Below are positions 1 through 64,000 of a DNA stretch of 64,000 nucleotides, piece by piece. How positions within the stretch are numbered: position 1 is the first letter of the stretch; every line of letters starts with the position of its first letter. The position numbers and the translations under genes are program-made. The DNA comes from a virus: positions 1 through 64,000 of the IMG/VR virus record IMGVR_UViG_3300006790_000756, one strand, 5' to 3'. The notes beneath the pieces were generated by a model. That model was given only the letters and a program-made list of their open reading frames with translations. It did no database searches and was not told where the DNA came from.

Positions 1-986
1 ATGTTTGCGTCCTTTATACCCTCGTTAGAGGTCATTAGGATGATACTTTCGGAGAAGTCTAGCTCTTGTCCATTAGATGCCATAACCTTGCCGTCATCCA
101 TAAGGGCAAGCATGAAGTCGAAGAGCTTAGGTGATGCCTTCTCAATCTCATCAAAAAGAAGCACCCACTTATTACTCTTCTCTGCTTTTACTTGTAGGAT
201 GGACTTCTCGGTGCTACCTACATAGCCAGGAGGAGATCCAATAAGTTTAGCGTATTCGTGCTGCTGTGCGTACTCAGAGCAATTGATCTTAAAGAAGTTA
301 CCAGAGTAGTGGTCACCTAGCACCTTAGCCAGCTTGGTCTTACCGACGCCTGTAGGCCCAATGAACATCAGGGAGACATTCTGGGCGAGGTTGGCTACCA
401 TGAGCTTCACATAGCGTACCACGCTCTCAATGGCCTCGTCCTGACCAATCACCTCTTTGCGTAGCTGTGCCTCTAGCTTGTGAATATCAGCAAGGGTCTT
501 AAGAGAGCGTTCTTTACCCTCTGGGCTATCGTCAACGAGTCTGCTTCCAGTTCGACGCCTAGTTCTTTTCTTAGGCGCTTTTTCATCAGTCTTATCATAT
601 AGTTCTTCTAGGAACGAATTAAGAAAACCTTTGAGCGTCTCTTGGTTTAGAGATTGTACAATGTTCTCCAGTTGCAGGTTAGGGTACACCTGACAAACTG
701 ACATGTAAATGCTTTCGATAATGCCTGCGTAGACACTATCGAAATCATCCTCAAAGTTCTCTTTGATGTGCTTCTCACACTTTGCAAGAAGCTTGCTTGA
801 ATCGACAACAAAGTCTGTGATTACCTTGATCTCGTAATCAAGTAGGTCTATAGAGTTTGCACCCTTGACCATCTTGTAGACATCCTGCCTGTATTTCTCA
901 AGCTTATTTGTGTCTAATGCACGGACAGAGATAATCTCGTTAATAGCGTCACAGAATACTTTGAATGTGTTGCCGTCTTTGGACAT
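1..986 (-). CDS. Clp-family AAA+ ATPase (ClpB/ClpA D2-like), 3' end outside window
   Basis: Minus-strand reading frame that starts with ATG at 986 and runs off the window edge, so the C-terminus is missing. About the first 165 residues match no domain I recognise and end in a basic KKRTRRRTG stretch. Then comes a second-type Clp AAA+ module: VIGQDEAI, Walker A GPTGVGKT, pore-loop-type GSPPGYVG, Walker B VLLFDEIEKA, LMDDGKV and sensor-1 IILMTSNEG. Clp proteins of this class are ATP-driven unfoldases; a single module with a private N-terminus suggests a phage-specific chaperone or protease adaptor. The next gene upstream ends 5 nt before this start. The family call is firm; substrate and partner are unknown. 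Confidence 0.85.
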   Translation of the reverse strand, partial: MSKDGNTFKVFCDAINEIISVRALDTNKLEKYRQDVYKMVKGANSIDLLDYEIKVITDFVVDSSKLLAKCEKHIKENFEDDFDSVYAGIIESIYMSVCQVYPNLQLENIVQSLNQETLKGFLNSFLEELYDKTDEKAPKKRTRRRTGSRLVDDSPEGKERSLKTLADIHKLEAQLRKEVIGQDEAIESVVRYVKLMVANLAQNVSLMFIGPTGVGKTKLAKVLGDHYSGNFFKINCSEYAQQHEYAKLIGSPPGYVGSTEKSILQVKAEKSNKWVLLFDEIEKASPKLFDFMLALMDDGKVMASNGQELDFSESIILMTSNEGIKDAN

Positions 987-991
987 ATTAT

Positions 992-1336
992 TTACTCGCT
1001 CAGATCCTTCCATGAAGGTGGTTCCTCGTCCTTCATAGTAGTAGTGCTTCTGCTCTTGCTGAGTTTTTCTTCAGCCTTGATAAATGTATCTAACCCTTTT
1101 ATCGCGGTATTCTGGGCAGATTGCATGAGCTTTAAGCACTCGATCATGCACTTACGAGCGTCCATGTCTCTGATCTCGTCAGAGTGAGCGGAGTTGTCTA
1201 CAATTTCCTTGAAGAACTCATACGCTTGTTTTGCTAAGTTTCTATCTTCCTTAGCTTGCTTGAGCATGTCTGCACAAGCCTTCTTTAATCTCTCAGGAGA
1301 TAAATGGTCTGTCTTTGGTATGTATACTTTTGCCAT
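992..1336 (-). CDS. Hypothetical helical protein, 114 aa
   Basis: Starts with ATG after a GAGGAT ribosome-binding site. The product is charged and almost wholly helical in character (ADMLKQAKEDRNLAKQAYEFFKE) with a polar tail ending PPSWKDLSE. I recognise no family; size and helicity would not exclude a small-terminase-like or scaffold-like role, but no motif supports that. It overlaps the 3' end of the upstream gene by 44 nt and ends 5 nt before the Clp-type ATPase, so it is in the same operon and probably translationally coupled. Confidence 0.6.
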   Translation of the reverse strand: MAKVYIPKTDHLSPERLKKACADMLKQAKEDRNLAKQAYEFFKEIVDNSAHSDEIRDMDARKCMIECLKLMQSAQNTAIKGLDTFIKAEEKLSKSRSTTTMKDEEPPSWKDLSE

Positions 1337-1586
1337 AATAATCCTCAGCAGCCTTTATAGATATATAGTCGCTGATAAACGCTTGGTAGCCTTCTAAATC
1401 ATAGATTTGCCACACATCAGGGTTATCGCGGTACATTTTAGGCACCATGGACTGCTGCCAGTCCAACCAATTCATCATATCCTCCGCATTAGGAATAAAA
1501 TCTGCGGGGATGGATAGGTCGAAGTATTTAGGGTCAGTATCGTATGCTAGGGGCACATAATCCCCATCAAAAGTATAATCAGTCAT
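1293..1586 (-). CDS. Hypothetical acidic protein, 97 aa
   Basis: Acidic product rich in Asp, Tyr and Trp (PNAEDMMNWLDWQQSMVPKM), with no signal peptide, membrane segment or recognisable motif. It overlaps the genes on both sides (44 nt downstream, 8 nt upstream), the tight packing seen throughout the operon led by the UvsX gene. The overlapping downstream reading frame has its own ribosome-binding site, so both frames are likely real. Function unknown. Confidence 0.55.
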   Translation of the reverse strand: MTDYTFDGDYVPLAYDTDPKYFDLSIPADFIPNAEDMMNWLDWQQSMVPKMYRDNPDVWQIYDLEGYQAFISDYISIKAAEDYYGKSIHTKDRPFIS

Positions 1587-1863
1587 CTAGTGTAAATCCC
1601 TTATCTTTGAGAGTGTCCATGACAACGCCTTCCTTTGGGAAAGTAAAGAGAGCCTCACCAGACTCATCGTCCCATCGAAGCGTTGCCACGGAATTATCTT
1701 GTTCGTATAGGTCGTTAATCGCATTGTACATGGACCACATTTGGACATAATTATTAAGAGTAGCTTTGGTCTTATCGTCGGTAGGACGGTTCAAGAAGAA
1801 CCTAAGCTGGTCATCGTAGATGTAGTTCTTGTCTCCAACCTTGATTTTCGTGCGTGTCATCAT
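1579..1863 (-). CDS. Hypothetical protein, 94 aa
   Basis: Begins ATGATG after a very strong GGAGGTG Shine-Dalgarno site, so the second ATG at 1860 is also possible. The N-terminal KIKVGDKNYIYDDQLRFFLN looks like a small beta-alpha domain; the C-terminus is acidic (DTLKDKGFTLDD). No family recognised. The strong ribosome-binding site and the 24-nt gap upstream suggest higher expression than its neighbours. Confidence 0.6.
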   Translation of the reverse strand: MMTRTKIKVGDKNYIYDDQLRFFLNRPTDDKTKATLNNYVQMWSMYNAINDLYEQDNSVATLRWDDESGEALFTFPKEGVVMDTLKDKGFTLDD

Positions 1864-1887
1864 GTGACACCTCCTATACTATGTAGT

Positions 1888-2103
1888 TTACTTAGTGGGG
1901 AACATTTCAGCGAAGGCTTCCTCACGGGTCAGTCCACGCTCTTTCTGCTCCTTGAGCATACGGAATCGCTTACCTGTCTTACGCTGGTAGTCCTCAATGT
2001 CCTTGTACTCCTGTATAGTAGTCTCAGGCTTCTTGCTCTTACTAAGTTCTTTTTTCATTGCCTTCTCGATGAGCTTATCGAGTTGCTTGATAAAGTCTGT
2101 CAT
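1888..2103 (-). CDS. Hypothetical small basic protein, 71 aa
   Basis: Starts by ATGA overlap with the stop codon of the UvsX gene, implying translational coupling to the recombinase. The product is very rich in Lys and Glu and probably a single long helix pair (LIEKAMKKELSKSKKPETT), ending FAEMFPTK. No known family. Position directly after UvsX makes an accessory role in recombination possible, but this is inference from context only. Confidence 0.55.
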   Translation of the reverse strand: MTDFIKQLDKLIEKAMKKELSKSKKPETTIQEYKDIEDYQRKTGKRFRMLKEQKERGLTREEAFAEMFPTK

Positions 2104-3074
2104 AGTCCTATCTTCTCCCTTAGTGTCTTGAACTTATCGTCAGTCATAAACCCTTCGTTGAATGTCTTGGCTTGAAACTTGGCCTCTTCGCCAAATTGAT
2201 ACCAAGCACCAGACCGTTCTACTATCTTGTCCTTGACCAGAAGATCAAGCACTCCATAGTGCGGAGTTAGACCTACATCATATAATAGTTCAAACTCTGC
2301 ATCTTGGAAAGGTTTAGTCACTTTGTTCTTTACATTAGCTACCTTACCACGGATACCTACCACGCTTTTATTATCGTCTTGTATCCTCTCATTCTTTGGA
2401 GCAGAGGTCATGAAGTTCAGACCGAGGTAGTATTCAAGAGATTTACCTCCTGCTGCTGGCGTTCTAGGATCACCATACATCACACCCACCTTGTTGCGGA
2501 TCTGGTTCACAATGACCAGAGCAACACCAAACTCGCGCAGTAGTGGGTTGATCTTGCGTAGGCAAGCACCCGTTACCTTAGCTCTCATCGCACCTGTCAT
2601 TTGGTGTGATTCATAATCAGTCTTTGTCATCTCCTCTTTGCTAGGTGATACGGCAATACTATCGTAGCCAATAACAATTGGAGTCTCTTTATCAACTTCA
2701 CGAATCTCTCTGATGAGAGTTTCCATGGTAGCAAAGCAATCCTCCAAAGTATGAGGTGCTGCGTAGATCAGGTTGTTTGGATCAATACCTAGTGTTGATG
2801 CAAACTCTGAGTTGTAAGCATTCTCAGCGTCAATAAGAACTGTATGATACCCTTGCTTCTGTGCGTTGGCAAGGATATGGGTAACAAATACAGTCTTAGC
2901 TGTGGATGCCTCACCATGAAACTGCGTAATCATACCAATGGGGATTCCCTTTTGGTAGTCACCAGAGCAGATCTTGTTGAGAGCGTAGGACCCTGTTGAA
3001 ACGAAGCCAAGGTCAAGCTTCTGATCGGAAAGAAGTCCCGCAGTTTTGAGGGACTTGATTACATCATCGCGCAT
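2100..3074 (-). CDS. uvsX: RecA/UvsX-type DNA recombinase
   Basis: 324-residue strand-exchange ATPase. Walker A is GEASTAKT at residues 54-61, the Walker B strand is IVIGYDSIAV, and the conserved L2-region sequence ALVIVNQIRNKVG is followed by TPAAGGKSLEYYLGL, typical of the RecA/UvsX core. In T4-type phages UvsX forms filaments on single-stranded DNA for recombination-dependent replication, helped by gp32 and UvsY, relatives of which lie at 13.4-14.7 kb. There is no Shine-Dalgarno site; the start codon lies 3 nt after a CTATTATAG box. No nearby in-frame Met offers another start, so leaderless translation is plausible. Confidence 0.88.
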   Translation of the reverse strand: MRDDVIKSLKTAGLLSDQKLDLGFVSTGSYALNKICSGDYQKGIPIGMITQFHGEASTAKTVFVTHILANAQKQGYHTVLIDAENAYNSEFASTLGIDPNNLIYAAPHTLEDCFATMETLIREIREVDKETPIVIGYDSIAVSPSKEEMTKTDYESHQMTGAMRAKVTGACLRKINPLLREFGVALVIVNQIRNKVGVMYGDPRTPAAGGKSLEYYLGLNFMTSAPKNERIQDDNKSVVGIRGKVANVKNKVTKPFQDAEFELLYDVGLTPHYGVLDLLVKDKIVERSGAWYQFGEEAKFQAKTFNEGFMTDDKFKTLREKIGL

Positions 3075-3077
3075 AGT

Positions 3078-3086
3078 CTATAATAG
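3078..3086 (-). promoter_or_regulatory. Palindromic promoter-like box before uvsX
   Basis: CTATTATAG on the minus strand, 3 nt before the uvsX ATG. It contains a TATTAT hexamer placed where transcription would begin at or beside the start codon. No clear -35 element is visible. Confidence 0.6.
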
Positions 3087-3103
3087 TTGAAATTTGACTT
3101 CTA

Positions 3104-3496
3104 TCAGACTAAATCCCGTAAATCTGGGGCTTGATAATTAGGGCCTTTCAGGATCTTACCATCCTCTCTACGAATAGGCTTGCCCTCTTCATCAAGCTTA
3201 CTCATGTTACTTTCATGCACTCTCTTGAATGCCTCATCGAAGTTCCAACCGAACTCCACAAACATACCTAGGATGACATAAACTAGGTCGCAAGCCTCCT
3301 TCATAATCTCAGCAGGAGTCTCTGCTGTTACAAGCTCTTTGAACTCTTCATTGTTTAGTTCAAAGCGAAGCCTTATACGATCTGCGTCTTCCTTGGTAAT
3401 CTTAGTAAAATCTTCACTAAGGGTTACAGTTCCTCTTGGCATATCGTATGCCTTATGAAACTCATCCACTCTTTTGTAATGAATTGATTTGCTCAT
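3104..3496 (-). CDS. MazG-like nucleotide pyrophosphohydrolase
   Basis: 130 residues with the pattern of the all-alpha NTP pyrophosphohydrolase superfamily: NNEEFKELV followed by EIMKEACDLVYVILG, which supplies the metal-binding E/D residues, then a short second half ending GKILKGPNYQAPDL, common in phage and PRA-PH-like members. Such enzymes hydrolyse (d)NTPs to monophosphates and are proposed to adjust nucleotide or alarmone pools during infection. It is the last gene of the glycan-island transcript, starting by 4-nt ATGA-type overlap, though function links it to the nucleotide genes. Confidence 0.75.
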   Translation of the reverse strand: MSKSIHYKRVDEFHKAYDMPRGTVTLSEDFTKITKEDADRIRLRFELNNEEFKELVTAETPAEIMKEACDLVYVILGMFVEFGWNFDEAFKRVHESNMSKLDEEGKPIRREDGKILKGPNYQAPDLRDLV

Positions 3497-4200
3497 CGCT
3501 TTCTAAATTTGGTTGTGTTGACAGGTATGACAATATTTGAAGATCTAGCATACTTGTGACCTTCTAAGTTAAAGTTTATAAAAGGGTTCAATGACATGAT
3601 GTTACAGCCATACTCTGACTGTAGCTTCTTCTTTACGCTAACTGTATGGTCTTCTATCATGCCTAGCCAAGTAGCATAAGCTTCAGCAGAGCCGTGATGG
3701 GGTCGAAGATCCTCATGATAACCTTTGAGGGCAGTCTTACCATCCAAAGCCCCACAATCATGTCCACATATGATTATGTTTTTTGCTCCCATGTATGCGG
3801 CTGCGTGAATGCCTGTTGTAATAGTAGAAAAGCTGACAACTAGTTTATCTACTTTTTTTGATATTTCATCCACCATTGGCATCTGACGAGGTTTTGAGAA
3901 GTGATCATAAATATAAACATCACCTTCCATAAAGTTCAAACCTCTACCTGGGTCCCCAGTCTCGTACTTTGATAATAGTATCTTAGGAGTTCCAAGCGTT
4001 CCTTTAAGGATGCTGTCAAACCCTCTGGAGTCCTTAGTCATTATGTAATCACATTCATAAAACTTACCAACTCTGTTTATGCCAATACAGATCTTTCCAT
4101 CAAAGAAAGACTTATCAATGTGATCAAGAGAAGCCCCTGCTCCAAGGATATAAATGTCTTTCCCTGCGTGTATGTTTTTTAGTTCAGTTAGATTCTTCAT
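3493..4200 (-). CDS. DUF115/MptE-like protein, possible MAF-type glycosyltransferase
   Basis: About 235 residues with the N-terminal KDIYILGAGASL and central KNIIICGHDCG motifs of the DUF115 (6-hydroxymethylpterin pyrophosphokinase MptE-like) fold, also found in motility accessory factors that attach nonulosonic acids in flagellin glycosylation. The frame stays open up to 4233, but the extra eleven residues are low in family character, and the ATG at 4200 fits translational coupling because the upstream gene stops at 4184. With NeuB- and NeuA-type genes in the same operon, transfer of a sialic-acid-like sugar is a sensible guess, not proven. Confidence 0.55.
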   Translation of the reverse strand: MKNLTELKNIHAGKDIYILGAGASLDHIDKSFFDGKICIGINRVGKFYECDYIMTKDSRGFDSILKGTLGTPKILLSKYETGDPGRGLNFMEGDVYIYDHFSKPRQMPMVDEISKKVDKLVVSFSTITTGIHAAAYMGAKNIIICGHDCGALDGKTALKGYHEDLRPHHGSAEAYATWLGMIEDHTVSVKKKLQSEYGCNIMSLNPFINFNLEGHKYARSSNIVIPVNTTKFRKR

Positions 4201-4492
4201 TAAAGTAAGTGTCACTGTTGATGTTGCGGTCATCTATGAATAGATCATAGAAAGGTTTCTTGAACTCTAGACTAGAATATTTAACACCCCACTCAGAAAA
4301 CTGTTTCTCGGTAACCTCTCTCCAGCACTTACCTGAAAGGGTTCCCCGTGCAGTCCAGTAAACAATCGTATGACCTTCATCATGGAGCTTGTTTATCTTG
4401 GCTATTCTATCCTTTAAAGGGATGCTTTGCGTATAGTCTCGACTATCTGGTGTATCGCAGATAGTTTCATCAATGTCTACATAGATTATCAT
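4184..4492 (-). CDS. Small HAD-superfamily phosphatase
   Basis: 102 residues containing the HAD signatures in order: motif I YVDIDETIC (nucleophile Asp plus DxD), motif II YWTARG, and motif III/IV DLFIDDR. There is no cap insertion beyond a short helix pair, so it is a minimal HAD domain of the kind found in polysaccharide gene clusters. It likely dephosphorylates a sugar-phosphate or a small phosphorylated metabolite. It starts by ATGA-type overlap with the methyltransferase gene upstream, so it is co-translated within the glycan operon. Confidence 0.7.
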   Translation of the reverse strand: MIIYVDIDETICDTPDSRDYTQSIPLKDRIAKINKLHDEGHTIVYWTARGTLSGKCWREVTEKQFSEWGVKYSSLEFKKPFYDLFIDDRNINSDTYFNEESN

Positions 4493-5151
4493 ATCTTTCT
4501 CACTATAAAATCCAAGTTATCTGGATCGTAGTGGTCCTTTGCATCTCCAATAATATCCAGTTGGTTCTTGTGTTTATTGACCAACGAGTCTATAGCCTTA
4601 GGACACTCCCTCGAATTACCTTTGTACACGCGAGGATAGTAGTCATCAAATACAATATACCCTCCAGAGTTTACTAGAGGAAAGTAAGAATCAAAGTCTT
4701 TACGAACAGCATCTCCTCTATGATCACCATCAATGAAAAGTAAATCAATACCCTCTGGTAACAAGGCTTTAACTTTTTCTACCGTGCTGGGTGCGTGAGA
4801 GTTTCCTTTTATAATTTTGCAATCATAGTTGTGTTTATTAAACAGATTAACATTATCATTAGCTAGTTTCTCTACATCTCTTACAGAGCAATCCGTAGCA
4901 ATCGTTCCTCCTACAGAGAACAAATCACAACTAACAAACTTAGACTCATAATCGCTTTGAAGAACTGTACACAGGCTATGCCCAAAATGAGTGCCTATTT
5001 CAAAATAATTCTTACAACTCTCCTTCATCAAATGATCTTTTATGTGTAGCAATATGTGATGACTGTAATGGTGAATTCTTTTAAAATTACGGTCATCTTT
5101 GCCTAGCATGGTGGATGCTATATCTTTAGATATTTCTAAGGTATCATTCAT
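4489..5151 (-). CDS. Class I SAM-dependent methyltransferase (O-methyltransferase-like)
   Basis: 220 residues. The SAM-binding motif I appears as NYFEIGTHFGHS; motif II/post-I follows as VSCDLF; the acidic motif LLFIDGDHRGDAV, followed by GGYIVFDDYYP, is characteristic of the Methyltransf_24/CmcI-like group that methylates hydroxyls on sugars and other small molecules. The gene lies 2 nt from the dioxygenase gene upstream and overlaps the HAD gene downstream. In this context the most likely substrate is a sugar or glycan; the real substrate cannot be read from sequence. Confidence 0.7.
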   Translation of the reverse strand: MNDTLEISKDIASTMLGKDDRNFKRIHHYSHHILLHIKDHLMKESCKNYFEIGTHFGHSLCTVLQSDYESKFVSCDLFSVGGTIATDCSVRDVEKLANDNVNLFNKHNYDCKIIKGNSHAPSTVEKVKALLPEGIDLLFIDGDHRGDAVRKDFDSYFPLVNSGGYIVFDDYYPRVYKGNSRECPKAIDSLVNKHKNQLDIIGDAKDHYDPDNLDFIVRKI

Positions 5152-5153
5152 GA

Positions 5154-5924
5154 TCAGGACATCTCCTTCTTTTCATAAAACGCATAATCTTTTAGCCACC
5201 TATCTCCCAAGAAAGCATCTCTACCATGCAGATTGTATTTGTCATTGAATATTATACAATCTCCCTGGCTCCAAGTTTTAGAAAAGTCGTACATATTTCC
5301 ACCTACGATGACATTTTCTAAGAATGTAAAGAACTCTTCTCGGATCCTCATGACCTCTAGTGTGTTAAGATCTTTTTTTATCTGCCAGTAGTTCCAATTA
5401 ATTCTAGAGCCATCAAGTATTGGTTTCTTATGAATCTTATCTCCATCTACTCCAGTATATTTCCAAGTAACCTCTGTTTGAATATCTTCCAACAGACTAG
5501 GATCATACTTCTTCAGTATCGAGATTAAGGAGTCTGTAGAGAATAGATGAGTCTTCCCACCATACTCAGAGGGTTTAATGCAATATAACATTAGCCAGTC
5601 AGGACTCTCAGTGTCATGATAGTATGCATAATCAGAGTGTAAAGGCTGTCTCGTATTAGATGCGAAGTAATGATAAATACTTGGGTCGTACTTCACATCT
5701 CTTGATTTTGAAAACTTAGTGCTTTTATCGTTTACAGGATGACACAGCCGTATAGTCCCTAGACCCTCTGCGGCTTCTTCATACTGCTTTTGGAAGTCTA
5801 TGCCCTTGACATTGTGAATGTGATAGGCTTTATACTTTCCCCACACTGGTTCGAGTCTTTGCAGTACCGTCTGAGTAGACGCCTCCATGTCTATATTGCA
5901 AATACTAAATGGTCTCATAATCAA
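5154..5924 (-). CDS. TauD/TfdA-like Fe(II)/2-oxoglutarate dioxygenase
   Basis: 256 residues. The iron-binding facial triad is visible as PLHSDYAYY (HxD) and the distal His in YNLHGRDAFLGDRWLKDY, with the downstream Arg expected to bind 2-oxoglutarate. Length matches the TauD family. Such enzymes hydroxylate or desaturate small substrates, for example betaines or amino acids; in a sugar cluster it could modify an N-acyl side chain. It starts MIM, so the ATG at 5918 is an alternative start. It overlaps the WbqC-like gene by 20 nt. Confidence 0.75.
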   Translation of the reverse strand: MIMRPFSICNIDMEASTQTVLQRLEPVWGKYKAYHIHNVKGIDFQKQYEEAAEGLGTIRLCHPVNDKSTKFSKSRDVKYDPSIYHYFASNTRQPLHSDYAYYHDTESPDWLMLYCIKPSEYGGKTHLFSTDSLISILKKYDPSLLEDIQTEVTWKYTGVDGDKIHKKPILDGSRINWNYWQIKKDLNTLEVMRIREEFFTFLENVIVGGNMYDFSKTWSQGDCIIFNDKYNLHGRDAFLGDRWLKDYAFYEKKEMS

Positions 5925-6549
5925 ACAACCTTTCTTTTATGTCTACAGAGTCTATAATATCCAGCATGGATGAGGAAGGTGTTCCTTTTATAAATTCTAA
6001 CTTTACTCCATTAGACTCAAATTCTTCTTTAGTGTATAGTTTATGGCCTCCCTCAGCATTTACATAATTGTGAATACCTTTATTCTTACATATCTCTACT
6101 AAGTTTAGTAGCTTGTCATCTGTTTTTGTATATGGTATCTCTGACGACTTCTCAAATTTAGTTGTTATACCTAAGTCTTCACAAAAAGATTTTACTGAGA
6201 GAATAGCCATATCAGATATGGTATCAGGTTTCACATCCAGTAAAACCTCAATAACTTTCATCGCTTTTGGTTTATGGCTGAGATTCTGTCTAAATGTCTT
6301 TATCAACTTAGACATTTCTCTACCATCCCAATCAACCTTTACATCTTTTATCTTTCTGTTCTGGCTAGATTTTTTCAGAGGTATAGTGAACCTTTGAGTT
6401 TTCTTGTTTATGGTAATGTAATTTCTATTTACCCATCCTTTGTTTATAAAATTGACATCATCATAAAATACGAATAGATCTACCTCTTGTATTAGTTGAA
6501 AATACCCTAAGTAAGGAGCGAAGTAGGGTTGCATTATTGCAATCTTCAT
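5905..6549 (-). CDS. WbqC-like family protein
   Basis: 214 residues opening with AIMQPYFAPYLGYFQLI, the highly conserved start of the WbqC family, followed by VFYDDVNFINKGWVNRN. Family members sit in O-antigen and capsule clusters, often beside sugar aminotransferases, and are suspected to act on aminosugars; no activity is firmly established to my knowledge. The same pairing occurs here, since the next gene upstream is an aminotransferase-like gene joined by a TAATG stop/start overlap. A+T content is visibly high. Confidence 0.8.
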   Translation of the reverse strand: MKIAIMQPYFAPYLGYFQLIQEVDLFVFYDDVNFINKGWVNRNYITINKKTQRFTIPLKKSSQNRKIKDVKVDWDGREMSKLIKTFRQNLSHKPKAMKVIEVLLDVKPDTISDMAILSVKSFCEDLGITTKFEKSSEIPYTKTDDKLLNLVEICKNKGIHNYVNAEGGHKLYTKEEFESNGVKLEFIKGTPSSSMLDIIDSVDIKERLFDYETI

Positions 6550-7193
6550 TAGGTATTGTAAGCCTCGAACTTACTAAGATCTGGGTAAGTATGTGTTACA
6601 TCTTCATTATCTTTAGGGGTTCCGTCTATATTGTAAAACTGTTTCATTAACAGAAGACCTCTAGCCGCCAGTTCTGGCATCATGTAAAAGTTCCAACCTA
6701 GCATGTCAAAGTTATCATCCTCATACGAGCATTCTCTTCTTCCACTAAATCTAGCTCTCTTAAACCATAAGTAAGCATCATGATCGTCAGTAAGGATCGC
6801 CCCTCCCTTCGATAGTTTCAAATGTTTATAAGGTCCTGTGAACGAAAGACACATGTGCATATTCGGTTGATACATGTTGTGAGTAAACCTCAATGCAGAA
6901 TCCCAGACATTAGACCCCTCTAGTCTATAGGCTCCTGTCAAGGTATTACCTTCACTCATTCTCCAGCCAACCTTTAAACCAGCATGAATTATCTCGCAAG
7001 GAACGGAAGGGTATGTATTGCTAGGGATTATTATTCTGTCTGTAGTTATTCTCTTTGCAACATTATTTTCATAGTACAACGCCAAGAACAAAGCGTTACT
7101 CATATTGTCCACTGCCACTGCAAACCTAGAACCCGTGTACTCGCAAAGAGACTTTTCAAACTCCTCCGTAATCTTGTAAATGCCATTTGCCAT
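6549..7193 (-). CDS. DegT/DnrJ/EryC1-type sugar aminotransferase, short form
   Basis: 214 residues, against roughly 370-400 for the family. Present are the cofactor-pocket region RFAVAVDNMSNALFLAL, PSNTYPSVPCEIIHAG, the PLP-binding Asp region VWDSALRF, and the probable Schiff-base Lys region SFTGPYKHLKLSKGG. The sequence ends soon after GWNFYMMPELAARG, where canonical enzymes continue with the small C-terminal domain. It is therefore either a minimal enzyme, a regulatory remnant, or a 3' truncation. No obvious continuation lies downstream because the WbqC-like gene starts at once. Confidence 0.7.
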   Translation of the reverse strand: MANGIYKITEEFEKSLCEYTGSRFAVAVDNMSNALFLALYYENNVAKRITTDRIIIPSNTYPSVPCEIIHAGLKVGWRMSEGNTLTGAYRLEGSNVWDSALRFTHNMYQPNMHMCLSFTGPYKHLKLSKGGAILTDDHDAYLWFKRARFSGRRECSYEDDNFDMLGWNFYMMPELAARGLLLMKQFYNIDGTPKDNEDVTHTYPDLSKFEAYNT

Positions 7194-7203
7194 AACTATA
7201 CTC

Positions 7204-7953
7204 TTAGATTGTTTCTATTATCTTTTTTATTTTTTCGGTATAACCCTGTTCTCCTAGATAATGAAGTATTGATACGGATTCTCTATCTACAGACCCTAGC
7301 TCCTGTGAAAAAACATTAATTCCTTTGTCTAAAAATCCCCAGGAAAATCCTTGTATTAAAAGGCTGATGTATACTTGCATTCCTAGGTGTCTGTTTTGTT
7401 TAAGTAGATCATCTAAAATCTCGCGGTTTAAATAGCTTCTTTTGTATAACTCATGCTTTATAGAATTTTTTATTAGAATACAGCCAGCATTGAAGTGTAG
7501 TTTACCTTTTGGAGGAGGATCCATAAGACCACATAATTTATCAATATTTCCAACTGCTTGATTCCCTGCCTTTCTTACATAAATATCTTTTTCATATTCA
7601 AGACACGGAGTTTTCAAAACAATCATATCCGTATCTAAAACTAAAGTGTAATCTCCGTCCATACTGTGCTTAAAAATGTTCTCCCTGCACAGGTATGGGA
7701 TTAACTCCTCTGCGTCGTTTATCACTTCGCAGCCTAGAGCCTCTAATTGATTTTTTTTACTCTCTTTTAGTTCCCTGGAATGGAACACATGGATTGAATA
7801 ATCTAATAAATTTGAGTCCCAATTCTTCTTTATGGATTTTATTAAGTAAACTAACTGATTGTAGTAGCTTGGCTTTTTTCCCACAACCATGCCTATTTGG
7901 CCTGGAGGCGTGAGGTCGTTAAAAGGTATACAAATGTTTATCTTCACTTGCAA
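7204..7953 (-). CDS. Glycosyltransferase, GT-A fold (GT8-like)
   Basis: 249 residues with the nucleotide-sugar/metal site LVLDTDMIVLK (DxD) preceded by a typical Rossmann-like half, and HFNAGCILIKN downstream, the pattern of GT8/glycogenin-like transferases. The C-terminus is a Lys/Ile-rich helix. It would transfer one sugar from a UDP-sugar donor to a growing glycan in the cytoplasm. It overlaps the pyruvyl-transferase-like gene upstream by 10 nt and lies 10 nt before the aminotransferase gene. It is among the most A+T-rich genes in the window. Confidence 0.7.
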   Translation of the reverse strand: MQVKINICIPFNDLTPPGQIGMVVGKKPSYYNQLVYLIKSIKKNWDSNLLDYSIHVFHSRELKESKKNQLEALGCEVINDAEELIPYLCRENIFKHSMDGDYTLVLDTDMIVLKTPCLEYEKDIYVRKAGNQAVGNIDKLCGLMDPPPKGKLHFNAGCILIKNSIKHELYKRSYLNREILDDLLKQNRHLGMQVYISLLIQGFSWGFLDKGINVFSQELGSVDRESVSILHYLGEQGYTEKIKKIIETI

Positions 7954-8930
7954 ATACCTACTATATCATCTTCATTCAGAAAACACTTTGGACGATCCTC
8001 TTTGATATCTTCTAGAAAGTATTTGAGCTTATCGTGTGTAATTAAGCTTGTAAAAGGTATATTGAGGGCATATGCCATCATCTGACTATGGCCTGCTGTG
8101 CAGTAAAGATGCTTGACCTTAGCATAGTTGTGTATGATCTTATTCTCGTTCGCTACAGTGTTGTCTATCAAAGGTAAGTCCATGCCTAGATTCCTTGCGG
8201 TATTATAGAAAGACCTACTTCCATCATGTGACATGATGGCTACTTTTTCTCCTCTGTCTAGTAGCGACTGTATAACTTCCAGTAGCTCCTTATATACTAT
8301 TTGAATAGGCTTACGGTTATACCTTCTATGAAGCCTGTCATCCTTCAATTCAAAGACATGATATTCACCATTGGCAACAAAGTCTTTGTATTTATCCTTA
8401 ACATAGTATACTACTGGGCATAGATCAAATTCGATCTTGGAGTGTAAAGACTCATCTATATGAGACTTCAATCTCTCACAGTCTCCATTATGTCTCATGG
8501 AGAACATTTTAGATTTACTCACAAGACACTCTACATTCTTTTTGAATATATCTTGTCTTGTAGTATCCTCATAGTTGTCTGATCGGGGCATCAAAATAGT
8601 TTGATCATAGAAATGATTCCAGCCTATCCCTATGACATAAATGTCAGAAGTTATCTGTGACATCAGATCATGCGAACATGCCCACTGCCAACACGATATA
8701 TTGTTGGGGTTAGTGTCTGGTAGGAACAGTCCTCCTCCCCCTACTATGATCGCATCAAAGGTATTGAAGTAATCAATATCCTTTTGTGTGACAACCTTTC
8801 TTACATCAAAATTAGTCCAGCTAACACTAGAGTCTATAATCGACTCAAACCTTTTTTTAGTTGAAGGACCTAGAAAGAAGTCTCCCGAGTTTCTACCCCC
8901 ATGCACCGCGTATATGTGTAAAGCTTTCAT
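7944..8930 (-). CDS. Polysaccharide pyruvyl transferase family protein
   Basis: 328 residues. The start ALHIYAVHGGRNSGDFFLG followed by AIIVGGGGLFLPD, VIGIGWNHFY and FSMRHNGDCERL follows the layout of the polysaccharide pyruvyltransferase domain, a GT-B-like fold that moves pyruvate from phosphoenolpyruvate onto a sugar, giving an acidic ketal. It overlaps the NeuB-type gene by 4 nt (ATGA). Together with a nonulosonate pathway it would make the resulting glycan more acidic. The exact acceptor is unknown. Confidence 0.72.
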   Translation of the reverse strand: MKALHIYAVHGGRNSGDFFLGPSTKKRFESIIDSSVSWTNFDVRKVVTQKDIDYFNTFDAIIVGGGGLFLPDTNPNNISCWQWACSHDLMSQITSDIYVIGIGWNHFYDQTILMPRSDNYEDTTRQDIFKKNVECLVSKSKMFSMRHNGDCERLKSHIDESLHSKIEFDLCPVVYYVKDKYKDFVANGEYHVFELKDDRLHRRYNRKPIQIVYKELLEVIQSLLDRGEKVAIMSHDGSRSFYNTARNLGMDLPLIDNTVANENKIIHNYAKVKHLYCTAGHSQMMAYALNIPFTSLITHDKLKYFLEDIKEDRPKCFLNEDDIVGICK

Positions 8931-9748
8931 CCTCTTAGACTCTTTCGTTTCTCAAGTTCTACACCAGCACAGACCCTAGGACCACCATCACCCAAGGATA
9001 GCTCTACATCCCTAATGCCCTTCACTAGCTTTAAAAGTCCTAGTGGCTCTACTGAGGCGAGATGATCACTACCCCACATGGTTCTGTCCAGGGTGACATG
9101 TCTCTCTACCCAGGTAGCTCCCATGGCTACTGAGGCAAAAGTAGTAACTAGACCATACTCATGACCGCTGTAGCCTATATCTCTACCAGGGAAGTTTTCT
9201 CGTAGAGATGTGATATAGTTAAGGTTTAGCTCACTAACAGGTGAAGGGTAGCTTGAGTTAGTGTGCATAATTACATCAGGGTTACAAGCCCCAACACAAT
9301 CAACGATCTCACTCTCTTCACTCATGCCTGTAGAGATCAGGAGAGTGCTTGAGTGTTCTCTAGCTGTCTTACATAAAGTTAGGTCAGTAATGAGTGCGGA
9401 AGGAATCTTTGTTATATCAACATACTCCCTCATAAAGTATGAAGAAGGTTCGTCCCACACGGAGGCGAACCAACCTATACCTTTCTCTTTACAGTATGCG
9501 TCTATCTCGTCGTACTGTGGTTTCTCAAACTCTACCTTGTGCTTGTAATCAAGGTAGGTCATTTCTCCCCAAGGAGTTGATCTCATAACATCCTTTTGAT
9601 GATCTGGTACGCAGACCTCTGGGGTTCTCTTCTGAAACTTTACATAGTCGCACCCTGCTAACGCTGCCGCATCAATAAGCTTCTTAGCTATCTCAACGCT
9701 GCCGTTATGGTTGATTCCTATCTCAGCTATTACTTTTGTACTTGTCAT
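8927..9748 (-). CDS. neuB: NeuB-type nonulosonic (sialic) acid synthase
   Basis: 273 residues with TKVIAEIGINHNGSVEIAK, CDYVKFQKRTP, FASVWDEPS, LLISTGMS and HTNSSYPSP, all landmarks of the NeuB/SpsE/LegI family, which condense phosphoenolpyruvate with a six-carbon aminosugar to give sialic, legionaminic or related acids. It lacks the C-terminal SAF antifreeze-like domain of cellular NeuB (usual length near 340). The frame stays open up to 9781, but ATG at 9748 opens directly into the conserved first strand, so that start is chosen; it overlaps neuA by 26 nt. Which nonulosonate is made cannot be decided. Confidence 0.85.
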   Translation of the reverse strand: MTSTKVIAEIGINHNGSVEIAKKLIDAAALAGCDYVKFQKRTPEVCVPDHQKDVMRSTPWGEMTYLDYKHKVEFEKPQYDEIDAYCKEKGIGWFASVWDEPSSYFMREYVDITKIPSALITDLTLCKTAREHSSTLLISTGMSEESEIVDCVGACNPDVIMHTNSSYPSPVSELNLNYITSLRENFPGRDIGYSGHEYGLVTTFASVAMGATWVERHVTLDRTMWGSDHLASVEPLGLLKLVKGIRDVELSLGDGGPRVCAGVELEKRKSLRG

Positions 9749-10343
9749 AGTCTTGTTGATGATCGACATCCACCTTATCATCTATAGGATAGTAGACTGT
9801 ATCCTCGTTGTACATATTAGAGTTTAAGCTTTCTAACTCAGATACCTTAAAGGCACAGACGAAATGGCTTATCTCAAAACAAGAAGGGTAGTCTTGTCTT
9901 CTATAATAGTCGTGCTTAACTAACTGCGTTCCTTTATTATCATGTTTTTCTAACATCATTAAGAAAGGAGAAACTTTAACTTCTTTCCTACACAGCATAC
10001 TAGAAGCTCTAGATGATTTAAAGAACTCAAGTGCTTTCTTGATATCCTTAGATGTCCTCTCTGGGTATGTTAAGTACAACATTACCACGACATCATCTTT
10101 AGGAAGGTTCTTGCAATACTCCACCATCAACTCTTTAGGAGATGTAGTATCTACAGATAAAGCATTAGGTCTGTCAAGAAACCTTAGACCTATGGAGTTA
10201 CAACTTTGTTGTATCACTTCATCGTCTGTGTATACAACAAGGTCTTGTTTTATATCTTCGTAGTCTAAGTGATTGATCAAAACCCTATTCTTGAAGGGAA
10301 GACCTTTTGACCCTTTTCTCGCTGGGACTACGAAATGAATCAT
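9723..10343 (-). CDS. neuA: NeuA-type CMP-nonulosonate (acylneuraminate) cytidylyltransferase
   Basis: 206 residues starting HFVVPARKGSKGLPFKN, the CTP-binding signature of CMP-sialic acid synthetases, with VVMLYLTYPERT and YYPIDDKVDVDHQQD in the expected places. The product activates the sugar made by the adjacent NeuB-type enzyme. The two genes overlap, so they are probably made in a fixed ratio. No upstream precursor genes of the NeuC, LegB or PseB kind are visible, so the aminosugar substrate would have to come from the host. Confidence 0.82.
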   Translation of the reverse strand: MIHFVVPARKGSKGLPFKNRVLINHLDYEDIKQDLVVYTDDEVIQQSCNSIGLRFLDRPNALSVDTTSPKELMVEYCKNLPKDDVVVMLYLTYPERTSKDIKKALEFFKSSRASSMLCRKEVKVSPFLMMLEKHDNKGTQLVKHDYYRRQDYPSCFEISHFVCAFKVSELESLNSNMYNEDTVYYPIDDKVDVDHQQDYDKYKSNS

Positions 10344-10942
10344 CTATGAACTCCAATAATGTGACCGCAATAAATGAAGTCGTTTTCTAAACAAAACTTT
10401 TGATACATAAGCCCATCAGACTGCTCGGACTTGTCGAACCATCCTCCGTTCTTTCTCCAAAGAGATGTCTTCATTACCAATTGCATTGCGTCTATGTTTT
10501 GATGGATAGGGGGATGCCCGTCTAATATAACTTGATCTCCATCTTTACCAGTCCGAAGTAACCCTTCTTTTTTTCTAATGGTGCCATCTAGGATCACTGG
10601 GCATATGATGATGTCGCTATCCATCTTTGCGATCTCTTGCAAAGTATCAGTATACAAAATATTGTCAGGGTTTAGATGAATTATATATTCACCTTTTGCT
10701 TCTTTAATACCGAGATCTCTTAGGCTGTGTCCCCAGTCATTGTACCTTTTTTTAGTTTCCCTTACTTTCAGATCTAAATTGTACCCAGAGAATTTAGGCA
10801 GTGGTCTAGATACAGGACCATCGTGGTACAGCAAGACCTCGAAGTCTTTGAACTTTGATTGAGATAGGTTGTCCATGCATAAGCATAGAGTCTTGTCATC
10901 AATCACTCCGTCATAGTGCGGCACTATTATCGAGAACTTCAT
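10340..10942 (-). CDS. Glycosyltransferase family 2-like
   Basis: 200 residues. FSIIVPHYDG opens a GT-A fold, followed by FEVLLYHDGP and the acidic metal site IIHLNPDNIL. The frame stays open up to 11047, but ATG at 10942 places the conserved strand at the N-terminus and is preferred; it overlaps the GT4 gene by 32 nt. Likely a cytoplasmic glycosyltransferase that extends the same glycan as its neighbours. Confidence 0.7.
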   Translation of the reverse strand: MKFSIIVPHYDGVIDDKTLCLCMDNLSQSKFKDFEVLLYHDGPVSRPLPKFSGYNLDLKVRETKKRYNDWGHSLRDLGIKEAKGEYIIHLNPDNILYTDTLQEIAKMDSDIIICPVILDGTIRKKEGLLRTGKDGDQVILDGHPPIHQNIDAMQLVMKTSLWRKNGGWFDKSEQSDGLMYQKFCLENDFIYCGHIIGVHR

Positions 10943-12107
10943 TTTTGATTTGTAGTTGCTTGTAGAGATCCAGTCTAAACTTGACGACCTTGTTGATATC
11001 AAAGTATTGATCAGTGACGCTCTTAAGGTTAGCGCCCATCTCCTCACGACCTTTCTTGTCCTTGATCATTCTGGTCATGACCTTTACCCAATCAGACTTG
11101 GTGTTGTTCTTGTCAATCAAGTATCCTGTATGACCATTCTTAATAGTCTCGTCGTAGCATCCACAGTCTGTAGCTACAAGAGGAATACCATAACGGCCAC
11201 ACTCAGCTACTTTAATCTCACTCTTACTGTCATTGAACGCATTGAATTGTAGAGGAGCGATTGCTACATCCATGTGAGTGTAGAACTCACCATAGCGATC
11301 AGGACCCATGGCTTGTCGTACAGCCCAGTTCCTAGCTCCTCTAAAGCCCGCTGTGAGCATTCTAGTATAGTTGTCCCATACATCCTGTTGCCAGTCTGGT
11401 TTTGTGTCTGGGGGCACTGGGGGGCGTCCATAGAAGTCCCAGTGAACGCGCTCACGGCCTGCCTTTTGGTTCACAAGCCAAGGAACACCTACAAACTCTC
11501 TCAGGTCCTGCTCATGGTGAATGCCTCCTACCCAGCCTACACGACATAGATTCTTCCTTTGTGGTGAAACCTTTGGCATGTTCCAGCAAGGAAGCTCGTA
11601 ATCAATGGCATTCTTTACAATCGCAAGAGTTGTCTTTTCACCACAGAAGGGATGTACCCTTTCTGCAAACTTCTGTTGAGTTACAGTTACGAGGTCAGAG
11701 TTGTGATAGATAAACTTAGTAATCTCACTAAGTCCTCGCTCCTCGTATACCTTCTCTAGCCTGTGACCTTTGTAAACATCGGTCAGAAGGTCATCAGTGT
11801 CGTAGTGCATGAACTTGCCAAACTCTTTAGCCTTGCCTACGATACGAGCGGTATATGGTCCACCAAAGTTACTAAGGTTCTGAGTGAAGATAATATCAGC
11901 CCACTTCATATCCTCGAACTCCCAGTCCTGTTTCCACTGCCCCTGCCTTTCACCCTCTTCTTCTATGCCCAAAGGGTTCTTGTTAAAGCGAACTTCTACT
12001 TTATCGCCATAGTGTTGAGCCAGCTTATTAAAAGGTAGCCACGCTCTGTAATACGCACATCCACCATCATTGGCAGGTACAACTAGTATCTTTAGTTTAT
12101 TATCCAT
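10911..12107 (-). CDS. Glycosyltransferase, GT-B fold (GT4-like)
   Basis: About 398 residues. LKILVVPANDGGCAYYRAWLP begins the N-terminal Rossmann domain; GWVGGIHH and the C-terminal donor-binding stretch KVAECGRYGIPLVATDCGCYDE with HTGYLI are typical of GT4. A second start at 12125 is open; ATG at 12107 is preferred because GAG stands seven bases upstream. Its base composition looks closer to the phage core genes than to the A+T-rich genes below it, so it may belong to the older phage set. It overlaps the methyltransferase gene. Confidence 0.75.
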   Translation of the reverse strand: MDNKLKILVVPANDGGCAYYRAWLPFNKLAQHYGDKVEVRFNKNPLGIEEEGERQGQWKQDWEFEDMKWADIIFTQNLSNFGGPYTARIVGKAKEFGKFMHYDTDDLLTDVYKGHRLEKVYEERGLSEITKFIYHNSDLVTVTQQKFAERVHPFCGEKTTLAIVKNAIDYELPCWNMPKVSPQRKNLCRVGWVGGIHHEQDLREFVGVPWLVNQKAGRERVHWDFYGRPPVPPDTKPDWQQDVWDNYTRMLTAGFRGARNWAVRQAMGPDRYGEFYTHMDVAIAPLQFNAFNDSKSEIKVAECGRYGIPLVATDCGCYDETIKNGHTGYLIDKNNTKSDWVKVMTRMIKDKKGREEMGANLKSVTDQYFDINKVVKFRLDLYKQLQIKNEVLDNSAAL

Positions 12108-12684
12108 TGTAAATCTCGTAGTCATCTAGTAAGAAATATGAATTTCCGTTAGTATATTCAAGGTATAAAACCTTCTTGCATACTCTCTTAATTTCTTTGT
12201 TAATCTTATTCCACTCCTTTAGCCCATCTGAATCACAGATCATTCGCCTAAAACCACATACTATCCCAAGATCATACTCTTTATCATCAAAGTTCAGGTG
12301 GCTAACATCCGCTACTAAAAAAGTATGCTCTGGATTATTTTCAGTTGCCAGAGATATGAAAGACTGGCAACTGTCAACCCCCATGTAGTTGTGTGGGTTG
12401 AAGTATTTAGCGAATCTTCCATATCCACATGCAACATCTAAAACCTTAGTATTAGAATTCTTTAGATGATCTTTGAGATTAGAATCAGTGGTTAAAGGAG
12501 TCTTGATAGGATCCAGATTACCTCTGTGTATTAGTTTTTCTATTAGAGAAATATGCCTGTACTCAATAGCATTGAATAAGCAGTGATCTATTCCTGTTCC
12601 TAGAGAATCATGAATAGTTCCTTTTGCTAAGGCTTTTTGTAGTAAACCAGACCAGAAGGACTGTCTTTGAAACTGCTTAAACAT
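12100..12684 (-). CDS. Class I SAM-dependent methyltransferase, first gene of glycan operon
   Basis: 194 residues. The SAM site is VLDVACGYGRFAKYF with MGVDSCQSFI and HTFLVADVSHL; the region after it (YDLGIVCGFRRM) is unusual and the acceptor is unknown. It is the first gene after the promoter-like box and hairpin at 12690-12722, with ATG 5 nt past the hairpin and no clear Shine-Dalgarno site. It may methylate the end of a glycan, for instance to cap chain growth, but only the fold is supported. Confidence 0.68.
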   Translation of the reverse strand: MFKQFQRQSFWSGLLQKALAKGTIHDSLGTGIDHCLFNAIEYRHISLIEKLIHRGNLDPIKTPLTTDSNLKDHLKNSNTKVLDVACGYGRFAKYFNPHNYMGVDSCQSFISLATENNPEHTFLVADVSHLNFDDKEYDLGIVCGFRRMICDSDGLKEWNKINKEIKRVCKKVLYLEYTNGNSYFLLDDYEIYNG

Positions 12685-12689
12685 AAGAA

Positions 12690-12714
12690 GGGAGACGGCT
12701 TTGAACCGTCTCCC
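12690..12714 (-). promoter_or_regulatory. 5'-leader hairpin of the glycan operon
   Basis: Perfect nine-base-pair inverted repeat GGGAGACGG / CCGTCTCCC with a seven-base loop. It lies between the CTATAATAG box and the ATG, so an mRNA started at the box would begin almost exactly with this stem. It may protect the 5' end or gate translation. A terminator is also possible, but only TTCTT follows on the minus strand. Confidence 0.6.
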
Positions 12715-12722
12715 TATTATAG
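12714..12722 (-). promoter_or_regulatory. Palindromic promoter-like box before the glycan operon
   Basis: CTATAATAG on the minus strand, contiguous with the leader hairpin. Here the box faces a structured leader instead of standing 3 nt before the ATG as at uvsX. Confidence 0.55.
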
Positions 12723-12740
12723 TGCCAGCCTGAGATTTTT

Positions 12741-12764
12741 AAAGCGCCCGTCTAACGCTTTTTT
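12741..12764 (+). terminator. Weak hairpin with T-run, plus strand
   Basis: Stem AAAGCG/CGCTTT with a nine-base loop followed by further T residues on the plus strand. No plus-strand gene leads into it, so it may be fortuitous or may block antisense transcripts. The stem is short and A+T-rich. Confidence 0.25.
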
Positions 12765-12793
12765 CGAGTTTCTAGACTGTCTAATCTTCGCTG

Positions 12794-12844
12794 CCCGACA
12801 GGATCCCTCTAGAACACTCTAGTAGGATCACCTCCTTCGTCGGG
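12794..12844 (-). other. 51-nt structured element carrying a 13-nt 16S-tail match
   Basis: Outer stem CCCGAC/GTCGGG closes a long hairpin with inner pairings GATCC/GGATC and CTAGA/TCTAG. On the minus strand, which is transcribed from the gp32 and lipoprotein genes, one arm reads AAGGAGGTGATCC, exactly complementary to the widely conserved 3' end of bacterial 16S rRNA; on the plus strand the same bases copy that rRNA tail. No ORF of any length follows the site: the nearest GTG is closed after two codons. It could be a 3'-UTR element or a small RNA; function is unknown. Confidence 0.45.
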
Positions 12845-12866
12845 ATTGTCTCAGACACAGCGATTA

Positions 12867-13424
12867 TCACGAAACAGACTCTTCGGGTACTTCTTCGTAC
12901 TCGTACTCATGCTCATCGTCAGCAGCAATCTTTGATGCCTCAGTTGAGTGTGCTAGGCCAAGTGCAGAAGCAACAGCCTTGACAGTCCCACCTACATCAA
13001 CTGTAGGATCTCCCTTGTGTGGTACAAGGGACTTGGCTGCCTTAACATAGTGCTTGCGCTTACGCTGAGAGAACATCGTTACAACGCCCTCCCATGCAGC
13101 AAGGCCAGGAAGGAAGGTACTTGCGATACCAAAGCCAGCGTCGATCATGGCCCCGATGTCACCCTCGTCTGGAGTAGCAGCGATATAAGCAGCATCTTCT
13201 TTAAGTTGCTCCTTGTCTGCTACAACGACCTGAGTGCCCTCAGGAATCTTAGCCTTGATCTCCTCAGGAAGCTGTTCCCAAGGGATGACAGCGCCCTGTT
13301 GACCTTCGGCAAGTTGATCGGCTGTGGTAAAGACTGTACCGTCACCAATAAGTTCCTTCAGAACAGCGCACGATGTAGTACCGAACACTAGGACTGAGGC
13401 TGCGATTACATTGATAAGTTTCAT
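12867..13424 (-). CDS. Predicted lipoprotein, 185 aa
   Basis: The N-terminus LINVIAASVLVFGTTSC is a signal peptide with a lipobox and Cys-19, so the mature protein should be lipid-anchored. Residues about 95-125 form a glycine-rich hydrophobic stretch (GFGIASTFLPGLAAW) that could insert in a membrane, followed by basic QRKRKHYVKAAK; the C-terminus is strongly acidic (EHEYEYEEVPEE). This might be a spanin component, a superinfection-exclusion protein or an envelope modifier, but no family is recognised. It starts by ATGA-type overlap with the gp32 gene, an odd partner for an envelope protein. Confidence 0.7.
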   Translation of the reverse strand: MKLINVIAASVLVFGTTSCAVLKELIGDGTVFTTADQLAEGQQGAVIPWEQLPEEIKAKIPEGTQVVVADKEQLKEDAAYIAATPDEGDIGAMIDAGFGIASTFLPGLAAWEGVVTMFSQRKRKHYVKAAKSLVPHKGDPTVDVGGTVKAVASALGLAHSTEASKIAADDEHEYEYEEVPEESVS

Positions 13425-14194
13425 GACATTAACCTCTTAGTAAAATCATCATCGGAACCTGCATCCGAAGAATCCTCTTGAAGAGTGCGTTCCCGTGGCA
13501 TAAGCTCAGGCCGCAGGTTGAGAACCGCCTCTTTCACATCATCGTACTCTTCAAGCTTCACAAGGGAGTGAATATCGTGAAGAGACTCCATCACCTCTGA
13601 GATCATCTTCTTGCTGCCAAGCGATGTTGCCTTGGGGCGGAACATCGACTGATCGTACTTGGGCCATTGTCCTTCCTTCTTCATATGAAGCTTGAAGTCG
13701 TGGCCGATCTCGGTATCAAGGATACCATTCTCAGACTCCTCGAAAAGATCAGCGTAGTCGGGATCCATCATGGTCTCGACGATCTTCTGGAAGAGAATAA
13801 CGCCAATGGAGAAGATCTTGACCTCCTCGTTCTCACGGTCATAGGCGTTCAGGTAGTAGCGAGCACGGGGCTTGATTTGCCGAGCAAGGTCCTCGTCCTC
13901 CTTGGAACCAGTTTTCCACAGACCGTAGTACAGGTCACAGAGAGGGCACTTCTCCCCATGCACCTTACGGCAGTGTACATTCTTCACCGAGCCATCAGGT
14001 TGAGGAACACGGTGGATCTTAGTCTCTGCGTAGAAGTTCTTGTCAGAATCCGCAGGAGCAGGAAGGATACGAAGGTAAGCCTCGCCCTCCTTTACTTGGT
14101 AGAATTTGTTCAGGAAGTCCTGATCTCCACCACCAGTTTTAGGGTTAGTAAGTTGTTGGTGCTTCGCACGAAGCGCGTTTAGGTCAATAGCCAT
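13421..14194 (-). CDS. 32: gp32-type single-stranded DNA-binding protein
   Basis: 257 residues. After a short basic N-terminus (DLNALRAKHQQLT) comes the OB-fold core, with a zinc site HCRKVHGEKCPLCDLYY that matches the H-C-C-C zinc knuckle of T4 gp32, and YLRILPAPADSDKNFY upstream. The C-terminal tail is acidic (EDSSDAGSDDDF), the usual contact surface for partner proteins. It coats single-stranded DNA and coordinates polymerase, helicase loading and UvsX. The gene has its own promoter-like box and an AAGGA site upstream, which suits abundant production. Confidence 0.88.
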   Translation of the reverse strand: MAIDLNALRAKHQQLTNPKTGGGDQDFLNKFYQVKEGEAYLRILPAPADSDKNFYAETKIHRVPQPDGSVKNVHCRKVHGEKCPLCDLYYGLWKTGSKEDEDLARQIKPRARYYLNAYDRENEEVKIFSIGVILFQKIVETMMDPDYADLFEESENGILDTEIGHDFKLHMKKEGQWPKYDQSMFRPKATSLGSKKMISEVMESLHDIHSLVKLEEYDDVKEAVLNLRPELMPRERTLQEDSSDAGSDDDFTKRLMS

Positions 14195-14204
14195 AGTTAG
14201 TTTC

Positions 14205-14213
14205 CTTATATAG
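14205..14213 (-). promoter_or_regulatory. Promoter-like box before gene 32
   Basis: CTATATAAG on the minus strand, a variant of the CTATWATAG box, ending 10 nt before the gene 32 ATG and just ahead of its ribosome-binding site. It is less palindromic than the others. Confidence 0.4.
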
Positions 14214-14217
14214 TAGT

Positions 14218-14667
14218 TCAGTCAGTGATCATTCTCGTCTCAGCGCGAGAATTTGCAGATAGTTGTACAAGCAGATCCTTTCTATGTGACATAGATTGGA
14301 CTAGAGACTTGAGGAGACCCTGCTTGTAACGCTTCTCCTCAAGGTTCTTCTTCATACTATGTAGGGTAGAATCACGGCCAACATAGTCATCGACAGCAGC
14401 GACCGTTGCCCTTGCCCCAGCTTGAATAATAGCATCACGGGCATCATTTTTCAAATCCACCTCATGCTTCTCCATGTCTACCTCGTAGTCCTTGACGCTC
14501 TTGGTCGCAAACTCTAGTAGACCACAGTAGTAGGAATAAATACGAGAGTGCTTAAGGATCTCGTCGTTTACAGAAAACTTATCGATACTAAGCAGGCTGT
14601 CCGCGAGCTTAAGGTAAAGATCCATGTCTAGCTCGTCGTATGCTTTTAGTAGGTCATCACTCTTCAT
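14218..14667 (-). CDS. UvsY-like recombination mediator (tentative)
   Basis: 149 mainly helical residues. The order of features resembles T4 UvsY: an early aromatic segment IYSYYCGLLEFATKS, a middle region with DDYVGRDSTLHSMK, and a C-terminal LLKSLVQSMSHRKDLLVQL that recalls the UvsY stretch around its 'LDFC..LDAIK.R' helix. UvsY helps UvsX displace gp32. Placement between gp32 and the gp41 helicase supports a recombination role. Direct sequence similarity is weak, so treat the name as a hypothesis. Confidence 0.45.
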   Translation of the reverse strand: MKSDDLLKAYDELDMDLYLKLADSLLSIDKFSVNDEILKHSRIYSYYCGLLEFATKSVKDYEVDMEKHEVDLKNDARDAIIQAGARATVAAVDDYVGRDSTLHSMKKNLEEKRYKQGLLKSLVQSMSHRKDLLVQLSANSRAETRMITD

Positions 14668-15028
14668 CGAATATCACGCTCCACAGTTCAGGATTCAGGT
14701 GTTGAAACAATAATAGTCCACGGGTAGCAGATTCCACAACAAATTCGTTAGTTGTTTTTAGCTCCACCGTAGAGTCCTCATCATCAGCCCTCAGCCCAGT
14801 CGTAGAAAAGATAACATGAAAGATCTCATGCACCAGGGTCGGACGAAGAACATGGTCCTTGGCAGTATCGTCTAATATGATCTCCAGCTTATCGAAGTCG
14901 GTCAGGCCGAGACAATCATCACCCATGTAGGACAGGTCCTTTTTGAAGATGATGTTGAATGCGGCCCAACCAAAGTGGAGATAGCCTATATCCTTAATTT
15001 TCTGCTTCAGGCTCTTGGTTCTCGTCAT
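14657..15028 (-). CDS. Putative zinc metallopeptidase-like protein (HExxH)
   Basis: About 123 residues with a single clear motif, TLVHEIFHVIF, the HExxH zinc site of metallopeptidases in a helix, followed by NEFVVESATRGLL where a third ligand Glu could lie. The context is like small phage ImmA/IrrE-type or SprT-like proteins, but I cannot assign a family. ATG at 15028, with AGAGG upstream, is preferred over 15055. It overlaps the helicase gene by 35 nt and the UvsY-like gene by 11 nt. Confidence 0.6.
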   Translation of the reverse strand: MTRTKSLKQKIKDIGYLHFGWAAFNIIFKKDLSYMGDDCLGLTDFDKLEIILDDTAKDHVLRPTLVHEIFHVIFSTTGLRADDEDSTVELKTTNEFVVESATRGLLLFQHLNPELWSVIFDEE

Positions 15029-16316
15029 GGTCAACCTCTTGCATAACCAATACATTATAGTTGATGGTCATGGGGATCACGAACCTAGCCTTGCCATTTC
15101 TGGCCTTCATAACATAGGCTCGCATCATGCCCTCATCGAACTCTTCTTCGTCTTGGTTGAGAGAGATTGCAAGGTCCACCACACGGAACTTACCATAGCT
15201 GTCGCCCAGGTGTTCGTCGGTGATGAGACGGGCTCCACGACCAGCACGGTTCGTCTGGGTAGCAGTCCAGATCAGCATGTCCTGCTCGACACCAATGCCT
15301 CGTAGCTCCTCTGCAATACGCTGTTGAGCCTCGTACTCACTCATGCCTTCACGGACTGGACGGAGTAGCTCCATGTAGTCGATGACAAGCACATCGGGTA
15401 CGAAATCCTCGTAGCTTTTTAGTTGGTTGAGATACGCCCGAATAGTGTTTACATTTGCCATGCCCGTGGGGAACTCCTTGATGCGGAGGTTAGCCTTGGG
15501 GAAGCGGTCTTGGAAGATCTTGTGTCGTTGGCGTAGCATCTTTTGCTCACGCTCCTGACCAAGAAGCTTCTGAGGGATCAGAGTGGAGATAGAGTCGATG
15601 CGTTGACCCACCCTATCTTCACTCATCTCCAACGATATATAAACAACTTTCAGATTCTCAATCAGACACTTCACTGCCTGATTGGCTAGGTAAAGGGACT
15701 TGCCGACCCCAGGAGGAGCAACAACCATAGCAAGTTCCTTTTTACGAAGACCACCACCATTCAGACCACGATCAAGGCTAGGCAGGCAAGTCTTGATGTA
15801 ATCGTCATCATTGACGGTCAGAAGGCGCTCCCATCGTGCTTCGGTGTCTTTGAAGTAATCTTGGCCGAAGTCCTGGCTGCGTGCAACCAGAAGGGCTTCC
15901 TTCACCTCAGTCTCGATCTCATCGAAGCGTCCATCTCGCATGAGGTCAACAGACTTGGTGATGGCTTGCTTCATTGATTCTCTGCGAGCAAACTTCTCCA
16001 CACAGTCTACGATGAACTCAGTGTTCTGGACTGTGGAGGCATCAAGGTTGTTGACGAAACAGATCTCGTCCTCATACTCAGCGACAGACTCCGACTGCCT
16101 CTTGCGATCCTTGCAGAACTCAAGAAGGAAATCGTCATTTGGGAGCTTGTGGTATTTCCCAAAGAACTCCACGATACCTTCGTATAGCGTAGAGTGGATT
16201 GGGTACTCAAAATACTCCGACTTGACGAGCGGAGCGATCTCGTTGAAGAAATCAAGATTACTCTTGGCGAGGTTGAGAATGCCTCGCTGAATGTTGTCTG
16301 AAAAGTTGTATGCCAT
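14994..16316 (-). CDS. 41: gp41/DnaB-type replicative helicase
   Basis: 440 residues. An N-terminal DnaB-like helical domain (YFEYPIHSTLYEGIVEFF) precedes a RecA-like motor with Walker A APPGVGKS near residue 200, VVYISLEMSEDRV, Walker B VLVIDYMELLR, and WTATQTNRAGRGA carrying the arginine and DNA-binding region. It should form a hexamer on the lagging strand. No primase gene is visible in the window. It lies 9 nt from the zinc-ribbon gene upstream and overlaps the metallopeptidase-like gene downstream. Confidence 0.88.
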   Translation of the reverse strand: MAYNFSDNIQRGILNLAKSNLDFFNEIAPLVKSEYFEYPIHSTLYEGIVEFFGKYHKLPNDDFLLEFCKDRKRQSESVAEYEDEICFVNNLDASTVQNTEFIVDCVEKFARRESMKQAITKSVDLMRDGRFDEIETEVKEALLVARSQDFGQDYFKDTEARWERLLTVNDDDYIKTCLPSLDRGLNGGGLRKKELAMVVAPPGVGKSLYLANQAVKCLIENLKVVYISLEMSEDRVGQRIDSISTLIPQKLLGQEREQKMLRQRHKIFQDRFPKANLRIKEFPTGMANVNTIRAYLNQLKSYEDFVPDVLVIDYMELLRPVREGMSEYEAQQRIAEELRGIGVEQDMLIWTATQTNRAGRGARLITDEHLGDSYGKFRVVDLAISLNQDEEEFDEGMMRAYVMKARNGKARFVIPMTINYNVLVMQEVDHDENQEPEAEN

Positions 16317-16324
16317 ATCGTTGT

Positions 16325-16756
16325 TTATCGTTTGCCAAGGTTTCGGTACGCTTGGCTGTTATTGTAGACTGATTCCTTCATCTTGTCACCCATTTTCTCG
16401 GACATTTTTTTATCAGCCTCTGTTTTTCGTACACCACCGTAGGCTTCGACGCCTTCTTCAGTAAGCCCATATTGTTTGTATGGACATTTAGTTTCTTCAC
16501 CCATTCGCTTCGTGGCATCAAGTAGGTTTTCCATAACCTCCTTGCCCTTAGCCTTGTCTTCGTAGACAAGTTTGTGCTGCTTGCGCTTGTTAGTGTAGTA
16601 GTCGTTGCCATTAAACATTACAGGGACATCGCCCCAATGCCTGTTCTTAAGCTTTTTACACTCAGGACAACGAGAACGGGAAGGCGCTTTACTCATAGGC
16701 GCTTCCCGTTCCCAAATTACTTCACAGTCATGACAGATGAACTCGTAGATAGCCAT
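16325..16756 (-). CDS. FmdB-like zinc-ribbon protein
   Basis: 143 residues. The start MAIYEFICHDCEVIWE with a second pair SRCPECKKL is the FmdB-type putative regulatory zinc ribbon (two CxxC knuckles). The rest is charged and helical, rich in Lys and Met (KKMSEKMGDKMKES). The start is fixed by the family motif at residue 1, and it lies 3 nt after a CTATAATAG box with no Shine-Dalgarno site. It leads the transcript into gp41, so it may be a nucleic-acid-binding partner of replication. Confidence 0.7.
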   Translation of the reverse strand: MAIYEFICHDCEVIWEREAPMSKAPSRSRCPECKKLKNRHWGDVPVMFNGNDYYTNKRKQHKLVYEDKAKGKEVMENLLDATKRMGEETKCPYKQYGLTEEGVEAYGGVRKTEADKKMSEKMGDKMKESVYNNSQAYRNLGKR

Positions 16757-16759
16757 GAC

Positions 16760-16768
16760 CTATTATAG
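16760..16768 (-). promoter_or_regulatory. Palindromic promoter-like box before the helicase operon
   Basis: CTATAATAG on the minus strand, squeezed into 14 nt between the adhesin stop codon and the zinc-ribbon ATG, with spacing GTC to the start. The tight fit suggests selection on its position. Confidence 0.65.
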
Positions 16769-16770
16769 TA

Positions 16771-19700
16771 TCAGCCCCAGCCGACTCCACGCTGTCCCCA
16801 GGAAGTTCTTCCACTCTCGTTCATACCGTCAGAACCAAAGTTAACATTATCAAGCCCTCGGATGACATAAGAGATTGGAAGATTATTTCTACCTTGGTTG
16901 GTGGTAGTTCCTGCATCAAGTGCTTCTTGAGGAAGTCTTATACCAGGAGTTCCAGTTTCTAACCAAACATTTCCTCCCAAATCAGTCAGCGTGTGTGTTT
17001 TTGTATTGAAGAAGCCTGACTTTAGCCCAGTTCCCCACTTACAATCTTTGAATGAGAACTCTCCCTTTAAACAGTTTCCATTAGATGCAACGGGGTACTC
17101 AGGGTCACATGTAAACATGTAATGACCACCTCCGTTAAGAATGCAGTTTGTAAACCTCATCTCACCTAGATCAGTTGCCGTTGGATCACTTGTGCTACCA
17201 CCGTACTGATGGATCTTATCAGGGTTTGCACCTTGATAATGGTCTGGGTTGGTAGTTCCATCGCCCCATGTAGAGGGCCTTTGATCAAATGTACAATCAC
17301 CGAAATGAATTATGGGATTTACTGATTTGTAAATTTGATGTGCATCCGCGTGAGGACTAAAGCCGTTGTTAGCGTTGTAGTGTCCATTATTACCGTTCAA
17401 TGAACTATCCTCAGCGTTCATATATTTTCCAAAATAGCAGTTAGTTACTCTATAACTACCCGATCTAAATCTGATAAAATCTCCAATGACATTATCAAAG
17501 TTACACTTATGCATACCTCTAAAGGCCATCATAAAGGTTAGAGATCCACCTCCTCGGAAGTCGCAATACTCAAAGTCTACCTTCTTATTGATATTACCAC
17601 CACCTTGGTTGTTATCCCAACAAACATAGTATTGATTTATACCGTCGTGGTAGTCAGTCTGTCCAGAGAACTGGCAGTCTACGAACCTAAGTGGGTTAGT
17701 AGTTTTAATTTTACACTGCTCGAAATTCATTCCACTAACAACCAATCCAGCAGCAGGGACTTCTATCCTGTTGGTAGAGTTTCCTGCACCTGGGTCTACA
17801 TATTGAACTGTTCCGCTATAAGGATGGTTTGTTAGTGTTACACCATCTCTAACACCTGTGGTGGCACTTGTCTCACCACCAACAGGAGCAGATTCAACTC
17901 TAGAAAGAATCTCGTCATCACTTAGCTCAACAGGGCTCACATAAGTAGGCATCTTTCCTACTTCATTAGCCACTAAATTTCCATCATCATCTTCATCATC
18001 AAAGATTACAGTCTCAAACTTTCCTGTCTTAGTTGGAATTCTTGTTCCTGTACCAAGACCGTTTCTAGCAAAACCAGCTTCATTGAACTCAATTGTCAAG
18101 GTGCTAAGAGTTGAGCAAACAGATAGCGAATCACCTGCGTCAGTTCCAGTTGTAACGCTACCGCTTACAAGAACACCACTAACTGTATCACCATCAACGA
18201 AGGTTCCATTGTTATCAGTAGCCTCAGAGTAAATAAGCACACCTTTACTAGTCTCCTCAGGACCCATTGTCAAGGTGATACCAGTAGAAAGATCAATCTT
18301 GTCTCCTACAGGACTCTCGTAGAAAGGAATGTCAGGAGGTGCAAGCACATTGTCCATAGGACTTGAGTTGGCAGGACCTCTTCCTGTTTTATACACCTCA
18401 CTACCGTCGTAGTGTCTGTTATTAAATGCTGTATACTCTGGGATCCAAGGACCTCCGTTGTCTGTGGTTTCGTTTGCTGGAGCGGTGAGATGGTATTGAC
18501 ACCAACCCATTCCAATGTAGGGATCGTTGTTTTCGCCTGTCGTATAACCTTCATCATTGTTGTAGTCATCCGCTTCACCATAGAACTTGTTATTTATAAC
18601 AAAACAGTTATTTAGAGGGCCAAACTTTGCTGCAAGAAGAATAGCGTTGGAGCATCCTTTATTGAAGTAATTTGAATCAATTACAAGACCACTTAGATCT
18701 ATTCCTACGATTGGGTTGCCATCAGAGTCGGTTGTTTTGTTTTGCCAAATAATAGAGGCACTGTGAACTCTATTTGGAGGAGTTTCAAAGTAGCCTGGAA
18801 GATCAAAATGGTTCCATCTACATATTAGATTTTTACCAGGGCCTCTGTGTTGCCAAACATCAGCGTGTGCGGATGGGAATTCTGCCTTGTTACCCATGTG
18901 CTGAAAGTGACACGACTCTACAGTAACATTACCCTTTCCATCTCCAGATTGTGATTTTATAAAATCAAAGCTTGCGTCGTAGAAAGCGCATCTTCTTACA
19001 GTAGTGTTTCCTATTAACAGGGAAGCTGAATCACATCTCTCAATACTACAATCTTCTATTGTTATTCCCGTAAAGTCGAAGGTAGCATTAAGTGCATACA
19101 GTGCGTATTCAGTAGGACTGTCGCCCGCATCAGCACCTTGAATAAGACAGTTTCTAAATGTGACATCGTTAGCCTTTACATTAACAACACCGTTAACAAT
19201 AGCGTTCTCTACAAGAAGACCGTTTGTAGTAATTTTATCAGTGACTCCACCGTCTCCACCCCAAGCAGATAAGGTTACAGGAGAGCCATAAGTCTGTTGC
19301 CAGATCTCATTATTGTAGCCACAGTTTGTACCAGAGATAGGAAGGAATGGGGCACTGAAGACGCCTGGGGCTCCTCCTGACCAAAAGTAATAATCAGCAG
19401 TGTTATCCGTTGTTGCTGTTCCACTTACAGTAAACTCAACACTTTCATCATAATCTCTTGTTTTAGCAACTGTAAACCCATCTATTACAGCAGCGGTAGG
19501 AGAGGGAATGATATGTGGATCAGTATCGAACTGGAACTTAAGATCAGGCTTCACAGCCTTTGCCGTAACAGCAGTATCAAAACTATCGTTAGCATCGTTA
19601 GAAGGACTCTCAACTACGGTAGTGCCTCCGTTGTTGCTTATGGAGCTAACAGATACATGAACTGTATGGTCAGCAGAAGTGTCAGCGGCACAAGACAAAC

Positions 19701-20868
19701 TAACACTCTTTACATATGTTCCCTTTGGAAGGTCTACTGTGGAAGGTGTAAGAGTGAAGTCCTCTCCTAATGTAAACCCAGCGTTATCACTAGATGCGGT
19801 AAGAGTTACAGTTAGTTTATCAAGGTGGACACCGCCGCTTAGAGATACCTCAAACTTATCAGCCTTACCAGCCTTGAGGGTTGAAGCGCCATCGTTTAGG
19901 ACAGCACGGGTTCCTTTTTTGTAACCACCATTCTGAGGGCTAACACCTTCTTCAAAGTTTTGTGATACCTCAGCAGCGGTAAGTGCTCTACGATAAATGG
20001 CTGTTAGGTAGTAACCACCTTTGGCTTTCTTTTGACCATTTCTTGCTGCTCCTGTTGATATTCTAGCAGTAGGGTCCCAGTCTTCAAAAATCTCAGAGCT
20101 ATCATCGTAAACATTTTTGCTGTCTACTAGAACACCGTCAACATAAAATCTTGCCTCGGCTCTATCTAGTTCTGTGTTATACTTAGCTGTCACCACTAAA
20201 TGAACTAGTTGGTCTGTAACTGCTGTGTCATCCGCAGACCACAGTTGATGAACTGTGTCGTACATTTTAACTCTAGCAGCATAAGATCTAGCGTTGTGGT
20301 TGGATGCGTTTCCAGTCCAAGTTCCATGTCCCAGCATTACACACTGGTCGGTATAGGTTGTGTTAACAGGAACTATGGTAGCAATTCTTCCTGGTCCTGA
20401 GGTGGCTAGTCCATCCTGATCAGAGGGCTTGAACCACGCTTCCATTGTAACTTCGTTAGCAGCTATAGGACCAGCGGTAAACTCTTGGGAGCCTGTGTTT
20501 CTAGTCGCCCCTCCTGCACTAAGGTTTAGGTAATACCTGTCGTTCTGCGAGCTATCTCGTGACCACTCTCCTAGAAGACCAGCACCAGCGTTTTCGATCC
20601 AGTTAAGGTCTGATTCTCTAGTCAGAGGAGTTCTATCAATGATAGTGTTTCCGTTTCCTTCATCAAACCACCACTCACAAAGCAGACCATCTTGTACCCT
20701 GTTAGTACCGTTGTATCTTGCTTTGTCAGAGTATGATGTAGTTCCTCTTTGAAACGAATCATTCTTGCTGGGCGGTATTAATGCTTTCTTTGCATACGCC
20801 CATGCTCTTGCTCTTGCAGCAAGAGTTCTACCGCCTTCAAACTTTGGTCTCCTAATATCCCAACCCAT
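16771..20868 (-). CDS. Giant LamG/beta-helix adhesin or tail-fibre protein, 1365 aa
   Basis: Domains in order: a LamG/concanavalin-type jelly roll (about residues 60-310, GLLCEWWFDEGNGNTIID and VTMEAWFKPSDQ); an Ig/Calx-beta-like segment (LTLTASSDNAGFTLGEDF); then two right-handed beta-helix domains, near 550-800 and 1070-1290, each with an HAD..Q element (SAHADVWQ near 666, SPHADAHQ near 1171). Beta-helices of this kind bind or cleave polysaccharides on the host surface. The gene sits alone among replication genes, 20 kb from the tail module, bounded by a terminator upstream and a separate promoter box downstream, like a mobile cargo gene. Virion location is inferred. Confidence 0.75.
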   Translation of the reverse strand: MGWDIRRPKFEGGRTLAARARAWAYAKKALIPPSKNDSFQRGTTSYSDKARYNGTNRVQDGLLCEWWFDEGNGNTIIDRTPLTRESDLNWIENAGAGLLGEWSRDSSQNDRYYLNLSAGGATRNTGSQEFTAGPIAANEVTMEAWFKPSDQDGLATSGPGRIATIVPVNTTYTDQCVMLGHGTWTGNASNHNARSYAARVKMYDTVHQLWSADDTAVTDQLVHLVVTAKYNTELDRAEARFYVDGVLVDSKNVYDDSSEIFEDWDPTARISTGAARNGQKKAKGGYYLTAIYRRALTAAEVSQNFEEGVSPQNGGYKKGTRAVLNDGASTLKAGKADKFEVSLSGGVHLDKLTVTLTASSDNAGFTLGEDFTLTPSTVDLPKGTYVKSVSLSCAADTSADHTVHVSVSSISNNGGTTVVESPSNDANDSFDTAVTAKAVKPDLKFQFDTDPHIIPSPTAAVIDGFTVAKTRDYDESVEFTVSGTATTDNTADYYFWSGGAPGVFSAPFLPISGTNCGYNNEIWQQTYGSPVTLSAWGGDGGVTDKITTNGLLVENAIVNGVVNVKANDVTFRNCLIQGADAGDSPTEYALYALNATFDFTGITIEDCSIERCDSASLLIGNTTVRRCAFYDASFDFIKSQSGDGKGNVTVESCHFQHMGNKAEFPSAHADVWQHRGPGKNLICRWNHFDLPGYFETPPNRVHSASIIWQNKTTDSDGNPIVGIDLSGLVIDSNYFNKGCSNAILLAAKFGPLNNCFVINNKFYGEADDYNNDEGYTTGENNDPYIGMGWCQYHLTAPANETTDNGGPWIPEYTAFNNRHYDGSEVYKTGRGPANSSPMDNVLAPPDIPFYESPVGDKIDLSTGITLTMGPEETSKGVLIYSEATDNNGTFVDGDTVSGVLVSGSVTTGTDAGDSLSVCSTLSTLTIEFNEAGFARNGLGTGTRIPTKTGKFETVIFDDEDDDGNLVANEVGKMPTYVSPVELSDDEILSRVESAPVGGETSATTGVRDGVTLTNHPYSGTVQYVDPGAGNSTNRIEVPAAGLVVSGMNFEQCKIKTTNPLRFVDCQFSGQTDYHDGINQYYVCWDNNQGGGNINKKVDFEYCDFRGGGSLTFMMAFRGMHKCNFDNVIGDFIRFRSGSYRVTNCYFGKYMNAEDSSLNGNNGHYNANNGFSPHADAHQIYKSVNPIIHFGDCTFDQRPSTWGDGTTNPDHYQGANPDKIHQYGGSTSDPTATDLGEMRFTNCILNGGGHYMFTCDPEYPVASNGNCLKGEFSFKDCKWGTGLKSGFFNTKTHTLTDLGGNVWLETGTPGIRLPQEALDAGTTTNQGRNNLPISYVIRGLDNVNFGSDGMNESGRTSWGQRGVGWG

Positions 20869-20878
20869 AATAAAAATA

Positions 20879-20915
20879 CCTCCAAGTATTCATATGTATT
20901 TAGAATACTTGGAGG
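20879..20915 (-). terminator. Rho-independent terminator whose 3' arm holds the next ribosome-binding site
   Basis: Thirteen-base-pair stem CCTCCAAGTATTC / GAATACTTGGAGG with an 11-nt loop, followed on the minus strand by TATTTTTATT. It ends the nrdJ operon. The descending arm contains GGAGG, the Shine-Dalgarno site for the adhesin ATG at 20868, so folding would also hide that site. Confidence 0.75.
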
Positions 20916-20932
20916 CAAAAGAATGAAAAAAA

Positions 20933-21067
20933 TCAGTCTTCCCAATAGGGATCGTTTACATCAGGTAGCTTCTCAAACTCAGCCGCACTCGCCATCTCCT
21001 CCGAGTGTACAGGCTGCTCCGTCTGCTGCTCCAACGGCGTTTTGTTGTCCCATGTATCGTTCGACAT
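20933..21067 (-). CDS. Small acidic ORF overlapping the nrdJ 3' end, 44 aa
   Basis: ATG at 21067, in a different frame from nrdJ, reads through the nrdJ stop and ends 18 nt before the terminator. The product is acidic and hydrophilic, ending KLPDVNDPYWED, with no low-complexity artefact. Only a weak AAAG precedes the ATG. Its exact fit between nrdJ and the terminator argues for a real gene or for a frameshifted nrdJ extension. No family recognised. Confidence 0.4.
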   Translation of the reverse strand: MSNDTWDNKTPLEQQTEQPVHSEEMASAAEFEKLPDVNDPYWED

Positions 21068-22883
21068 TTTCTTTAGTAAGTGGTATAGCTTGTAGAGGTT
21101 CATTGCCCTTTGAGCCCGCTCTATATATAGTCATGCCTTTCAGATAGGGCATATAGTTCACGGCATCCTCAATCATAGTAGCGGGATCGAACTGCTCTGG
21201 CAAGTTAATAGTCTTGCTGATACAGGAGTCGATGAAGCGTTGGATCGTAGCTTGGACAGCCATATGCTCCTCAGGAGTGATGTCGTAAGCTCCTACGAAG
21301 GCGTCGAGTCTCTTTCCAGCATCGAAATACTCCTGGAAAAGAGGGTCTGCGACGAACTGCTCTTTCCAGACATTTCCCTGACGCCATCTGCGATTGTACA
21401 TAGCCGAAAAGATAGGTTCAATACCAGAACTGACGCCCATAAGCATAGAAATCGTACCAGTAGGGGGTATGGTGAGCATAACAGCATTACGAATACCATA
21501 CTTACGGATGTAATGACGAATCCTAATAGGAAGTGTCTTAGCAAAATCCTCACTCAGGTACTTCTCCTTATCGAATGCGGGGAAAGGTGCCTTGTCCCTC
21601 GCAAGGTATATACTAGCTTTGTAAGCCTCATCTCTAATTGTAGCGAACAGTCTTTCTAGGAATTCTAGACTTTTCTCGCTACCATAACGAATACCTAGCT
21701 TGATAAACATGTGGTGAAGACCCATGACACCAAGACCAACACGACGAGAGCGTTGACCAACCTCCTTACACTCAGCGGTGGGGAAGTGGTTGACGGTCAG
21801 GACATTATCTAGGAAACGAACGCCAGTGCGAACAGTCTTGGCTAGACGCTTCCAGTCCACATCGGAACCATCCTCAAGACACATATTGGCAAGGTTAACA
21901 TTACCTAGGCAGCAGTTGCCGTAAGAGGGAAGGCTAATCTCACCACAAGGGTTAGTAGAAGGTAGCTCCTCGAAGTAGGAAACATTTGTAAAAGAGTTAG
22001 CAAGGTCGATGTTGTAGACGCCAGGATCACCAGACTCAACAGCATTGGTCCAGATTCTTTCCCAGAGTTTACGAGCAGAGATATCAGCCTGACCAACCAA
22101 CTCAAAGCTTTCAGTCCAGTCAGCACGGTGGAAGTTCTCAGCACGACCGATAGCATCATCAGCATCAAGAGCGATTACATCAAGCTCACGCTCCTCTCCC
22201 TTGCTGTTAGTAGCACGAAGGGTGAAGTTGTGATACTCCTTGTTACCGTATGAGAAGTACCAAGGCTCATCGTTCTGGACAGCCTCAACGAATCTGTTGG
22301 TAATAGCAACGGAGATGTTGAAGTTATTAAGCTGACCTTGATCTAGCTTGACCGTTAGGAAATCAAGGAGATCAGGGTGAGTAACATTAAGTATACCCAT
22401 AAGAGCCGTGCGGCGGTTTTTACCTGACTTGACATGCTCACCTACCTCATTAATCATCTTGAGAACAGAAACACTGCCTGGAGCAGAGTTCTTTACATTA
22501 CCGATATCATCGCCTTGAGGACGAATCTTAGATACATTAAAACCAATACCACCACCAGCACATGAAATCTTGTACATGTCCTGAATAGTTTTTCCAATGC
22601 TATCGACACTATCCTCAGGAATGATGACATAACAGTTTAGTAGATTGTGCTTACCAGCATTGCGGCCAGAACCATAAATAATTCTACCGCCAGGAACAAA
22701 GTCCCCACTAGATATAGCATCATAAAACCAACCTTCGACTCTTTCTTTGTCTTCATCTGGTTCTGCTCCTGCTACAGTGCGGGCGATTGCTTTAGCACGC
22801 TGGCGCCACTCCTTTTCTCCAGGGTAAGCGTAACGGCTCATAAAGATTTCTTGACCTAGATCATTCAACTTGGCGATGGTCAT
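20979..22883 (-). CDS. nrdJ: Class II (B12-dependent) ribonucleotide reductase
   Basis: 634 residues. Key elements: redox Cys in LLNCYVI near residue 80, SCAGGGIGFNVSKIRPQG, SGKNRRTALMGIL, the active-site Cys-x-Glu in NPCGEISLP near 312, CCLGNVNLANM, and PPTGTISML. A C-terminal pair in CTLGGDGEC could pass electrons to the active site. This layout is the single-chain NrdJ form, which uses adenosylcobalamin and needs no NrdB radical subunit, consistent with no NrdB gene here. It makes deoxyribonucleotides for phage DNA. ATG overlaps the gp46 stop (ATGA). Confidence 0.87.
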   Translation of the reverse strand: MTIAKLNDLGQEIFMSRYAYPGEKEWRQRAKAIARTVAGAEPDEDKERVEGWFYDAISSGDFVPGGRIIYGSGRNAGKHNLLNCYVIIPEDSVDSIGKTIQDMYKISCAGGGIGFNVSKIRPQGDDIGNVKNSAPGSVSVLKMINEVGEHVKSGKNRRTALMGILNVTHPDLLDFLTVKLDQGQLNNFNISVAITNRFVEAVQNDEPWYFSYGNKEYHNFTLRATNSKGEERELDVIALDADDAIGRAENFHRADWTESFELVGQADISARKLWERIWTNAVESGDPGVYNIDLANSFTNVSYFEELPSTNPCGEISLPSYGNCCLGNVNLANMCLEDGSDVDWKRLAKTVRTGVRFLDNVLTVNHFPTAECKEVGQRSRRVGLGVMGLHHMFIKLGIRYGSEKSLEFLERLFATIRDEAYKASIYLARDKAPFPAFDKEKYLSEDFAKTLPIRIRHYIRKYGIRNAVMLTIPPTGTISMLMGVSSGIEPIFSAMYNRRWRQGNVWKEQFVADPLFQEYFDAGKRLDAFVGAYDITPEEHMAVQATIQRFIDSCISKTINLPEQFDPATMIEDAVNYMPYLKGMTIYRAGSKGNEPLQAIPLTKENVERYMGQQNAVGAADGAACTLGGDGECG

Positions 22884-24454
22884 TTGATTGTTGATACTCC
22901 TTTTTCTTTTGTGATATTAATCTTCTTGTGTCTCGACATGTGCTGTGCGAGATGAGGGTTGTGTGTAATGACGAAAAGAGTCCTGTCCTTCTTGAGATCA
23001 CATAGTAGTTCGTAAAGACCGTTGATACCGTCCTCGTCCAAGTTTTCTGCGACCTCATCAAAGAACAAGACACTACTTTGATGACCGTTGGACATTGTAA
23101 GAAGTGTTTGCAGTCCTAGCATCACCGCTAGGTTTACTTTCCTACGCTCTCCACCAGATAGAGATATATAGTGACGATGCTTTCCTAGCACTTCAATATT
23201 TTCAGACAATTCCTCATCAAATTCTACAGTGATCCTACCGTTTGTTAAATACCCAAGGTAATAATTACAATGGGTATTAAGGTAATCCCTTACAGTCCTA
23301 ATCACAAACCGAATGAGACCTTTCTCAGAGAACGCCTTGTCCCAGAACCCAAAGATGTCATACTTAATCTCTAGGTCTGCTTTGCGTGCGTTAAGTGCTA
23401 CTCTTTCCGACTTAGCCTCTGTAAGTAGATCTGTGTAGACCTCTTCGTTCTTTTGCTCACTCCACTTGGCATACTCCCTGGGAGTACATGGAAGACGCTC
23501 TATCATGCCTTTAAGGTCTGCTAATTCCTGCTGTAGATCTTGAACATCTCTCTCGTACTTTTCTAATTTCTCTTGGCAGAAATCGTAGAACTCCTGGGTA
23601 ACCTCATCATTCTTTTCTGTACCGCACTCAGAACACTTCCATGAACTCTTGGCACCTACACCCTGAGCCACTACCTTTCGTGCTTTGGTGATGGCAGTCC
23701 CGCCTAGGTTTTTGATCTCCCTCTTGATGGAGTCCATCCTGATAGAGCATTTCGTATTACGCTTTTCTTGATCGATGATCTGGTCGAGCGTAAACTTCTC
23801 AAGGATTTCTTGTTGCTTTTTCGTGAGCCTAGCTCCCGTGACCTTTTCTTCATACTTATCAATGTCCCTCTCTAGTTTTGATACAAGGACCTCACACTCC
23901 TTGATACCAGACCTAAGGTCACTACGCTTGCGCTTGATCTTGTTCTTCATATCGAAGATGTAATCAAGGTTAAGGAACCTGTTGATGATCTTTCTCTTGT
24001 CGTCAGGGGTCGCGTCTAGGAAGTCTACATTCGAATGCTGTCCGAATACGGACGCGGCCATAAAGGTCTTGTAATCGACTCCTAGGGCCTTCTCAATAGC
24101 TTCCTGAGTTCTACTAGCGTGGGCAAGGGAACGGTCCTCCCCATTTACACAAAACTTAAGACTTGTAGGCTTTCGGCTTCGAGTGATCTCAATGTTATCA
24201 TTGATCTTGATCTTGACAACACACTTCCGACCTACGGAAGTATTGACCATAGCATCTTCTGTACTCTTACGAATACTTTTGCCAAATAGTCCGTATACAA
24301 TAGCCTCCAAAATAACTGATTTGCCTGACCCATTACTTCCACCTGTATCTTTATTTATACCTTCAACCCCAACAAGTCCTTTATACTTGTTGAAGTTGAT
24401 CTTACCTTTCTTGTACGAGTAGAAGTTCTCGAACTCAACACTATTGATCTTCAT
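22880..24454 (-). CDS. 46: gp46-type recombination nuclease ATPase (Rad50/SbcC-like)
   Basis: 524 residues with an ABC-type head split by a coiled coil. Walker A GSNGSGKS is at 39-46, a Q-loop region FGQHSNVDF follows, then heptad-rich arms around a zinc-hook-like CSECG near residue 275, the signature LSGGERRKVNLAVML near 435 and Walker B VLFFDEVAENLD near 463. The arms are short compared with cellular SbcC. With gp47 it resects DNA ends for recombination-dependent replication and host DNA breakdown. Confidence 0.87.
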   Translation of the reverse strand: MKINSVEFENFYSYKKGKINFNKYKGLVGVEGINKDTGGSNGSGKSVILEAIVYGLFGKSIRKSTEDAMVNTSVGRKCVVKIKINDNIEITRSRKPTSLKFCVNGEDRSLAHASRTQEAIEKALGVDYKTFMAASVFGQHSNVDFLDATPDDKRKIINRFLNLDYIFDMKNKIKRKRSDLRSGIKECEVLVSKLERDIDKYEEKVTGARLTKKQQEILEKFTLDQIIDQEKRNTKCSIRMDSIKREIKNLGGTAITKARKVVAQGVGAKSSWKCSECGTEKNDEVTQEFYDFCQEKLEKYERDVQDLQQELADLKGMIERLPCTPREYAKWSEQKNEEVYTDLLTEAKSERVALNARKADLEIKYDIFGFWDKAFSEKGLIRFVIRTVRDYLNTHCNYYLGYLTNGRITVEFDEELSENIEVLGKHRHYISLSGGERRKVNLAVMLGLQTLLTMSNGHQSSVLFFDEVAENLDEDGINGLYELLCDLKKDRTLFVITHNPHLAQHMSRHKKINITKEKGVSTIK

Positions 24455-25424
24455 CTCTTAGTTCTACCAGGGCTTGTCGTAGTTGATCCTTAGTGTAGAC
24501 ACTGACCGCTTGCTCAAGGTAGTCCTCTAGGATCTGGTCGTTCACTTGGAACATTGATACATCTGTCTTATAGTTGCTCAGTTCTTCCTCGTCATAGGTT
24601 GGAAGATACTTGATGTCCCACTCACATACATGAGGATACATCTGCTTAAGGTCATAGACATTGTAGTCCATATCGTCACGCTCCAAAAGCAACCTTACAA
24701 TAACATAACGATTCCTGTGATCGTTTACATCGTCCAAGGTTCTAGGTGTAACAGTCAGGTGGATAGGACCTGTGGTCATGTCTACGAACTCTACAGTCTC
24801 ATCCTCCACAATTGCGTAAAATTTGTCTCCTCCGTCGTGGAAGCATGTAGAGTACGGTGTACCCAAGACCTTGATGTTCTCTCTCGTATGATGCTGGTGG
24901 ATGTGACCCAGGAATGTTGTACGATTAAAATCATCAGGACAGATAGCAAAATCGGCATCACCAGCATTGTTGAGAGAACCTTCATAACCAAAATGCCCAA
25001 AAACAATAGCACCGTCAGGAGACTTTCCCAACTCTTCCTTAATAACTTGTTCATTCTCATAGTGTGGAATGAAATGATAGTTGCCTATGACAGCAGGTTT
25101 CGTAATGACCTTAATGCTGCCCGCAGCCGAGAAGACAGCATTACGCTCCAGTAGGCTAAGAATGGTGACACCATCATCAGCTTTGCTGGCGCTGTCATGA
25201 TTACCTCGCAAGATGAACACATTTTTCTTTACTCCTTGAAATAGATTTCTTACATCGAGAATACATTCGGGTGAAGGTGACCGCTTGTCAAACACATCAC
25301 CAAGAAATACGACATTATCACAAGCCACTCCTTGAAGGAGATCTCTGATACATTGGATTTGGCATAGCCGTAGTTCCCTGTTGGTGTTGTGAAAGTGGGT
25401 GTCTCCAATTACCAAAGTCCTCAT
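24441..25424 (-). CDS. 47: gp47-type recombination nuclease (Mre11/SbcD-like)
   Basis: About 327 residues with the calcineurin-type phosphoesterase motifs in order: VIGDTHFHN, VVFLGDVFDKR, FILRGNHDS, VFGHFGYEG and FLGHIHQHH. These bind two Mn ions. The start at 25424 (ATGA overlap with the thyX stop, with GGAGAG upstream) is preferred to 25439 because the beta strand MRTLVIGDTH then begins at residue 1. Partner of gp46, whose gene it overlaps by 14 nt. Confidence 0.87.
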   Translation of the reverse strand: MRTLVIGDTHFHNTNRELRLCQIQCIRDLLQGVACDNVVFLGDVFDKRSPSPECILDVRNLFQGVKKNVFILRGNHDSASKADDGVTILSLLERNAVFSAAGSIKVITKPAVIGNYHFIPHYENEQVIKEELGKSPDGAIVFGHFGYEGSLNNAGDADFAICPDDFNRTTFLGHIHQHHTRENIKVLGTPYSTCFHDGGDKFYAIVEDETVEFVDMTTGPIHLTVTPRTLDDVNDHRNRYVIVRLLLERDDMDYNVYDLKQMYPHVCEWDIKYLPTYDEEELSNYKTDVSMFQVNDQILEDYLEQAVSVYTKDQLRQALVELRDEDQ

Positions 25425-26089
25425 ACTAATGCTCTCCAAGCAACGGGGAACAGTTCCGACATAATATCATCGATAGCAAATGCGTAGTGTTGAGTTTCCT
25501 CTTGTGCGTTGTTGTCACTACGCTGTAACGCAACGCGAGCCAGTGATGCAAGAGAGCCCGTCCAATACCATTCTGTGTACATGCACTGTGGAAGGATGCC
25601 TCTTGCGATCTCTGGTGCAAGTCCTTCAATAATAGACACATCGTAGGTATCTCTAGCAAGGTTTATGGCTTGCTTGTACATATCGTACACTCTCTCCTTG
25701 CCTTCAATCTCCTTATCACCTGATCCTTGCTTGATACTTTTATCAGGCCGTTCACGCCAGTAATTAGGAGTGTAGAAATCAGGTTCAAAATCAACATAGC
25801 GGCGCGAGATCTCATTTTCTACCATGCCTACCTTATGCTTGAAGAGTTGCGTCCTCACAAAGATCGGCGCCTTTATGTGAAATTGAACCTGAGGATGGGC
25901 GAATGGGGTCCAATGGTTATGCTTTGCGAGATAGTTGATGAGCTTCTCATCTCCTTCATCTAGCTCATCTTTGCGCTTGTTAAAAGAAACTCGCGCAGCA
26001 TTAACCACAGTAAGATCGGACCCCATCCAATCGATAAGACGGACGAAGCCGTGATCCAAACACTCAACAGTATAGTTCTTATCAATCAT
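25421..26089 (-). CDS. thyX: Flavin-dependent thymidylate synthase
   Basis: 222 residues. HWTPFAHPQVQFHIKAP and then FKHKVGMVENEISRRYVDF correspond to the ThyX substrate/FAD region (usual form RHRxxSxNExSxRY; here KHK replaces RHR, a conservative change). The C-terminal LARVALQRSDNNAQEETQHYA completes the family pattern. It makes dTMP from dUMP using FAD and methylene-tetrahydrofolate, complementing NrdJ. The gene is joined by overlaps to the polymerase gene before it and to gp47 after it. Confidence 0.87.
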   Translation of the reverse strand: MIDKNYTVECLDHGFVRLIDWMGSDLTVVNAARVSFNKRKDELDEGDEKLINYLAKHNHWTPFAHPQVQFHIKAPIFVRTQLFKHKVGMVENEISRRYVDFEPDFYTPNYWRERPDKSIKQGSGDKEIEGKERVYDMYKQAINLARDTYDVSIIEGLAPEIARGILPQCMYTEWYWTGSLASLARVALQRSDNNAQEETQHYAFAIDDIMSELFPVAWRALV

Positions 26090-27194
26090 TAAAATACTCC
26101 AGTAACTCTGTTATGTTTTGGACGGCTCCGTCCTTGTAATGAACCTCTTGACCGTCACCGAATGAACGACCTACTTCGGCATCAATCTTGAGGGGTACTT
26201 CGAAATGGATATTGAAATCCTTACGGAGAGTAGGCGTCTCCACTAGTTCATTATAGCACACTTCAAGGCATTCCTGCAATGAATTCTTCGGACATGTTAT
26301 CTCAAGTGAGTCGTGGACAGTAGATACAATCTTAGCTCCCGTTGCTGGTAGAGATTGGCTAAGTCCTTTGATACCACATAGGATGATGTCTGATGCGGCT
26401 GACTGGATAGTAAAGTTGAGACCTTGGCGTAGAGCCCTGCGAACAATCTTGTCATCCTTAGACCTGACATTAGGTAGTCTTCGCTTGCGTCCGAAGATAG
26501 AAGTGATGTAACCGTCCTCTCTGATCGTTTCGTAAGTGTTGTTGATATACGACCCGATGCCTGGAAAGACTTCCATGTAGGTGTTGATGATATGCTCTGC
26601 TCGGTCTAGTGAGATTCTGTTATTGTTAGCGAGCGTGAAAGCAGTACCACCGTATACGATGAGGAAGGAGGTTGCCTTAGCAATCTGTCGCTCCTCTTTT
26701 TGAACCTTCTCTGCGGACTTGTTGAACAATAGTGAGGCAGAGTAGGTGTGTAGATCGACGCCATCTTTGAATGCCTTACACATGCGTTCATCCTCGGCTA
26801 CATGCGCGAGAACTCGTAGCTCCATGCCTGCGTAGTCGATGGTGACAAACGCCTGATCCTCAGGTGCTACAAAGATGCGTCGAATGTTATTGTTGGTATC
26901 CCGAGGTAGCGTATGGAATGATACACCCATCGCCTTCTCAGCATTGTAGGAGCCGCAAGAGAGCCGACCCGTGACTGTGCCATCGAGCTTGTAATCACAG
27001 TAGACCTTGTTACGACCATTGTATTCAATAGCCGTGTGTAAACCCCGAATGTAGGTCTTGTGAAGCTTCGCTGCCGCACGATAGTCGAGCAGCCCAGAGA
27101 TCCACTCTCTTGCTTGTTCTAGTTCCTCAGTTGAACGCTCTTGTAGAACACTACGAGCGGTCAGCTTTTCTTTGTCTTCTCGTCTTCTTGGCAC
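26082..27194 (-). CDS. DNA polymerase family A, polymerase domain (third frame of a split enzyme)
   Basis: 370 residues read from a GTG at 27194. The product begins just before the thumb/palm boundary (LLDYRAAAKLHKTYI) and holds motif A DYAGMELRVLAH near 120, motif B RQIAKATSFLIVYGG near 171 and motif C STVHDSLE near 292, including all catalytic carboxylates. GRLSCGSYNAEKAMG matches the template-binding region before motif A. It lacks exonuclease and N-terminal thumb parts, which lie in the two upstream frames. The 44-nt overlap with the middle frame lets the two be coupled or joined by frameshift. Confidence 0.85.
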   Translation of the reverse strand: MPRRREDKEKLTARSVLQERSTEELEQAREWISGLLDYRAAAKLHKTYIRGLHTAIEYNGRNKVYCDYKLDGTVTGRLSCGSYNAEKAMGVSFHTLPRDTNNNIRRIFVAPEDQAFVTIDYAGMELRVLAHVAEDERMCKAFKDGVDLHTYSASLLFNKSAEKVQKEERQIAKATSFLIVYGGTAFTLANNNRISLDRAEHIINTYMEVFPGIGSYINNTYETIREDGYITSIFGRKRRLPNVRSKDDKIVRRALRQGLNFTIQSAASDIILCGIKGLSQSLPATGAKIVSTVHDSLEITCPKNSLQECLEVCYNELVETPTLRKDFNIHFEVPLKIDAEVGRSFGDGQEVHYKDGAVQNITELLEYFND

Positions 27195-27663
27195 GGTCGT
27201 TCAGTTCGTCAGTAATGAAATCGAGTAGTTCATCAAGGGTTGCCTTGTCAGTTGAAGGGTCGCCCTTGCCTGTACGCTTAGGAGGATATAGTAGGAACCC
27301 ACCCTCATCAGTGTAAAGGATATCTCTAAGATCTACAGTCGATGCTAGGTTAGCACCACGCTTCACTTGCTTGTACATAAGAAGGTCATCCTCCTTAGAC
27401 ATAGCCTGCTTGTCCAGACTCTTACCCACAGAGCCTAGCTCCTCTGGGGCTACATGCAAACCTTCATACTCCATGTCAGAGAACACAGGTAGCACAGGAG
27501 ACAGTAGCTTCTCCATCACATGCCAGCACCCTTCTTCTTTCAGTAGTTCCTCTAAGGAATGGAACAAGCGAAGAGTGAAATGAGTATCCATAGCATTACC
27601 ATGGAGACAGTCACCGAGTGGAATATTGGCCCAGTCGAAGTTTTTGTCATTTACAGTAAGCAT
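27151..27663 (-). CDS. DNA polymerase family A, middle piece (end of exonuclease plus thumb start)
   Basis: 170 residues. The first part contains GNAMDTHFTLRL, the position of exonuclease motif III, but the usual Tyr four residues before the Asp is Gly here. It continues with LLSPVLPVFSDMEYEGLHV, the linker and thumb start found in PolA-type enzymes, and PPKRTGKGDPSTDKATL. It ends in a basic tail NDRAKKTRRQRKADRS that has no counterpart in intact PolA and is encoded by the overlap with the next frame. Its start overlaps the upstream stop as TGATG, typical of translational re-initiation. Confidence 0.8.
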   Translation of the reverse strand: MLTVNDKNFDWANIPLGDCLHGNAMDTHFTLRLFHSLEELLKEEGCWHVMEKLLSPVLPVFSDMEYEGLHVAPEELGSVGKSLDKQAMSKEDDLLMYKQVKRGANLASTVDLRDILYTDEGGFLLYPPKRTGKGDPSTDKATLDELLDFITDELNDRAKKTRRQRKADRS

Positions 27664-28673
27664 CAGAGTTGGTCAATGCCCTCAGGGAAGAATAGTTTAA
27701 CGAGTTCCTTCAAGCTCTTGGGAACATCCTCGTTCCACAGGTGAGCCATCAGCTTAGTATCATAGACATTCGTTGGGTAGATTCCAACATTGTGTAGGAA
27801 TTTCAGGTCGAACTTCGCATTGTGAAAGACCTTGCGGTTGTTAGGATTCTCAAGAATCTTCTTGACAACATTCAGGATGTAGTCAGTATCCTTCCAAGGT
27901 GTGTCCTTGTGTAGCAGAGGAATGGCGTAGTTCTTGTCCTTGGCAGAGATCGCAATCGTGTTAAGCTTATCGGTCAGGAAGTTCAGACCTGTAGTCTCAG
28001 TATCAACTGCAATATCCTCGTCGGTTTCGGCCAGCCAAAGTATCTTGTCAAGATCATCGTCGGACATGATAAGATCCACAGGAATCTTCTCTGCCTTGAT
28101 GCCCGTGATCACCTTGGCAAGGGCGTTCTTAATGTCCTGTTCAAAAATGTACCGATTCTTTGGCTCGGTATGAACAGCGTATGGGTGGAAGATAGGGACG
28201 CATACGAACTGGTGGTTACCAGTATCGATATCGAATGCGTTGCCTCTCTTGGTTGTGATACCAGACTTCTTAGTCACCATCTTGAACGCAAGATTTCCAC
28301 ATGCGAACACTAGCTTAGGCTTGACCTGATCAATCGTGGCCCAGAGGTGCTGGCGACAAGCGTGAGTATCAGCAGTCTTCATGTCTGATTCACGCACAGA
28401 AGGGCACTTTACAGCAGCAGAGAAGGAAACTCTACAGTCGCCTGGGAGATCTGATGCCACAAGGATATCAGTAAGCGTCTCCACATCTCGGCTGTTAAAA
28501 GGATTACTCCTCCCATTATGAAACACGAAAGAATCAGAAAGAAAAAGTACATCAGCCTCATCCATAGATTCATAATCTTGGATGCAATGGGTTGGCTTGT
28601 TCCTTTTGAGTTGGGAGCAGCCTTGGCAGAACGGGTGGATAGGAGCTTCTTCATAGAGGTTAGATAGTTGCAT
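27663..28673 (-). CDS. UDG-like domain fused to 3'-5' exonuclease N-terminal half (first piece of split polymerase)
   Basis: 336 residues. Residues about 10-190 resemble family 4/5 uracil-DNA glycosylases: an iron-sulphur set C16, C19, C90, C106, VFACGNLAF and the late IFHPYA. The catalytic GEAPG-type loop is replaced by FLSDSF at about 44-49, so glycosylase activity is doubtful. Residues about 195-336 are a DnaQ-like exonuclease with motif I DTETTGL near 222 and motif II HNAKFDLKFL near 285; motif III is in the next frame. A CTATTATAG box lies 11 nt upstream, shared with the divergent sigma gene. Confidence 0.8.
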   Translation of the reverse strand: MQLSNLYEEAPIHPFCQGCSQLKRNKPTHCIQDYESMDEADVLFLSDSFVFHNGRSNPFNSRDVETLTDILVASDLPGDCRVSFSAAVKCPSVRESDMKTADTHACRQHLWATIDQVKPKLVFACGNLAFKMVTKKSGITTKRGNAFDIDTGNHQFVCVPIFHPYAVHTEPKNRYIFEQDIKNALAKVITGIKAEKIPVDLIMSDDDLDKILWLAETDEDIAVDTETTGLNFLTDKLNTIAISAKDKNYAIPLLHKDTPWKDTDYILNVVKKILENPNNRKVFHNAKFDLKFLHNVGIYPTNVYDTKLMAHLWNEDVPKSLKELVKLFFPEGIDQL

Positions 28674-28684
28674 TGGGGTTTACA

Positions 28685-28693
28685 CTATAATAG
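28685..28693. promoter_or_regulatory. Bidirectional palindromic promoter-like box between polymerase and sigma genes
   Basis: CTATAATAG on the plus strand, CTATTATAG on the minus. It is the central element of a 26-nt gap between divergent ATG codons, 6 nt from the plus gene and 11 nt from the minus gene. Neither side has a strong Shine-Dalgarno site. Confidence 0.65.
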
Positions 28694-28699
28694 TTAAGT

Positions 28700-29050
28700 A
28701 TGAGTAGACATTACATAGACAACAAACGCTTCGAGGAGCTTATCGTATTATACCTCCAAGATCGCAAGGCTCACGAAGAAGAACTGTTTTCTATGTTCGA
28801 CCTGTTGGTATCCAATGTCATGGGTGCATTCAACTTTGATGTGGACCCTGAGGACGCCAAGCAAGACTGCTTTGTGTTAATATTGAAGACGCTCCAAAAT
28901 TTCAATCCTGAAAAAGGGAGCGCCTTCAATTTCTTTACAACTGTTATCGTAAATAACTTAAAGCTTGTTTACACTAAGGACAAAAAGTACGCAGAGAAGA
29001 TCAAGGCTTTCGAGGAACTGCGAGGGTATCGAGGTCCATCTCAGCCCTAA
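28700..29050 (+). CDS. 55: gp55-like late sigma factor
   Basis: 116 residues. The core DAKQDCFVLILKTLQNFNPEKGSAFNFFTTVIVNNL resembles sigma region 2 as kept in T4 gp55 (an acidic helix, NF-x-P/E-K, then FxxFFT-x-I-x-N), which binds core RNA polymerase and recognises the -10-like late box. It is much shorter than T4 gp55 (185 residues) and lacks the C-terminal hydrophobic/acidic tail that contacts the sliding clamp, so clamp-coupled activation is not evident. It is one of only two plus-strand genes; its last 50 nt overlap the minus gene at 29001. The factor probably recognises the CTATWATAG boxes, including its own. Confidence 0.7.
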   Translation: MSRHYIDNKRFEELIVLYLQDRKAHEEELFSMFDLLVSNVMGAFNFDVDPEDAKQDCFVLILKTLQNFNPEKGSAFNFFTTVIVNNLKLVYTKDKKYAEKIKAFEELRGYRGPSQP

Positions 29051-29345
29051 TCGACATTGGGTTGTCAAGCACCACTGTCTTCTTCCCTAGTACACATACT
29101 AGGCTAGGTGTCCTAGTTTTAAAGATGCAGTAAGCGTGAGGAAGCTCGAAATAATCGATCTCGTAGAGATCAAAGTGTTGTTCGAAGTCCTCCCACGCCT
29201 CATGCAGTTCTTTCTTGATAAGCTCCGACTGCGGATCCCAGGGGGAGGTTACTAGAAAACCTACCGCCCCAGACTTTTGCTGTCGGGCTTGCCGAACCAC
29301 CTTGTTCAGGTGATTTTCACTCTTGAGTTTCTGTAGTTTCAGCAT
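29001..29345 (-). CDS. Hypothetical protein with thioredoxin-like pattern, 114 aa
   Basis: The order GFLVTSPWDPQSELIKKELHE, then DLYEIDYFELP, then TPSLVCVLGKKTV follows that of a thioredoxin fold: strand, W-x-P loop, helix, strand with cis-Pro. The redox Cys pair is absent (WDPQ where WCGPC stands), so if the fold is right it is a binding and not a redox protein. It overlaps the sigma gene's 3' end on the opposite strand by 50 nt and the upstream gene by 29 nt. No family is firmly recognised. Confidence 0.5.
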   Translation of the reverse strand: MLKLQKLKSENHLNKVVRQARQQKSGAVGFLVTSPWDPQSELIKKELHEAWEDFEQHFDLYEIDYFELPHAYCIFKTRTPSLVCVLGKKTVVLDNPMSIRAEMDLDTLAVPRKP

Positions 29346-29637
29346 CTTCTTCTACGATCTCAGGCTCTTGTGCCTCGCCCTCAGCCTTCTCGGCCTCTTC
29401 TGCCATGCGGGAGATCACTGCCCGCTCCATGGACTGAAGGCCAACCATGAATGCAGTCTTGGTAAACTCCTCCTCGGAGAGACCACCCTGGTTGATTACA
29501 TTGAAAAAGTTCTTGAAGGCTTCTGCCTCAGGTTTAGTTAGATTAAATTGAATCTTCATTCTATCGTTCCTCCTTCGAAGGATTCTACATTTGTTAATGC
29601 TGGTAAGTTCAAGTTTAGGTTCTTCGTCCCAACTCAT
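29317..29637 (-). CDS. Hypothetical protein with acidic tail, 106 aa (or 80 aa from internal start)
   Basis: Two start sites compete. ATG at 29637 stands 3 nt after a CTATTATAG box, the leaderless spacing also seen at uvsX and the zinc-ribbon gene. ATG at 29559 (product starts MKIQFNLTKPEAEAF) has a strong GGAGGA site nine bases upstream. The body is a small helical domain (LSEEEFTKTAFMVGLQSME); the C-terminus is Glu-rich (EPEIVEEDAETTETQE). Function unknown; the helical domain before an acidic tail would fit a small regulatory or nucleic-acid-associated protein. Confidence 0.65.
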   Translation of the reverse strand: MSWDEEPKLELTSINKCRILRRRNDRMKIQFNLTKPEAEAFKNFFNVINQGGLSEEEFTKTAFMVGLQSMERAVISRMAEEAEKAEGEAQEPEIVEEDAETTETQE

Positions 29638-29640
29638 GAT

Positions 29641-29649
29641 CTATAATAG
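29641..29649. promoter_or_regulatory. Bidirectional palindromic promoter-like box between 29317 gene and nuclease gene
   Basis: CTATAATAG on plus. On minus it stands 3 nt before ATG 29637; on plus it is followed by GAGG and the TTG start at 29667. It is the only promoter-like sequence in the 29-nt gap. Confidence 0.65.
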
Positions 29650-29666
29650 TACAGAGGTAAATAAGG

Positions 29667-30191
29667 TTGGAAGATAATTACGATTTATCGAAACTCAGGA
29701 CCAAGCCCAAGCGAAAGAATAGTAGGGCGAAGGGCGCGGCCTTCGAGAACAAAGTCGCCAAAATACTCAATGAAAGATTCGAAACCAAAGAATTCGCACG
29801 GACCCCAGGATCAGGAGCTTTCGCAACGACACATACGCTACCGAAACATCTACAAATCCAGGGAGATCTTATCACTCCTCAAGCATTTGCATACATTATA
29901 GAATGCAAGAAGGGGTATAACAACCTCGGCTTTCACTCCATGTTAGATTTTCAATCAAAACTTTGGGAGTGGATCGAGCATATGGAGAAAGACGCAGCCG
30001 CCGCAGATAAAGCACCGATTCTTTTTATGGCCCAGGATCGGCAGCCTATCATAACAATACTTAGGTATAAAGAAGAAATAATAAACTATACTGATTCATA
30101 TACTACATTAATAAGTAAAGAAGGTATAGAGTACATCATGTTATACATGGATGACCTTCTTAAGATACACAATCAGTTCTTCTTTAAGTGA
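29667..30191 (+). CDS. PD-(D/E)XK-type nuclease, Holliday-junction-resolvase-like
   Basis: 174 residues from a TTG start behind a GAGG ribosome-binding site. RAKGAAFENKVAKIL gives the early Glu helix, FARTPGSGAF the conserved turn, GDLITPQAFAYIIECKKGYN the catalytic D...E-x-K core, and FQSKLWEWIEHMEKD the following helix, as in archaeal-type resolvases and RecU-like phage nucleases. Likely cleaves recombination or branched DNA intermediates before packaging. It is one of only two plus-strand genes; the last 19 nt overlap the convergent minus gene. No terminator is visible between them. Confidence 0.65.
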   Translation: MEDNYDLSKLRTKPKRKNSRAKGAAFENKVAKILNERFETKEFARTPGSGAFATTHTLPKHLQIQGDLITPQAFAYIIECKKGYNNLGFHSMLDFQSKLWEWIEHMEKDAAAADKAPILFMAQDRQPIITILRYKEEIINYTDSYTTLISKEGIEYIMLYMDDLLKIHNQFFFK

Positions 30192-32392
30192 CGAGTATTG
30201 ATGTAGGAATTAGCTTCTGCTTTTCCTTTACCTGCTTTGAACTCAGTAGAACCATCATCAGTAACTGTCCAAGTAGAAGTTCCCGTTGATAAATCTCGTC
30301 TAGAGTCTGGATCTAGTAAATCCTTTAGTGGCTCTGCAATCATCTGGTTCTGATTCTCTCTGTAAGTATTACCTGTTGAGAGAATATGGATGCTGGACAT
30401 GGGATTCTTTCCAGTGCTATCCATACCCATAGATGCTTGAAGTGCTGCAAAGGCAACGAGAGAACCTCTTGATTTATTCTTATCAATGAGCCCGTTGCTT
30501 TTTCGTTTGATGCCTTTTTCTAGGAGCAGACGATGTAGTTCTCTTTCTACAAGACCTACAGCCTTAGGACTTCCGTTCTTATCAAACTCCTTAAGAGCAG
30601 CGTTCATAATTCTTTTTTGCTCACCTGTTATACCAGCCTGCTCTAGGATCTCCTTTACTTGTTTGGACACAAAGGTTTTAAGCTGCTGTTTACTTAAGTT
30701 GGCTGTTTTAGTTTTACCATCCATTAACTTAGTGACAGCATCTTGAACGGTAGCCATTTGGCTAAGTATCTCTCTACCAGCAGCCTTATCAGCCTCACTA
30801 ACCCCTAGCTGATCCCAAACAAAGTCTCCGTGAGCGTTACCATCTTCTAGAAGTCTACTTGCTTCTCCTCCCAGTCTACTCGCAGTTCCTAGTTTTACAG
30901 GACCCTCGTTGATATATGTCTTGAGTGAGTCTCCTAGTAAAAAATACTTGTCCTGTATCTCATCTCCTGATGCTTTGATCGCTCTTTGTAGTGCAGGATC
31001 CAAGTCTTCAAATTTGACTTCTGTAACGCTACCTTCAGGCAGTGCCATGCTAGGTCTTTCTCTCATGACATAATCAACATCAGACTTATCACCCTTGCCT
31101 GCTACACCACCTACCCTTGCAGCGTAGTCGGGCTTGAGTTCATTAACAAACATCATTGAGTTGATAAGGTAGGTTCTAAGAGGACCCTTGATTGCATCCT
31201 TTACATCACCCTTGAAGTTAATACCAAGATCATCCATTGTTGTGATTAGCTCCTGATATTTCTCGTCTAGGATATGCTCTCCCTTCTCTACAAGACTTTT
31301 CATCTTCAGGACATTGAATGCCTGAGCGCCAAACTTGGAAATGATGTCTGTCACGATACCAGCAGCCTTATCAGTTTGACCAGTGGCTAGATAGAACCCT
31401 GCCACCTGTACTAGCTCACTTGCGTCCTTTACAATGTTACTGAAGTTGCCTGGGGCATCAGAGGCTCTTGCCGCAATCTCTTTTTCAGGTATGGTATAGT
31501 TCGCAGAGTCTTCTACTTTGTCTGTGCATAGCCCGCTTACATTACTGTTGTAAGCATTTGCCATCATGTTGATAGGGTTACCCTCTGCTATGCTAAGTGA
31601 AACACCAAATCTTTTATCATCATATGGAGCAGCAAAGAAGAACTCGCTCTTGCCAGGGGCCTGCCTTACATTGTCCGCTACTTGTTGCATATCACTATCA
31701 GTAGCCTCACAGGTCCTAGACTTGTTATACGCCTTCGCTAACTGAGCCATTGAGTTTATTGAACCAGCCAAGGTCTTAATATCAACATCATCCAAAGCAA
31801 AACCGATACTGTCAGTTCTTTCAAACTTAACTCCACCGCCTTCTACCTCTTGAAGTAAGTTGTAGGCTAGAGAACCTCTGTCTTTTCCTCCAAAGATCTT
31901 TTGGATAAGCTCTGCTTCCGAGATCAACCCATCCTCTACTAGACCTTGCGAGTCCTTTAGTATTTCCTTGAACTTATCTATTGTCCCTGGCATCAATTCT
32001 TCTAGCTTGTTGAGTCTCTCTTGGCTTTCTTCGCTAACTCTACTTAAGACAGGATCTTCTGGAACAACAGGTTCATTTCCAGTGGTTGCGTCTTGTCCTG
32101 CGTACCATGCCTGTAGCTTGGCTAATAACTTTGGATTCGCTCCTCTGTTTGCATTAACAATTTGAGAACCTAAAGGGCCTGCTTCGATTTTAACTTCACC
32201 TTTTTGATTGACACCTACTAAAACTGGTTTAGCCTTTTCGTTATTAGGTGACTTGACTGAAACGGATTGAGGTCTAGGTGTCCCACTCGAAGGATTCCAC
32301 TGAGGAGCCTGACTCTTCAAGAACTGCATGACATCATCTTGCTGCTCTCGAAGCGAGTAACTCTCTAGTAATAGCTTGGCGAAGTTCATCAT
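30173..32392 (-). CDS. Large probable internal virion protein, 739 aa
   Basis: Mostly helical with no recognised enzyme motif. The start MNFAKLLLE, then SYSL, resembles a short capsid-targeting peptide ending in an L-x-E site of the T4 prohead-protease type, so the protein may be packed in the head and clipped near residue 10. Other landmarks: a Gln/Ser/Pro-rich linker near residues 25-70 and a charged tail ending NTRHLKKN. Two ATG codons in a row (32392, 32389) follow TATAAT directly. Isolated between two terminator/convergent ends, it is its own transcription unit. Function unknown. Confidence 0.55.
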   Translation of the reverse strand: MMNFAKLLLESYSLREQQDDVMQFLKSQAPQWNPSSGTPRPQSVSVKSPNNEKAKPVLVGVNQKGEVKIEAGPLGSQIVNANRGANPKLLAKLQAWYAGQDATTGNEPVVPEDPVLSRVSEESQERLNKLEELMPGTIDKFKEILKDSQGLVEDGLISEAELIQKIFGGKDRGSLAYNLLQEVEGGGVKFERTDSIGFALDDVDIKTLAGSINSMAQLAKAYNKSRTCEATDSDMQQVADNVRQAPGKSEFFFAAPYDDKRFGVSLSIAEGNPINMMANAYNSNVSGLCTDKVEDSANYTIPEKEIAARASDAPGNFSNIVKDASELVQVAGFYLATGQTDKAAGIVTDIISKFGAQAFNVLKMKSLVEKGEHILDEKYQELITTMDDLGINFKGDVKDAIKGPLRTYLINSMMFVNELKPDYAARVGGVAGKGDKSDVDYVMRERPSMALPEGSVTEVKFEDLDPALQRAIKASGDEIQDKYFLLGDSLKTYINEGPVKLGTASRLGGEASRLLEDGNAHGDFVWDQLGVSEADKAAGREILSQMATVQDAVTKLMDGKTKTANLSKQQLKTFVSKQVKEILEQAGITGEQKRIMNAALKEFDKNGSPKAVGLVERELHRLLLEKGIKRKSNGLIDKNKSRGSLVAFAALQASMGMDSTGKNPMSSIHILSTGNTYRENQNQMIAEPLKDLLDPDSRRDLSTGTSTWTVTDDGSTEFKAGKGKAEANSYINTRHLKKN

Positions 32393-32393
32393 T

Positions 32394-32402
32394 GTATTAT
32401 AT
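32394..32402 (-). promoter_or_regulatory. Promoter-like box directly before the 739-aa gene
   Basis: ATATAATAC on minus, a relative of the CTATWATAG box, 1 nt from the first ATG and 4 nt from the second, lying between the tube-gene terminator and this gene. No ribosome-binding site is present. Confidence 0.5.
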
Positions 32403-32407
32403 TAAAA

Positions 32408-32437
32408 GACCCAACCCAACAAACGCTGGGTTGGGTC
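32408..32437 (-). terminator. Rho-independent terminator after tail-tube gene
   Basis: Stem GACCCAACCCA / TGGGTTGGGTC with an 8-nt loop, followed on minus by TTTTAATAT. It ends the sheath-tube transcript. Confidence 0.85.
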
Positions 32438-32456
32438 AAGAAGGATTGATTATGTG

Positions 32457-33077
32457 TCAGGGAGCGATAGTTGAAGTACCACCTAGGTTTCCAATGACAC
32501 CCTCAGGAGTCTCGACCTCACCGTTGTAAACTTCGATGAAGTCGTAGCGGAACTTCATCTCGATGGTGTCGAACTCAGAGGTGCTGTAGTTCTTCTCACT
32601 TCTGGTGTAAGACTTGGGGTAGCAACCGATGAGATCAATGACGGACTGGATCTCGCCAGCACCGTTGAACTCACGAATACGAGCCTTGGTCTTGTAGGTG
32701 TCAGGAGTGAAAGACTTACCAGTACGCTGGCTGTAAACAGTACCAACATAGTCTAGGAGAAGTCTACCCTCTTTGAAGTTAAGAAGGTTATCGAATGTGA
32801 CGGTAAGCTCTTGCTGCCCAATCTTACCAGGGTAGTAGACCTTATCGTTCATTCTGTTAACTTCGATGTCTTCGTACTCAAAACCGAAGGTGCTGATTTG
32901 CTTGGCACCGAGAGTAATTGCGCGTGAGAAGTTAACACTGTTGCCTGGGAAACCCTCAGGAATAAACAGACTGAACTCCCACTGATAGGACCTTACGGAA
33001 TCTAGTTCCGTTGAAATGAAAGGAAGTCCTGGTTCAGAAAGATTCCTTTTCTCACGATCTAAAAATTGGCTTGCCAT
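32457..33077 (-). CDS. 19: Tail tube protein gp19-like
   Basis: 206 residues. The start SQFLDREKRNLSEPGLP and YQWEFSLFIPEGFPG followed by ISTFGFEYEDIEVN and KVYYPGKIGQQELTVTFD is typical of T4-type tube subunits. Ring-stacked hexamers form the inner tube through which DNA passes. It sits immediately after the sheath gene (17-nt gap) with a GGAGG site, and before a strong terminator, suggesting high output. No extra domain is seen. Confidence 0.85.
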   Translation of the reverse strand: MASQFLDREKRNLSEPGLPFISTELDSVRSYQWEFSLFIPEGFPGNSVNFSRAITLGAKQISTFGFEYEDIEVNRMNDKVYYPGKIGQQELTVTFDNLLNFKEGRLLLDYVGTVYSQRTGKSFTPDTYKTKARIREFNGAGEIQSVIDLIGCYPKSYTRSEKNYSTSEFDTIEMKFRYDFIEVYNGEVETPEGVIGNLGGTSTIAP

Positions 33078-33094
33078 TTATTATGCCTCCGTTA

Positions 33095-35140
33095 TTATGT
33101 AGTAGTTACAGATTGACCAGTGAGGTTTAGCTCGAAGACAACAACCTCGGCAGTCTTGGTGGGTCTGATGTATACCTTACACCATAGCTGACCCTTCTCG
33201 ATTCTGGCAGGAGTGTTTGTGGTTGAGTCACAAACAACCTGATAGCTGGTGATACCACGGCCTCTTCTGATAGGATCTAGAAGCTGGGTAATAAGGCCCT
33301 TGACCTGATCCCAAGTTACAGGATCGTTAGGCTCGAAAGCGAACTGTGCAGTAGACTGAAGGACTAGCTTTCTAATGATGATCATTAGTCTGCGAACATT
33401 TACTCTGTCAAGAGCACTTGGCTTTCTTTGTGTGGTTCTCTGACCGTAGATTGCGATGCCCTGCTGTGGGAAGTTAACGATTGGGTTGATAACATTACCA
33501 CCGCTGTACATTGCGTCACGGTCACCTTGGGTAAGAGTTACCTCGACCTCGGTGGGCTTGGTAAGTCTACCCCTGTTTAGACCAGCGGGAGCAAACCATG
33601 CCTCTGCAACACTATCAGTGAAGCACATTTGACGCATAGCAAAGATTACTGGGTCGTAGTATTTGTCCTTTCCTGAGAATGCGTCGAACACTTTAACCCA
33701 AGGCCAGTAAATAGCAGCGTAGGATGAGTTGAGGGCACTGTTTCTGTTACCTGTGATGCCGTAACCTAGGCCGTTTGACCAGTCTATAGCGTCCTGTGTC
33801 TTCGTAATACCGTAAGGAGGTGACAGAAGTGCAAGGAAGAGGTTAGTGCTCTCTGCAAGCGTTACTAGGGCGTTCTGAACGCTCTCTGTGGTAAAGCCAG
33901 GGACAGCAGCCACAGTAACACCGATAAGATCATCGTTAAGGACCTGCATACCAGTCTTACCCGTGTCGTTATCAACACCGATAAGAGCAGTTGCCTTATC
34001 ATTGGAGGCAGATGGGATACCATCGGTTCCGTTGGCTAATTGGTAAGAACCATCTACGAGCTTAACGAATCTTGGGTTAATGTCTGCGGCACCATTACCG
34101 TCAACATTCGATCCGACAAGAGCAGACACCTTGCCACCGTAAGCAGTAAGAGCAGTGGTAGTAACATCAGCGCCATCAACAAAAATGTTGCCTTTGATAA
34201 TACTTGATTTAAGATCAGTAGAACCCGTGTTGATTTCGTCTTCAATGAAATCGTCATCTTCGACGGTGCCTACTGTGAAGTCTTCAAGAGTTACACCATC
34301 CTCCTCGACAAAGAGTTGGTTCTTTGTTCCACCTGTGGTAGAAATAGTAACCCTGTTTCCAGCGATAGAACCATCAGCCTTTGTAGTGTAGTTGTACCCA
34401 GTTCCAACATAGATACTTTCTACTTTGTATTTCATGTCAGAGAGGGTTAATCCAGCGGCTGTGACTGAGCAAGCCTGAAGACTAGCATCTGGGGTGTTGT
34501 AGGCTCCTGTTCCTGTAGAAGACAGTGGTATAACTCCTGAAAAGCCAGTGGTGTAAGCGGCATCAGAGAAGGCTGAGACAATTAGTTCTGTTGAACTTCC
34601 AGCCCAACCACCAACAAGGAAGGAATTACCATCGACTCTAATATGATTAATCTTAGCTGCTTCAATTTGGCTGCCAAAAGCTGAATTAAGAGCGGCTTCT
34701 TGGTCGCCAGCAGCAGAGACAAAGACCTCAAGAGGAGTTGTGTACTGTTGAGTGCCTGCTGAGTTCTTTACTGATATCTTTAGGTAAGCAGCTTGAGTAT
34801 CTCCAATGTTGCTAGAAAGGCCAACAGCAGGACAGACACCGTAATCAACACCAGCACTGGCCTCGTCACCACCATCAGCGGCTCTAACAAAGTAAAGTGA
34901 GTTAGTGGTTTCGAGAACCTCTACACCACCTTCAATACCTTGACCACCATTCTTAGACTCAGCGAGGGGCTCCCCGAAGGTAGAGATTAAGCTTGCTTCA
35001 TCAGTGATAAGTGTTGCCTTATCGGTTGGACCCTTGCTTGCAAAGCCTACAATACCAACCACACTGGGGTTGATAGAAGGTACATAATCACTGTTATCGT
35101 TCTCGACAACATATACTCCAGGACTCACATACTTTGCCAT
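33095..35140 (-). CDS. 18: Contractile tail sheath protein gp18-like
   Basis: 681 residues. YVSPGVYVVENDNSDYVP and VGIVGFASKGPTDKAT at the N-terminus and the conserved C-terminal sheath domain (RRLMIIIRKLVLQST, FEPNDPVTW, GRGITSYQVVCD) define the family. The centre is a Thr/Ser/Val-rich beta region forming the outer lobe, longer than in minimal sheaths. It contracts to drive the tube into the host. GAGGA precedes ATG 35140. Directly upstream is a 58-codon gene. Confidence 0.9.
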   Translation of the reverse strand: MAKYVSPGVYVVENDNSDYVPSINPSVVGIVGFASKGPTDKATLITDEASLISTFGEPLAESKNGGQGIEGGVEVLETTNSLYFVRAADGGDEASAGVDYGVCPAVGLSSNIGDTQAAYLKISVKNSAGTQQYTTPLEVFVSAAGDQEAALNSAFGSQIEAAKINHIRVDGNSFLVGGWAGSSTELIVSAFSDAAYTTGFSGVIPLSSTGTGAYNTPDASLQACSVTAAGLTLSDMKYKVESIYVGTGYNYTTKADGSIAGNRVTISTTGGTKNQLFVEEDGVTLEDFTVGTVEDDDFIEDEINTGSTDLKSSIIKGNIFVDGADVTTTALTAYGGKVSALVGSNVDGNGAADINPRFVKLVDGSYQLANGTDGIPSASNDKATALIGVDNDTGKTGMQVLNDDLIGVTVAAVPGFTTESVQNALVTLAESTNLFLALLSPPYGITKTQDAIDWSNGLGYGITGNRNSALNSSYAAIYWPWVKVFDAFSGKDKYYDPVIFAMRQMCFTDSVAEAWFAPAGLNRGRLTKPTEVEVTLTQGDRDAMYSGGNVINPIVNFPQQGIAIYGQRTTQRKPSALDRVNVRRLMIIIRKLVLQSTAQFAFEPNDPVTWDQVKGLITQLLDPIRRGRGITSYQVVCDSTTNTPARIEKGQLWCKVYIRPTKTAEVVVFELNLTGQSVTTT

Positions 35141-35150
35141 GATTTATTCC

Positions 35151-35327
35151 TCACACTGTTCTTATTCTAAGAATTTTTCTAAAGTTAAGATTGTCACACT
35201 GTTTTGTGATAGAGTTAGCGGGAACCACAATAGTCTCCTTTGGCCCTATAAAAACACTCTTAGTACCCGTAGGGTACTTCAAGTAGATTTCAAATGATTG
35301 TAAACTGTCGTTTGTAATGGACTTCAT
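35151..35327 (-). CDS. Small hypothetical protein, 58 aa, between gp15 and sheath
   Basis: ATG at 35327 follows TTAGGAG, a good Shine-Dalgarno site, and the reading frame ends 10 nt before the sheath start. The product, MKSITNDSLQSFEIYLKY and so on, is a small beta-rich protein with basic C-terminus (NFRKILRIRTV). It fills the otherwise blank space between two tail genes. No family is recognised; a small tail or head accessory protein is likely from context. Confidence 0.65.
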   Translation of the reverse strand: MKSITNDSLQSFEIYLKYPTGTKSVFIGPKETIVVPANSITKQCDNLNFRKILRIRTV

Positions 35328-35378
35328 TTTCGATCTCCTAAGTATATCTAGGACTTGTGGATGCGGTTTTATCTAATT

Positions 35379-36089
35379 TTATATCCAAATCTCGGTGTTG
35401 ACCTGAATGATCTTGCCTGTTGAGGTAACCTTGAATCGAGGGCTTTGGATGTAGGACTCCACATTTATATTAAATGTCTTTTGTATTAGCCTATCCTCCT
35501 TATCACCAACTTCCACCGCAGAGATATCAGACTCCTCAGCTAGGAACGCCTTTACATTGTTAGCGTAGGGCGTTTCTAGGATAAGATCTGGATTGAACTG
35601 AGACCTTAGAGTGGCTGCAATCTGATCTAAGTCCGAGACATACTTAGCCCAAACACTCAATGTGTACTGAGAAATGACAGGAACATCACAAAGACTAACT
35701 ACCCTTTCAGCCCTCTGAGCCTTGTCATCCCAAACAGAATTGTACAATAACACATCTCTGTATCGACGCTTATTATCGTCCGATAAAACTCCTGCTTGGA
35801 AAATCGTGGAGTAGGGTAGGACAATATTGTTCTCTTGAAACTTCTTTGCTACGGCTCGTTCCTGTCTACCGTGGTGCAGCTTAACATTTATATACTCAGA
35901 TTCGTCGTTAATGTATCCAAGCTGTATCTCAGACAACAAGGATCTAAGCATCTCCTTGTATACTCTAGATGTCATATTTAAACTCTTGGACATCTTGGTT
36001 ACCTTATCTTTTAGATAACCATACCCAGTCTCAGGAGTTTGATATACTGTATTGTCCTTTGTCGTAAACTCGTAATATCTATCACTCAA
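35379..36089 (-). CDS. 15: Tail sheath stabiliser/completion protein gp15-like
   Basis: 236 residues. Weak but ordered similarity to T4 gp15: VLPYSTIFQAGVLSDD, ISQYTLSVWAKYVSDLDQIAATLRSQFNPDL, then an end with RLIQKTFNINVESYI. gp15 caps the tail and joins it to the neck. Gene order (gp13, gp14, gp15, small gene, sheath, tube) supports the call. It overlaps gp14 by 8 nt. Confidence 0.65.
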   Translation of the reverse strand: MSDRYYEFTTKDNTVYQTPETGYGYLKDKVTKMSKSLNMTSRVYKEMLRSLLSEIQLGYINDESEYINVKLHHGRQERAVAKKFQENNIVLPYSTIFQAGVLSDDNKRRYRDVLLYNSVWDDKAQRAERVVSLCDVPVISQYTLSVWAKYVSDLDQIAATLRSQFNPDLILETPYANNVKAFLAEESDISAVEVGDKEDRLIQKTFNINVESYIQSPRFKVTSTGKIIQVNTEIWI

Positions 36090-36645
36090 GATCTAAGTAG
36101 CCTCCTACATCGTCAGCCCTGTCTGTGGTAGGCTGGTTCAAGGTTCCTTCATCTTCGCGGAGGAGTCTTGCGGTGCATACGATGTGATATACGCCGTACA
36201 TTTCAAAGCTGTCTTCCTGAACCTCGGTGATCTCGTATTTCTGGTTCTGGAACTGTGGTCTTATTTGATCTCCAATCTCAGGTCCTCGTCTAAGAGCATT
36301 CTCAATGTAGGACTTGTTAAACACGAACTGCTGGTCGTTTGTAAGCTCAATACCGAAGTTGGATAGAACCTCCTCTACAACAGAAGGTTCGTAATATCCA
36401 TGAACTAATAAGGGCTCGGATGCTACAGTCTTATTCCTAGCCTCTAAATACACATCGTCATAATCTTCGTTGATAAAGGACTTAAAGTAATGCAATGGAG
36501 ACCCTGATATTCTAATAAGCTCATCATCTACAAGATTGAAAAGGTTAACATCAGGGTTGTTGGGATCGTAAAAAGATAAAGGAGTAGCGCCTTCCACTCT
36601 AGGAAGGTTGTCCATTTGTCTATTTACTTTGAATCTCTTTGCCAT
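36082..36645 (-). CDS. 14: Neck protein gp14-like
   Basis: 187 residues. The pattern ELIRISGSPLHYFKSF, VVEEVLSNFGIELTNDQQFVFNKS, RRGPEIGDQIRPQFQNQKYEI and DSFEMYGVYHIVCTARLL follows T4 gp14 in order, including the regions around the neck assembly contacts. It joins head to tail with gp13. Shorter than T4 gp14 (256 residues). It shares a stop/start base overlap with gp13. Confidence 0.7.
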   Translation of the reverse strand: MAKRFKVNRQMDNLPRVEGATPLSFYDPNNPDVNLFNLVDDELIRISGSPLHYFKSFINEDYDDVYLEARNKTVASEPLLVHGYYEPSVVEEVLSNFGIELTNDQQFVFNKSYIENALRRGPEIGDQIRPQFQNQKYEITEVQEDSFEMYGVYHIVCTARLLREDEGTLNQPTTDRADDVGGYLDLE

Positions 36646-37517
36646 CAGCCTGTAGTAAACATGGGAGGTTCTTCAACCTCGTTCATTAGCTCGTCTTTCA
36701 GAGCTTGCTTTTCTTGCATTGCTTCTTGTACAAGGGCTGCACCATTTAGTTGAGTGCCTCCCCCTGGACCTGGGACTACAGCAAACTTACCTCTGATCTG
36801 GCCTAGAAGCATCTTTGCACAGGCAGTTGAATATTTTTGCAGCCAGTTCTGCATCTTAGGTGTCATGGTCCTAGAGTTTAATCCTCTGAATTCCAAGATG
36901 GCTACATCACCCACAGAAGGGATGGGGTATAGCTGCAAGAACTGACCATCGATAATGTCCCATCCACCGTCTTGGCTCAGAACCCTTCGTGTAGTTTCTA
37001 GGGTAGACTGTAGAAGGTAGTAATCACCTATTGAAAAGTTATCAAATAGGTAGTTGTCTTGGAAATACTTGATGAAGAAATCGAACTCAAGTGTTCCTGC
37101 CTGGGACTGAATGGAGAGCAGGCTTTTCTTGAAGGTAACATAAGTAAGGTTCTTCAAGATGTAAGGAGGGATCGCATACACATTGTAATTAGCAGAAGTG
37201 CAGAACGCAGCGAATTGTCTTGTGAAGTGAGGAGCGTGGTAATCAAGCTCTGTGATAGCCTCATCCATGCAAAGTCTAAGTTGATGGTCTGTTAGCTCAA
37301 CTCTTACGACTGGATGACCAAGAGCAGCCAGAACATAATCTCTTATTTGCTCCTCGAAGTTAGAGAACTCGACTACATCAGACTGCTTGGTCTTATTAAG
37401 GTTCTCTAAATCTATCTCTCCTGCAAAAGGAGGATTGTGTTCACCTAACTTGTCGCTGGCGACATTTGTAAAACTGTTCCCATAACCAGTAACCTTAGGA
37501 TATACGACCGCGACCAT
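36645..37517 (-). CDS. 13: Neck protein gp13-like
   Basis: 290 residues. EEQIRDYVLAALGHPVVRVELTDHQLRLCMDEAI is the typical helical start of gp13, with GDYYLLQSTLETTRRVLSQD in the middle and TMTPKMQNWLQKYSTACAKMLLGQIRGKF near the end. It forms the head-tail connector ring under the portal. The C-terminus ends EVEEPPMFTTG. The 3' end of the small upstream gene overlaps its 5' end by 23 nt. Confidence 0.78.
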   Translation of the reverse strand: MVAVVYPKVTGYGNSFTNVASDKLGEHNPPFAGEIDLENLNKTKQSDVVEFSNFEEQIRDYVLAALGHPVVRVELTDHQLRLCMDEAITELDYHAPHFTRQFAAFCTSANYNVYAIPPYILKNLTYVTFKKSLLSIQSQAGTLEFDFFIKYFQDNYLFDNFSIGDYYLLQSTLETTRRVLSQDGGWDIIDGQFLQLYPIPSVGDVAILEFRGLNSRTMTPKMQNWLQKYSTACAKMLLGQIRGKFAVVPGPGGGTQLNGAALVQEAMQEKQALKDELMNEVEEPPMFTTG

Positions 37518-37701
37518 CTGAGTCCTCCTTCTTTCTTCTAGTTCGTCTGGGTTTTACAGGCTCACTTACTATTTCTTTGAGCATACTGTACTTAAGTTCA
37601 GTATCACTCTCAACAACCTGATTCGGTCTTACCTGTACCAACTCGTTTGATATTTCAAGCAAGACTGGGAACCTACAAGTGCTCCTGTATTTATACTTCA
37701 T
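37495..37701 (-). CDS. Small hypothetical protein with basic tail, 68 aa
   Basis: Begins KYKYRSTCRFPVLLEIS and ends RRTRRKKEDSDGRGRIS. ATG 37701 follows a CTATATATA box by 3 nt, with no ribosome-binding site, the same leaderless layout as at uvsX. It is the first gene of the neck/tail transcript after the capsid terminator. The basic tail suggests nucleic-acid or connector contact, but no family is recognised. Confidence 0.6.
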   Translation of the reverse strand: MKYKYRSTCRFPVLLEISNELVQVRPNQVVESDTELKYSMLKEIVSEPVKPRRTRRKKEDSDGRGRIS

Positions 37702-37704
37702 AGT

Positions 37705-37713
37705 TATATATAG
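37705..37713 (-). promoter_or_regulatory. Promoter-like box before neck/tail operon
   Basis: CTATATATA on minus, then ACT and the ATG at 37701, matching the CTATTATAG-ACT-ATG arrangement before uvsX. Confidence 0.5.
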
Positions 37714-37729
37714 TTCTCATAATAAAAAA

Positions 37730-37762
37730 CTGCCCACTCCTCTGATTTTGAGGAGTGGGCAG
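37730..37762 (-). terminator. Strong rho-independent terminator after major capsid gene
   Basis: Perfect thirteen-base-pair stem CTGCCCACTCCTC / GAGGAGTGGGCAG with a 7-nt loop and, on minus, six T residues. It separates capsid output from the neck and tail genes. Confidence 0.92.
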
Positions 37763-37781
37763 GTTTAGGTATCAGTCCTTA

Positions 37782-39299
37782 TCACTTCTCAAGGAAGGGG
37801 TTGAACAAGCTATCAGCGCCTACGAGTCTAATGATTCTGTAGAATCTGGAAGCTGGTGCAACAGCAGCCTTACCGTAACGGGTAAGGATGCCCTTTCTGG
37901 GCTGGAAGCTCTCAGGATCGGTGATGGTGGGTAGAGCCTGGAAGGGGATGTATGGAGCATACACGAAGCCACCGTCCATGGGGTTACCACCCTTGTAACC
38001 GACCATGATCTCGCCCTCTGGGTAAAGAGGATCAACGAAGAGGTCGTAACGACCCATGAACTTACCACGGAACTGGATAGTGCCAGGACCGAAGTTAGTT
38101 GGGCCATCAGCAGCCTCGATGCCACCAGTTAGCTTTGCAGCAGTCTCAAGGATTGTTGCAACAACGGGGGAGCAAAGAAGCCAGTTACCAGCACCACGCT
38201 GAGTGGTCTTGAAGATATCCTGTGAGGCGAAGTTGATGGCAGCAAGAAGGTTTGCGTACACATCACCGACATGACGAGGAGCGAAGTTAAGAGCACTTGA
38301 CTCGAAGTCTACAAGGATAACATTCTTGTTGGATCCAGCGGTGGAAGTAGGAAGACCAAGATCAGTGCCGTCAGTTCCTTTGAAAAGGAAATCACCAAAC
38401 TGTGAATCGACAGCAGTGCCTGGGCTGGTAAAGTTACCCATGCCACCTTGGTTGCTGGCTTGATCAAGGTACTCTTTCTTGAAGAGGCTACCAGCGGTGC
38501 CACTGATGTCGTAAGCAAGACCACGAAGGTTCTCGATAAGCTCACGGTCAACCTCAAGGCGAATCTCCTTACCAAGTAGATCAGTAAGCTCGCGCTCAAG
38601 ATCTAGGTTGTGGTAAGCTCTAAGGTCCTGAGAAGCCTCAAGGGTCCAGAGAGCACGCATCTTCTTGGTACGAGCGACAACAGGCTGCTGCTCGATCTGA
38701 AGGGTAACTTCAGGAATTGCAGTGCCAGTAAGCTTCTCACCAGCAGAGACTGACCAACCTTGAGCAAGGGCAGTAGTAGGCCAATTAGCAATAGCGGAAG
38801 CCATGTTGCTACCGTCAGCAAAGGCTTCTGAAAGAGCAGAACCACCTAGTTCCTGAGAGGTGGGGGAGGTTCCAGCATCAACATCAATACCTGTGGTAGT
38901 GGGCTGAACCTTACCAGTGGTTAGACCTCTGTAGGTAAGGTTGTACTTGCTGTAGATAGTCTCACGGTCAGAACCGTAAGCTCTAGCTGCACCAAGGTAG
39001 AAGACCTGTGAGACGGGACCGCTCATAGGCTGAACGCTAACGAGTTGGTTAGCGATTAGTTCGGGGAAGACCCGACGAACGAGAGGGAAAGCAAACTTCT
39101 GGAAAGTGCCGAGGCTACCAACGGTAGTAGTACCAGTTCCAACAGCAGCTTCATCGATGCTTTCTTGCTGGGCACTCTTAAGTTGGTTTTCTAGAAGTTG
39201 TGCAGTTACTCTCTTAGTATAATCATTTTCGATGCCGTCTAGCGCAGGACCCCACTTCTGTACGAGGTCGTCACTGGCACCCATTTCCATTAAATCCAT
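37782..39299 (-). CDS. 23: Major capsid protein gp23-like
   Basis: 505 residues. FQKFAFPLVRRVFPELIANQLVSVQPMSGPV is the hallmark of the T4-type capsid fold. The N-terminal 50 residues are a helical delta/pro-region ending QQESIDE, an I-x-E site for the head protease, so maturation should cut after E50 and leave AAVGTGTTTVGSLG at the new N-terminus. AAGGAT precedes the ATG at 39299. Located between the scaffold gene and a strong terminator, as expected for a highly expressed gene. Confidence 0.92.
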   Translation of the reverse strand: MDLMEMGASDDLVQKWGPALDGIENDYTKRVTAQLLENQLKSAQQESIDEAAVGTGTTTVGSLGTFQKFAFPLVRRVFPELIANQLVSVQPMSGPVSQVFYLGAARAYGSDRETIYSKYNLTYRGLTTGKVQPTTTGIDVDAGTSPTSQELGGSALSEAFADGSNMASAIANWPTTALAQGWSVSAGEKLTGTAIPEVTLQIEQQPVVARTKKMRALWTLEASQDLRAYHNLDLERELTDLLGKEIRLEVDRELIENLRGLAYDISGTAGSLFKKEYLDQASNQGGMGNFTSPGTAVDSQFGDFLFKGTDGTDLGLPTSTAGSNKNVILVDFESSALNFAPRHVGDVYANLLAAINFASQDIFKTTQRGAGNWLLCSPVVATILETAAKLTGGIEAADGPTNFGPGTIQFRGKFMGRYDLFVDPLYPEGEIMVGYKGGNPMDGGFVYAPYIPFQALPTITDPESFQPRKGILTRYGKAAVAPASRFYRIIRLVGADSLFNPFLEK

Positions 39300-39324
39300 A
39301 ACTACAAATCCTTTTAGTTATTGC

Positions 39325-39948
39325 TCATCGCATAAGCTTGAGCATTTCTTCGGTTAAGAACTCATTTCCGATACTTTCCAGTTTTTGATCCTCAACCTCT
39401 TCGTCTACATTGTTAGTAACGACTACAGCTTGCTCGGTAGACTCGAACAACATAGTCTCTTTTTCCTCTGCTAAAGCGTTAACGCTCTCGGTGAGAGAAG
39501 CAACTTCTGACTCACGCTTTGAGACCTTAGACTCTAGCAGTTGGATTGTCTTAGCAAGGCGCTCTTGCTCTTTGAGTGACTCGGAAAGCTCACGGGCGAG
39601 GACTTCGTTGTCCTCGACAAGCTCAGATGCCTCGGCAAGTCTCTTCTCACTCTCAGCATCAACATGCTCAGGGCGGAACTCGACGGCCATGAAGCCCATA
39701 AGCTCACGGAATCTTTGTGCGTCACGGTAAACATCGTTAGACTCATGAAGCTCCTCAAGGGCGGCTTCCTGAATCTGCTGACGCTTCATGGATAGGTAAG
39801 CGAAAACCTTGTCGGTAAGATCGCTAACTTCCTCCTGTACTCTTTCCTCAATTAAACCCTGCATAACACCAGCGATTTCAGTGATCGTTTCCTCGGTGAT
39901 GCCCTCAGGAAGTAACTGAGCAATGTCTTCTATTTTCTTTTTATCCAT
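39325..39948 (-). CDS. 22: Prohead core scaffold gp22-like
   Basis: 207 residues, acidic and almost wholly coiled coil: EERVQEEVSDLTDKVFAYLSMKRQ, AEASELVEDNEVLARELSESLKEQERLAKTIQ. Ends FLTEEMLKLMR, with an L-x-E type cleavage site. In T4, gp22 fills the prohead and is degraded by gp21 at maturation. It stands directly upstream of the capsid gene and downstream of the protease gene, matching the T4 order. It has its own CTATAATAA box and a GGAG site. Confidence 0.8.
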   Translation of the reverse strand: MDKKKIEDIAQLLPEGITEETITEIAGVMQGLIEERVQEEVSDLTDKVFAYLSMKRQQIQEAALEELHESNDVYRDAQRFRELMGFMAVEFRPEHVDAESEKRLAEASELVEDNEVLARELSESLKEQERLAKTIQLLESKVSKRESEVASLTESVNALAEEKETMLFESTEQAVVVTNNVDEEVEDQKLESIGNEFLTEEMLKLMR

Positions 39949-39980
39949 GATTGTACTCCAATCTATTGTTATCTATACAG

Positions 39981-39989
39981 TTATTATAG
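39981..39989 (-). promoter_or_regulatory. Promoter-like box before scaffold/capsid genes
   Basis: CTATAATAA on minus, 32 nt before ATG 39948, leaving room for a leader with a GGAGT ribosome-binding site, unlike the leaderless boxes. Confidence 0.55.
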
Positions 39990-40002
39990 GTGTGCTCGTT
40001 TT

Positions 40003-41016
40003 TTATGATTTTTTCTTAGGCTTACCGTAAATATCCTTTCCTTCTCTTTCCATCTTTCTTCTATGAAGTTCAGCCTGACTCTTAGGAGAAAGCTTCATAA
40101 CTCGTTTTGCCTTCTCAGGGGCGTTCATCTCTGAAAGAACAGAGCCAACGCGAGAGAAGAGAGTGGAGTCCGCAATGCCATGTCTAGCTTTGTATGCTCT
40201 TCTAGCAGAGGGTCCCATGCCTGCCATCTTTCTACGCATTCTTTCTTTGTTGGCTTGGATGGCGGCTGGGCTTTGCATTTCATCTTTTCTCTCGCCCTTA
40301 CCGATCACACCTCTGCCCATAAGAATGTCCTTGAAGGTAACCTTACCATCACCACTGAGGTCAGGGAACTTCTTGCCACCTTTCTTGGCAGGAGCTTTCT
40401 TAGCCTTCTTCATCTTGGCCTCGTTAAGGCTCTCAGTAAGAAGAGTAGCGAAAACCTTCTCCTTGGTCACGCGAGGAAGAACATCGTTCATGATCTCTTC
40501 TACGAGTACGCTTTGACGGGACTCAGCAAGAGAAGGGAAAGCACCACGGGTAGAAGGATCAGCAACTAGGTCCCAGGTGATAAGGCGGAAGTCTTCGTTG
40601 ACATAACGCTTACCGTCCTGACCCTCGGAGAGAGTGCCCATACCGCGTGAAGAGATACCAACCTGAACACCGCCCTCGATAAGTGCCTTAGCGACCTTAC
40701 CCATGGGAGTGTCTAGGATCTCAGCCTCACCGATAATCTCGTTACCCTTAGCTTCAAGCTTAGTGATAAGGTGAGAAACATTTGAAAGCTTAACGCTGTC
40801 GTGCTGAGGGTGATCAAGCTCGCCCATAAGACGGCGACCTCTCATGGCCTCGTCTAGCTTCTTGATCTCACGCTCAAGGAGAGCCTTGGGGTAGATGCGC
40901 TTGTTGTTGTTCTCCTCGTCTGCACGCTGGAAAACGCCACGAACTCGCATAGGACCACCTTTGCCTTCGTTGAGGACCTGTAAGTTTTCGATAATGAATA
41001 CATCTTCTATTAACAT
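40003..41016 (-). CDS. 21: Prohead maturation protease gp21-like with EF-hand-like insert
   Basis: 337 residues. The serine-protease fold of the herpes/T4 prohead type is seen as IYPKALLEREIKKLD, the catalytic His in LMGELDHPQHDSV, and the catalytic Ser in VGISSRGMG, ending FRLITWDLVADPSTRGAF. After the catalytic domain, KFPDLSGDGKVTFKDILMG (near residue 215) resembles a calcium-binding EF-hand/dockerin loop, followed by a basic tail. The ATG overlaps the upstream stop as TGATG; a GTG one codon earlier is also open. Cuts after I/L-x-E in head proteins. Confidence 0.85.
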   Translation of the reverse strand: MLIEDVFIIENLQVLNEGKGGPMRVRGVFQRADEENNNKRIYPKALLEREIKKLDEAMRGRRLMGELDHPQHDSVKLSNVSHLITKLEAKGNEIIGEAEILDTPMGKVAKALIEGGVQVGISSRGMGTLSEGQDGKRYVNEDFRLITWDLVADPSTRGAFPSLAESRQSVLVEEIMNDVLPRVTKEKVFATLLTESLNEAKMKKAKKAPAKKGGKKFPDLSGDGKVTFKDILMGRGVIGKGERKDEMQSPAAIQANKERMRRKMAGMGPSARRAYKARHGIADSTLFSRVGSVLSEMNAPEKAKRVMKLSPKSQAELHRRKMEREGKDIYGKPKKKS

Positions 41017-41453
41017 CACTTTTTCCTTTTAGCTGTGTACTTCTTTGGTTGATCCTTTTTTCTTCGAGCCGCTGCCTTCAACCTACCAGCAGTAGCGCCA
41101 CCATGCTTTACTCTTGTTCTAGCAGCATGGCTTTTAATGCTTTTCCAACTAGAACCTGGGGTTGAACTCCCTGGTGTAAAGCCTTTAGCTGTTCTACCAG
41201 AAACTCTTTGTTGTTTACTCTTGCCCCAACCCCCAGAGGTTGTGACATACATTCTATATGAGCCTTTTGTAGAGAAAATAGTACCAGGGCTAGTCTTCTT
41301 TAGAGCAGCCTTGATGGTGTCGTAAATTGGAACTTTACTCTTACGAGAGCTAGTTACATTCTTTCTTTTGTAACTACCTCTACCACTAGGGTATCGTTCA
41401 GACTTTTCGTTTAACGACTGCTCTTTTCCTCTTACCAGATCTATTAGGCTCAT
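41016..41453 (-). CDS. Basic head-module protein, 145 aa
   Basis: ATG at 41453 has a GGAGGA site eight bases upstream and is chosen over an in-frame TTG farther up. The protein is strongly basic, with GSYKRKNVTSSRKSKVP, RTAKGFTPGSSTPGSSWKS and a C-terminal run of Lys/Arg (KAAARRKKDQPKKYTAKRKK), so it probably binds DNA inside the head. No known family. It lies between the capsid-like-motif protein and the protease in the head operon. Confidence 0.6.
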   Translation of the reverse strand: MSLIDLVRGKEQSLNEKSERYPSGRGSYKRKNVTSSRKSKVPIYDTIKAALKKTSPGTIFSTKGSYRMYVTTSGGWGKSKQQRVSGRTAKGFTPGSSTPGSSWKSIKSHAARTRVKHGGATAGRLKAAARRKKDQPKKYTAKRKK

Positions 41454-41814
41454 AAGTTTTTCCTCCAGCGTAGTTAGGAGCGCCAAGGCTCCCTACAGTC
41501 GTAGTCCCAGTAGTAACACCTAGCTCGTTAAGAAGCTCCTTCAGTTCGTTAATCTTAACTTGAATCTGCTCCTTAATCTGCTTCTTCCTTTCTTCTTGAA
41601 GGTTGACCTGAGGTACAGGATCTCGCCTAACTCCGAAGGAATTAGCAAGAACATCGTTAACATCTTCTTGAAGAACTTGAACATTCTCTATATCGGGCAC
41701 ATTGCCCCTCACGGGAGCTTTGTGTGAAACAGGCTGAGGATTATCCTTCTCTTGCTTAAGCAAAGCTTGAGCAAAATCGCCAATCCCCATACCTGTTTCT
41801 TTAAGAGAAGCCAT
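41398..41814 (-). CDS. Head-module protein with capsid-like cleavage motif, 138 aa
   Basis: Residues 1-90 are helical and charged (EERKKQIKEQIQVKINELKE). Residues 95-111 read LNELGVTTGTTTVGSLG: an L-x-E site followed by TGTTTVGSLG, the same ten residues that follow the predicted protease cut in the capsid protein. The C-terminus is basic (NRSGKRKRAVVKRKV). It probably enters the prohead and is cut by gp21 after E97, releasing a short basic piece. No family name can be given. It starts with GAGG eleven bases upstream. Confidence 0.6.
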   Translation of the reverse strand: MASLKETGMGIGDFAQALLKQEKDNPQPVSHKAPVRGNVPDIENVQVLQEDVNDVLANSFGVRRDPVPQVNLQEERKKQIKEQIQVKINELKELLNELGVTTGTTTVGSLGAPNYAGGKTYEPNRSGKRKRAVVKRKV

Positions 41815-41831
41815 TATTTAGAGCCTCGCTT

Positions 41832-42329
41832 TCAAGGATTTAACTTAGAGCCTTTAGGGGCGTACTTAGATCTTTTCCCTGCTGCTACGAGTCGTTCGTC
41901 GTTTTTCCCAGCTTGGTTCTGTGTTTTTAGATCGAATTTCTCATCCGTTCTCAAACCCTCAACGAATTCAACGATAGCTTCGATTTGATCATCGTTAAGA
42001 CCCTCAAGAAGATCGACCTCTTCGGCCTCCTCTTCTTCTTCAACAACCTCACCTTCCTCGGCCTCTTCGGCCTCAGCGAGAAGTTGCTCTGCCTCTTGGA
42101 AGACGCCTAGCATTTGCTCGGCGTGCTCAAGAAGAACCTCGTCGGAAAGCTCACCCTCAAGGGTGGACTCGCATAGAGGGCAAGTGTGAGCCTCAGGAGC
42201 AGTCTCCTCGGCCTTAGCTTCTTCGATGACCTCTTGCTCCTGAACGGGAGCAACGGACTCTGTAAGTAAACCAGCCTTCTTCCAGGCTGAGGTGCCGAGT
42301 ACGGCTTCTCTTAATTGATCTCTGTTCAT
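41832..42329 (-). CDS. Acidic head-module protein, 165 aa
   Basis: Begins NRDQLREAVLGTSAWKKAGLLTE, an N-terminal segment ending in an L-x-E site typical of targeting and cleavage in T4-type proheads. The middle has one CxxC (HTCPLCESTLEG) and a very acidic stretch (EEGEVVEEEEEAEEVDLLE). The end is basic (GKRSKYAPKGSKL). Probably a prohead core protein removed or clipped at maturation. A CAGGAG site precedes the ATG. No family is recognised. Confidence 0.55.
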   Translation of the reverse strand: MNRDQLREAVLGTSAWKKAGLLTESVAPVQEQEVIEEAKAEETAPEAHTCPLCESTLEGELSDEVLLEHAEQMLGVFQEAEQLLAEAEEAEEGEVVEEEEEAEEVDLLEGLNDDQIEAIVEFVEGLRTDEKFDLKTQNQAGKNDERLVAAGKRSKYAPKGSKLNP

Positions 42330-42340
42330 AATAAACTCCT

Positions 42341-42355
42341 GACGCTCTAAGCGTC
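42341..42355. other. Small inverted repeat upstream of the 165-aa gene
   Basis: GACGCT-3 nt-AGCGTC, a six-base-pair hairpin just ahead of the CAGGAG ribosome-binding site. No T-run follows, so it is not a normal terminator; it might tune translation of the acidic head gene. Confidence 0.3.
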
Positions 42356-42404
42356 TGTAAATATGTATACCTAGTTAAATTTAATTAGTGATTTTTCCTG
42401 TTTT

Positions 42405-42689
42405 TTAGGTGAAGATATTAACTGTTCTTGATTCCCCTTCTGTAAAATGACCGCAACTTCGAGCATCCCCGACTCTATGCACAGGGTTTACTCCGATTTT
42501 CACTGTTGCAGACCCATCACTAGGAGCAGTTATCTTTGGTGAATCCCCATGGTTATGAACTGGAACTGAAGCTCCATTTACTACAGCCACAGGTTTTCCT
42601 TCATAGGTCACAGTGGGGTCACAATTAGCTAATACTAAAGCAGCGTTTTGCAGGTTAGATAAATCTCCTATGATTGATATGCTTGTCAT
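42405..42689 (-). CDS. PAAR-motif spike-tip protein
   Basis: 94 residues. The pattern AVVNGASVPVHNHGD, PSDGSATVKIGVNPVHRVGD and a Cys/His end (RSCGHFTEGE) matches the small PAAR proteins that sharpen the tip of contractile tail spikes; the His/Cys set probably binds a metal ion. It would sit on the spike at the baseplate centre. The gene lies directly after the cysteine-rich protein (4-nt overlap), so that protein may be a spike or hub neighbour. Confidence 0.75.
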   Translation of the reverse strand: MTSISIIGDLSNLQNAALVLANCDPTVTYEGKPVAVVNGASVPVHNHGDSPKITAPSDGSATVKIGVNPVHRVGDARSCGHFTEGESRTVNIFT

Positions 42690-45600
42690 GGTAATATTTC
42701 GGGTGTTTCAGCGCCACCTTCAGGCTCCTCAATTTTCACAGCCCGTTCTCTTTTCTTGACTGGGGGTGGGTCGTAATCATCAACATTGTTCAGGCCCTTA
42801 TCAAATACTTCGGTTATTTGTACAAAGCGTTCCCTAACCGTTTCGCTAGTTGCAAAAGTGTTTGTTGCTATCTGATCTCTTTTCTTATCATAGTCCTCGA
42901 TATCGCTGTAGAGGGTTTTGCGCTCGTTTGGAGTTAGGTTCTTGAATACTGACCCCCATTCAACTCTCGTCTTAGCCTCATCGATAAAGTTATTATCATC
43001 AGCCTTGGCGTCTCTGATTGCTTTGAATAGTTGTCTTGCTGCGCTAGGCTTTCTAGGAAGCTTTTCAGAACCATTCTTGTAAGATTTCCTTACAGATTTA
43101 AGCTTTGAGCTATCGTATTCTACCTTGATACTTTTTGATTCTTGTCTAGGATCGACACCTCCGAAGAAATCTGTACCCTTCTCATTAAATATTTCAGGAT
43201 CCCATCGTTGTGAAGTTTGGGTTCTATCAGGAGATAGTCGGAACACGGCTTTTCTACTTCCATAGCCAGTTAGCTTAGACTTACCAGATCCAATTAAGAA
43301 CCTTGTCCTGTCAGTTGGGATAAGAACGATGTGCCAAGGGATTCTTCTGGGTATTACTGGGACATCATCTGTTGATCCTTGAATCTTATCAAAGCTGATG
43401 TCCTTGAACTCAGCAGTCATATTACTCGTATCTAACATGTGGTCGAAGAAAGGATCACTGGCCTCCATATTGAAATGCATGTAGGGCCAAGGCTTGTACT
43501 CAATCCACTCGTTGATCTCATCGGCATCAGTAACCAACTTATAGTTTGCTTTTGATATCCTTACCAGGGGGTTGGTCCTAGATACATCTTCAAGTGTGCT
43601 AACCTCTAGTTTAAAGAAGTAGAAATCCTGTCTCGCATCGCTTAGAGAGTATTCTTCCTCTACGAACGAATTCTCATCACTAGAAACAGAAAGCACCGTA
43701 GCATAATCTTCGTTTACGATACCAAATGCTTTTCTCAAATCCTCAAAATCAAATACAACCGCTTGCTCAATTAAGGTATCAAGGTCGAGGAATCCTCTAG
43801 ACCCGTCAGTTTTGTAGTATGTAATGAAGTCTCCTTCATTAATATACTTTGTAGTAGCATCCCCACTAGAGTCTAAGATCTCGTAACTATCGTCTTGCTT
43901 AATGTCTATGAACCTAAGAACTGAGTCTGTATCAACATAAGCGATAGCTTTTTCTAGATCCGTAGCCACTGTCTTCCAAATCTTCATCCTCTCTTTATTG
44001 AACCCACCATAAACATCAGGGTTGAGAGGCTTGGCTTTTCTGTTTACAAGATCTACAAGGTTGTTCTCATTGGATATATTGTTTGATCTTGAGGTCTTAT
44101 CGTGAACAGTATTCATACTGAAAAGACCCTGCTCATCAAACTCATCAAGTCTGCCCTCAAATAGTAATATCCTAATTCTTCTAAGAATCTTAGGTCTCAA
44201 AGGCTTACCGTCATAATCCTCAAGTAAATCTATTCGTTTTTTTAGATTATCATTGAGGCTCCTGTAAATGTAATTAAGAGACACATCATCAAACGCCCTC
44301 TCTGTGGCTTCAGGCTCAGTATCAATGTTCATCACAGCCCAAATAGAAGCATGTACTTGATCGGAGAAGATGGTTAGATGCTTATCGTTGTACATGGGCG
44401 TGAACGCACTCTGGGCTCTTACAAACTCATCGTTACCTAAGACATCAAGGATTTTAGGAGTCTTAATAACCCTGTTCATCTCCCTGAGGTAGTTCACCCC
44501 TGGACTGTTAAGAATGCCTGGGGCGGCTGAGTCAGTATCCTTAAGAGGATCCCTTGGAGTGCCTTGTCCTTGTATAGGACCAGATCCTCCACCTCCACCG
44601 CCAGTATCACACTCTGGGAAATCACTAGAGAAAGGGCTGTCGCAAGGATCAGTGGCACAAGGATATGTAAAAGGATGGTCTGGGGTGGAATTGAGACTTA
44701 AACACTCTTGAAAAGATCCTAACGAGTCTAGACAAGAAACTGGAGTATAGTTAACTGGAATGGCAGCCACTACAGTCCCACACTGATCCTTAAACTCATA
44801 GTTCAAAGTAAAAGGCCCAGAGGTTAAAGTTATCTCGTATGTCCAAGTTAGATCAATGCCTACAACCTCTGTCTCTATTACATTTCCATTTATAAGTAGT
44901 TGGAAATCTTCTAAATTACTGTAAGAAGGATCATCCGATAAATTAGGACCTAGTGCATTTCTTGATGATATGCTAAGGGTTCTTGTGGTCTCTCCTGGGC
45001 AGTAGTAAGTCTCAATGCTATTACCGCCATCGTAAGCGAACTGTAGCCTAGCAGCTATTACTTCAGTGAGAGATTGTCCTACAGGTTCATCATAACAATC
45101 TTGACAGTCCAAAACTGATTGTGAGCATTCTACAAGGTCAGTAAATACAACATCTACATTATCAGGAGTAGCACATTCACCTGTAGTTACACAATTACCA
45201 TCATTAAATTCACAATTTATATTTGTGTAGTTGTCTTTCGAGGGCTCTACTTCGCAACAATAAGTTTGTTGGCTTTTTTCGCAAGCCTGTTTTGTCTTAA
45301 AGACCCTCTCTCCGTTAGGACCTGCATTTCCTGAGTCTATGATACAATCATCATCGACATAGCTTTGACACTGCCCTCCTTCAATACCTACAGGGCAGTA
45401 CCAATAAGTAGCAGGTTCGCAACATGTAGCATTACAAGCTCCTGACTCTAGGAAGTAATTAGTTCCATTACCTAAAGGATCATCAGCAGTACAGAAATCA
45501 CTAACAGTATCACAGAAACCTTGTTCTGGATTGTTACATATGTATACTTCTGTTGTGCCTGGACACTCTGCATCACAACTAGCTTGATCAGCAAATATAT

Positions 45601-46498
45601 CGGGACGAATTACAAGATCACAAGATCCTGGCTGTGTATACTGATTACATGTCCCGCACTTAGTTGATTGAGACTCAGTGTCACATTGGTAGTAGACGGG
45701 CATAGGGCAACAAGGATATGTTGCATTGCAATCATCTTTACTTTTATAGGCAGGACTACCGTTGTACTGTATTTCATCAGGGGCGTCCTCGCAATCAGTT
45801 ACACCAAGATCAACTAAAGTAGGATTTACTATGGTACATTCCGTTAGATTCTCTGATTGATCTAAAGCTGTACATTGCCAATATTGACAGGTTTCGTCAC
45901 TAATACATCCATCAGCAACACACTGCTCTACACTTAAGTAAAGCTCCCTTCCAAAGTATTGTTCAGCCGCCCCCTCAAACTCTGCACATACTTCATCTTG
46001 GGCTATGTGGAAAGGAGGCGGATAATCTTCACAGCAACCATCTGCATCAGTTTGGTCGCAACCATCTTGAGATGCTGCACACTGAATAAACCCACAAGGC
46101 TTGCTAGGGCAACAGGATTCGTTGCAAGCATCTAGGTGGTATTTCTGCCCTCCAATATCAACACAACCCTCTAAGGATGCATCACAGGGTATTCCATACT
46201 GAGCGTTGAGTTGTCCTCTGGTGATATTCTGAATTATTGGGACATTTCCCTCACAACAACCTGTGTCAGCACAAGGTCTCTCATCACCACAACCGTATAG
46301 ACTTACAACATCTAAACAAGGATCATCACCACCAGTATCATCGTCGCAGTCAGGATCGTTTGGATTCTGAGCGCAACATGTAGGATCATTATCTATGCAG
46401 TCATCAGGGTCAGTTCCTGCCCCAGGATCAGGCGCGTCTGGTCCTGTCCCCTGGTAAGAGAATATTCTTCTAAAGCAGTCTTGAAATACCGATACCAT
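42686..46498 (-). CDS. Cysteine-rich baseplate/spike-associated protein, 1270 aa
   Basis: Residues 1 to about 630 hold several dozen Cys in repeating units of roughly 50-65 residues, each with an aromatic-x-Cys start (VYYQCDTES, VYICNNPEQ, YWYCPVGIE), spaced Cys pairs, and an end such as KSKDDCNATYPCC or KTKQACEKSQQTYCCE. A poly-Gly hinge (DTGGGGGGSG near 632) separates this from a second half without such repeats (ILNSPGVNYLREMNRVIKTP onwards) that resembles a structural baseplate module and ends in an acidic tail. Free Cys this dense is rare in cytoplasmic proteins. Function unknown; adjacency to PAAR suggests spike or host contact. Confidence 0.6.
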   Translation of the reverse strand: MVSVFQDCFRRIFSYQGTGPDAPDPGAGTDPDDCIDNDPTCCAQNPNDPDCDDDTGGDDPCLDVVSLYGCGDERPCADTGCCEGNVPIIQNITRGQLNAQYGIPCDASLEGCVDIGGQKYHLDACNESCCPSKPCGFIQCAASQDGCDQTDADGCCEDYPPPFHIAQDEVCAEFEGAAEQYFGRELYLSVEQCVADGCISDETCQYWQCTALDQSENLTECTIVNPTLVDLGVTDCEDAPDEIQYNGSPAYKSKDDCNATYPCCPMPVYYQCDTESQSTKCGTCNQYTQPGSCDLVIRPDIFADQASCDAECPGTTEVYICNNPEQGFCDTVSDFCTADDPLGNGTNYFLESGACNATCCEPATYWYCPVGIEGGQCQSYVDDDCIIDSGNAGPNGERVFKTKQACEKSQQTYCCEVEPSKDNYTNINCEFNDGNCVTTGECATPDNVDVVFTDLVECSQSVLDCQDCYDEPVGQSLTEVIAARLQFAYDGGNSIETYYCPGETTRTLSISSRNALGPNLSDDPSYSNLEDFQLLINGNVIETEVVGIDLTWTYEITLTSGPFTLNYEFKDQCGTVVAAIPVNYTPVSCLDSLGSFQECLSLNSTPDHPFTYPCATDPCDSPFSSDFPECDTGGGGGGSGPIQGQGTPRDPLKDTDSAAPGILNSPGVNYLREMNRVIKTPKILDVLGNDEFVRAQSAFTPMYNDKHLTIFSDQVHASIWAVMNIDTEPEATERAFDDVSLNYIYRSLNDNLKKRIDLLEDYDGKPLRPKILRRIRILLFEGRLDEFDEQGLFSMNTVHDKTSRSNNISNENNLVDLVNRKAKPLNPDVYGGFNKERMKIWKTVATDLEKAIAYVDTDSVLRFIDIKQDDSYEILDSSGDATTKYINEGDFITYYKTDGSRGFLDLDTLIEQAVVFDFEDLRKAFGIVNEDYATVLSVSSDENSFVEEEYSLSDARQDFYFFKLEVSTLEDVSRTNPLVRISKANYKLVTDADEINEWIEYKPWPYMHFNMEASDPFFDHMLDTSNMTAEFKDISFDKIQGSTDDVPVIPRRIPWHIVLIPTDRTRFLIGSGKSKLTGYGSRKAVFRLSPDRTQTSQRWDPEIFNEKGTDFFGGVDPRQESKSIKVEYDSSKLKSVRKSYKNGSEKLPRKPSAARQLFKAIRDAKADDNNFIDEAKTRVEWGSVFKNLTPNERKTLYSDIEDYDKKRDQIATNTFATSETVRERFVQITEVFDKGLNNVDDYDPPPVKKRERAVKIEEPEGGAETPEILP

Positions 46499-46499
46499 A

Positions 46500-48977
46500 T
46501 CATGTTATGATTGGTTGTCCACCTGTGGTTTGAGTGTCGAATATATAGTTCTGACCCATAACTTGAGTGTGACCCGTGACAGTAAACTCTACAGTTGGGT
46601 ATGTAACTAAAAGGGGAACTAATGCAGACCAAGATGGTTGGTAGAAGTTGAGATTAACGGCATCGCTAGAATTGTTAGCCTTGAAATTTGATCCCGTACT
46701 AACATTTCTAAACTCTTGCGTGTAATACTCAGTAAAAACTGAGAATGCGGAGAAAACATCTCTGCCTCTTTGGGCAACCGTAGACTTGCTGTTCATAGGA
46801 GCCCAGAAAGCTCTTTGGCCAAAAGAGCTATCATTTAAAACTTGATCTCTATGAACACCTACTGTACCTGGAAATGTACTGAAAAACTCAGTAGCAGCGT
46901 TAGGAGTAAAAGCAACATAAATAGTAAACTCAGCCTCATTACCAACTATTCCATGCTTTTCAATAGCAATCCCAGAGTACCTATTGCGAGTTCCACCAGA
47001 ACCGCTAGAGGGGACACAATTTCTTAAAACAGCATTGACATCATAATCAATGACATTTAAAGGTAGTGTAACCTTTAACCTTTTTCTAAGATAATAAATT
47101 ATTTCAGTTCCCCCTAAAAATTCGTCAACTCCATCTGATATCGGTCTGAAATTGTTGTTATCTATTCTATCATAAAGGGATTCAGCAACACTTTGGGTTA
47201 TTTCACTACCAGTGAAGTCTTGGAATGAACCATTGTTCAGCTTAATAGCGCAGTTGATTCTATCATTTCTTAAAGATCCTAAGTCGGTGGTATCATTTAA
47301 ATTAGCTGTCCATCCTCCTAAGTCCCAACCAGGCAATCGAGGAAGTTCGGGAAGACCTATAAGTCCATGCTTATTTTGAAGATAGGATATTGCCTCCTGT
47401 TCATTACCAATGGTAGAGTCGTCATTAGCCCCTGCTAAACTTAGTAAGGCACCTTCAACACCAAATTTAGTGCCTCCTAAGATAGCACCTTTAGTGATGA
47501 ATCTTGAACCTCCACCACCAGTGCTACCACCAGTGCCAGTATCAATACCACCGACTGCGCTATCAACATAAGTCTTTAGCTGAGTTACAGCCTTTACCAT
47601 TGTGGAGTTAAGCTCAGTCTTACCAACAGCAGGGTTGGCAAAAGAAAGAGGTGGGTTGGCAGCAGCAACACCAGCACGCTCATTGTAAGAAAGCTCGGCT
47701 GTTCTGAAGAAAGGACGGATATCAATGATATCAGAATCTTCAATAACAGTCTTGCCTTTTCTAACTATGACATAAGCAATAGGAAGAATTGATTGTCCAA
47801 CAAGAGCGAAGCTATTCTCAAGACCCTCTTGGAAAAGAGGAGTAAGGTTCATCACATCATCAGGTGATGGGAAGCTAACGGAAACATCAGCGAAAGCTCC
47901 TTGCTCTACAGTTAGATCAGCAAGAGGTGATACTGTTTGGAAGTGTCCCTCCTCTGAAACAGCGTCTGTCTCCCTAAAGAATGCGTTACTATTTTCTTGG
48001 TTGGCTGTGAAAAGAGTGCTGTCAAAGAACCCAGCGTCATTGGCATCAGTGCTATCGTAACCAGTGTACTCGCCAAAACCTTTTAGAGATACAACGCCTG
48101 CACCTTTTAGAAGTCCGAGTCTGGGCTCAGTGATAGTTGTAGGGCCTTCTCCATCAGGAAGGGCAATCGTAGTAGAATCAGCATCGATTGGATGGGCGTA
48201 GACGAAAAGAAGATCCGCTCTCATCGCAGGGCTATAACCCGTGTTGTTAGAGTAATCAGTATCTGAGAATGCAGGAACTTGAATCTCAATATCATCCTTT
48301 ACATTGACGATTGAAGTTCTGATTGCACCACCCCATCTTCTTGTGAAAGCTACTGCTTGCTCGGCCAAACCTTCAACTTGGTTCGACATAGTTTGGCCTT
48401 GTCTCCAAACTGCGAGCTTGTTCTTTGGTGTGCTTGCTATGGTGGTCAAAGCAGCAGCAGTCCAAGAAAGGTTTCCTTGGCTTGGGTTTACTTGATGATG
48501 TTGTAAATGCTCGTAAAGACCGTTGAAGTAAAGTGCTTCTCCTACAACATCACCCGCGATTTGCTTTAGAATGTTCGTTGGAAGATTGAACTTAAACTTC
48601 CTGTCAGAAGGGGCGTTTGGATCTACAGTTGCATTAGCAGTTTTTATAAGGGTTTGGATGCCCTTCCCATATGCATCGTTAATCCTAGCAGTAAATCGAC
48701 CTTTTTGAACTCTTACAGTTCTAGAGGATCCAGTGGCAACAGGCTTTAGTTCAGCGAGATCACTACGAGTTATACCAGATACTTGAGAACCTGCCTCCAC
48801 TTGATCCTTGAGCCAAAGGACATTCTCCTCTAGCTGCTTGATTGGGATGTTATCAATCTCCCAATGGTAAGGGTCGTTGTTCTTAAAGTATCTTACAGGC
48901 TGTGTAAACTTGTAAGCACTCTCGATCCATTGCTTTTTGTTCTGGTCGATTTGGTTTTCTGCGTAGTGATTAGGCAT
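46500..48977 (-). CDS. Baseplate/fibre structural protein with W-E-x-D-N-I-P N-terminal module, 825 aa
   Basis: The N-terminus KFTQPVRYFKNNDPYHWEIDNIPIKQLEEN is a module also seen, with changes, at the start of the next gene upstream (48977-52615). Further on are beta-rich stretches, a Gly/Thr linker (GTGGSTGGGGS near residue 485) and a C-terminal domain. This architecture fits a baseplate-attached fibre or wedge. No enzyme motif is seen. It overlaps the upstream gene by one base at the stop/start, so the two are co-translated. Confidence 0.55.
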   Translation of the reverse strand: MPNHYAENQIDQNKKQWIESAYKFTQPVRYFKNNDPYHWEIDNIPIKQLEENVLWLKDQVEAGSQVSGITRSDLAELKPVATGSSRTVRVQKGRFTARINDAYGKGIQTLIKTANATVDPNAPSDRKFKFNLPTNILKQIAGDVVGEALYFNGLYEHLQHHQVNPSQGNLSWTAAALTTIASTPKNKLAVWRQGQTMSNQVEGLAEQAVAFTRRWGGAIRTSIVNVKDDIEIQVPAFSDTDYSNNTGYSPAMRADLLFVYAHPIDADSTTIALPDGEGPTTITEPRLGLLKGAGVVSLKGFGEYTGYDSTDANDAGFFDSTLFTANQENSNAFFRETDAVSEEGHFQTVSPLADLTVEQGAFADVSVSFPSPDDVMNLTPLFQEGLENSFALVGQSILPIAYVIVRKGKTVIEDSDIIDIRPFFRTAELSYNERAGVAAANPPLSFANPAVGKTELNSTMVKAVTQLKTYVDSAVGGIDTGTGGSTGGGGSRFITKGAILGGTKFGVEGALLSLAGANDDSTIGNEQEAISYLQNKHGLIGLPELPRLPGWDLGGWTANLNDTTDLGSLRNDRINCAIKLNNGSFQDFTGSEITQSVAESLYDRIDNNNFRPISDGVDEFLGGTEIIYYLRKRLKVTLPLNVIDYDVNAVLRNCVPSSGSGGTRNRYSGIAIEKHGIVGNEAEFTIYVAFTPNAATEFFSTFPGTVGVHRDQVLNDSSFGQRAFWAPMNSKSTVAQRGRDVFSAFSVFTEYYTQEFRNVSTGSNFKANNSSDAVNLNFYQPSWSALVPLLVTYPTVEFTVTGHTQVMGQNYIFDTQTTGGQPIIT

Positions 48978-51900
48978 CAGTAGTTTCTCCTAAGATCGAA
49001 TGTGTGAGGTGATTTGAACCCTGCTCCCGAATCGGTATTAGCATTTTCATTCAAAGCGCCTCCCTGTCCAAGTGTTCCTCTATAGATATCAACCATCTTC
49101 GGTCTTCCTGCAAATTCATTAGAGCAATGTTTTGAGTTTGCGAATGCATGTGCAGAAGATTCGTCTAACCTAATATTATAGTTCTCAGTCCTTACCATAT
49201 CTTCTACGCCTACATACAAAGCTCCGCCAGTAGGAAGTGACCTGTAAGCCCCTCCGAATCTAGATAAAAACCCTGTTCTACCACCCCAGGTTGATAAATC
49301 AAAATCAGTAGCCGACATTGACCCCGATGCATGATAGCCTTGAGAATACACTTGATACAATCTGTTATCGTTGAGGCTAGAGCAGTTTGTATACCGTAAT
49401 TTATGTGCAAAGGGATCAGGCTCTAAGTATAATCTAAAGGGTCCTGTATTTTCATGGGAAGTCCTTCCAAAGAAGTAAGGACCTGATTGTATTGCAGAGA
49501 TAGAAGTTGAGTAGGGAAGGCCATCAGGGAATCCTGTTTGACCTGACCTTGCTTGATAGTACCTTACAGCTTCAGGTAGGTATTGTCCTGTTCCTCCTGC
49601 CGAAACTCCGATACCTGTTAGACCTGTGAATGTCGTGTATACATTCATGCCAGCCCCGTATTGGTCTAGAACGGAAAGGCCGCTGAAGAAAGGGCTCGTA
49701 CCACCGACGGTAGACGCTTCTAGATGGTTGAAGTTTTCATTGCGAAGCTTTCCTGTGATAGGATCTGCTCCTGCACTAGGCGAGCTATTTGTTCTAAAGT
49801 CTACTCCACTAAGGGTACTTAAGCTGTACTTATATCCGTAAGGATAGTGTCCGAAAGCAGAGGTGTGCAATGCAGAAGGAACATATCCTACGGGGTCATC
49901 TTCATTGTAGTAAATAGCTTTTGGACCGTGATACCCTGCCTGAGATGGGTAAGTTCCACTTACAGCGACATGGTTGCAATTAAGAGTAGCACCTCCTCCA
50001 AATGACCAGATTCTTAGGTTGTTACAAAGATTTGGGCTGTTAAGGGCATCGTAGTAGGCACCATCACCAATAGCAGAGACAGCATTGAAACTAACATTGT
50101 TTACATTAACAACACTGTTACCTAGTGCCTGAACACAAACACCACCTTTAGATACCTGCTCCTGATCAGCACCTAAGTTAGCAACAGTGGCTAAGTAACG
50201 GTTATACTTTCCATTACCTAAGGTTTGGTTTGATTGGAATGCGAAGTTAGCGGTGGGCTCGCTGGTGTAAGTAATCTTAGCACTGTTGTTGGTATGAAGA
50301 ACTTCACCAGTAACAGTTGCAGTATTTGGGTTTGGCATGAAGAACATACCGCCCGCATGAGTATAAGCGGAAACATCACCATGATACCCTGCTGGATAAT
50401 CGTCACTTTGATTAGCTAGTGGGTACATGGAGAAAGCATCACCAAGATCTCTCATGTTTATGGTGGAGTCCTCATCTACAACCATACAAGGGCCGTAAGC
50501 ATGAACTTCCACAGAAGTATGGTTTCCTACTTGACCAGTTAGATCAAAAGAGGTTGATGCAAATCCATACTGTGAGTCTTCAGTGTGAGGACAGAAGGTT
50601 ATCTCGGATCCTCCAGCAGCGTACATACCTACTCCATACTGTCCTATGAAGAATGGACCAGAAACTCTACAGCTAGAGTTTTTATCCACAAAGATACCTG
50701 CGTCCCTTCTAGTAATAGCACTTGGACCAGTTATAACCGTGGCTAACCTATAACTTCCAAGCAACTCTACCTCAGAATTATTTCTTCCAGAGATGGCAGC
50801 ACCGTATGCAGGAACAGTAGGGCTCAAGGCAAACTCAGGCTTGTGAGTTCCGCCTTCCGCAACAGAAGATATTCTAGAGTGGACTAGACTTGCCTTTGAG
50901 TTGTTAAGGTTAATAGCTGGTTTTACTGAAAGTGCATCTATTCCAATGTTATGTGCAAACAAAGTAAAGGGGCAGCTAGTGTCAAGAGTTTCTGTAAGGT
51001 AAGGGATGTATCTGGAATTGTTAAGCTCTAAGTGAACTCCGTTTCCATGATATGCTGTTCTGTAGTTGTAAGCTATACCGTCTGCACCGAAAGTAGAGGT
51101 TAGGGCGGTAGCTGTATTGACAGCTTCCTTACCGTAGGCTATCTTACAGTTGTCAGCAACAACACCTTTGTAATCATTGTACTGACAAACAAACCCATCT
51201 AGAGTGATTTCTGAATCGACTCCTTCCAGACCAATCTTATTTGAGTAAACATCGACATCACAATCAAGGTCCATAACGGAGTTAACTAGTTTAATGCCAG
51301 CCTCCGCGTTATAGCAAGCTTTTAAGGATGCCCTGGCTGTAGAAACTGTGTTTCCACCTCCAACTAGTCTAGAGTTCTGTAAGTAAACTCCGTAGTCATG
51401 CTGGTAAGCGACATAAACCGCATCTAACCCGTTTGAGTATGAGTCAGATGATAAAGTTATCGTGGAGTTTACGGCATTAACACCGTAATTAGTTGTGCTT
51501 GCTCTGTTAGTATCGTAGTTTCTTCCAGAGAAGAATCTACGGTTTAGAGTAACATCAGAGTTGGAGACATATAGACCGCCTACTTTAGATCTTGTAACGC
51601 CACAGTTCTCAATAACTATGTCGTTACAGTTCTTGATGGACATTCCGTAGTCTTCGTAATAAGTTGGAGTAGGACCAAGACCTGTTGCGCCCTGAACAGC
51701 GAAGCCTCTAATGTAAATTGGACCATCGCAGTTGTAAACCTTAACACTTCTAAGAGTGTTATTGGTAAACATTCCAACAGCGTTAGCACCTACAACAAAA
51801 GTTCCAACTTCGGTTCTTTGAAGGGTAGCTCCTCCTCCTGTTTTAGAATAGTCTAGTGATGACGCACTGTCATTAATATCACTGTTAGCTGGGTCAGAGG

Positions 51901-52615
51901 CGATGTCTCCTACTAAAACTGTGCTAGTTGAGTTATCTAGGAAAGTTTGAGTGCCACCCGCATGGAAGTTTACGGAAAGCTGATCTGGTCTGAAATCACC
52001 ACCCCCAGACTCGTTAGATTGAATTACAAAGGACGCACCGTTGTAGGCAATCGACCCATTTCCGAAAAGATCCGAAGTGTTTTGAGAAACTGACAATGCG
52101 GAGGTAGCAGCAATAGTATCGAACATATCGCCCGCAATTACAGATGTAATTGCTTTTCTCGTTGCAGTGGATCCAATAGCAGTGACGGTGGCTTGGCCTC
52201 TAGTTATAGGTGAGAAAACCCTGTTAATAATCTCAAGCTTACCATCCCCTACGCACTTAATGTTCTTTAACTCAAGGGTCCCTAAATCACCGCTAACGGC
52301 TACCTCAATGAGAGTAGGCATTCTAATTACTTCAGGGAGCGCATCCACTGCCGCTGATAATGAAGTAAAGACATTATTGTTACCAGTTGGTGAGGATGAA
52401 GATACACATAAAGCCATTCCTGGGATGGAGGAAGCTGGGAAACCTAATCGCTCCCAAAGGAAATCAGTTCTCTCCTCAACATCATAAAGTGGAAGGTTAT
52501 CCTCCTCCCAATTGTAGAAAGAGCTTGCATCGTGCTTGGTTACAAAAGGGTTCCAGTAGTTGTAAAGCTCAACTCCTGCGCTTGCTGTGTAAAGGTCTGC
52601 GGGTATAAATGCCAT
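48977..52615 (-). CDS. Large beta-helix tail-fibre/receptor protein, 1212 aa
   Basis: Starts TKHDASSFYNWEEDNLPLYDVEERTDFLWERLG, sharing the W-E-x-D-N-(I/L)-P module with its neighbour. From about residue 150 to 900 there are many short turns of the parallel beta-helix type (KNCNDIVIENCGVTRSK, LVNSVMDLDCDVDVYSN, ALGNSVVNVNNVSFNAVS) of about 20-25 residues each. Such helices form fibre shafts or polysaccharide-binding or cleaving domains. No clear catalytic residues can be named. Likely a receptor-binding or depolymerase fibre. Confidence 0.65.
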   Translation of the reverse strand: MAFIPADLYTASAGVELYNYWNPFVTKHDASSFYNWEEDNLPLYDVEERTDFLWERLGFPASSIPGMALCVSSSSPTGNNNVFTSLSAAVDALPEVIRMPTLIEVAVSGDLGTLELKNIKCVGDGKLEIINRVFSPITRGQATVTAIGSTATRKAITSVIAGDMFDTIAATSALSVSQNTSDLFGNGSIAYNGASFVIQSNESGGGDFRPDQLSVNFHAGGTQTFLDNSTSTVLVGDIASDPANSDINDSASSLDYSKTGGGATLQRTEVGTFVVGANAVGMFTNNTLRSVKVYNCDGPIYIRGFAVQGATGLGPTPTYYEDYGMSIKNCNDIVIENCGVTRSKVGGLYVSNSDVTLNRRFFSGRNYDTNRASTTNYGVNAVNSTITLSSDSYSNGLDAVYVAYQHDYGVYLQNSRLVGGGNTVSTARASLKACYNAEAGIKLVNSVMDLDCDVDVYSNKIGLEGVDSEITLDGFVCQYNDYKGVVADNCKIAYGKEAVNTATALTSTFGADGIAYNYRTAYHGNGVHLELNNSRYIPYLTETLDTSCPFTLFAHNIGIDALSVKPAINLNNSKASLVHSRISSVAEGGTHKPEFALSPTVPAYGAAISGRNNSEVELLGSYRLATVITGPSAITRRDAGIFVDKNSSCRVSGPFFIGQYGVGMYAAGGSEITFCPHTEDSQYGFASTSFDLTGQVGNHTSVEVHAYGPCMVVDEDSTINMRDLGDAFSMYPLANQSDDYPAGYHGDVSAYTHAGGMFFMPNPNTATVTGEVLHTNNSAKITYTSEPTANFAFQSNQTLGNGKYNRYLATVANLGADQEQVSKGGVCVQALGNSVVNVNNVSFNAVSAIGDGAYYDALNSPNLCNNLRIWSFGGGATLNCNHVAVSGTYPSQAGYHGPKAIYYNEDDPVGYVPSALHTSAFGHYPYGYKYSLSTLSGVDFRTNSSPSAGADPITGKLRNENFNHLEASTVGGTSPFFSGLSVLDQYGAGMNVYTTFTGLTGIGVSAGGTGQYLPEAVRYYQARSGQTGFPDGLPYSTSISAIQSGPYFFGRTSHENTGPFRLYLEPDPFAHKLRYTNCSSLNDNRLYQVYSQGYHASGSMSATDFDLSTWGGRTGFLSRFGGAYRSLPTGGALYVGVEDMVRTENYNIRLDESSAHAFANSKHCSNEFAGRPKMVDIYRGTLGQGGALNENANTDSGAGFKSPHTFDLRRNY

Positions 52616-52616
52616 A

Positions 52617-53237
52617 TCAGAATTGGATTGTCCAGAGGAAGACTAGAGTGAAGGCTGATGTCTTTTTGATTGCTGTGAAAGGTCTGTAGGCCACTAGGAT
52701 AGGGTTGTCCTCAGAGTTACCCAGAGGATTTCTCATGAAAAGACCTACTTCATTTAGGGGTTGAGTCACAGCAACACCTGATCTAGGTGCCATGACTAAA
52801 GTAAATCTGACCGAGTTCTTGGATATTCTATGTATGTTGCTGTATCTAATTCTAACGAAGGGCTCCGTGCCAGCCACGACTACCCCGTTCTTTAGAGGAT
52901 TCAGATCCACAACATCTGTAAAAGCTATTGAGGAACTATCTCGTTCACCATCGGGAGATAAAAGAACACCGTAGTTGGTAGCAGACTCCAAGGGAGAGGA
53001 TAACTCATAGGAAGAACTTCCATAGTTATTGATATCTCCACTGACCCCAACCTGAAAGTAACCTATTTGATAATCTTTTATGTTAGAGGACCCCGAGGCA
53101 GCAAAAAGACTTGCAAGCCCAACACCCATACCAGAGGTGATTACATTTTGCTCAGACCAGTGTAGGTCCTTAGATCCATCCTCGTAGACCTTCCAAATCT
53201 CAAGGTGTCCTTTAGGGTTAAACTTTACTGAACTCAT
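52617..53237 (-). CDS. Tail-fibre paralogue, compact form, 206 aa
   Basis: Contains the basic domain of the local fibre family without additions: KGHLEIWKVYEDGSKDLHW, NVITSGMGVGLASLF, YQIGYFQVGVSG, then NEVGLFMRNPLGNSEDNPIL and FLWTIQF at the end. The same landmarks appear in the two larger genes upstream. It is probably the minimal fibre-anchor or tip unit. A GAGAGG site and a TATAATAAATA box stand before its ATG. Confidence 0.6.
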   Translation of the reverse strand: MSSVKFNPKGHLEIWKVYEDGSKDLHWSEQNVITSGMGVGLASLFAASGSSNIKDYQIGYFQVGVSGDINNYGSSSYELSSPLESATNYGVLLSPDGERDSSSIAFTDVVDLNPLKNGVVVAGTEPFVRIRYSNIHRISKNSVRFTLVMAPRSGVAVTQPLNEVGLFMRNPLGNSEDNPILVAYRPFTAIKKTSAFTLVFLWTIQF

Positions 53238-53250
53238 AACAGCCTCTCAT

Positions 53251-53262
53251 ATATTTATTATA
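53251..53262 (-). promoter_or_regulatory. Promoter-like box before compact fibre paralogue
   Basis: TATAATAAATAT on minus, resembling both the local CTATWATAG box and the T4 late box TATAAATA, followed by GAGAGG and the ATG 13 nt on. It lies in the 51-nt gap between two fibre paralogues. Confidence 0.45.
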
Positions 53263-53288
53263 TGTGATAGAATAATCCATTATTTGCA

Positions 53289-56200
53289 TCAGGTTATTGT
53301 CAGGGTAACCGAAGAAGTTCCCGTATCATCAGTGAATGCGTTAAATCTAGGAGTAAAGAATGAGAAAGGTCTAGATTGATAGGGTCTAGGCATGTACCCA
53401 CTAGAATGTCCTTTATGGAAAGCTCCTGTTTTAGGATATCTTTCAAACTGGTTCCAAGCGATTAGACACCCAGAGGCCACCGTGGGGACCTGATAGAAGT
53501 TTCCTTTGTTTCCTGTATCTCCCTCTCTGTAATTAGGGGGATCAACGCCTACAAGCCAACCCGTAGCATCTCTCAGACCCGCACTTGAGGGGAATATGTT
53601 TCTTTCGTGGAAAGCGCCCGATACCTCTGGGCTTGCTTCTGCAAATATTGATGTTTCGTAAAAGTCCTCAGGAACATCAGCAGCCACCCAAACTCTATAC
53701 CAACCATCCTTGCATAAGGGATCAGTATACCCGTAGGCAGCCATATCCTTAGATGCGTTAGTGTCTCCGTTATTGGTCCCAGAGAACACTCCACAGTCGT
53801 ACCTCTCTCCTATGCCTTTTGAAGTAAATCCAAAAGGACCTTGATTAACTTGAGGAGGATCTACACTACTTAAATGAAGGCTTCCGTTTACCGCACTGAC
53901 TGTGTGCCCTGCACCTGTTAGATCAGCAAATGGGAAAGAATAAGGTAATGAACTTGTTACATTAATAGAGCCAGTGAATACTGGGACCCCAGACTTGTTT
54001 GGAAGGAAAAAGTCCTGCCTCTCTCCTTCAATGGTTCCTAGAACTCCATATTGTGAGGAAGAGAGTTGTAGTCCAATATCGCTGTCAGCCAAGAAAGTAT
54101 TCGCTCCTGTGGCAGAGGTGAAAAGAATTTCAAGGGAGCTTGGGTTTGAGAGTCTAAAAGCCCCTTCGTGAGCAGCCTTGACGCGAATAGGGTCTATGCC
54201 GCCCTGAGAGTTCCACTGGAACTGGGCATTTTTAGATTTCTGGGATGCATAGAATCCAACTCCAACATACCCCCTAACAACAACATCCATCTGAAAGAAC
54301 TCATTACTAATAACAGATGCATCAGTAGTCCTTACGGGATCCTTTGTAATATCATCTACTTTCTTAATATATGTGGAGAATACGACAGTGGAGAGACTTG
54401 AATCATAAGGAGCTACTTGATCGTAGTAATCTCCCCCAGGTCTCTCTCCCGTTCCGTCCATCAGATAATCATACTGCCCTGGGCGTCTTTTTCCACATGA
54501 GGGCTCGAACAACTTGTTTTCATTTCTAGGCCAAACATATAGTTCCTGAGGGCTATAGAAGAAATTTGCAGGAAGTATACCATCGGGCTGCGAACTAAGT
54601 TGAAATTGACGCATCAAGACCCCATCAGGAGGTTGAGTATTGTACACATCAAACCCAGAGTGTAAGTTAGCCCCAGGCCAACCCTCTAGGTTAGCAGTAG
54701 TAAACATGCCGTTCTCTTGAGTCCAAGTTCCTAACCCACTTTTAACATTGATATCATCTCTGTTGGCACTTATGTCTAGGTAATTGATGTTAGGGGGAAC
54801 GCCTATCCCGCTTGTGGTTGTTGGCCTTTGGAAATAACCTCTGGGATCAAGAGAGTAAGTGTTTAGATTGTAAACAGGCTCTCCTGAGGGGGTGTTTAGG
54901 AGGGACACATTAAACTCAGCAGCAGTTGAAGATGATAAAGCGAATACCTCAGTGGATGCCTCCATAGGAAATGCATGATATGTCCGTGAAGAATCAAACA
55001 CTCCATCAAAATAACTAGTAACCCCCGCTACTCTTCGGCCTAATCTATACAAAGAGGCGTTTGTAGAGACATCTAAGTATGCAGAACATTCTACGGGAGC
55101 ATGGAGGCCATTTGTTGATATGGTTCCGCTGACTGGAATTGGGTGCGTTTGAGTAGAAGGAAGAACTGTTAAGAATTCCAAAGAGTTAGGAGTATGGGAG
55201 GACCTTATGTGATAAACAACCACATTACCATCTAAAGATTCCTGAAAATCGATGTACTTGTCCTTTCCTGTGTATGAAGATAGCTCAAATGCCAAAGACT
55301 TCTGCCCGTAGAACCTTCCCGTATCCAGAGCACTTACAGTAAAGGTGGTATTCGTAGTCCCTTTAGGCCAGAACAAAGGAGAATTAAAAGCGGAAGTATG
55401 ATTACCGTCTGAATCAACTATAGCCCAATGAGTTCCTGAAACTGCGTAATGATCATAATCATAAACGCCATCACTTAGAACATTGTAATACAGATAAGCA
55501 TCCTCGGAGGTAGGTATGGGAGTTTCTATTGTTACATCAAACTTATCTCCCTCCTGAACATACCCTACATTTTGAACTGCTACTCTATTCGTTACCTTTC
55601 TCTTAATGCCCGCTGGGTGCATGGATATTAGCCTAGCAGCATCCTCTGTTAACTTCCTTGTTCCTACAAACTGAATTGCCCAATCAATCTCCAACATGAA
55701 CTCATCAGTCTTTTCAATAGGTGTTTGAATAGACTTGTAGCAAGTTAGGATAGGATTGTCTTCCGATCTATTAGCTTCAGGGTTTCTTGTAAACAAACCA
55801 AACTCTTGCAGAGACTTTCCGTTTAAGGCTCCATAGTCTAGTGTTATCTTTATAATAACACCATTCTCGTCATCGCCTGGAAGTTGAAGAGGGAAGCAGT
55901 TGTCTTCGTTTAGCACCCCCAAAACCTCGCGCTCTTTAGTGTACTCAATATCTTTTAGGGGCACAAAGTCTTCTTTGTAAACTATACAATCTCTCGTTAC
56001 TAGCTCTAGAGCGGTTTCGCTACCGTAGTCTGCGGTGGTCGCTAAAGGGCTGTTCAACCTTGAGAAATTCCTTACAGTAGTGTAAGGTAACGCATCCGTC
56101 CAGTGTTGAGCAGGCTCCACGGGAGCGGAGTAGTAAGAGCTTGTTCCTAGTTGAAAGTATCCAAACTTGTAGTTCTGAGTAGTAGTGTTCGCGCCTGCTG

Positions 56201-56318
56201 TCATAAGGTTTGCCATGTCAAGAGCAAACCCTTGAGTTAGAATGTTAGGATCCTTAACACAAACTGGTTCTTTTGTGCCGTCTCTGTAAACTTTTGTTAT
56301 TGTAACTAAGCCTTTCAT
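53289..56318 (-). CDS. Tail-fibre paralogue, long form, 1009 aa
   Basis: Residues 1-235 are the shared family domain (KGLVTITKVYRDGTKEP, YKFGYFQLGTSS, QEFGLFTRNPEANRSEDNP, LEIDWAIQF), complete and at the N-terminus. About 770 further residues follow, a beta-rich adhesion part with many Thr/Ser/Asn/Pro turns and a C-terminus ending DTGTSSVTLTIT. The long part should project from the baseplate as fibre and carry receptor specificity. It overlaps the upstream paralogue by 4 nt. Confidence 0.62.
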   Translation of the reverse strand: MKGLVTITKVYRDGTKEPVCVKDPNILTQGFALDMANLMTAGANTTTQNYKFGYFQLGTSSYYSAPVEPAQHWTDALPYTTVRNFSRLNSPLATTADYGSETALELVTRDCIVYKEDFVPLKDIEYTKEREVLGVLNEDNCFPLQLPGDDENGVIIKITLDYGALNGKSLQEFGLFTRNPEANRSEDNPILTCYKSIQTPIEKTDEFMLEIDWAIQFVGTRKLTEDAARLISMHPAGIKRKVTNRVAVQNVGYVQEGDKFDVTIETPIPTSEDAYLYYNVLSDGVYDYDHYAVSGTHWAIVDSDGNHTSAFNSPLFWPKGTTNTTFTVSALDTGRFYGQKSLAFELSSYTGKDKYIDFQESLDGNVVVYHIRSSHTPNSLEFLTVLPSTQTHPIPVSGTISTNGLHAPVECSAYLDVSTNASLYRLGRRVAGVTSYFDGVFDSSRTYHAFPMEASTEVFALSSSTAAEFNVSLLNTPSGEPVYNLNTYSLDPRGYFQRPTTTSGIGVPPNINYLDISANRDDINVKSGLGTWTQENGMFTTANLEGWPGANLHSGFDVYNTQPPDGVLMRQFQLSSQPDGILPANFFYSPQELYVWPRNENKLFEPSCGKRRPGQYDYLMDGTGERPGGDYYDQVAPYDSSLSTVVFSTYIKKVDDITKDPVRTTDASVISNEFFQMDVVVRGYVGVGFYASQKSKNAQFQWNSQGGIDPIRVKAAHEGAFRLSNPSSLEILFTSATGANTFLADSDIGLQLSSSQYGVLGTIEGERQDFFLPNKSGVPVFTGSINVTSSLPYSFPFADLTGAGHTVSAVNGSLHLSSVDPPQVNQGPFGFTSKGIGERYDCGVFSGTNNGDTNASKDMAAYGYTDPLCKDGWYRVWVAADVPEDFYETSIFAEASPEVSGAFHERNIFPSSAGLRDATGWLVGVDPPNYREGDTGNKGNFYQVPTVASGCLIAWNQFERYPKTGAFHKGHSSGYMPRPYQSRPFSFFTPRFNAFTDDTGTSSVTLTIT

Positions 56319-58162
56319 ATGAAATCAATCGTCCAGTTTATTGTTATAGAATCTTTTGAATTAAATCCGTTACCGTGAGTAATATCATAGTTCATGGATT
56401 TTTGAGCGAATAACCTAAACTCCATATCGTCTCCAGTCCAAGGATCCTTATCTATAGATCTGGATAAGTCTATTCCATTCTTGACCCTCGTAGCGTTAGG
56501 GTCCATTGTGTACAATCCTAAATCAAAGATGCCACCGAAGTAGTTTGCCATCTCCACATCAGTTCTATTTATTTTGACGCTGTAAGTAACTCTACCCGTG
56601 GATGAGAAATCAGAAAGTGATGATACCAGTAACTTGGAGTTGTTGTCGGTGCCCTCTCCAGTGTTATAGTAATAAGCTCTAAGAAAACCATTATAATCCA
56701 TGCTAGAGACACTGTTAAATCTATCTCCAGAAGAGGTTCTATTTCTAAGAGGGTTTTCATACGCTTGCTGATCTATCGAGCTTACTAGATAAGCAGGGTC
56801 ATTCGCTTCATCCGCAAAGCAACCAAACCATCTAAAGTCCTTCTGTATTTCAATGTCATCTATGTTGCTCTGTAAGCCCCCGATACTCCAAGAAGAAGGA
56901 ACGAAATCAGTTATCTTTTTAACTGTTTTTCCAACTAACTGAAGCGTGTTTAAGTTATGCCCATTGTAGAGCCCACTAACATCCACGGAGTCTTGATATG
57001 CTGTAGAGGTATTAGGCTCTAAAGAAGTATCATTTGGATGAGGCATGGCTGGTAAAGACGCGCTGACATTATATCCAAGAGATGCGTTAGTTACTGTGCC
57101 CGTATTATTAGGAAGGTAATACCCATCTTCTTTTAGAACTATTGAGGATGGAGTAAATTGAAACGCTGAGAAATCAGTAGATGATGTAGTTACAGACTCT
57201 TTGGGAAGGAAATAATTTATTGGAAGAGATCCTACATTCAAGGAAGGTCTAGCAAACAACATGCCCCCTACTATGCTTTTAAATCCTCCTCCTAAATCAG
57301 TGCTTTCTAACTCAACACTACCTACAGGAAATACTTTAATTTGAAAATCTTTTGTAGAATCATAAGTAGTCGCCTCTGGTATGACAAACATGATTCTTTT
57401 CCAACCAGCCCCCAAGTCTTTAAATAAAGCATTAGGATAAGCTCTAGCACCACCCCGTATACCTTCATTATAAAAAGAAATTAAGTCTCCTGCTTTATAT
57501 TCAACGCCTCCTATAGTTACGGCTCTGTATTCAGTAGCAAACAAAGCAGTGCAAAAACTTCTTTCTCCTCCGCTACTTATATCAAAGGATACTGGGACAA
57601 ACTGAGGGCCATCATCGGTTGACCCTCTAGGATTAGGAGAGTTATTAAGATCAAGCTTTACATCTATGGAAAAAACTTTAGGTAGGCCCGAAAGTAAGTC
57701 GATGTAACCTTGATCGAATACATTTGAACCGAATGCAAAATATCCTCCATTAGCACCGTCAGTCGAGCTTGCAAAGAATACATTACTAGAGAAATCATAT
57801 ATATGATCCCCTGGAAGTTGTTCTATGGTGACACCGCTTCTATACCCTGGGGTGATTCCTACGAGGTCATTCGCACTTGCTATAAGATTATGCCTCTTAT
57901 ATGTGTGTAAGTTAGTTTTATATCCAGTTAAACCCTTGCCGAAGGTCATGCCTTGGATAATGAAATTAGAAGTATCCAGAGCCCTCTCGGCTACGACATT
58001 ATTTGAAGTAGACTCCTCATTACTAGACAGCGCGATGCCTGGGGTATAGGTGAGCATATCCACAATAGCCTCCCCTGCTCCATCCACAATCAAATTGGAG
58101 TCTTCGTGGAGAACTACTTTCTCTCCATTTACCTCAGTGAATATCTCTACATGCCCTTTCAT
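56315..58162 (-). CDS. Tail-fibre paralogue with nested insertion, 615 aa
   Basis: The first 45 residues (KGHVEIFTEVNGEKVVLHEDSNLIVDG) and the last 45 (MEFRLFAQKSMNYDITHGN to ITINWTIDFI) match the start and the end of the compact paralogue, so the family domain appears split. In between lie about 500 residues of unrelated beta-rich sequence (RSGVTIEQLPGDHIYDF and on), apparently inserted in a surface loop. It overlaps the next gene upstream by one base and the long paralogue by 4 nt. Confidence 0.6.
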   Translation of the reverse strand: MKGHVEIFTEVNGEKVVLHEDSNLIVDGAGEAIVDMLTYTPGIALSSNEESTSNNVVAERALDTSNFIIQGMTFGKGLTGYKTNLHTYKRHNLIASANDLVGITPGYRSGVTIEQLPGDHIYDFSSNVFFASSTDGANGGYFAFGSNVFDQGYIDLLSGLPKVFSIDVKLDLNNSPNPRGSTDDGPQFVPVSFDISSGGERSFCTALFATEYRAVTIGGVEYKAGDLISFYNEGIRGGARAYPNALFKDLGAGWKRIMFVIPEATTYDSTKDFQIKVFPVGSVELESTDLGGGFKSIVGGMLFARPSLNVGSLPINYFLPKESVTTSSTDFSAFQFTPSSIVLKEDGYYLPNNTGTVTNASLGYNVSASLPAMPHPNDTSLEPNTSTAYQDSVDVSGLYNGHNLNTLQLVGKTVKKITDFVPSSWSIGGLQSNIDDIEIQKDFRWFGCFADEANDPAYLVSSIDQQAYENPLRNRTSSGDRFNSVSSMDYNGFLRAYYYNTGEGTDNNSKLLVSSLSDFSSTGRVTYSVKINRTDVEMANYFGGIFDLGLYTMDPNATRVKNGIDLSRSIDKDPWTGDDMEFRLFAQKSMNYDITHGNGFNSKDSITINWTIDFI

Positions 58163-61100
58163 CAGTTCGTAATGTTCAAGTTATCTATCCTTCCATTAGA
58201 GAGGAAGGTTGACGAGTCCGCAAACTCGGCTGGATGAATTCTATAGTTGGATCTACCGCCGCCATTAGGTCCATACATCTTTTCAGTTTTTGTGTTGTCC
58301 CTAGACTGAAGGTCGTCAGCAATATCATTATAGAATCTAAAGATAGATAGGAGATTTCTAGGCTTCCTAACGAATTCCTGATCCACTGTTTTGGTAATAT
58401 AGTTTCCAAGCTCAGTTCCACGGATTGAGGGGTAGGAATTAGTCTGTGAATTTAAGACAGTAGTATTTGTAAAGTATGATAAAGGGAATTGATAATCAGG
58501 ATCTAACATGTCTGAATGAATGCCCAAGTGAGCTATTTCTACAGATCCAGAAGAAACTGATTGATCTTGATCCATCATCATAGAAAATGCTAATTTAGCA
58601 GGGGTGTTGAGAGTTTCAGCAGCCCTATTAGGGAAATAACTATCAATGTTTGGATAGTTTTGTGAAAACTCCTCCATCTTCTTACAATCAATAGCTATGA
58701 ACATTAACTTCCACTTGTTGTCAACATCATAACCCCCAGCCATACCAGCCCTTAAAGTTCCAAAAGGTGCCACTGGGTATCTTAATTCACGAATATCATC
58801 TACAAAAGGAAACTCGGACACGCCTATGAAGTCGTTTAGAGTGCCCGCACTAGGTCTTATTGCTCTACTGTTAATATCTAACGACCTAGAAGGTTCACAG
58901 CTAAATTTCTCAGTGAAGCCAGATGAAGTTCCTGATACATTATAAACAACACTCACAGTTCTATTGTTTTGATGGTGAGGTGAAAATCCTCCAATACCCA
59001 TGTCGAGGCCGATTCTAGAAGGAGAATTGTCAGTTACTGCGAATACTGCTGTTAATATAACAAAGTTATTTTTAGTTCCGTCAGAGATGGGCTCATAGAA
59101 AACCAAATCTCTAGGGAAATCGTATTGATTGTCGAACCTATCCTTCTTTGAAGCCTCTATAAAGAAATTGTGATGATCGGTGGTGGCCGTTCTTGAATCA
59201 GTATCTACATATCCTGAGGTTTCTCCAAATGATGTACTTTGTACGACTTCTTCGTTAGATAAATAATTAGAAGACAGTTCTGGGTTCAGAGATATTTGTC
59301 CCGTGTTGAATAGATAAGAACCTCCGATATCGTTCTTGATATAAGATGCCATTAACTCTGTTGTCTGCCAAAAGTCCATACCGTTAGCAGAGAGGATGGC
59401 GTAGTTATCTCCAAAAGGAGTCTCGGTTTTAACATTAGTAACCGTAAAAACAGTAGAAGTGGTCAGGGGCGTGAATCCCAAATCTGTATATCTAGACTCT
59501 GAAATTCCTCCAGAAATTCTTGGATCTTTCCTAACCTGAACTGCTTCAATCATATCTCCCGTAAATCCAAAGGAGGATAAAGTTGAGTCTTTTATAACAT
59601 TATTCTGTACGATGTTTAAAAGTTCTACACTAGTTATCTTGCCTTGGATAACTATAACATCCCAAGGGTTGTAACCGTTTATTTGTGCATAACCCTCATA
59701 AGGAACCTCACGATATTCAATCTCACCATCCGTATTTGGGACATAATCCGTAGTGCCAATGAAAGCTTTTGAGTATAGTATTCTCTTGCCTCCCTTGGAT
59801 ACTGATATGGTTAGCTCCTTAGGCCCATCATAAACCTCACCATCCCTAGTGATATAAACAGTGGTTCCTAAGGGGACTGCGCCTCCATCAGGATAGAAGA
59901 ACTCGACTTTCTTTTGAGTATCCGTTAGTGACAGTGAGTAGTCGGGTATCTCAAAGCTCTTTTGAACAGAGGCTCTTAACCTCATGGTTTCATCAACACA
60001 CTTGATTCCTTTGGTGGCCCAGAACTGTGAATCATCTTGCGTAAGTGAAGGGAATACTTCGATCATGTAGTTCTGATCAGAACGGTGAACTTGTTGCTTA
60101 TACTGGTAGTAAGATAGAGGAACTGCAATGTGCCTATTCAAGGTATTGAAGTGAACTTTATCTACATCAAAGTCCTCATTTACAAGTGAGTAAAGAACCT
60201 CTCTATTGACATTATCAATGTAGCATGAATTAATCTCAACCTTATTCTCTATAGTTTTCTTAGAGTGAGCAAAGTTGTGAACTAAATTGTTTCTCACATA
60301 CGCAATACCTTCACTTCCCTCTACAGAACTTGAATCTATAATCTTCCAGGTGCCGTCAGGCATATAATTCCAGAAAATACTCTTACCGTAGAAGTCGGTT
60401 TCCTTCTCTGTATGAATCCAGACAGAAGCCGTTCTTTGGTCAGTCTGGAAGCTGTCCTCTCTTAGGAAAAGAGAACTCAACTCTACAGAAAAGTTATGTT
60501 CAGGGCGTAAGAAATTGTCGGTATCTCCTGCTTCTTTGTACTTGAAGGTATACTTTAGTCTTGGTAAGAACTCCTTGGACTTCATACCTAAAAGGTTTCC
60601 ATCAAGTAGCGTTGAGTTTTCAGACAAGAAGCCTTCATCAGAAGACAGGTCGTACACAAACATTTTGTTAGCAGCAGAGTTTTTCCATGTATGAATCTCT
60701 ACACCACTAATGTAGTTTTGGCTAAACGACTCTGGGGCAGTTCCTACTTGGAAATCCGTATCCGATAAATTATTGTCACAGTACCTTATTTGGAACTCGA
60801 AGTCTTCGTTAAGAGACTTTATCTTGTTGTTAATTATCTCTGTCTTTCTATCAAATACAGTATCTCTATCAGCATCAATCGAGGCTAAGACATTTCCTAC
60901 TGCGGATCCATCGAGCTTATGTAAAGCATTGAAGAATGTTGGACCGTAGATATGGGATATAAGAGACGCTCCCCCGTATATAACATCATCCAAAGTAGCA
61001 TTAGACAGGCTACCTCTACCTTGCTTTACATAGTCGTTTAAGTAAAGGTAGTGGAAGGTCTTGTTCATTTCATTTGGAAGCCTCTTGTAGAAATCCATCC

Positions 61101-63918
61101 TCATCTTGTTGAAGTCGTTTTCTATAGAGTAATCCAAATCATTCCAGAGACTATTCTTTATAGACTCGTACTCGTCCTTCCAGTTTATATTCTTAATAAC
61201 ATTAAGATTATTATCAACAGTTAACTTCGCCTGTAGCTCAAGATCCTCATCCTTGAGATCTACGATAAGCTTATAAATCTCGTCTAGGTTATCCCTGTAC
61301 TTGAATACAAGATTATTAGCATACCCGTGATCCAAAGGTAAGTTATAGGTATCAACAGCCCCTCTAGTCTTGAATGTGTACTTACTTCTAACACCATTGA
61401 AAACATCATTCGAAGCGGTTGTTTGGCACTCGTCGTACACCTCTGGGACATTCTTGTGGTCAGGGACAGGGGTGAAGGTGTATGAGCTTGGGATTAGTCC
61501 TAGAGGAATATACTCCACGAAAGAACTCAGATCACCTAGGGCTGTTAAACTGGTCCCCGTGCCTTTAGTAGTTGTATTCAAGAACGAAGGAGGATTAAAC
61601 CCATCTCTTCTAAAGATTTGCCCTTTTGAAAGGTTCTTCTGTAGGTCTCGCCTTCTAACCGCAGTTCTAGGAGCAACTTCTTCGTAAGGACCACTAACAG
61701 TGTAAACGGAGCTTACATCGATGTAAGCGTCATTAGTAGATGTTCGAGAAAAACTTAATCTGTCTCTCTTGAACACGGGTAGAGCCGAGTAGTCGTTCGT
61801 ACTCCGTGGATCTTTTACATAATTTGGATCGACACTACTTCCCACTAACCCTAGAACATTGGACCTCATGTTGAGAGTTGATATCTCAAAGGAAGCCATG
61901 GCACCACTTGGACTTGGGGTGTCCAACATTCTATAGGAAGCCCTTGGATAAGTGTTTGTAAACGAATCTAAAGCATCAGTCCTTCTAAGGTTTACATCGA
62001 CTCTCTCTATTGCCTTAGCTGGGACGAAATCAGAAATAGCTTTTAGTGACTCAAAGAAGTCTTCAGTCGTATAAGCAGTCTGTACAAAGAACTTATCGTC
62101 AAAAGTTCCTGATGATACCTGCAAAGTGAATTGAGAGGATTTACCGTTCCATAGTGGGAGATAATCGTACAGCTTGCTCTCTAGATCAGTTATTACTCTA
62201 TCGTAATTAGGAGCCTGCTGTAAGCTTTCTGTCAAGAACAAGAACCCATTGTTGTAGAGTTTAGGATCTTGATCCCCATCGATAGTATTTGAGAGAATGT
62301 AACTCTCGAAGGAATCACATATAGAATCTTCAACACCTAAACATACCATCTTCTCCTTGAAGAACTTTACCAGATCATATGTTAGGTCACAATCCTTGTA
62401 GAATCGCTCGTCCTCAAATGGAGGTATGTTGAAATCCCTATCTCTATAGTTGAAAGTAAACTTAGGGTTGTCAGGAGCGAAAGCGTATCCTTGAATGTTA
62501 AATAAATCCGAGAACTCGTATACTGCCTCTAGAAGAATATGGTCAACTACAAATCTAATGTTTTTATCCAAGTCGCTAGGATCAAACTCTCCTCCTGCGA
62601 ACTCATTAGCCTTTGTCTGATTCCAAACGCTAAAAGACTCTAACTGATCTGCTTCAGTTTTAAGTAGGTAGTAAATCAGATAAGGAATGTAAGACTCGTA
62701 GTATTCAGAGAACCCATTATCAAAATCAATCTCAGTGGCTGGTAAAATGGACTTCAGTAGATCAATGAGCCCTTGCTTAGTTCCTTTCTTTTGAAGCAGC
62801 TTTCGAGCGTCTCGAAGCTGTCTTCTCCAAGACTCGCTATTACTCGTATAAAATTCCCATCCAATTTGATCAGCTAGGTATGGAAGATACTTAGCAGGAC
62901 ACTCTTCAATTGAGTTTAAAGATTCGAGTGATAATACTTCATTATCAATATCTCCTATCAAGAAGCCCATAGCAGTTAAGAACTTCTTCAAAGGACCTTC
63001 GGTTACATAAGGAATTGTGAAGTTTTTGTCTTCAAAGAACTTTATGTAAAAGTCCTTTGTAAAAGTTTCATCCTCTTCCGTTAAAGGTAGATCATACAGT
63101 ATATTGTTCCAAGTTAGGTACTTGTCTAATGACTGTGTTCCGCTTAAATGGGTTGTCGCTGAGACTCTAAATTCATCGTTCCATGCCCTTGGCTGTAAAT
63201 CAGTATAAACAAAAGATAACCTCTTCAAGACTTCTAGAGCGTCACCTAAGGTAACTGTTTTCTTGAAGTTATAGAATTTATCTGTGAACTTATCGGAGAT
63301 TAGTTCTCTTACTTTGTCAGTATAATACTGATCATAATTCATTAAGGCGAACAAGCCTAATGAATCGATAAGGTAATTAGCGGCCTTGTCATGTGTAGAT
63401 CCAAATTCCGTAGGAAGCACAGCAGGGGAAGGGCTGGATGCGGGTCCACTTCCTAGTTGTAGCTGGGGCAGCAAGGTTCCACTTACAAAGGTTCTAAAGG
63501 CTGCGGAGGTCTCGTAGTCGTTTATATCATACCCTAAAGGACTTAAGATCTCTAGGTCGAACTCGCTAGGAGTAATCTCAGTTAACTTATTTTGAGGAAT
63601 GAAATACTTTACTAACCCCTCTGAGTATCCAGAGTAGGCGTTAGTAGAGGACGCAGTTCTATCTGAATAGGAAGAGGTATTCCAAGAAGAAAACTCTAAG
63701 TTAAGGGTTGGGTAAGTTCTACCGTCATTATCAGAGTAATCATAGATAAGACCGTTTATGTCAAGAAACTTTAGGACTAGATCCGCATCAGCATCAAGTA
63801 TCTTAGAAGGAAGGTCCTGCTTCTCTTCAGCGAGCTTAAGATCCTCTTCATTATAAATCTGAGGCACTAGTTTATCCAGTGCCTCTGAGTAGTTCCTTCT
63901 ACTAAACTTTCTAGACAT
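58162..63918 (-). CDS. Giant baseplate protein with P2-gpI-like tail module, 1918 aa
   Basis: The largest ORF in the window. Residues about 322-389 (ECPAKYLPYLADQIGWEFY, SESWRRQLRDARKLLQKKGTKQG) match the tail-protein-I/gpI wedge module of P2-type baseplates: a line of 'LPYLA.Q.G' then 'RR.L...A..L...KGT'. The rest is mixed beta and helix with coiled-coil-like parts (residues about 900-1050, EDLELQAKLTVDNNLN) and a beta-rich C-terminus. It probably forms a wedge/fibre platform. It starts in overlap with the stop of the upstream partial gene. Confidence 0.6.
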   Translation of the reverse strand: MSRKFSRRNYSEALDKLVPQIYNEEDLKLAEEKQDLPSKILDADADLVLKFLDINGLIYDYSDNDGRTYPTLNLEFSSWNTSSYSDRTASSTNAYSGYSEGLVKYFIPQNKLTEITPSEFDLEILSPLGYDINDYETSAAFRTFVSGTLLPQLQLGSGPASSPSPAVLPTEFGSTHDKAANYLIDSLGLFALMNYDQYYTDKVRELISDKFTDKFYNFKKTVTLGDALEVLKRLSFVYTDLQPRAWNDEFRVSATTHLSGTQSLDKYLTWNNILYDLPLTEEDETFTKDFYIKFFEDKNFTIPYVTEGPLKKFLTAMGFLIGDIDNEVLSLESLNSIEECPAKYLPYLADQIGWEFYTSNSESWRRQLRDARKLLQKKGTKQGLIDLLKSILPATEIDFDNGFSEYYESYIPYLIYYLLKTEADQLESFSVWNQTKANEFAGGEFDPSDLDKNIRFVVDHILLEAVYEFSDLFNIQGYAFAPDNPKFTFNYRDRDFNIPPFEDERFYKDCDLTYDLVKFFKEKMVCLGVEDSICDSFESYILSNTIDGDQDPKLYNNGFLFLTESLQQAPNYDRVITDLESKLYDYLPLWNGKSSQFTLQVSSGTFDDKFFVQTAYTTEDFFESLKAISDFVPAKAIERVDVNLRRTDALDSFTNTYPRASYRMLDTPSPSGAMASFEISTLNMRSNVLGLVGSSVDPNYVKDPRSTNDYSALPVFKRDRLSFSRTSTNDAYIDVSSVYTVSGPYEEVAPRTAVRRRDLQKNLSKGQIFRRDGFNPPSFLNTTTKGTGTSLTALGDLSSFVEYIPLGLIPSSYTFTPVPDHKNVPEVYDECQTTASNDVFNGVRSKYTFKTRGAVDTYNLPLDHGYANNLVFKYRDNLDEIYKLIVDLKDEDLELQAKLTVDNNLNVIKNINWKDEYESIKNSLWNDLDYSIENDFNKMRMDFYKRLPNEMNKTFHYLYLNDYVKQGRGSLSNATLDDVIYGGASLISHIYGPTFFNALHKLDGSAVGNVLASIDADRDTVFDRKTEIINNKIKSLNEDFEFQIRYCDNNLSDTDFQVGTAPESFSQNYISGVEIHTWKNSAANKMFVYDLSSDEGFLSENSTLLDGNLLGMKSKEFLPRLKYTFKYKEAGDTDNFLRPEHNFSVELSSLFLREDSFQTDQRTASVWIHTEKETDFYGKSIFWNYMPDGTWKIIDSSSVEGSEGIAYVRNNLVHNFAHSKKTIENKVEINSCYIDNVNREVLYSLVNEDFDVDKVHFNTLNRHIAVPLSYYQYKQQVHRSDQNYMIEVFPSLTQDDSQFWATKGIKCVDETMRLRASVQKSFEIPDYSLSLTDTQKKVEFFYPDGGAVPLGTTVYITRDGEVYDGPKELTISVSKGGKRILYSKAFIGTTDYVPNTDGEIEYREVPYEGYAQINGYNPWDVIVIQGKITSVELLNIVQNNVIKDSTLSSFGFTGDMIEAVQVRKDPRISGGISESRYTDLGFTPLTTSTVFTVTNVKTETPFGDNYAILSANGMDFWQTTELMASYIKNDIGGSYLFNTGQISLNPELSSNYLSNEEVVQSTSFGETSGYVDTDSRTATTDHHNFFIEASKKDRFDNQYDFPRDLVFYEPISDGTKNNFVILTAVFAVTDNSPSRIGLDMGIGGFSPHHQNNRTVSVVYNVSGTSSGFTEKFSCEPSRSLDINSRAIRPSAGTLNDFIGVSEFPFVDDIRELRYPVAPFGTLRAGMAGGYDVDNKWKLMFIAIDCKKMEEFSQNYPNIDSYFPNRAAETLNTPAKLAFSMMMDQDQSVSSGSVEIAHLGIHSDMLDPDYQFPLSYFTNTTVLNSQTNSYPSIRGTELGNYITKTVDQEFVRKPRNLLSIFRFYNDIADDLQSRDNTKTEKMYGPNGGGRSNYRIHPAEFADSSTFLSNGRIDNLNITN

Positions 63919-64000
63919 AGTTGACAGTTATTGTAAAGTTGTTTAGCTGAATAATTTCATTGATATCCAGGGAAACTTTTTCATTGAAATTAGTTATCTC
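63911..64000 (-). CDS. 3' end of an upstream gene (partial)
   Basis: Twenty-nine codons on minus, open to the window edge, ending with TAG inside the start of the 1918-residue gene (8-nt overlap). The product end, IIQLNNFTITVNYV, is beta-like. It is probably another baseplate component by position; too short to identify. Confidence 0.5.
   Translation of the reverse strand, partial: EITNFNEKVSLDINEIIQLNNFTITVNYV

Follow-up and report, generated by a model that had tools for sequence, protein, structure and literature searches.

Three overlapping reading frames encode a family-A DNA polymerase

The stretch of DNA analysed here (the window; 64,000 nucleotides) comprises positions 1-64,000 of the viral record IMGVR_UViG_3300006790_000756, and coordinates are counted from its first letter. 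In this window, the family-A DNA polymerase of a T4-like phage is tiled by three minus-strand ORFs of 336 aa (ORF1), 170 aa (ORF2) and 370 aa (ORF3), as listed in Table 1. Successive parts of the phage polymerase profile phrog_17 were matched by ORF1 (497-784), ORF2 (794-938) and ORF3 (926-1250), and family profiles of the same proteins tiled the Klenow chain (7-136, 159-294 and 302-585, respectively). The initial annotation had placed three ORFs at these coordinates and read them as one PolA-type enzyme, joined at a TGATG and at a 44-nt overlap with a GTG start; both junctions are present in the sequence, and the phrog_17 and Klenow tiling agrees with that reading. Its placing of motifs across the three ORFs was matched by Pfam and by our alignments, as was its statement that the first break divides the exonuclease active site, with motifs I and II on ORF1 and motif III on ORF2. 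No insert whatever was present at either break in the window.

Table 1. Features of the split polymerase locus (window coordinates)
Feature	Position	Strand	Basis or conservation
ORF1: UDG-like domain, exonuclease motifs I and II	27663..28673	-	profile search, predicted fold
ORF2: exonuclease motif III part, first part of thumb	27151..27663	-	phrog_17, Klenow alignment
ORF3: last part of thumb, palm/fingers, motifs A, B, C	26082..27194	-	Pfam, Klenow alignment
UDG-like domain, residues 16-192 (Cys16, Cys19, Cys90, Cys106)	28098..28628	-	alignment
Exonuclease motif I (D224-x-E226)	27996..28004	-	invariant 32/32; DxE 94/98, 4 gaps
Exonuclease motif II (N285...D289)	27807..27821	-	invariant 32/32; Asp 98/98, Asn 95/98
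Exonuclease motif III: Asp26 (= Klenow D501) kept, Gly22 replaces Tyr497	27586..27600	-	Klenow alignment
Palm motif A catalytic Asp (D120)	26835..26837	-	invariant 34/34
Palm motif C His-Asp (H294-D295)	26310..26315	-	invariant 34/34; VHDS 94/98, 4 gaps
Junction 1: TGATG, ORF1 stop overlaps ORF2 ATG	27661..27665	-	
Junction 2: 44-nt ORF2/ORF3 overlap, ORF3 GTG start at 27194	27151..27194	-	

With residue numbers derived from Klenow chain positions, break 1 maps close to E. coli Pol I residue 472-482 and break 2 to residue 617-625, inside the thumb as usually delimited. A domain is cut at break 2 as well, a point on which the initial annotation had not remarked.

Domain content of the three proteins

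ORF1 matched the UDG family PF03167 (E 3e-9) and DNA_pol_A_exo1 (PF01612, E 4.8e-21). Its predicted fold aligned both with the family-4 UDG 4zbx (Z 17.9 over 168 residues; match at E 4.6e-14) and with Klenow residues 324-472 (1kfs; Z 14.8 over 140 residues). The UDG-like domain carries four cysteines, not remarked in the initial annotation, spaced as in family-4 [4Fe-4S] UDGs and which we take to be those assigned to the cluster. They were invariant in 32 of 32 aligned rows and present in 93 of 98 distinct three-way split rows, the other five having gaps. A family 4 UDG-like fold with its four cysteines is thus present as far as a predicted model and invariant residues can establish it, and there are no data on a cluster or on uracil excision.

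ORF2 alone was weak in Pfam (PF00476, E 0.005, 16.3 bits against a cut-off of 34.3), and its single-chain structure was predicted with modest confidence (pLDDT 73.7, pTM 0.33). Foldseek returned no match to this model at E <= 0.001, and a structural second look found close alignment only over residues 103-151 (Z 4.5, 45 residues). The motif III aspartate was kept in all 115 rows. The tyrosine was present in 4 of the 7 rows with an intact gene, namely those in which the column aligned, and was glycine in every row with break 1 (98/98 with both breaks and 9/9 with the first only, 107/107 together). This conserved loss had gone unremarked in the initial annotation. Measured against the DEDDy 3'-5' exonucleases, the four acidic residues are therefore all there, spread over two chains, but the motif III tyrosine is not, and with glycine in every break-1 row the exonuclease may be weak or altered.

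ORF3 gave a strong match to PF00476 (E 2.3e-78) and carries the whole palm. The enzyme has the palm/fingers motifs A, B and C of family A with both catalytic aspartates, but not a polymerase domain within one polypeptide, the thumb being shared between ORF2 and ORF3.

The split is conserved among relatives

Three separate ORFs were found in 193 of 232 loci, many of which are repeats of one contig. Among 115 distinct relatives with all three pieces, 98 were split three ways, 9 had the first break only, one had the second only and 7 carried one gene. The initial annotation had held that relatives with one intact gene would refute the split; the seven found are all distant (24-31% identity to the window's proteins), and the split holds. 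The single relative with break 2 only (L230) was rejected as a genuine case because of Ns at its junction. The same breaks were found down to 36% ORF1 identity (L209) and in contigs from many samples, and the split genes of one relative lie in a Prochlorococcus single-cell assembly. An origin of the split in sequencing or assembly error, for which one could cite the metagenomic source, the Ns of L230 and an ORF2 that is itself interrupted in L064, is practically ruled out by this recurrence in 98 distinct relatives, and the split was confirmed as an inherited, conserved trait of about a hundred uncultured relatives.

At the first junction, the ORF2 ATG lies at -1 of the ORF1 stop, a 1-nt overlap, in 61 of the 98 three-way relatives, and at the second the first ORF3 start codon precedes the end of ORF2 in 94. 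ORF2 starts with Met-Leu at one position in 93 of the three-way rows (the other five gapped) and in all 9 rows with break 1 only. In 33 three-way relatives a gap of 184-2394 nt separates ORF1 from ORF2, and in 25 of these 33 the gap holds an ORF of at least 80 aa on the opposite strand. The inserted ORFs include glycosyltransferases (in L103 and L105) and, in L196, an HNH gene, HNH being found in one of ten inserted ORFs scanned, and in L194 a kinase-like gene lies between ORF2 and ORF3 (scores below Pfam cut-offs). Judged from the arrangement of the genes, translational coupling would fit most junctions, without direct evidence for it and with other DNA between ORF1 and ORF2 in those 33.

The short overlaps at both window junctions would also suit programmed frameshifting that joins the three ORFs into one chain. 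However, the frame relation at the junctions varies among the relatives listed, the Met-Leu start of ORF2 stays in place, and the gaps with their opposite-strand ORFs exclude both frameshifting and assembly error in the relatives that have them, so that we consider frameshifting very unlikely. Splicing in trans, whether of RNA introns or of split inteins, could likewise rejoin the pieces: phage polymerase genes commonly carry introns and homing genes (PMC10580990 and PMC2988022, partial texts), a split PolB with a putative split intein has been reported (PMC6892783, partial text), and the HNH gene of L196 sits at break 1. Against this, Rfam gave no match above gathering scores in 11 insertion loci (a search that does not cover inteins), the 1-nt overlap at break 1 recurs in 61 of 98 relatives, and the ORF1 and ORF2 alignments hold no extra block at the break. 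Thus, with no insert in the window and HNH so rare, an intron or homing gene is not what marks the break, and splicing seems to us scarcely tenable, while the one HNH gene leaves an ancient homing-gene or intron origin of the break not excluded.

All three ORFs are under purifying selection, with dN/dS of 0.02-0.09 against four close relatives (0.05-0.09 for ORF1). A search of the window's record and five relatives (98-131 kb) gave no other family-A and no family-B match in any of the six; family C lay outside the search, and the records are possibly incomplete.

Order of the breaks

A tree of 57 rows required three changes to account for all labels and supported the split clade at 100/99, with weak placement of the three-way row L194 among the rows that have break 1 only (90/37). 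In this tree no single branch sets the named outgroup rows apart from the others, and long branches come together; three break-1-only rows (L182, L213 and L216) were left out for having too little palm, and phiSHEF16, whose annotation shows two polymerase ORFs and a further ORF between them, was counted as intact. A second tree, of 36 rows, omitted ten loci and phiSHEF16 and thinned closer rows more strictly; in it, support for the three-way group was only 62/21. The simplest reading of these trees would be that break 1 came first and break 2 followed, but this is not shown. Alternatively, ORF2 and ORF3 could have become joined later in the break-1-only group, as happened in L182, where the two are fused in frame; L182 and the split relative L174 share 98% identity in ORF2, which marks the joining as recent, and such joining is expected if ORF2 and ORF3 sit side by side.

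A proposed three-chain polymerase

The enzyme expected to replicate the DNA of these phages, encoded as three proteins and cut through the proofreading site and the thumb, probably has to be assembled from its pieces. We propose, with a probability of roughly 0.85, that the replicative polymerase of these phages is an obligate non-covalent complex of three separately translated chains, its assembly and activity being inferred with neither experiment nor complex prediction. All three chains would be made, ORF2 and ORF3 by re-initiation on the shared mRNA where the ORFs overlap, and would dock to rebuild one family-A fold. ORF1 would supply the UDG-like domain and most of the 3'-5' exonuclease, ORF2 the remaining exonuclease and the start of the thumb, and ORF3 the remainder of the thumb together with the palm/fingers, where the polymerase site lies, so that the exonuclease site would be composed from the ORF1 and ORF2 chains. 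This reading is supported by the Klenow and phrog_17 tiling, the conserved split, the gaps, the varying frame relation among the relatives listed, the selection on all three ORFs, the kept acidic residues and palm motifs, the recent ORF2-ORF3 joining in L182, and the absence of another family-A match and of any family-B match in the six records searched. There is a precedent in the split T4-like 43A and 43B, which co-purify and have polymerase activity (PMC2988022, partial text). Against it stand the modest confidence of the ORF2 model and the loss of the motif III tyrosine, and expression is not shown.

The working polymerase might instead consist of ORF2 and ORF3 only, with proofreading lost and ORF1 serving a role of its own, such as that of a uracil-binding or single-strand nuclease factor. 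The change from tyrosine to glycine accompanies break 1 in all 107 rows that have it, and ORF2 and ORF3 are joined in the break-1-only rows, including L182, while ORF1-ORF2 joining beside break 2 was seen only in L230. The acidic residues kept on both chains and the low dN/dS of ORF1 speak against such a separation, which we hold to be unlikely but not negligible. Our suggestion for the three-chain enzyme itself, that of an obligate heterotrimeric family-A replicase with a two-chain, Tyr-less proofreading site in which ORF1 would be an interchangeable module turning proofreading, and perhaps uracil sensing, on or off, is tentative and remains open to considerable doubt.

If the three-chain reading is true, a stable natural family-A enzyme of this kind, kept over wide divergence, would show how a replicase can be built from parts, provide split-polymerase tools with natural break points, and make it possible to ask whether subunit assembly regulates proofreading in these phages. 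It would also mean that polymerase fragments annotated as separate genes in such phages are to be taken together as a single enzyme.

Comparison with other split polymerases

Family-A polymerases such as Klenow, Taq and T7 are textbook single chains. Split polymerases are already known, and a three-part family-A case was not found in the open literature searched. No description of a three-part PolA appeared among the matches listed, as far as the partial texts go, and the word 'split' is absent from a paper on far-T4 phages (PMC4360716).

Jumbo phages also divide the catalytic subunit of a replicase between separate proteins, but theirs is DNA polymerase III alpha, not family A (PMC7824862, partial text). 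The T4-like replicative polymerase gp43A/gp43B of Aeromonas phages 25 and 44RR is likewise split, and the parts from phage 25 co-purify and are active; in contrast, it is a family-B enzyme in two parts with a homing gene or an untranslated spacer at the break (PMC2988022, partial text). The comparison with Rhodothermus phage RM378 made in the initial annotation stands as an analogy, the exonuclease and polymerase being on separate genes, but fails as to enzyme type. RM378 has a family-B polymerase (PF03104, PF00136), its PolB exonuclease and catalytic genes lying about 57 kb apart, and has no PF00476 match, whereas PF00136 was found in none of the six records (that of the window and five relatives). 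The idea of RM378 as a three-way homologue was rejected too: of the genes concerned, one is a 5'-3' exonuclease, one an ORF without a match and one a family-B exonuclease, and nothing in the RM378 record matched family A.

The PolA of the Methylophilales phages MEP401 and MEP402 is also a family-A enzyme of marine phages split into separate ORFs, but in two parts with a small ORF between rather than in three (PMC10580990, partial text). The second part in MEP401 aligns with the ORF3 profile from column 121 onwards only, which places the break in the palm rather than in the exonuclease or the thumb, and the window enzyme has no such break inside the palm. Finally, the DNA polymerase I of the SPO1-like and PaBG-like phages has the same order of UDG-like, 3'-5' exonuclease and polymerase domains (PaBG, PMC7412058, partial text; SBSphiC, L236, by profile matches), but carries it on one polypeptide, unlike the three-ORF enzyme of the window, and the motif III tyrosine is kept in the 4 of 7 intact rows in which its column aligned, against glycine in the break-1 rows.

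The polymerase genes of the phage and their fit to a single family-A enzyme

The three polymerase ORFs of the window each lie in a different frame, with TGATG common to ORF1 and ORF2 (break 1) and a 44-nt overlap between ORF2 and ORF3 (break 2), the latter starting with GTG. In a domain profile search, ORF1 matched UDG (3e-9) and DNA_pol_A_exo1 (4.8e-21) and ORF3 matched DNA_pol_A (2.3e-78), while ORF2 by itself gave a weak DNA_pol_A match (0.005) below the cut-off. Consecutive stretches of phrog_17, a single phage polymerase profile, were matched by ORF1, ORF2 and ORF3, and the three family profiles covered positions 7-136, 159-294 and 302-585, respectively, of the Klenow chain. A predicted ORF1 model superposed on Pol I residues 324-472 of 1kfs (Z 14.8, 140 residues, 2.4 A). 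With residue numbers derived from Klenow chain positions, these alignments place break 1 around Pol I 472-482, so that motif II of the exonuclease is cut off from motif III, and break 2 around 617-625, within what we take to be the limits of the thumb. Neither break coincides with a domain border, and ORF2 is without any complete domain. Motif C, HDE in Klenow, is HDS in the window and in 94 of the 98 three-way rows, the other four having a gap there; as HDS also occurs in four of seven intact rows (HDA in two, a gap in one), it shows no link to the split.

Features of the window and of two relatives
Feature	Location	Strand	Length	Content
ORF1	window 28673-27663	minus	336 aa	UDG-like domain, exonuclease motifs I/II
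ORF2	window 27663-27151	minus	170 aa	exonuclease motif III, thumb start
ORF3	window 27194-26082	minus	370 aa	thumb end, palm/fingers
Motif C	window 26310-26315			HDS
Sugar/surface-glycan gene block	window 5154-12684			NeuB, cytidylyltransferase, DegT aminotransferase, pyruvyl transferase, WbqC, glycosyltransferase, TauD-like and methyltransferase genes
Late-sigma-like ORF	window 28700-29050	plus		weak phrog_234 match, E 3.5e-4
HNH endonuclease gene	L196 8002-8619			located at break 1
Interrupted ORF2	L064 4560-4987			frame change within ORF2

Conservation of the split

Relatives were drawn from three viral-contig scans (the best 80 of 195, the best 80 of 169 and the best 80 of at least 326 confirmed matches), with identities from 100% down to 24%, and family profiles were run against every ORF of at least 40 aa in 232 loci. 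Three separate ORFs, as read in the initial annotation, were found in 193 loci, break 1 only in nine, break 2 only in one and one gene in five. The remaining 24 lacked one or two of the three families, and in all 19 of these inspected the retrieved sequence stops at most 1.8 kb from the missing piece's expected place. Four phage records, two with all three families, were added, and because many loci repeat one contig, the set was then reduced to distinct ORF2-domain sequences. The resulting 115 rows comprised 98 three-way, nine break-1-only (ORF2 and ORF3 joined), seven intact and one break-2-only (L230, with Ns at its junction). The ORFs are separate as well in the window's nearest relatives, L002-L006 (ORF3 95-100% identical). 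One relative, L064, was retained in the three-way count although its own ORF2 is interrupted.

Against four close relatives (L003-L006), dN/dS was 0.05-0.09 for ORF1, 0.04-0.05 for ORF2 and 0.02-0.05 for ORF3, overlapping stretches being excluded; a fifth relative, L007, was saturated at synonymous sites. All three ORFs are under purifying selection. Exonuclease motif I is DxE in 94/98 three-way rows (4 gaps), the motif II Asp is retained in all 98 and the motif III Asp in all 115 rows of every kind. The motif III Tyr position is Gly in every three-way (98/98) and break-1-only (9/9) row and Tyr in four of seven intact rows (gaps in three) and in L230, which ties the loss of Tyr to break 1, or to the ancestor in which break 1 occurred. 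The four Cys of the UDG-like domain are retained in 93/98 three-way rows (5 gaps); among break-1-only rows the first two could be aligned in only 2/9.

ORF2 starts with Met-Leu at one profile position in 93/98 three-way rows (5 gaps) and all nine break-1-only rows, an alignment that argues for a single origin of break 1. The split clade was supported at 100/99 in a palm tree of 57 sequences, and the six break-1-only rows of sufficient length formed one group (99/88). Which break came first was not resolved by the palm trees.

Junctions and inserted DNA

Among the 98 three-way rows, the ORF1 and ORF2 open frames overlap in 65 and lie 184-2394 nt apart in 33, and ORF2 and ORF3 overlap in 96, the exceptions being L194 (a 504-nt gap with a kinase-like gene) and L064 (3 nt). 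ORF2 starts with ATG in 96 of these rows (no start found in two); in 61 rows this ATG is at -1 relative to the ORF1 stop. As its first in-frame start codon ORF3 has GTG in 62, ATG in 27 and TTG in nine, and in 94 this codon precedes the ORF2 end.

An opposite-strand ORF of at least 80 aa occupies the ORF1-ORF2 gap in 25/33 gapped relatives. Ten inserted ORFs were scanned, giving two glycosyltransferases, one HNH, one kinase-like match (below cut-offs) and one ThyX, the last from the break-1-only locus L214; five had no profile match. The HNH gene at break 1 of L196 is possibly a trace of how such breaks arise.

A TATATAG/TATGTAG box stands immediately 5' of the ORF2 ATG in 25/33 three-way relatives with a break-1 insert (L030, L052, L058, L061 and L072 among them), always at exactly 2 nt. 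Thus ORF2 probably has its own expression signals where other DNA separates it from ORF1. The same box preceded no other ORF of at least 80 aa in five fetched loci checked, and was absent before the ORF2 ATG of the window, which has no insert. It may be a promoter, either for an mRNA with almost no leader or common to ORF2 and the opposite-strand gene.

Carriers and genomic setting

The window's capsid protein, the only one typed, is T4 gp23-like; among 15 of 2484 matches, identity was ~28-29% to T4-like coliphages and cyanophages and 35% to an uncultured 595-kb phage. No ORF3 match of at least 60% identity was present in 50,697 phage records; the best 40 of 4492 matches reached 29-32%. Two ORF2 queries found one and five records (27-30%), of which the one inspected, MW202455, had a single polymerase gene. 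The member contig behind L072 belongs to AG-409-P03, a single-cell genome of Prochlorococcus, so at least some members may infect, or stick to, cyanobacteria. There it is a 130.6-kb phage contig (L244, QCKN01000003.1; sequence identical to L072), the only confirmed match in 84,980 species genomes, where nine stretches fitted the pattern. The window also carries the glycan block and a weak late-sigma-like ORF divergent from the polymerase ORFs.

Proposed working of the trio and comparison with known split polymerases

The trio was the sole family-A match in six records of 68-131 kb (completeness unknown), which gave no family-B match (family C was outside the search), and the window genome also has UvsX, DnaB helicase, SSB and SbcCD-like genes. 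Given these gene contents, the trio is probably the phage replicase. With a fold like that of Pol I, ORF2 would hardly be functional by itself, and non-covalent assembly of the three chains is then to be expected. This inferred assembly is supported by L182, in which ORF2 and ORF3 are fused in frame (its ORF2 shares 98% identity with the one in L174, a split relative, and 94-97% with those of four further split relatives), and by the precedent of 43A/43B, the split PolB of T4-like phages, which are reported to co-purify and show activity (PMC2988022). If translation re-initiates at TGATG/TAATG and at the overlaps, the chains would be made in balanced amounts.

The split polymerase of RM378, mentioned in the initial annotation, was found to be family B. 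Split PolIII (PMC7824862), a split PolB with a putative intein (PMC6892783) and a two-part PolA in MEP401 (PMC10580990) are also known in phages; by profile match, the MEP401 enzyme is broken at another position than the trio. Since the literature search found no PolA that is conserved in three parts and has its exonuclease site divided, what is new here, within that literature, is confined to this arrangement, split phage polymerases being already known.
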